A DNA stretch of 6,771 bases from an uncultured Eggerthellaceae bacterium (GTDB lineage: Bacteria > Actinomycetota > Coriobacteriia > Coriobacteriales > Eggerthellaceae). The notes under the pieces are model-generated. The model was given only the letters and a program-made list of their open reading frames with translations, ran no database searches and had not been told where the DNA came from. The DNA is taken from the NCBI GenBank assembly GCA_946618265.1, contig CAMOLA010000080.1:1-6771 (forward strand), in the 5' to 3' direction. Below are positions 1 through 6,771 of this stretch, one piece after another. Both the position numbers and the translations under genes were made by a program. Positions within the stretch are counted from its first letter, which is position 1; each line of letters begins with the position of its first letter.

Positions 1-11
1 GTCCGTTAAGA

Positions 12-56
12 GAATCTGGTACGAATTCAAGCACGATTCGTACCAGATTCGTACCA
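12..56. repeat. Perfect inverted repeat plus tandem GATTCGTACCA doublet
   Basis: The arms GAATCTGGTACGAAT (12-26) and ATTCGTACCAGATTC (36-50) are perfect reverse complements of 15 bp around a 9-nt centre. The right arm overlaps two head-to-tail copies of GATTCGTACCA (35-45 and 46-56), a direct repeat with an 11-bp period. The word ATTCGTACC reappears as a doublet at 5161-5181. The structure suits an operator for a dimeric DNA-binding protein. No gene is visible to its left within the window, so its target is unknown. A hairpin or terminator role is less likely because no T-run follows. Confidence 0.75.
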
Positions 57-150
57 ACCAACTCGCCGAGGCGAAAGGATGTCCTGACCTTAAGCCTTTG
101 GCCAGCGGATTTGCAGGCTCGATTTGAAAGCGGGTTTCTCATGCGTCTCT

Positions 151-306
151 TGAGTGGGAATAAACCGCTGGTTCTACGCTATCCTACACCATGCTACAGC
201 GTCGACATGTTTCCGCAGTTAGATAGCCCTTTTCATGCGACGACGTGCGACGATGTGCGACGGCGTAAACGGACCGAATCGCGTCTTTTCCTTACTTTTT
301 CCTTAC
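151..306 (+). repeat. 156-bp dispersed intergenic repeat, copy A
   Basis: This stretch aligns without any gap to 2858-3013, with 119 of 156 positions identical (hand count, about 76%). The best conserved blocks are GAGTGGGAATAAA (152-164), GACATGTTTCCGCAG (near 204-218), and GACGGCGTAAAC running into the 35-bp element at 272-306. Three tandem 10-bp words of the form TGCGACGNNG lie at 236-265. The 68-codon open frame across it is not conserved: the matching frame of copy B has a stop, and the substitutions show no synonymous bias. I therefore read it as a non-coding repeat and not as a gene. Confidence 0.8.
272..306 (+). repeat. 35-bp element, copy 1 (TTCCTTA doublet)
   Basis: The left half is GACCGAATCGCGTC. 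The right half holds TTCCTTA at 288-294 and again at 299-305, an 11-bp period with a T-rich 4-nt spacer. It ends 45 bp upstream of the TATAAT box that probably drives the toxin-antitoxin operon. Three further copies of exactly the same length lie at 2740, 2979 and 4906. The direct-repeat geometry resembles winged-helix response-regulator sites. Confidence 0.8.
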
Positions 307-331
307 GGCACCCTTGACCTCGAACCACTAT

Positions 332-357
332 ACGTACGTTGTTGCGTACGTTATAAT
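332..357 (+). promoter_or_regulatory. Promoter -10 box with adjoining palindrome, TA operon
   Basis: A consensus TATAAT lies at 352-357, 34 nt before the antitoxin ATG. Directly against it is the palindrome ACGTACG-TTGTTG-CGTACGT (332-338 and 345-351), which covers the -10 to -30 region. No good -35 hexamer is seen at 16-18 bp; a TTGACC at 314-319 is too far away. A palindrome on the core promoter fits the known autorepression of YefM/YoeB-type operons by the antitoxin and its complex. That role here is inferred. Confidence 0.55.
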
Positions 358-390
358 TTAGCTACCGAATCAAGATGAAAGGATCTCGAC

Positions 391-642
391 ATGACGAGCA
401 TTACGGCGACAGCGGCCCGAAAGGATATCTACAACCTCATCGCACGCGTCAACGAGGACTGCAAGCCCATTGCGATCACGAGTTCGAAGGGCAAGGGTGC
501 GGTGCTCGTCGGCGAGGACGACTGGGCCGCAATCGAGGAGACCCTCTACATCATGGGCGTCCCCGGCATGGCGGAGAAGCTCCTTGCAGGCCATGAAGAA
601 GACCTCGAAGATTGCGTGCCAGCCGATTCCCTCGAGTGGTAG
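391..642 (+). CDS. YefM/Phd-family antitoxin
   Basis: This 83-residue protein matches the YefM branch of the Phd/YefM antitoxin family. The N-terminal DNA-binding half starts MTSITATAARKDIYNLI and continues with VNEDCKPIAITSSKGKGAVLV. The family's EDDWAAIEETLYIM segment follows at about residues 42-55, and then a VPGM turn and an acidic tail (EEDLEDC) that would wrap the toxin. In this family the N-terminal half dimerises on an operator palindrome and the disordered C-terminus neutralises the toxin. The start is ATG 391 because AAAGGA (378-383) sits 7 nt before it. The toxin gene begins 5 nt after the stop, so the two are probably translationally coupled. The upstream palindrome at 332-351 is the likely autoregulatory site. 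Length is normal for the family. Confidence 0.9.
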   Translation: MTSITATAARKDIYNLIARVNEDCKPIAITSSKGKGAVLVGEDDWAAIEETLYIMGVPGMAEKLLAGHEEDLEDCVPADSLEW

Positions 643-647
643 CGGCC

Positions 648-941
648 ATGTACAGGATCGTTTTCACGAAGCAGGCGGCGAAAGACGCGAAGAAGTTGAA
701 GGCAGCGGGGCTCGACGCGAAGGCGAAGGGTCTCGTCGCAGTAGTCGCGAAGGACCCTTTCGCCTATCCACCTGCATTCGAGCCTCTGGTCGGCAGCCTT
801 GCGGGAATGTACTCGAGAAGAATCAACAGGCAGCACAGGTTCGTATACGAGGTGCTCGAGGAACCAATGGCAAGCGGTGATACGGAGTACGACGGCACCG
901 TCAAGGTGCTAAGCATGTGGACCCATTACGAAACCGTCTGA
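648..941 (+). CDS. Txe/YoeB-family toxin (ribosome-dependent mRNA interferase)
   Basis: This 97-residue protein is the partner of the antitoxin just upstream. Family members are RelE-fold ribonucleases that cleave mRNA in the ribosomal A site. By eye alignment to E. coli YoeB, the segment FEPLVGSLAGMYSRRINRQHR (residues 44-64) carries the counterparts of catalytic E46 (here E45) and R65 (here R64). The near-terminal HY supplies H93 and Y94, the counterparts of H83 and Y84. Compared with YoeB it has about 12 extra residues between VYEVLEE and VKVLSMW (about 71-85, acidic, Gly/Asp rich), and three residues (ETV) after the final Tyr. ATG 648 is chosen because it gives the family N-terminus MYRIVFTKQA; an in-frame ATG at 612 lies inside the antitoxin. 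All catalytic residues are present, so it is probably active. Confidence 0.88.
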   Translation: MYRIVFTKQAAKDAKKLKAAGLDAKAKGLVAVVAKDPFAYPPAFEPLVGSLAGMYSRRINRQHRFVYEVLEEPMASGDTEYDGTVKVLSMWTHYETV

Positions 942-973
942 GCACAACGAATCGTACCCCGACCTCTTTGAAC

Positions 974-2645
974 TCACAGCCACGCATACCCCGACTTAGC
1001 AACAAGCTCCTGGCCCTGCTCACCGCGAATCCAGTCAATCAAACGTACGAGGTTGGCCTGCCTGGTATCGGCACTCGGGTCGTCTTCGATTCGCGCGCGG
1101 CCCTCTTCCAAATCGCCCTTGCGCGTGACAGCGTAGAACTCGCCCGTAATCGGATAGCTTCCATCCGTGATGTTCTCGGGCGTCGGGGGCACCCCCTCAA
1201 TCTCGAGCAACTTCACGTCGTATTCGCCCACCAGGTCGGTCACATAGTACCTGAAGGAGTATCCTATCGCGCCCACACCGTTGTCGTAGTTGGCCACGGC
1301 CCTCACGAGCCCGCCCATAGACGCGCTGTAAAGCTCGCTGGGGGCTTCCATGAGCGGGGTATCTCCCATGAAGCGCACCATCATCGACTGGGATCCGGAG
1401 TTCTGGTTGCGCTGGTATGCGCGAATCGGCTCGTCGTTGCCGCCGACCTCGCGCCAGTTCGTTATCTCGCCGGCGTAGATCGCCTTCACCTGCTCGACGG
1501 AAAGCGAATCCACCGGATTGGAGGCGTTCACCAAAGAACACGAAGCCCTCGCGCCCGATGGGCGTGTAGTCGAACTCGACGCCCATCCCCCGCGCTTCCT
1601 GGGCCTGACCATCGTCGGCCTTCGTGCCGAAGAAGACGTCCGTATGACCCTCGGCAAGGACGGTGAAGCCTGCAGACGAGTTGTTGTACTGGAAGGTATC
1701 GCCATATTCGCCGAAGGCCTTGCCTGGATGCTCGATGTCGTATATGGGAATGCGCGTGTCGTCGAAGTAGTCATAATAGCCCTGGTTGTCGCCTTCCACC
1801 GAGTATGGTTGCACCCCCGCTGCGGCGGCCCGTGCTCCGTCGGCGCTTCCGCGATCGAAACCCAAGTCGAAACCTTCGCGACTCAGCCCCGTATAGCCTT
1901 TTGAATCCTGCATGATTTTCTGTACGCGCGTGTCTGAGGACTCGTTTTCCCCTACCGCCTGGAGCAGCGCGAGACGGAAGCCCGCCACATATCCATTTTC
2001 GGCAGCGTTGTTATAGTCCCATCTATCCCACTGGACGCTGGTCGCCTCCTCAGGATAGGTAGCCGTCACGAAAGCCGAAGCTAATGGTAGAAGCGCCGTG
2101 GCCGCATCGACACGAGGCAGGTTGTCCCCAGCGGAGAAACGCAGCGTGGCGGGCTCGTCGAGCCGCTCCACTCCTTCTCCTGTAAACGGGCGGTATTGGC
2201 CGTAACCTCCTTCGATGTTATTTGCGATGTTATTCTCGTCAAGCGCATCGGCTGCTTGCCTGTCGTAGGTTGCCGGGTCCACGAACTTGGCAGACGAATC
2301 CAACCAGTTAGCGGCGAAGAGCGCGAGCAAAGCAGCAAGGATGACTGCGCGCACTGCTGTCGCCTTGCGATTTTTGCCCACGACGAAGATGAGGGCGGTG
2401 ACGATGCCGAGGATTGCGGGCACGAGCAGGAAAACCGCGCTTCCCAAAAAGCCGTAGAAGAAGGTCGTCTCCCATGCGCCGAGCGCAACCATGAAGAATA
2501 TGATGGGCTGGGGCAGCCAGACGAGGACCGCGAGCACGATGCGTACAGCTAACGACGCCTCGCTCCGCCCGTTCGGTTGAACCGCGCGGTCATTTGCGGG
2601 CGGGAGCGGCATTGCGTCCGATTTGTCTTCTTCGTATACTTGCAT
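974..2645 (-). pseudogene. Membrane-anchored PstS-like phosphate-binding protein, frameshifted
   Basis: Reading from ATG 2645, a frame runs 371 codons to REGFVFF, then loses the family pattern and ends at 1197. A second frame continues with VNASNPVDSLSVEQVKAIY, then GEITNWREVGG and NSGSQSMM, and stops at 974. Removing one G of the GG at 1531-1532 (minus strand) joins them into about 556 residues. The N-terminus has no lipobox; three hydrophobic helices lie at about 33-56, 62-90 and 98-113, followed by a PstS-type periplasmic-binding fold. PstS-family proteins bind inorganic phosphate outside the cell for the Pst ABC transporter, but no pstCAB lies nearby, so the ligand is inferred. GAGGAGA (2651-2657) lies 5 nt before the ATG. 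The cause may be a real mutation or a sequencing error. The gene converges on the toxin gene, 32 bp apart. Confidence 0.85.
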
Positions 2646-2672
2646 CTTTATCTCCTCGGTTTTTGCAATGCA

Positions 2673-2678
2673 ATTATA
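2673..2678 (-). promoter_or_regulatory. -10 box for the PstS-like gene
   Basis: On the minus strand TATAAT reads at 2678-2673, 27 nt before the start codon at 2645. A convincing -35 hexamer is missing at 16-18 bp. A weak -35 would fit activation by a factor bound upstream, such as at the 35-bp element at 2740-2774. Confidence 0.5.
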
Positions 2679-2739
2679 CTTGGCTCGGGAATAGCCACGT
2701 TAATGAAAAGGGAGTCTCCGCTTTGGTGGCTCTCGGTGC

Positions 2740-2774
2740 GACCGAAGCGCGTCTTTTCCTTACTTTTTCCTTAC
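2740..2774 (+). repeat. 35-bp element, copy 2 (TTCCTTA doublet)
   Basis: The left half is GACCGAAGCGCGTC. The right half has TTCCTTA at 2756-2762 and 2767-2773. It differs from copy 1 only at the T/G position of the left half. It lies 61 bp upstream of the TATAAT of the PstS-like gene, which runs the other way. CGCTTTGGT (2720-2728) can pair with ACCGAAGCG (2741-2749), with one G-T pair, to make a hairpin into the left half. Confidence 0.8.
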
Positions 2775-2857
2775 TCTCGCTTTGCAAGTTGCTTTCGGCG
2801 TAAAACTCCAGCACTTTGACCTGCGCATTCATAATGACATGGAAACTATTGCACCCC

Positions 2858-3013
2858 TGAGTGGGAGTAAAACGTTGGTTCTACACCTTGCGACACCATA
2901 CTACTGCATGGACATGTTTCCGCAGGTAGATGGCTAATTATGTACGACAACGCGCTACGACTCACGACGGCGTAAACGGACCGAATCGCGTCCGTCACTG
3001 ATTTTTCACTGAC
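2858..3013 (+). repeat. 156-bp dispersed intergenic repeat, copy B
   Basis: This is the partner of 151-306 at a constant offset of 2707 with no insertion or deletion. Conserved blocks are GAGTGGGAGTAAA (2859-2871), GACATGTTTCCGCAG (2911-2925), and GACGGCGTAAACGGACCGAA running into the 35-bp element. TTTGACCTGCG at 2815-2825 precedes GAGTGGGA by 44 bp, an arrangement repeated at 4982 and 5025. An antisense open frame of 66 codons covers this copy but has no counterpart in copy A, so I do not call a gene. Confidence 0.8.
2979..3013 (+). repeat. 35-bp element, copy 3 (TCACTGA doublet)
   Basis: The left half is GACCGAATCGCGTC, identical to copy 1. The right half carries TCACTGA at 2995-3001 and 3006-3012 with a TTTT spacer. 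Compared with TTCCTTA in the same register, three positions differ, and they differ identically in both repeats. The arms 2943-2961 and 3026-3044 form an imperfect inverted repeat (16 of 19) that encloses this element. Confidence 0.8.
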
Positions 3014-3159
3014 GCCGCCTGCCGCGTTGTAGCGCGTCGTCGTCATGGAAGGCTGATCGAAAGAGCAGACTCGACGGTTGTCGCTAACGCGATGCTTTTA
3101 GCCGTTTTCATTCGGGTCGCTTTTCGTCGGTCGAGCCAGCTGGCAAGGCCTGCAGGACG
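3014..3159. other. Intergenic stretch without a recognised gene
   Basis: No open frame here has a ribosome-binding site or recognisable protein. It includes the right arm of the inverted repeat around copy 3 (3026-3044) and a 10-bp palindrome GCCAGCTGGC (3135-3144). I see no clear terminator for the minus-strand gene that ends at 3160. Confidence 0.5.
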
Positions 3160-3334
3160 TCAGCGCCTTCTCTCAATTATTCGCGCAAGGGCCATGCAAA
3201 AGCCAACAAATGAGACTACCAACGAAAACGCCCACTTAGCAGTCAAATGCCACTGAGACTGTATACCATGCGCAATACAGATGGCAAGAATGACCCCCCA
3301 GCAAGATGGCGCCTATCACGCACTCTTTGTTCAT
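3160..3334 (-). pseudogene. Small two-helix membrane protein, frameshifted at a G6 run
   Basis: From ATG 3334 the minus strand reads MNKECVIGAILLG and then falls out of frame at six consecutive G (plus-strand C at 3294-3299). With five G the frame continues as GVILAICIAHGIQSQWHLTA, then KWAFSLVVSFVGFC, MALARIIERRR and a TGA at 3160. This gives 57 residues. The product would have two hydrophobic helices (about residues 6-24 and 35-54), a short polar loop and a positive C-terminus, a coherent small membrane protein. AGGAAGG lies 8 nt before the ATG, and a divergent promoter is at 3432-3459. I do not recognise the family. Alternatives are a relic, a contingency tract, a sequencing error, or chance hydrophobicity on a non-coding strand. 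Confidence 0.5.
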
Positions 3335-3431
3335 CGTTCGTACCTTCCTGGAATCTGCACGTGCGCCCTTCCACGGTCTTCGAGGTTGGAGGGCGTGAAC
3401 TCGCTTGGGGCGGGAACTTGAAGCTATTCGG

Positions 3432-3459
3432 ATTGTACTGGAATGCTCATTATTGTCAG
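3432..3459 (-). promoter_or_regulatory. Divergent minus-strand promoter
   Basis: Read on the minus strand, CTGACA (3459-3454) and TACAAT (3437-3432) are separated by 16 bp. Transcription would start near 3425 and reach the small membrane gene after a leader of about 90 nt. Its -35 box overlaps the plus-strand -35 box (TTGTCA, 3453-3458), so both promoters would share control by the adjacent palindrome. Confidence 0.5.
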
Positions 3460-3481
3460 TATCACGTTATCGTGATACAAT
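3453..3481 (+). promoter_or_regulatory. Promoter with embedded operator palindrome, DUF4160/DUF2442 operon
   Basis: TTGTCA (3453-3458) and TACAAT (3476-3481) are separated by exactly 17 bp. The perfect palindrome GTATCACG-TTAT-CGTGATAC occupies 3459-3478, filling the whole spacer and overlapping the -10 box. A repressor bound there would shut the promoter. The second gene of the operon carries a helix-turn-helix, so it is the natural candidate for autoregulation. Transcription would start near 3488, giving a leader of about 23 nt. Confidence 0.8.
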
Positions 3482-3510
3482 CTTCAAGCCACAGAAGAAA
3501 GGGGTCAGAG

Positions 3511-3765
3511 GTGCCGACACTTGCGAGGTTCTACGGTATCGTCATGCGGATGTATTTCCTGGGCTCCGAGCACAACCCGCCGCACGTGCACGCGATATAC
3601 GGCGAGGACACGGCCGCGTTCGACATAAGGACCGGCGAGATGATCGAGGGAGGCATGCCCAACCGGGCCGCCGGGATGATACGCGAGTGGATTTCGATGA
3701 ACAGGGACGACCTGCTGGAGATGTGGGAGACGCAGGAGTTCAGAAAACTCGACCCGCTCGACTAG
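3511..3765 (+). CDS. DUF4160 domain protein
   Basis: This 84-residue protein is made up of the DUF4160 domain. It starts MPTLARFYGIVMRMYF, followed by the family hallmark EHNPPHVHAIYGE (about residues 20-32), then FDIRTGEMIEGGMPNR, and MIREWISMNRDDLLEMWE near the end. The function of the family is not established. It is regularly found next to DUF2442 proteins, as here, and such pairs look like toxin-antitoxin modules. The start is GTG 3511: GAAAGGGG (3497-3504) is 6 nt before it and the family N-terminus begins there. An in-frame ATG at 3247 would add 88 unrelated residues and place the promoter inside the gene, so I rejected it. It is co-transcribed with the next gene, 14 bp away. Confidence 0.88.
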   Translation: MPTLARFYGIVMRMYFLGSEHNPPHVHAIYGEDTAAFDIRTGEMIEGGMPNRAAGMIREWISMNRDDLLEMWETQEFRKLDPLD

Positions 3766-3779
3766 CAAGGAGGCGCAAG

Positions 3780-4217
3780 ATGCTGTTCCACAAGGTCAAG
3801 GACGTTTCCGCCCTACCAGGCATGAGGCTGAGCGTGCAGTTCGCGAACGGCACCACGAAGCTCTACGACGTCGCGCCCCTGACGGCGCGCTTCCCGGTCT
3901 TCGCGCAACTTGCGGACGAAGCCCTCTTCAGCTCCGTGGAAGTCGACCAGGGAGGCTACGGGATCATCTGGAACGACGACATCGACCTCTCCTGCGACGA
4001 GCTCTGGGAAAACGGCACAGAGGTGTCCACGCCTTTCGACGGCCTCATGTCGTTCTCCGACGCGAGCGAGCTATGGGGATTGAGCGAGTCGACGCTTCGC
4101 AAGGCCGTGTCGTACGGCAAGATTGTCCCAGGCGTCGATGCGCGCAAGTACGGCAAGCAGTGGGTCGTGACGCGAGAAGCTATGGGCAGAGAGTACGGCG
4201 AGCCGGCGTCAGCATGA
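3780..4217 (+). CDS. DUF2442 protein with C-terminal helix-turn-helix
   Basis: Residues 1-80 of this 145-residue protein form the DUF2442 domain: MLFHKVKDVSALPG, then LSVQFANGTTKLYDVAPL, and GGYGIIWNDDIDLSCDELWENG. Residues about 90-140 form a second domain, SFSDASELWGLSESTLRKAV followed by YGKIVPGVDARKYGKQWVV and TREAMGREYG, which reads like an excisionase/MerR-type helix-turn-helix with a wing. AAGGAGG (3767-3773) is 6 nt before ATG 3780. The protein probably binds the palindrome in its own promoter (3459-3478) and acts as the regulator or antitoxin side of the DUF4160 pair. That assignment is inference; DUF2442 itself has no proven activity that I can cite. The stop codon lies in the loop-proximal part of a hairpin at 4204-4222. 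Confidence 0.85.
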   Translation: MLFHKVKDVSALPGMRLSVQFANGTTKLYDVAPLTARFPVFAQLADEALFSSVEVDQGGYGIIWNDDIDLSCDELWENGTEVSTPFDGLMSFSDASELWGLSESTLRKAVSYGKIVPGVDARKYGKQWVVTREAMGREYGEPASA

Positions 4218-4239
4218 CGCCGCCCTACCGAAGGGCAGC
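4204..4239 (+). terminator. Two small hairpins at the end of the DUF2442 gene
   Basis: CGGCGTCA (4204-4211) and TGACGCCG (4215-4222) form an 8-bp stem with a 3-nt loop that includes the stop codon. Right after it, GCCCT and AGGGC (about 4225-4239) form a 5-bp stem. The sequence that follows has only scattered T, so an intrinsic terminator is possible but weak. Confidence 0.35.
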
Positions 4240-4355
4240 CGTTCTCGATTCTTCAGTTGCGACGTCTTGCAATGCTGCCTGGTGCCGAGAGACAAGCCAA
4301 GACCAGTTACAAATCGCCTGTAGCAACACGGTGGAGGCTTTGAGCCACGCACGGG

Positions 4356-4378
4356 TATACTATCCCGACTTAGGATAG
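4356..4378 (+). promoter_or_regulatory. Possible -10 box and operator before the membrane protein gene
   Basis: TATACT at 4356-4361 could be a -10 box; no matching -35 is seen. It runs into an inverted repeat CTATCC-N7-GGATAG (4360-4365 and 4373-4378) about 36 nt before ATG 4414. The evidence is position and symmetry only. Confidence 0.3.
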
Positions 4379-4413
4379 ATTTTGACTAAAAGACAGAGGG
4401 ATATGCTCTAACG

Positions 4414-4875
4414 ATGGATGCAATCGACTGGGATTCAGATGACGAGGCCTTGATGGAAGAAGCCAGGGCGCAGGGGTGCAGGACGGTAACCCTGACCTTG
4501 GCGGTCATCACAGCAGCAGCCGTCTGCGCGATGGCTGTATGCCTCTTCTCTCTTGCCAGCTGCAAATCCGACTGGGAGGACTACTATGCTCGCCAGAGGG
4601 ATGCTGCGGCGTCTTCGGCCTGCGCCTACTGCGAAGGGGGCCTCGGCGCTGCTGGCGCACGGGCAACATCCGTCACGGCTCGCGACTTGCCGGAATGGCG
4701 CGAGTTCACCTTCAGACCCGCGACGCGATTCGACGTTACGGTGGAGACGGCTGCGGGAACGTACCGAGTGCTTGTGACCGAGGCGCTACCAGAAAACTGG
4801 GAAGAAGGAGACTTTCCCCGACCGCCAGAAGAGATATCGACACCTGCAGTGGAGTCCGCGGATATGGTTAGGTAA
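4414..4875 (+). CDS. Unrecognised single-pass membrane protein
   Basis: I do not recognise this 153-residue protein. It begins with a strongly acidic stretch (MDAIDWDSDDEALMEEAR, residues 1-18), then has one hydrophobic helix at about 24-49 (VTLTLAVITAAAVCAMAVCL and onward). An Asp/Tyr/Arg-rich segment with a CAYC motif (70-73) follows. Residues 95-125 (WREFTFRPATRFDVTVETAA, then TYRVLVTEALPENW) look like a small beta-rich domain, and the tail is Pro/Glu-rich. The likely topology is N-terminus inside and domain outside, because Arg precedes the helix and the helix is not followed by a positive cluster. A Cys at 50 ends the helix, but the acidic N-terminus does not resemble a lipoprotein signal. 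GAGGG (4396-4400) is 13 nt before the ATG, which is long, so the exact start is uncertain. Copy 4 of the 35-bp element begins 30 bp after the stop. Confidence 0.65.
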   Translation: MDAIDWDSDDEALMEEARAQGCRTVTLTLAVITAAAVCAMAVCLFSLASCKSDWEDYYARQRDAAASSACAYCEGGLGAAGARATSVTARDLPEWREFTFRPATRFDVTVETAAGTYRVLVTEALPENWEEGDFPRPPEEISTPAVESADMVR

Positions 4876-4905
4876 AGCGAGGAGCTTTCGAAACGTCCAT
4901 GGTTT

Positions 4906-4940
4906 GACCGAAGCGCGTCTTTCACTGAGTTTTCACTGAC
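4906..4940 (+). repeat. 35-bp element, copy 4 (TCACTGA doublet)
   Basis: The left half is GACCGAAGCGCGTC, identical to copy 2. The right half holds TCACTGA at 4922-4928 and 4933-4939 with a GTTT spacer. GCTTTCG (4884-4890) and CGAAAGC (4961-4967) form a 7-bp inverted repeat around it. It is the only copy lying just downstream of a gene on the same strand. Confidence 0.8.
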
Positions 4941-4981
4941 TTCTACGCGTTCTGCACTTACGAAAGCCAATCAATAGTGTT

Positions 4982-5062
4982 TTTGACCTGCGTTTTGTTT
5001 ACGCATGGCTGTTATTGTGCGTACGAGTGGGAATAGAATTCTCAAGAAAACACTTTTCCGCA
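4982..5062 (+). repeat. Partial copy of the dispersed repeat (copy C)
   Basis: TTTGACCTGCG (4982-4992) is followed 43 bp later by GAGTGGGAATAG (5025-5036), matching the same pair at 2815 and 2859. CTTTTCCGCA (about 5053-5062) resembles the TGTTTCCGCA block of copies A and B but sits about 25 bp closer. The downstream part with a 35-bp element is absent; a hairpin and the GTACC doublet are found there instead. Confidence 0.5.
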
Positions 5063-5096
5063 CTCCGCCCCGAAACACAACATAACCGCAGATCAG

Positions 5097-5129
5097 AAGT
5101 GGTGCGTTCGAGAAATCGGCGCACCACTT
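5097..5129 (+). repeat. Perfect 10-bp hairpin
   Basis: AAGTGGTGCG (5097-5106) and CGCACCACTT (5120-5129) form a perfect stem around a 13-nt loop. A second, weaker stem follows (CGAAAG 5135-5140 with CTTTCG 5150-5155). The T-run after the first stem is short (CTTTGCTTC), so it could end transcripts from the gene at 4414 or act in the leader of the gene at 5232. The sequence does not decide. Confidence 0.55.
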
Positions 5130-5160
5130 TGCTTCGAAAGAAAGCACTCCTTTCGGGATT

Positions 5161-5181
5161 ATTCGTACCGGAATTCGTACC
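5161..5181. repeat. ATTCGTACC direct repeat
   Basis: ATTCGTACC occurs at 5161-5169 and 5173-5181, a 12-bp period, about 50 bp before the start of the small gene at 5232. The same word forms the doublet at 35-56 with an 11-bp period. The position is right for a regulator binding near the -35 region of that gene, whose own promoter hexamers are not clear. Confidence 0.6.
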
Positions 5182-5231
5182 ACCCCAGCGCCACCATTCA
5201 CGATGCTAGGTACTGAGAGGAGATTAGAAAG

Positions 5232-5474
5232 ATGATCAACGAAGCGAAGATGACCGAACTCAACCAGGCCGAGGACATGGCCTGCTTCCGGGCGGACACG
5301 AGCAAGGCGGTGCTCGACGCCATGCGCAACGACTTCGAGCAGCTTCCGCCGGATGCTCGCGCCAAGCTTTTGGACATGCTCTGCGCCTCTGGCGTCGAGA
5401 GTCCCCAGTGGTGGTGGGATGTCCTCGTGGGCGAAGGTGACCCGCTCTACCGGGAGTTCGAGCCGCTGCTGTAG
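5232..5474 (+). CDS. Small acidic protein of unknown function
   Basis: This 80-residue protein is one I do not recognise. It starts MINEAKMTELNQAEDMACFR and is mostly helical and acidic up to about residue 52 (FEQLPPDARAKLLDMLC). A tryptophan-rich segment SPQWWWDVLVGEGDPLYREF follows, and then LEPLL-like ending FEPLL. There is no signal peptide or membrane helix, so it is probably cytosolic. GAGAGGAG (5215-5222) lies 9 nt before ATG 5232; a second in-frame ATG at 5250 lacks such a site. Codon third positions are mostly G or C, which supports real coding. It stands alone, preceded by a long leader with a hairpin and the GTACC doublet, and is followed by the hairpin at 5499-5527. Confidence 0.7.
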   Translation: MINEAKMTELNQAEDMACFRADTSKAVLDAMRNDFEQLPPDARAKLLDMLCASGVESPQWWWDVLVGEGDPLYREFEPLL

Positions 5475-5498
5475 CCCGACCCCGCACAGCAAGCAGGG

Positions 5499-5527
5499 AG
5501 GCCGTCTATCGCGTTGATAGGCGGCCT
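5499..5527. terminator. Hairpin between convergent genes
   Basis: AGGCCGTCTATC (5499-5510) pairs with GATAGGCGGCCT (5516-5527) around a 5-nt loop; 11 pairs are Watson-Crick and one is G-T. It sits between the plus-strand gene ending at 5474 and the minus-strand gene ending at 5538, so it could stop transcripts from both sides. Neither flank has a strong T-run, which lowers certainty. Confidence 0.65.
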
Positions 5528-5537
5528 TCCGCCATCT

Positions 5538-6167
5538 TCATCGCATCGAAGCGGCGAGCATCGCCACAGTCATCGGCCGCGAGTGCCCCGACAGCAGCAT
5601 GGTGTCGGGAAGCAACGCGAGAATGCTTTTGCGTATGCTCTCGCGCAGCCTGGGTCCATCCCCTGTCGGGAACACGGTCAGGCCCGGGCCGCCCTCGTAG
5701 ACGGCGTCTCCGACGAGCGCGAAGCCTCCCTGCTCGCACCAGAACGCGCACGAGTCGTCGGTGTGGCCGGGGACGTGCAGCACCTCGAGCGCGCCTGCGA
5801 TGCCGCCGACGGGGATGCGGTCGCCGTCCGAGAGCTTCGACGCTCCGGCCAGCGTGATCGGTGCCCCATGCTCTGCCGAGAGGTTCAGCCGCGGGTCGAG
5901 CAGGTACCGGTCCGCCAGCTCGTGCGCCCTCACCGGCGCGCTCCAAGCGTCGCGAAGCTCGCCGGCGGCGCCCATGTGGTCGAAGTGCCCGTGCGTGAGC
6001 AGGATCGCGTCGATCTTCCAGCCGCGTTCGCGCGCGGCAGACAGGAAGAGACCTGGCTGGGCGCCCGGGTCGACGAGCACGCCGCGACCCGTCTCGCCGT
6101 CGATCACGAAGTAGCCGAAGGTGGCGAAGACGCCCCTCGCCAGCAGCGGGTAGACCTCGACCGCCAT
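5538..6167 (-). CDS. MBL-fold metallo-hydrolase (glyoxalase II-like)
   Basis: This 209-residue protein has the complete metal-binding set of the metallo-beta-lactamase fold: LLTHGHFDHMG (H59, H61, D63, H64), VPGHTDD (H135), VGDAVYEGG (D154) and LSGHSRPMT (H195). Such enzymes bind two metal ions and hydrolyse thioesters or related bonds. The size and motif order fit the short glyoxalase II/YcbL-like group, cytosolic, with the substrate unknown. The start is set at ATG 6167, which overlaps the stop of the upstream gene by one base (TGATG), typical of translational coupling. Alternative ATGs at 6179 and 6194 would add 4 or 9 residues (MRPGRMLVL). GGAAGGA lies about 12 nt before 6167. The gene shares an operon with the FrnE-like protein, perhaps both in thiol chemistry (inference). 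Confidence 0.9.
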   Translation of the reverse strand: MAVEVYPLLARGVFATFGYFVIDGETGRGVLVDPGAQPGLFLSAARERGWKIDAILLTHGHFDHMGAAGELRDAWSAPVRAHELADRYLLDPRLNLSAEHGAPITLAGASKLSDGDRIPVGGIAGALEVLHVPGHTDDSCAFWCEQGGFALVGDAVYEGGPGLTVFPTGDGPRLRESIRKSILALLPDTMLLSGHSRPMTVAMLAASMR

Positions 6168-6771
6168 CAGAACGAGCATCCTTCCGGGCCGCATGCCATG
6201 CCCTGCGCGGCGCCTTCCGCCAGCGACTCGCCGTGCGCCCTCTCGAGCACGCGCGCCATCTCCTCGGTCGGATAGCAGCCCGATATCGCGTACTTGCCGT
6301 CCACGACGAAGAACGGCACGGCGTGCACGCCCATCGCGTAGGCGTCGCGCTCGTCGGCGCGAACCTCGTCCTCGTACTCGTCCGACGCCAGCACACGCTC
6401 CACGTCGGCCTCGGGAAGCCCCGCCTCGGCGGCCAGCTTGCGCAGCACCCCGTGGTCAGCCATGACCTCGTTCTTAACAAAGTACGCCTCGTAGCACAGC
6501 CCCTCGAAGCGCGTGTTGCCCAGGCTGTGCGCCAGCTTGGTCAGGCGGTGCGCGTCGAGCATGTTGGTGTTCAATGTGGTGGCGTAGTTGAACTCGATGC
6601 CCTCGCCGCGGCCCATCCGGCTGATGCCCTCGATGCGCTCCGCAGCCTCCTCCTTGGAAAGGCCGTACTTGGCGGCGAAGCGGTCGAGCGTGGGGCCGAC
6701 CACCTCGTAGGGAGCATCCGGGTTCAGCTCGAACGCCCGCATCTCCACCTCCACCTCGCCCTCGAGCCCGA
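6167..6771 (-). CDS. DsbA-family oxidoreductase, FrnE-like (5' end outside window)
   Basis: The frame is open to the right edge of the window, so the N-terminus is missing. What is seen matches the FrnE branch of the DsbA/thioredoxin-fold family: VEVEMRAFELNPDAP near the visible start, a helical insert with FNYATTLNTNMLDAHRLTKL, then YEAYFVKNEVMADHGVL and RADERDAYAMGVHAVPFFVV with the cis-proline loop (VPFF). Next comes DGKYAISGCYPTEEMARVLE, and a tail CGPEGCSF with two Cys that many FrnE proteins share. The redox CXXC motif of this family lies near the N-terminus and would be beyond the window, so its absence here is not evidence of loss. Members act as disulfide isomerase-like enzymes in the cytosol; no signal peptide can be judged. 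It precedes the MBL-fold gene with a one-base overlap. Confidence 0.9.
   Translation of the reverse strand, partial: GLEGEVEVEMRAFELNPDAPYEVVGPTLDRFAAKYGLSKEEAAERIEGISRMGRGEGIEFNYATTLNTNMLDAHRLTKLAHSLGNTRFEGLCYEAYFVKNEVMADHGVLRKLAAEAGLPEADVERVLASDEYEDEVRADERDAYAMGVHAVPFFVVDGKYAISGCYPTEEMARVLERAHGESLAEGAAQGMACGPEGCSF

Follow-up and report, generated by a model that had tools for sequence, protein, structure and literature searches.

The four 35-bp elements of the DNA analysed here, from a gut actinobacterium, very probably belong to attachment sites: we read the region as a tandem array of integrative cassettes in which pairs of 7-bp words are putative arm-type sites of tyrosine integrases. 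The array would occupy a familiar integration target, the guaA 3' end, or a duplicate of it. The window (the whole stretch analysed, 6,771 nt) would hold two complete cassettes, one at 152-2859 with a Phd/YoeB pair and one at 2859-5025 with a DhiT-like pair, flanked on either side by the end of an element of a different type. The crossover core GAGTGGGA and two arms would delimit each cassette, and each arm would combine an inner motif (CGCAGGT-like on the left, TGACCTGCG on the right) with an outer 35-bp element.

Re-location in the window placed the elements at 272-306, 2740-2774, 2979-3013 and 4906-4940, all on the plus strand, each 35 bp long and in the same orientation, as the earlier note on this DNA had reported. 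Each begins with the 14-mer GACCGAAKCGCGTC, of which the window has four exact matches (seven matches at up to three mismatches, against 2.8 expected from shuffles), and continues with a direct repeat of 11-bp period; as also described before, the repeated word is TTCCTTA or TCACTGA, with both halves altered identically. The copies pair by word, 272 with 2740 (TTCCTTA) and 2979 with 4906 (TCACTGA), a pairing by cassette that, like the positions, can be read directly from the letters. The note was right that the variable T/G base of the 14-mer is unlinked to the word; it missed that in the window this base marks the cassette end, T (GACCGAATCGCGTC) standing on the left and G (GACCGAAGCGCGTC) on the right. 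It also overlooked that copies 272 and 2979 are located towards the end of a 162-bp repeat, and that copies 2740 and 4906 each have a right arm with TTTGACCTGCG and a core on their 3' side. Beyond the window the relation between base and end is a tendency only: among the 18 copies listed, window included, left arms carry T in 8/11 and G in 3/11, and the other seven carry G (four), T (two) or A (one).

The cassette borders coincide with three plus-strand copies of the core GAGTGGGA(A/G)T, at 152-163 (GAGTGGGAATAA, junction of an upstream element and cassette 1), 2859-2870 (GAGTGGGAGTAA, junction of cassettes 1 and 2) and 5025-5036 (GAGTGGGAATAG, junction of cassette 2 and the next element). The left arm of cassette 1 (164-306, plus strand) has its inner motif, CAGTTAG, at +52, followed by the element at 272-306. 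The cassette carries as cargo a Phd/YefM antitoxin gene (391-642, plus strand; PF02604, E 6.5e-17) and a YoeB-like toxin gene (648-941, plus strand; PF06769, E 1.7e-9). On the minus strand lies a PBP-like substrate-binding gene (974-2645) whose reading frame is broken in the window into overlapping frames 1197-2645 and 974-1774, with PF12849 on 974-1774 only, and open in a relative's copy. The right arm contains the element at 2740-2774 and the inner motif TTTGACCTGCG (2815-2825, plus strand), with TGACCTG 42 bp before the core. An orthologue of cassette 1 is present in the relative G001, where the flanks outside the cores differ.

In cassette 2, the left arm (2871-3013, plus strand) carries CAGGTAG at +52 and the element at 2979-3013, the latter enclosed by a longer inverted repeat (2944-2961/3026-3043). 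A DUF4160/DhiT-toxin-like gene (3511-3765, plus strand, with a start codon of our choice; PF13711, E 2.1e-21) scores 85.5 bits against NF048015, under the cut-off of 100, and the gene after it (3780-4217, plus strand; DUF2442 + HTH, PF10387 and PF20038) is likely its partner. A 153-aa ORF with no assigned function (4414-4875, plus strand), whose 3' end is shared with contig C16 of G002, stops 30 bp before the element at 4906-4940, and the right-arm inner motif TTTGACCTGCG follows at 4982-4992 (plus strand). Toxin-antitoxin cargo in tandem units bounded by direct repeats, together with the folding (z -2.9) of a long palindrome that encloses copy 3, might recall integron-like gene cassettes with the 35-bp element as attC. 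This is extremely improbable, however: the other three copies fold no better than shuffles (z +1.1, -0.5 and -0.7), the shared junction is the guaA core, and the cassettes hold two or three genes apiece, on one strand or the other.

The identity of the core is directly apparent in the relative G137, where locus L040 holds a 550-aa ORF that scores 736 bits as GMP synthase (NF000848; C-terminus ..TIEWE*). Its last codons are the sequence of core 1, and a left arm and a 35-bp element come directly 3' of it. The letters GAGTGGGA are also those of the published guaA integration core of GIsul2, 5'-GAGTGGGA-3' (PMC9376610). It is this identity, together with the pairing of copies at cassette ends, that points to a tandem array of small integrative cassettes. 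The guaA gene itself is absent from the window; the same arm family stands at its 3' end in G137. ATHGARTGGGARTRR occurs in 111/138 family genomes, a count that includes each genome's own guaA end.

The sequences outside the two cassettes belong to a second arm family, ATTYGT plus three variable bases, here with ATTCGTACC as the repeated word. The right arm of an integrative element lying upstream occupies window positions 1-151 (plus strand); over 148 bp it shows 77.7% identity to its right-arm counterpart in the G052 element, and its ATTCGTACC pair at 36-44 and 47-55 (11-bp period) starts 116 bp before the core. Positions 5037-5190 (plus strand) hold the left arm of the next element. It shares 78.6-85.6% identity with left arms at four other guaA cores, and its pair at 5161-5169 and 5173-5181 (12-bp period) starts 136 bp after the core start. 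The G052 element has ATTCGTACC as a pair of 11-12-bp period in both arms, together with a 230-aa PF00589 gene; the frame contains the catalytic domain only, so the element may be broken. Measured from the core start, the repeat pair of this ATTYGT family lies 134-136 bp downstream or 97-117 bp upstream. The three bases following ATTYGT are identical in both halves in 11/12 core-linked copies, a count that omits two matches with no nearby core (GGC/CCC and ACC/GCC); the corresponding permutation used 10 hand-picked copies and left out L065 and L120, which are also in step.

Half-sites change together between the two word classes of the window and in ATTCGTACC-type arms, in keeping with the earlier note. 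They do not do so inside the CTGA class, where in nine copies (not counting the G137 left copy, which has lost its second half, or both G001 copies, which are orthologous to window copies) the halves drift independently, 7470/20000 permutations being as low as observed. Such drift, which the note had named as evidence against its own proposal of promoter operators, was found within this class. What stands of that proposal is the idea of paired sites with words swapped on a shared scaffold: a joint constraint seems to act on the two half-sites, such as a protein binding paired sites about one helix turn apart would impose, and the pattern recurs in the ATTYGT family. That the sites are operators for an OmpR/PhoB-type regulator is very improbable, despite the 7+4+7 layout, the joint change of both halves and the position of copy 272 only 84 bp before the antitoxin start. 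Spacing is fixed relative to the guaA-type core and not to start codons: copy 2740 lies 94 bp before a minus-strand gene, copy 2979 lies 497 bp before the next gene and copy 4906 lies 30 bp after a stop codon. All four copies point one way irrespective of gene direction, their orientation following the core, and on positions and orientation the operator reading was rejected.

Copies are also few for a regulator's operators, as a pattern search at up to two mismatches returned 6/138 family genomes with one copy each. The pattern does not capture additional copies in G002 and G137, nor the second G001 copy, which has an insertion of 1 bp. Other TTCCTTA pairs were found at 10 places in nine genomes; five are known copies and the five others look like chance. 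The alternatives of an RNA element and of a plasmid or phage origin were also set aside: Rfam gave no match at gathering scores, and no near match was present in the plasmid collection. Three patterns run against viral contigs gave 0, 0 and 1 match, the single one lacking the second repeat and being read as chance.

Related elements directly display a like geometry. CAGGT(A/C) occurs at +51 to +55 in 10/67 cores and TGACCTG at -31 to -53 in 7/67, and the inner motif is 4.6-fold enriched in arms; arms in a separate listing were preselected for a motif near +52, and the 67-core count is the test of position. Short direct repeats lie in core-flanking arms at set distances, as arm-type sites do. 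Perfect 9-mer repeats of period 9-13 were found in 34/237 arms against 2/1185 letter shuffles, in a set that, like the 45-element and 29-integrase sets below, includes related, non-independent sequences and was compared with shuffles preserving base composition only. Both arms have repeats of at least 7/8 in 9/45 elements (core pairs less than 600 bp apart excluded), and a word is common to both arms in 5/9 of these, against 3/72 mismatched arm pairs. A word common to both arms is not the rule, however, since many elements have a pair in the right arm only. Left and right arms share 29 8-mers in window cassette 1, 7 in cassette 2, 28 in the G001 copy of cassette 1 and 10 in the G052 element, each own pair ranking first among 37 right arms (ties possible). 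General sharing between own arms was not found for most elements; at least one 8-mer is shared in 22/37 elements (59%), little above the 54% of mismatched pairs. The table rows for G035b (382 bp) and G039 (144 bp) are artefacts of overlapping arm windows, and the permutation result, which they inflate, was not used.

Under the arm-site reading, the word would be bound by the N-terminal arm-binding domain of a tyrosine integrase, two protomers sitting one helix turn apart on the pair. Both arms must suit the same integrase, which would account for a word common to both repeats and both ends that differs between cassettes. Neither window cassette encodes a tyrosine integrase, and among the ten window ORFs scanned with Pfam neither integrase or transfer families nor remnants of decayed ICE/IME genes were recognised. 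No integrase accompanied GACCGAA-type arms, either within the cassettes or in the surrounding sequence retrieved for other arms of this type, of which one, a left arm at C1:335252 of G103, lies apart from the main core array. High-scoring PF00589 matches in G002 (two) and G003 (one) were read as Xer-like. To judge from sequence, the cassettes would be mobile and an integrase would act on them in trans.

Related integrase genes do have period-11 repeats beside them. Among the best 30 loci of a longer list, 29 of which had enough sequence, a perfect 8-mer repeat, always of period 11, was observed within 130 nt after the stop codon in 10/29 integrase genes, compared with 0.3% of shuffles. In G025, the gene of a 397-aa integrase that combines PF00589 and PF14657 stops just short of a right arm carrying a TTGTGGCAG pair and the core. 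The PF14657 arm domain was detected in 5/7 integrases scanned. In the one GGC/ACC integrase pair compared, identity was 67% in the arm domain and 76% in the catalytic domain; this arm divergence has no clear link to the word, and a hypervariable arm domain was not seen.

These same repeats bear on the idea that a recombination directionality factor (excisionase), and not the integrase, occupies the word pair; the element would then remain part of an att arm but serve a different protein. Across 11 left arms the 14-mer preceding the pair hardly varies, so the 35-bp element may be bound by two distinct proteins; known sites of these factors are direct repeats one helix turn apart (PMC7498355). 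We consider the idea improbable, given that the same word is present in both arms of the five elements and that repeat pairs with ever-changing words directly follow related integrase genes. In known systems the factor usually acts on one arm.

A further reading makes the 35-bp element itself a site of cassette exchange, in which recombination at GACCGAAKCGCGTC would swap the word and the cargo behind a constant left arm. The left arms of G001 and window copy 3 are homologous (97% over 135 bp) up to the last base of the 14-mer and no further, and the upstream sides of G002:C16:188 and window copy 4 are alike (89% over 204 bp) to 3 bp past it; in both comparisons the downstream sides are unrelated. 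Contig C16 of G002 moreover has two 35-bp elements before one right arm. Yet the 14-mer lies within a long identical run of left arms, where breakpoints of ordinary recombination among tandem arms would also be expected to fall; G114 and G118 have the same cargo and left arm with different words, and no recombinase is linked to the 14-mer. Exchange as the function of the element is thus unlikely, and binding of the words by an integrase is preferred.

More tentatively, the repeated arm word might act as an address code. A constant ATTYGT or CT.A frame with a few variable bases, in up to four copies per element, would keep apart the elements of many integrases that share the guaA core and, sharing it, stack in one array. 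New addresses would arise by joint replacement of both repeats in both arms on a shared scaffold, partly via exchange at the 14-mer, and integrase-less toxin-antitoxin cassettes would travel on a borrowed address. On the arm-site reading, an apparent operator family becomes a set of readable att sites, and sequence alone would suffice to propose the borders, arms and specificity words of integrative cassettes in the actinobacterial family Eggerthellaceae. Through the words one can test how numerous integrases use a single target and yet leave the cargo of the others in place, and also what moves toxin-antitoxin cassettes that lack an integrase.

Several described systems resemble this arrangement. 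GIsul2 and the CR2-sul2 unit occupy the guaA 3' end with the core GAGTGGGA and attL, attLR and attR sites, and the GIsul2 integrase mobilises the CR2-sul2 unit (PMC9376610); core, target and tandem units sharing cores are as in the window, whereas bacteria, arms and cargo differ, and mobility is established there. Tn5801-type elements, which are conjugative and 25 kb long, also use the guaA 3' end, with 11-bp core repeats (PMC4844618); the comparison with them covers the target gene end and the short direct-repeat core. CIMEs, which accrete at a single target, retain attL and attR but have no genes for integration or transfer (PMC5704250); the window cassettes likewise keep both arms and cores and, in the ORFs scanned, lack such genes, but carry small toxin-antitoxin cargo instead of recognisable ICE remnants. 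In Oenococcus oeni prophages, short direct arm repeats of attP have been proposed as sites for the integrase N-terminus, and different repeat sets go with different integrase N-termini (PMC8074189). Those are phages, whose 10-bp repeats number two on one arm and four on the other, and they involve neither guaA nor tandem cassettes. In conclusion, the array appears to belong with known guaA-site elements, and the Oenococcus oeni prophages offer a precedent for swapped arm repeats.

The four 35-bp copies in the window (272-306, 2740-2774, 2979-3013 and 4906-4940) have the positions, common orientation, 11-bp period and two words, TTCCTTA and TCACTGA, ascribed to them in the earlier note. The copies at 272 and 2979 close a conserved left module some 120 bp long, which belongs to a 162-bp repeat, and those at 2740 and 4906 open a right module containing TTTGACCTGCG. 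Beyond both modules lies a core, GAGTGGGA(A/G)T, at positions 152, 2859 and 5025. The window opens with the right arm of one element (1-151) and closes with the left arm of another; between them lie cassette 1 (152-2859) and cassette 2 (2859-5025), with a core at each of the three junctions. Copy 3 is surrounded by an inverted repeat (2944-2961/3026-3043), and the region has an ssDNA folding energy of -28 kcal/mol (z -2.9); none of the other three copies (272, 2740, 4906) stands out in ssDNA folding.

The core corresponds to the end of a GMP synthase gene. In genome G137 of the family set (stretch L040), GAGTGGGAATAA comprises the last codons and stop of a gene for a 550-aa GMP synthase (NF000848, 736 bits; PF00958; C-terminal end ..TIEWE*), and the left module, followed by the 35-bp element, lies directly 3' of it. 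GIsul2, which has attL, attLR and attR sites, integrates into guaA at a published core that reads GAGTGGGA (PMC9376610), and the same gene end is the target of Tn5801 (PMC4844618). ATHGARTGGGARTRR occurs in 111 of the 138 family genomes, a count that includes the genomes' own guaA end; among the places listed, some genomes have several occurrences on one strand within some kilobases.

Cassette 1 carries Phd/YoeB and a frame-broken substrate-binding gene; cassette 2 carries DUF4160/DhiT-like and DUF2442-HTH genes and a 153-aa ORF. The substrate-binding-like gene (974-2645, minus strand) occupies two overlapping frames in the window and is open in genome G001 (L047, 4275-5996); the split could reflect decay or an assembly error. 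The word goes with the cassette: TTCCTTA is found at both ends of cassette 1 and TCACTGA at both ends of cassette 2. This explains why the T/G base of the 14-mer is unlinked to the word in the window, as previously remarked: here T stands at the left end of each cassette and G at the right end. Across 18 copies the rule weakens to a tendency, with T in 8 and G in 3 of the left arms, and G in 4, T in 2 and A in 1 of the other copies. Cassette 1 is also present in G001, at 94.2% identity across the 729 bp surrounding copy 2 and 93.5% across the 722 bp surrounding copy 1, with different flanking sequence outside both cores.

The proposal that the half-sites change in step held across the GACCGAA element but not within its CTGA class. 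In 15 copies of the former, the halves are identical in eight, with 12 half-site mismatches against 28.6 expected (1 of 20000 permutations as low); within the CTGA class (9 copies) no link between halves was detected (11 mismatches against 12.1 expected; 7470 of 20000 permutations). Genomes G114 and G118 have cargo in common (82.5% identity across 705 bp), yet each half-site carries a different class of word in the two. The same in-step pattern appears in a second scaffold, ATTYGT + NNN, homologous to the window's left arm at 5025: pairs of ATTCGTACC, ATTTGTAGC/ATATGTAGC and ATTTGTCCA occupy otherwise similar arms, and the same three variable bases are found in both halves of 11 of 12 core-linked copies, some of which are the two arms of one element. 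Word agreement at both ends of an element is not universal. Both arms have repeats at threshold in 9 of 45 elements; a word is common to the two arms in 5 of these 9, one being the G001 orthologue of cassette 1, versus 3 of 72 mismatched pairs. Sharing of 8-mers between an element's own arms (22 of 37 elements) hardly exceeds that between mismatched arms (59% versus 54%).

The G001 left arm matches that of cassette 2 (97%) until the 14-mer ends, behind which lies cassette 1 cargo; G002:C16:188 and copy 4 match on the upstream side (89%), the similarity stopping 3 bp beyond the 14-mer. Arms and cargo have therefore been brought together by recombination at the element. Ordinary recombination suffices for this, since the 14-mer sits in a long run identical between arms; an active exchange site there is possible but less likely.

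In many mobile-element integrases an arm-binding domain reads accessory sites near the crossover (PMC8138268). We consider it probable that the window is an array of guaA-site cassettes whose word pairs are integrase arm-type sites. A full integrase gene of genome G025 (PF00589 + PF14657) is followed by a right arm in which TTGTGGCAG is paired. Of the 29 integrase genes in the family that match it best, 10 show a perfect 8-mer repeat in the 130 nt downstream of the stop codon, all with period 11 (shuffles, 0.3%) and with ten different words; PF14657 is present in 5 of 7 scanned integrases. Perfect 9-mer repeats of period 9-13 occur in 34 of 237 arms versus 2 of 1185 shuffles. In left arms, ATTYGT pairs begin 134-136 bp downstream of the core start; in right arms they precede the core start by 97-117 bp. 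CAGGT(A/C) lies at +51 to +55 in 10 of 67 cores and TGACCTG at -31 to -53 in 7 of 67, the window's among them; the density of CAGGTCA/TGACCTG is 1.07 per kb in arms versus 0.23 overall. In six cores CAGGTCA lies at -48 or -49, an arm layout of different orientation.

Both outer arms of the window are homologous to those of an element in genome G052 (about 2.9 kb core to core), which has ATTCGTACC paired in both arms and a 230-aa frame with the PF00589 catalytic domain. This frame lacks an arm domain, which slightly lowered our confidence in the arm-type reading. Just inside the left arm of the window's next element is an 80-aa ORF with no Pfam match (5232-5474, plus strand); the G052 element (L102) has a similar ORF start at the same place.

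No integrase is encoded by cassette 1 or 2, nor in the fetched stretches bearing GACCGAA arms. PF00589 genes number 3 in genome G137, 2 in G002 and 1 in G003; all but one of these six are high-scoring, and we read those five as Xer-like. In the single full integrase pair compared for co-divergence of arm domain and word, identity is 67% in the arm domain and 76% in the catalytic domain. A recombination directionality factor, rather than an integrase, could bind the word pair, sites of such factors being direct repeats spaced by one helix turn (PMC7498355).

The arm-word layout extends beyond guaA elements, since post-stop repeats (7/8 or 8/8, period 10-11) also occur at related integrases that are followed by a tRNA gene (L157 Val, L162 Phe, L164 Phe, L170 Val, L173 Asp). 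GACCGAA-family left arms with a core position other than GAGTGGGA (e.g. GGGTTTATG) lie at L041 6121-6261 (minus strand), L049 2110-2250, L046 7042-7150 (minus strand) and L045 5830-5970, and are perhaps relatives with other target sites. At L042 4253 (G103:C1:335252) a GACCGAA left arm adjoins a guaA-type core, the main core array of that genome being elsewhere, at ~2.10-2.15 Mb; a secondary insertion is possible. Other guaA-core elements (L081, L083, L084, L085, L089, L139 and L143) have other right-arm words (GTGACCC, GGTACTGCG, GAGTTCCAA, TGGCTACCA).

A scan of a genome collection (84,980 species) returned three loci with the element, titled Eggerthellaceae (roe-deer jejunum), Denitrobacterium (rumen) and Coriobacteriaceae (RUG11223). 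Within the family set, 6 of 138 genomes have the element at two or fewer mismatches and 8 the left module at E <=0.001; the right-module pattern occurs in exact form in 2.

The core, its target, the stacking of elements and riders that lack an integrase have all been described before (PMC9376610, PMC5704250). Among the papers listed for Eggerthella with guaA, none deals with such a system, judging by titles and opening abstract lines. The record of arm words changing together is unusually clear here; for Oenococcus prophages it has already been proposed that the arm repeats vary along with the N-terminus of the integrase (PMC8074189).
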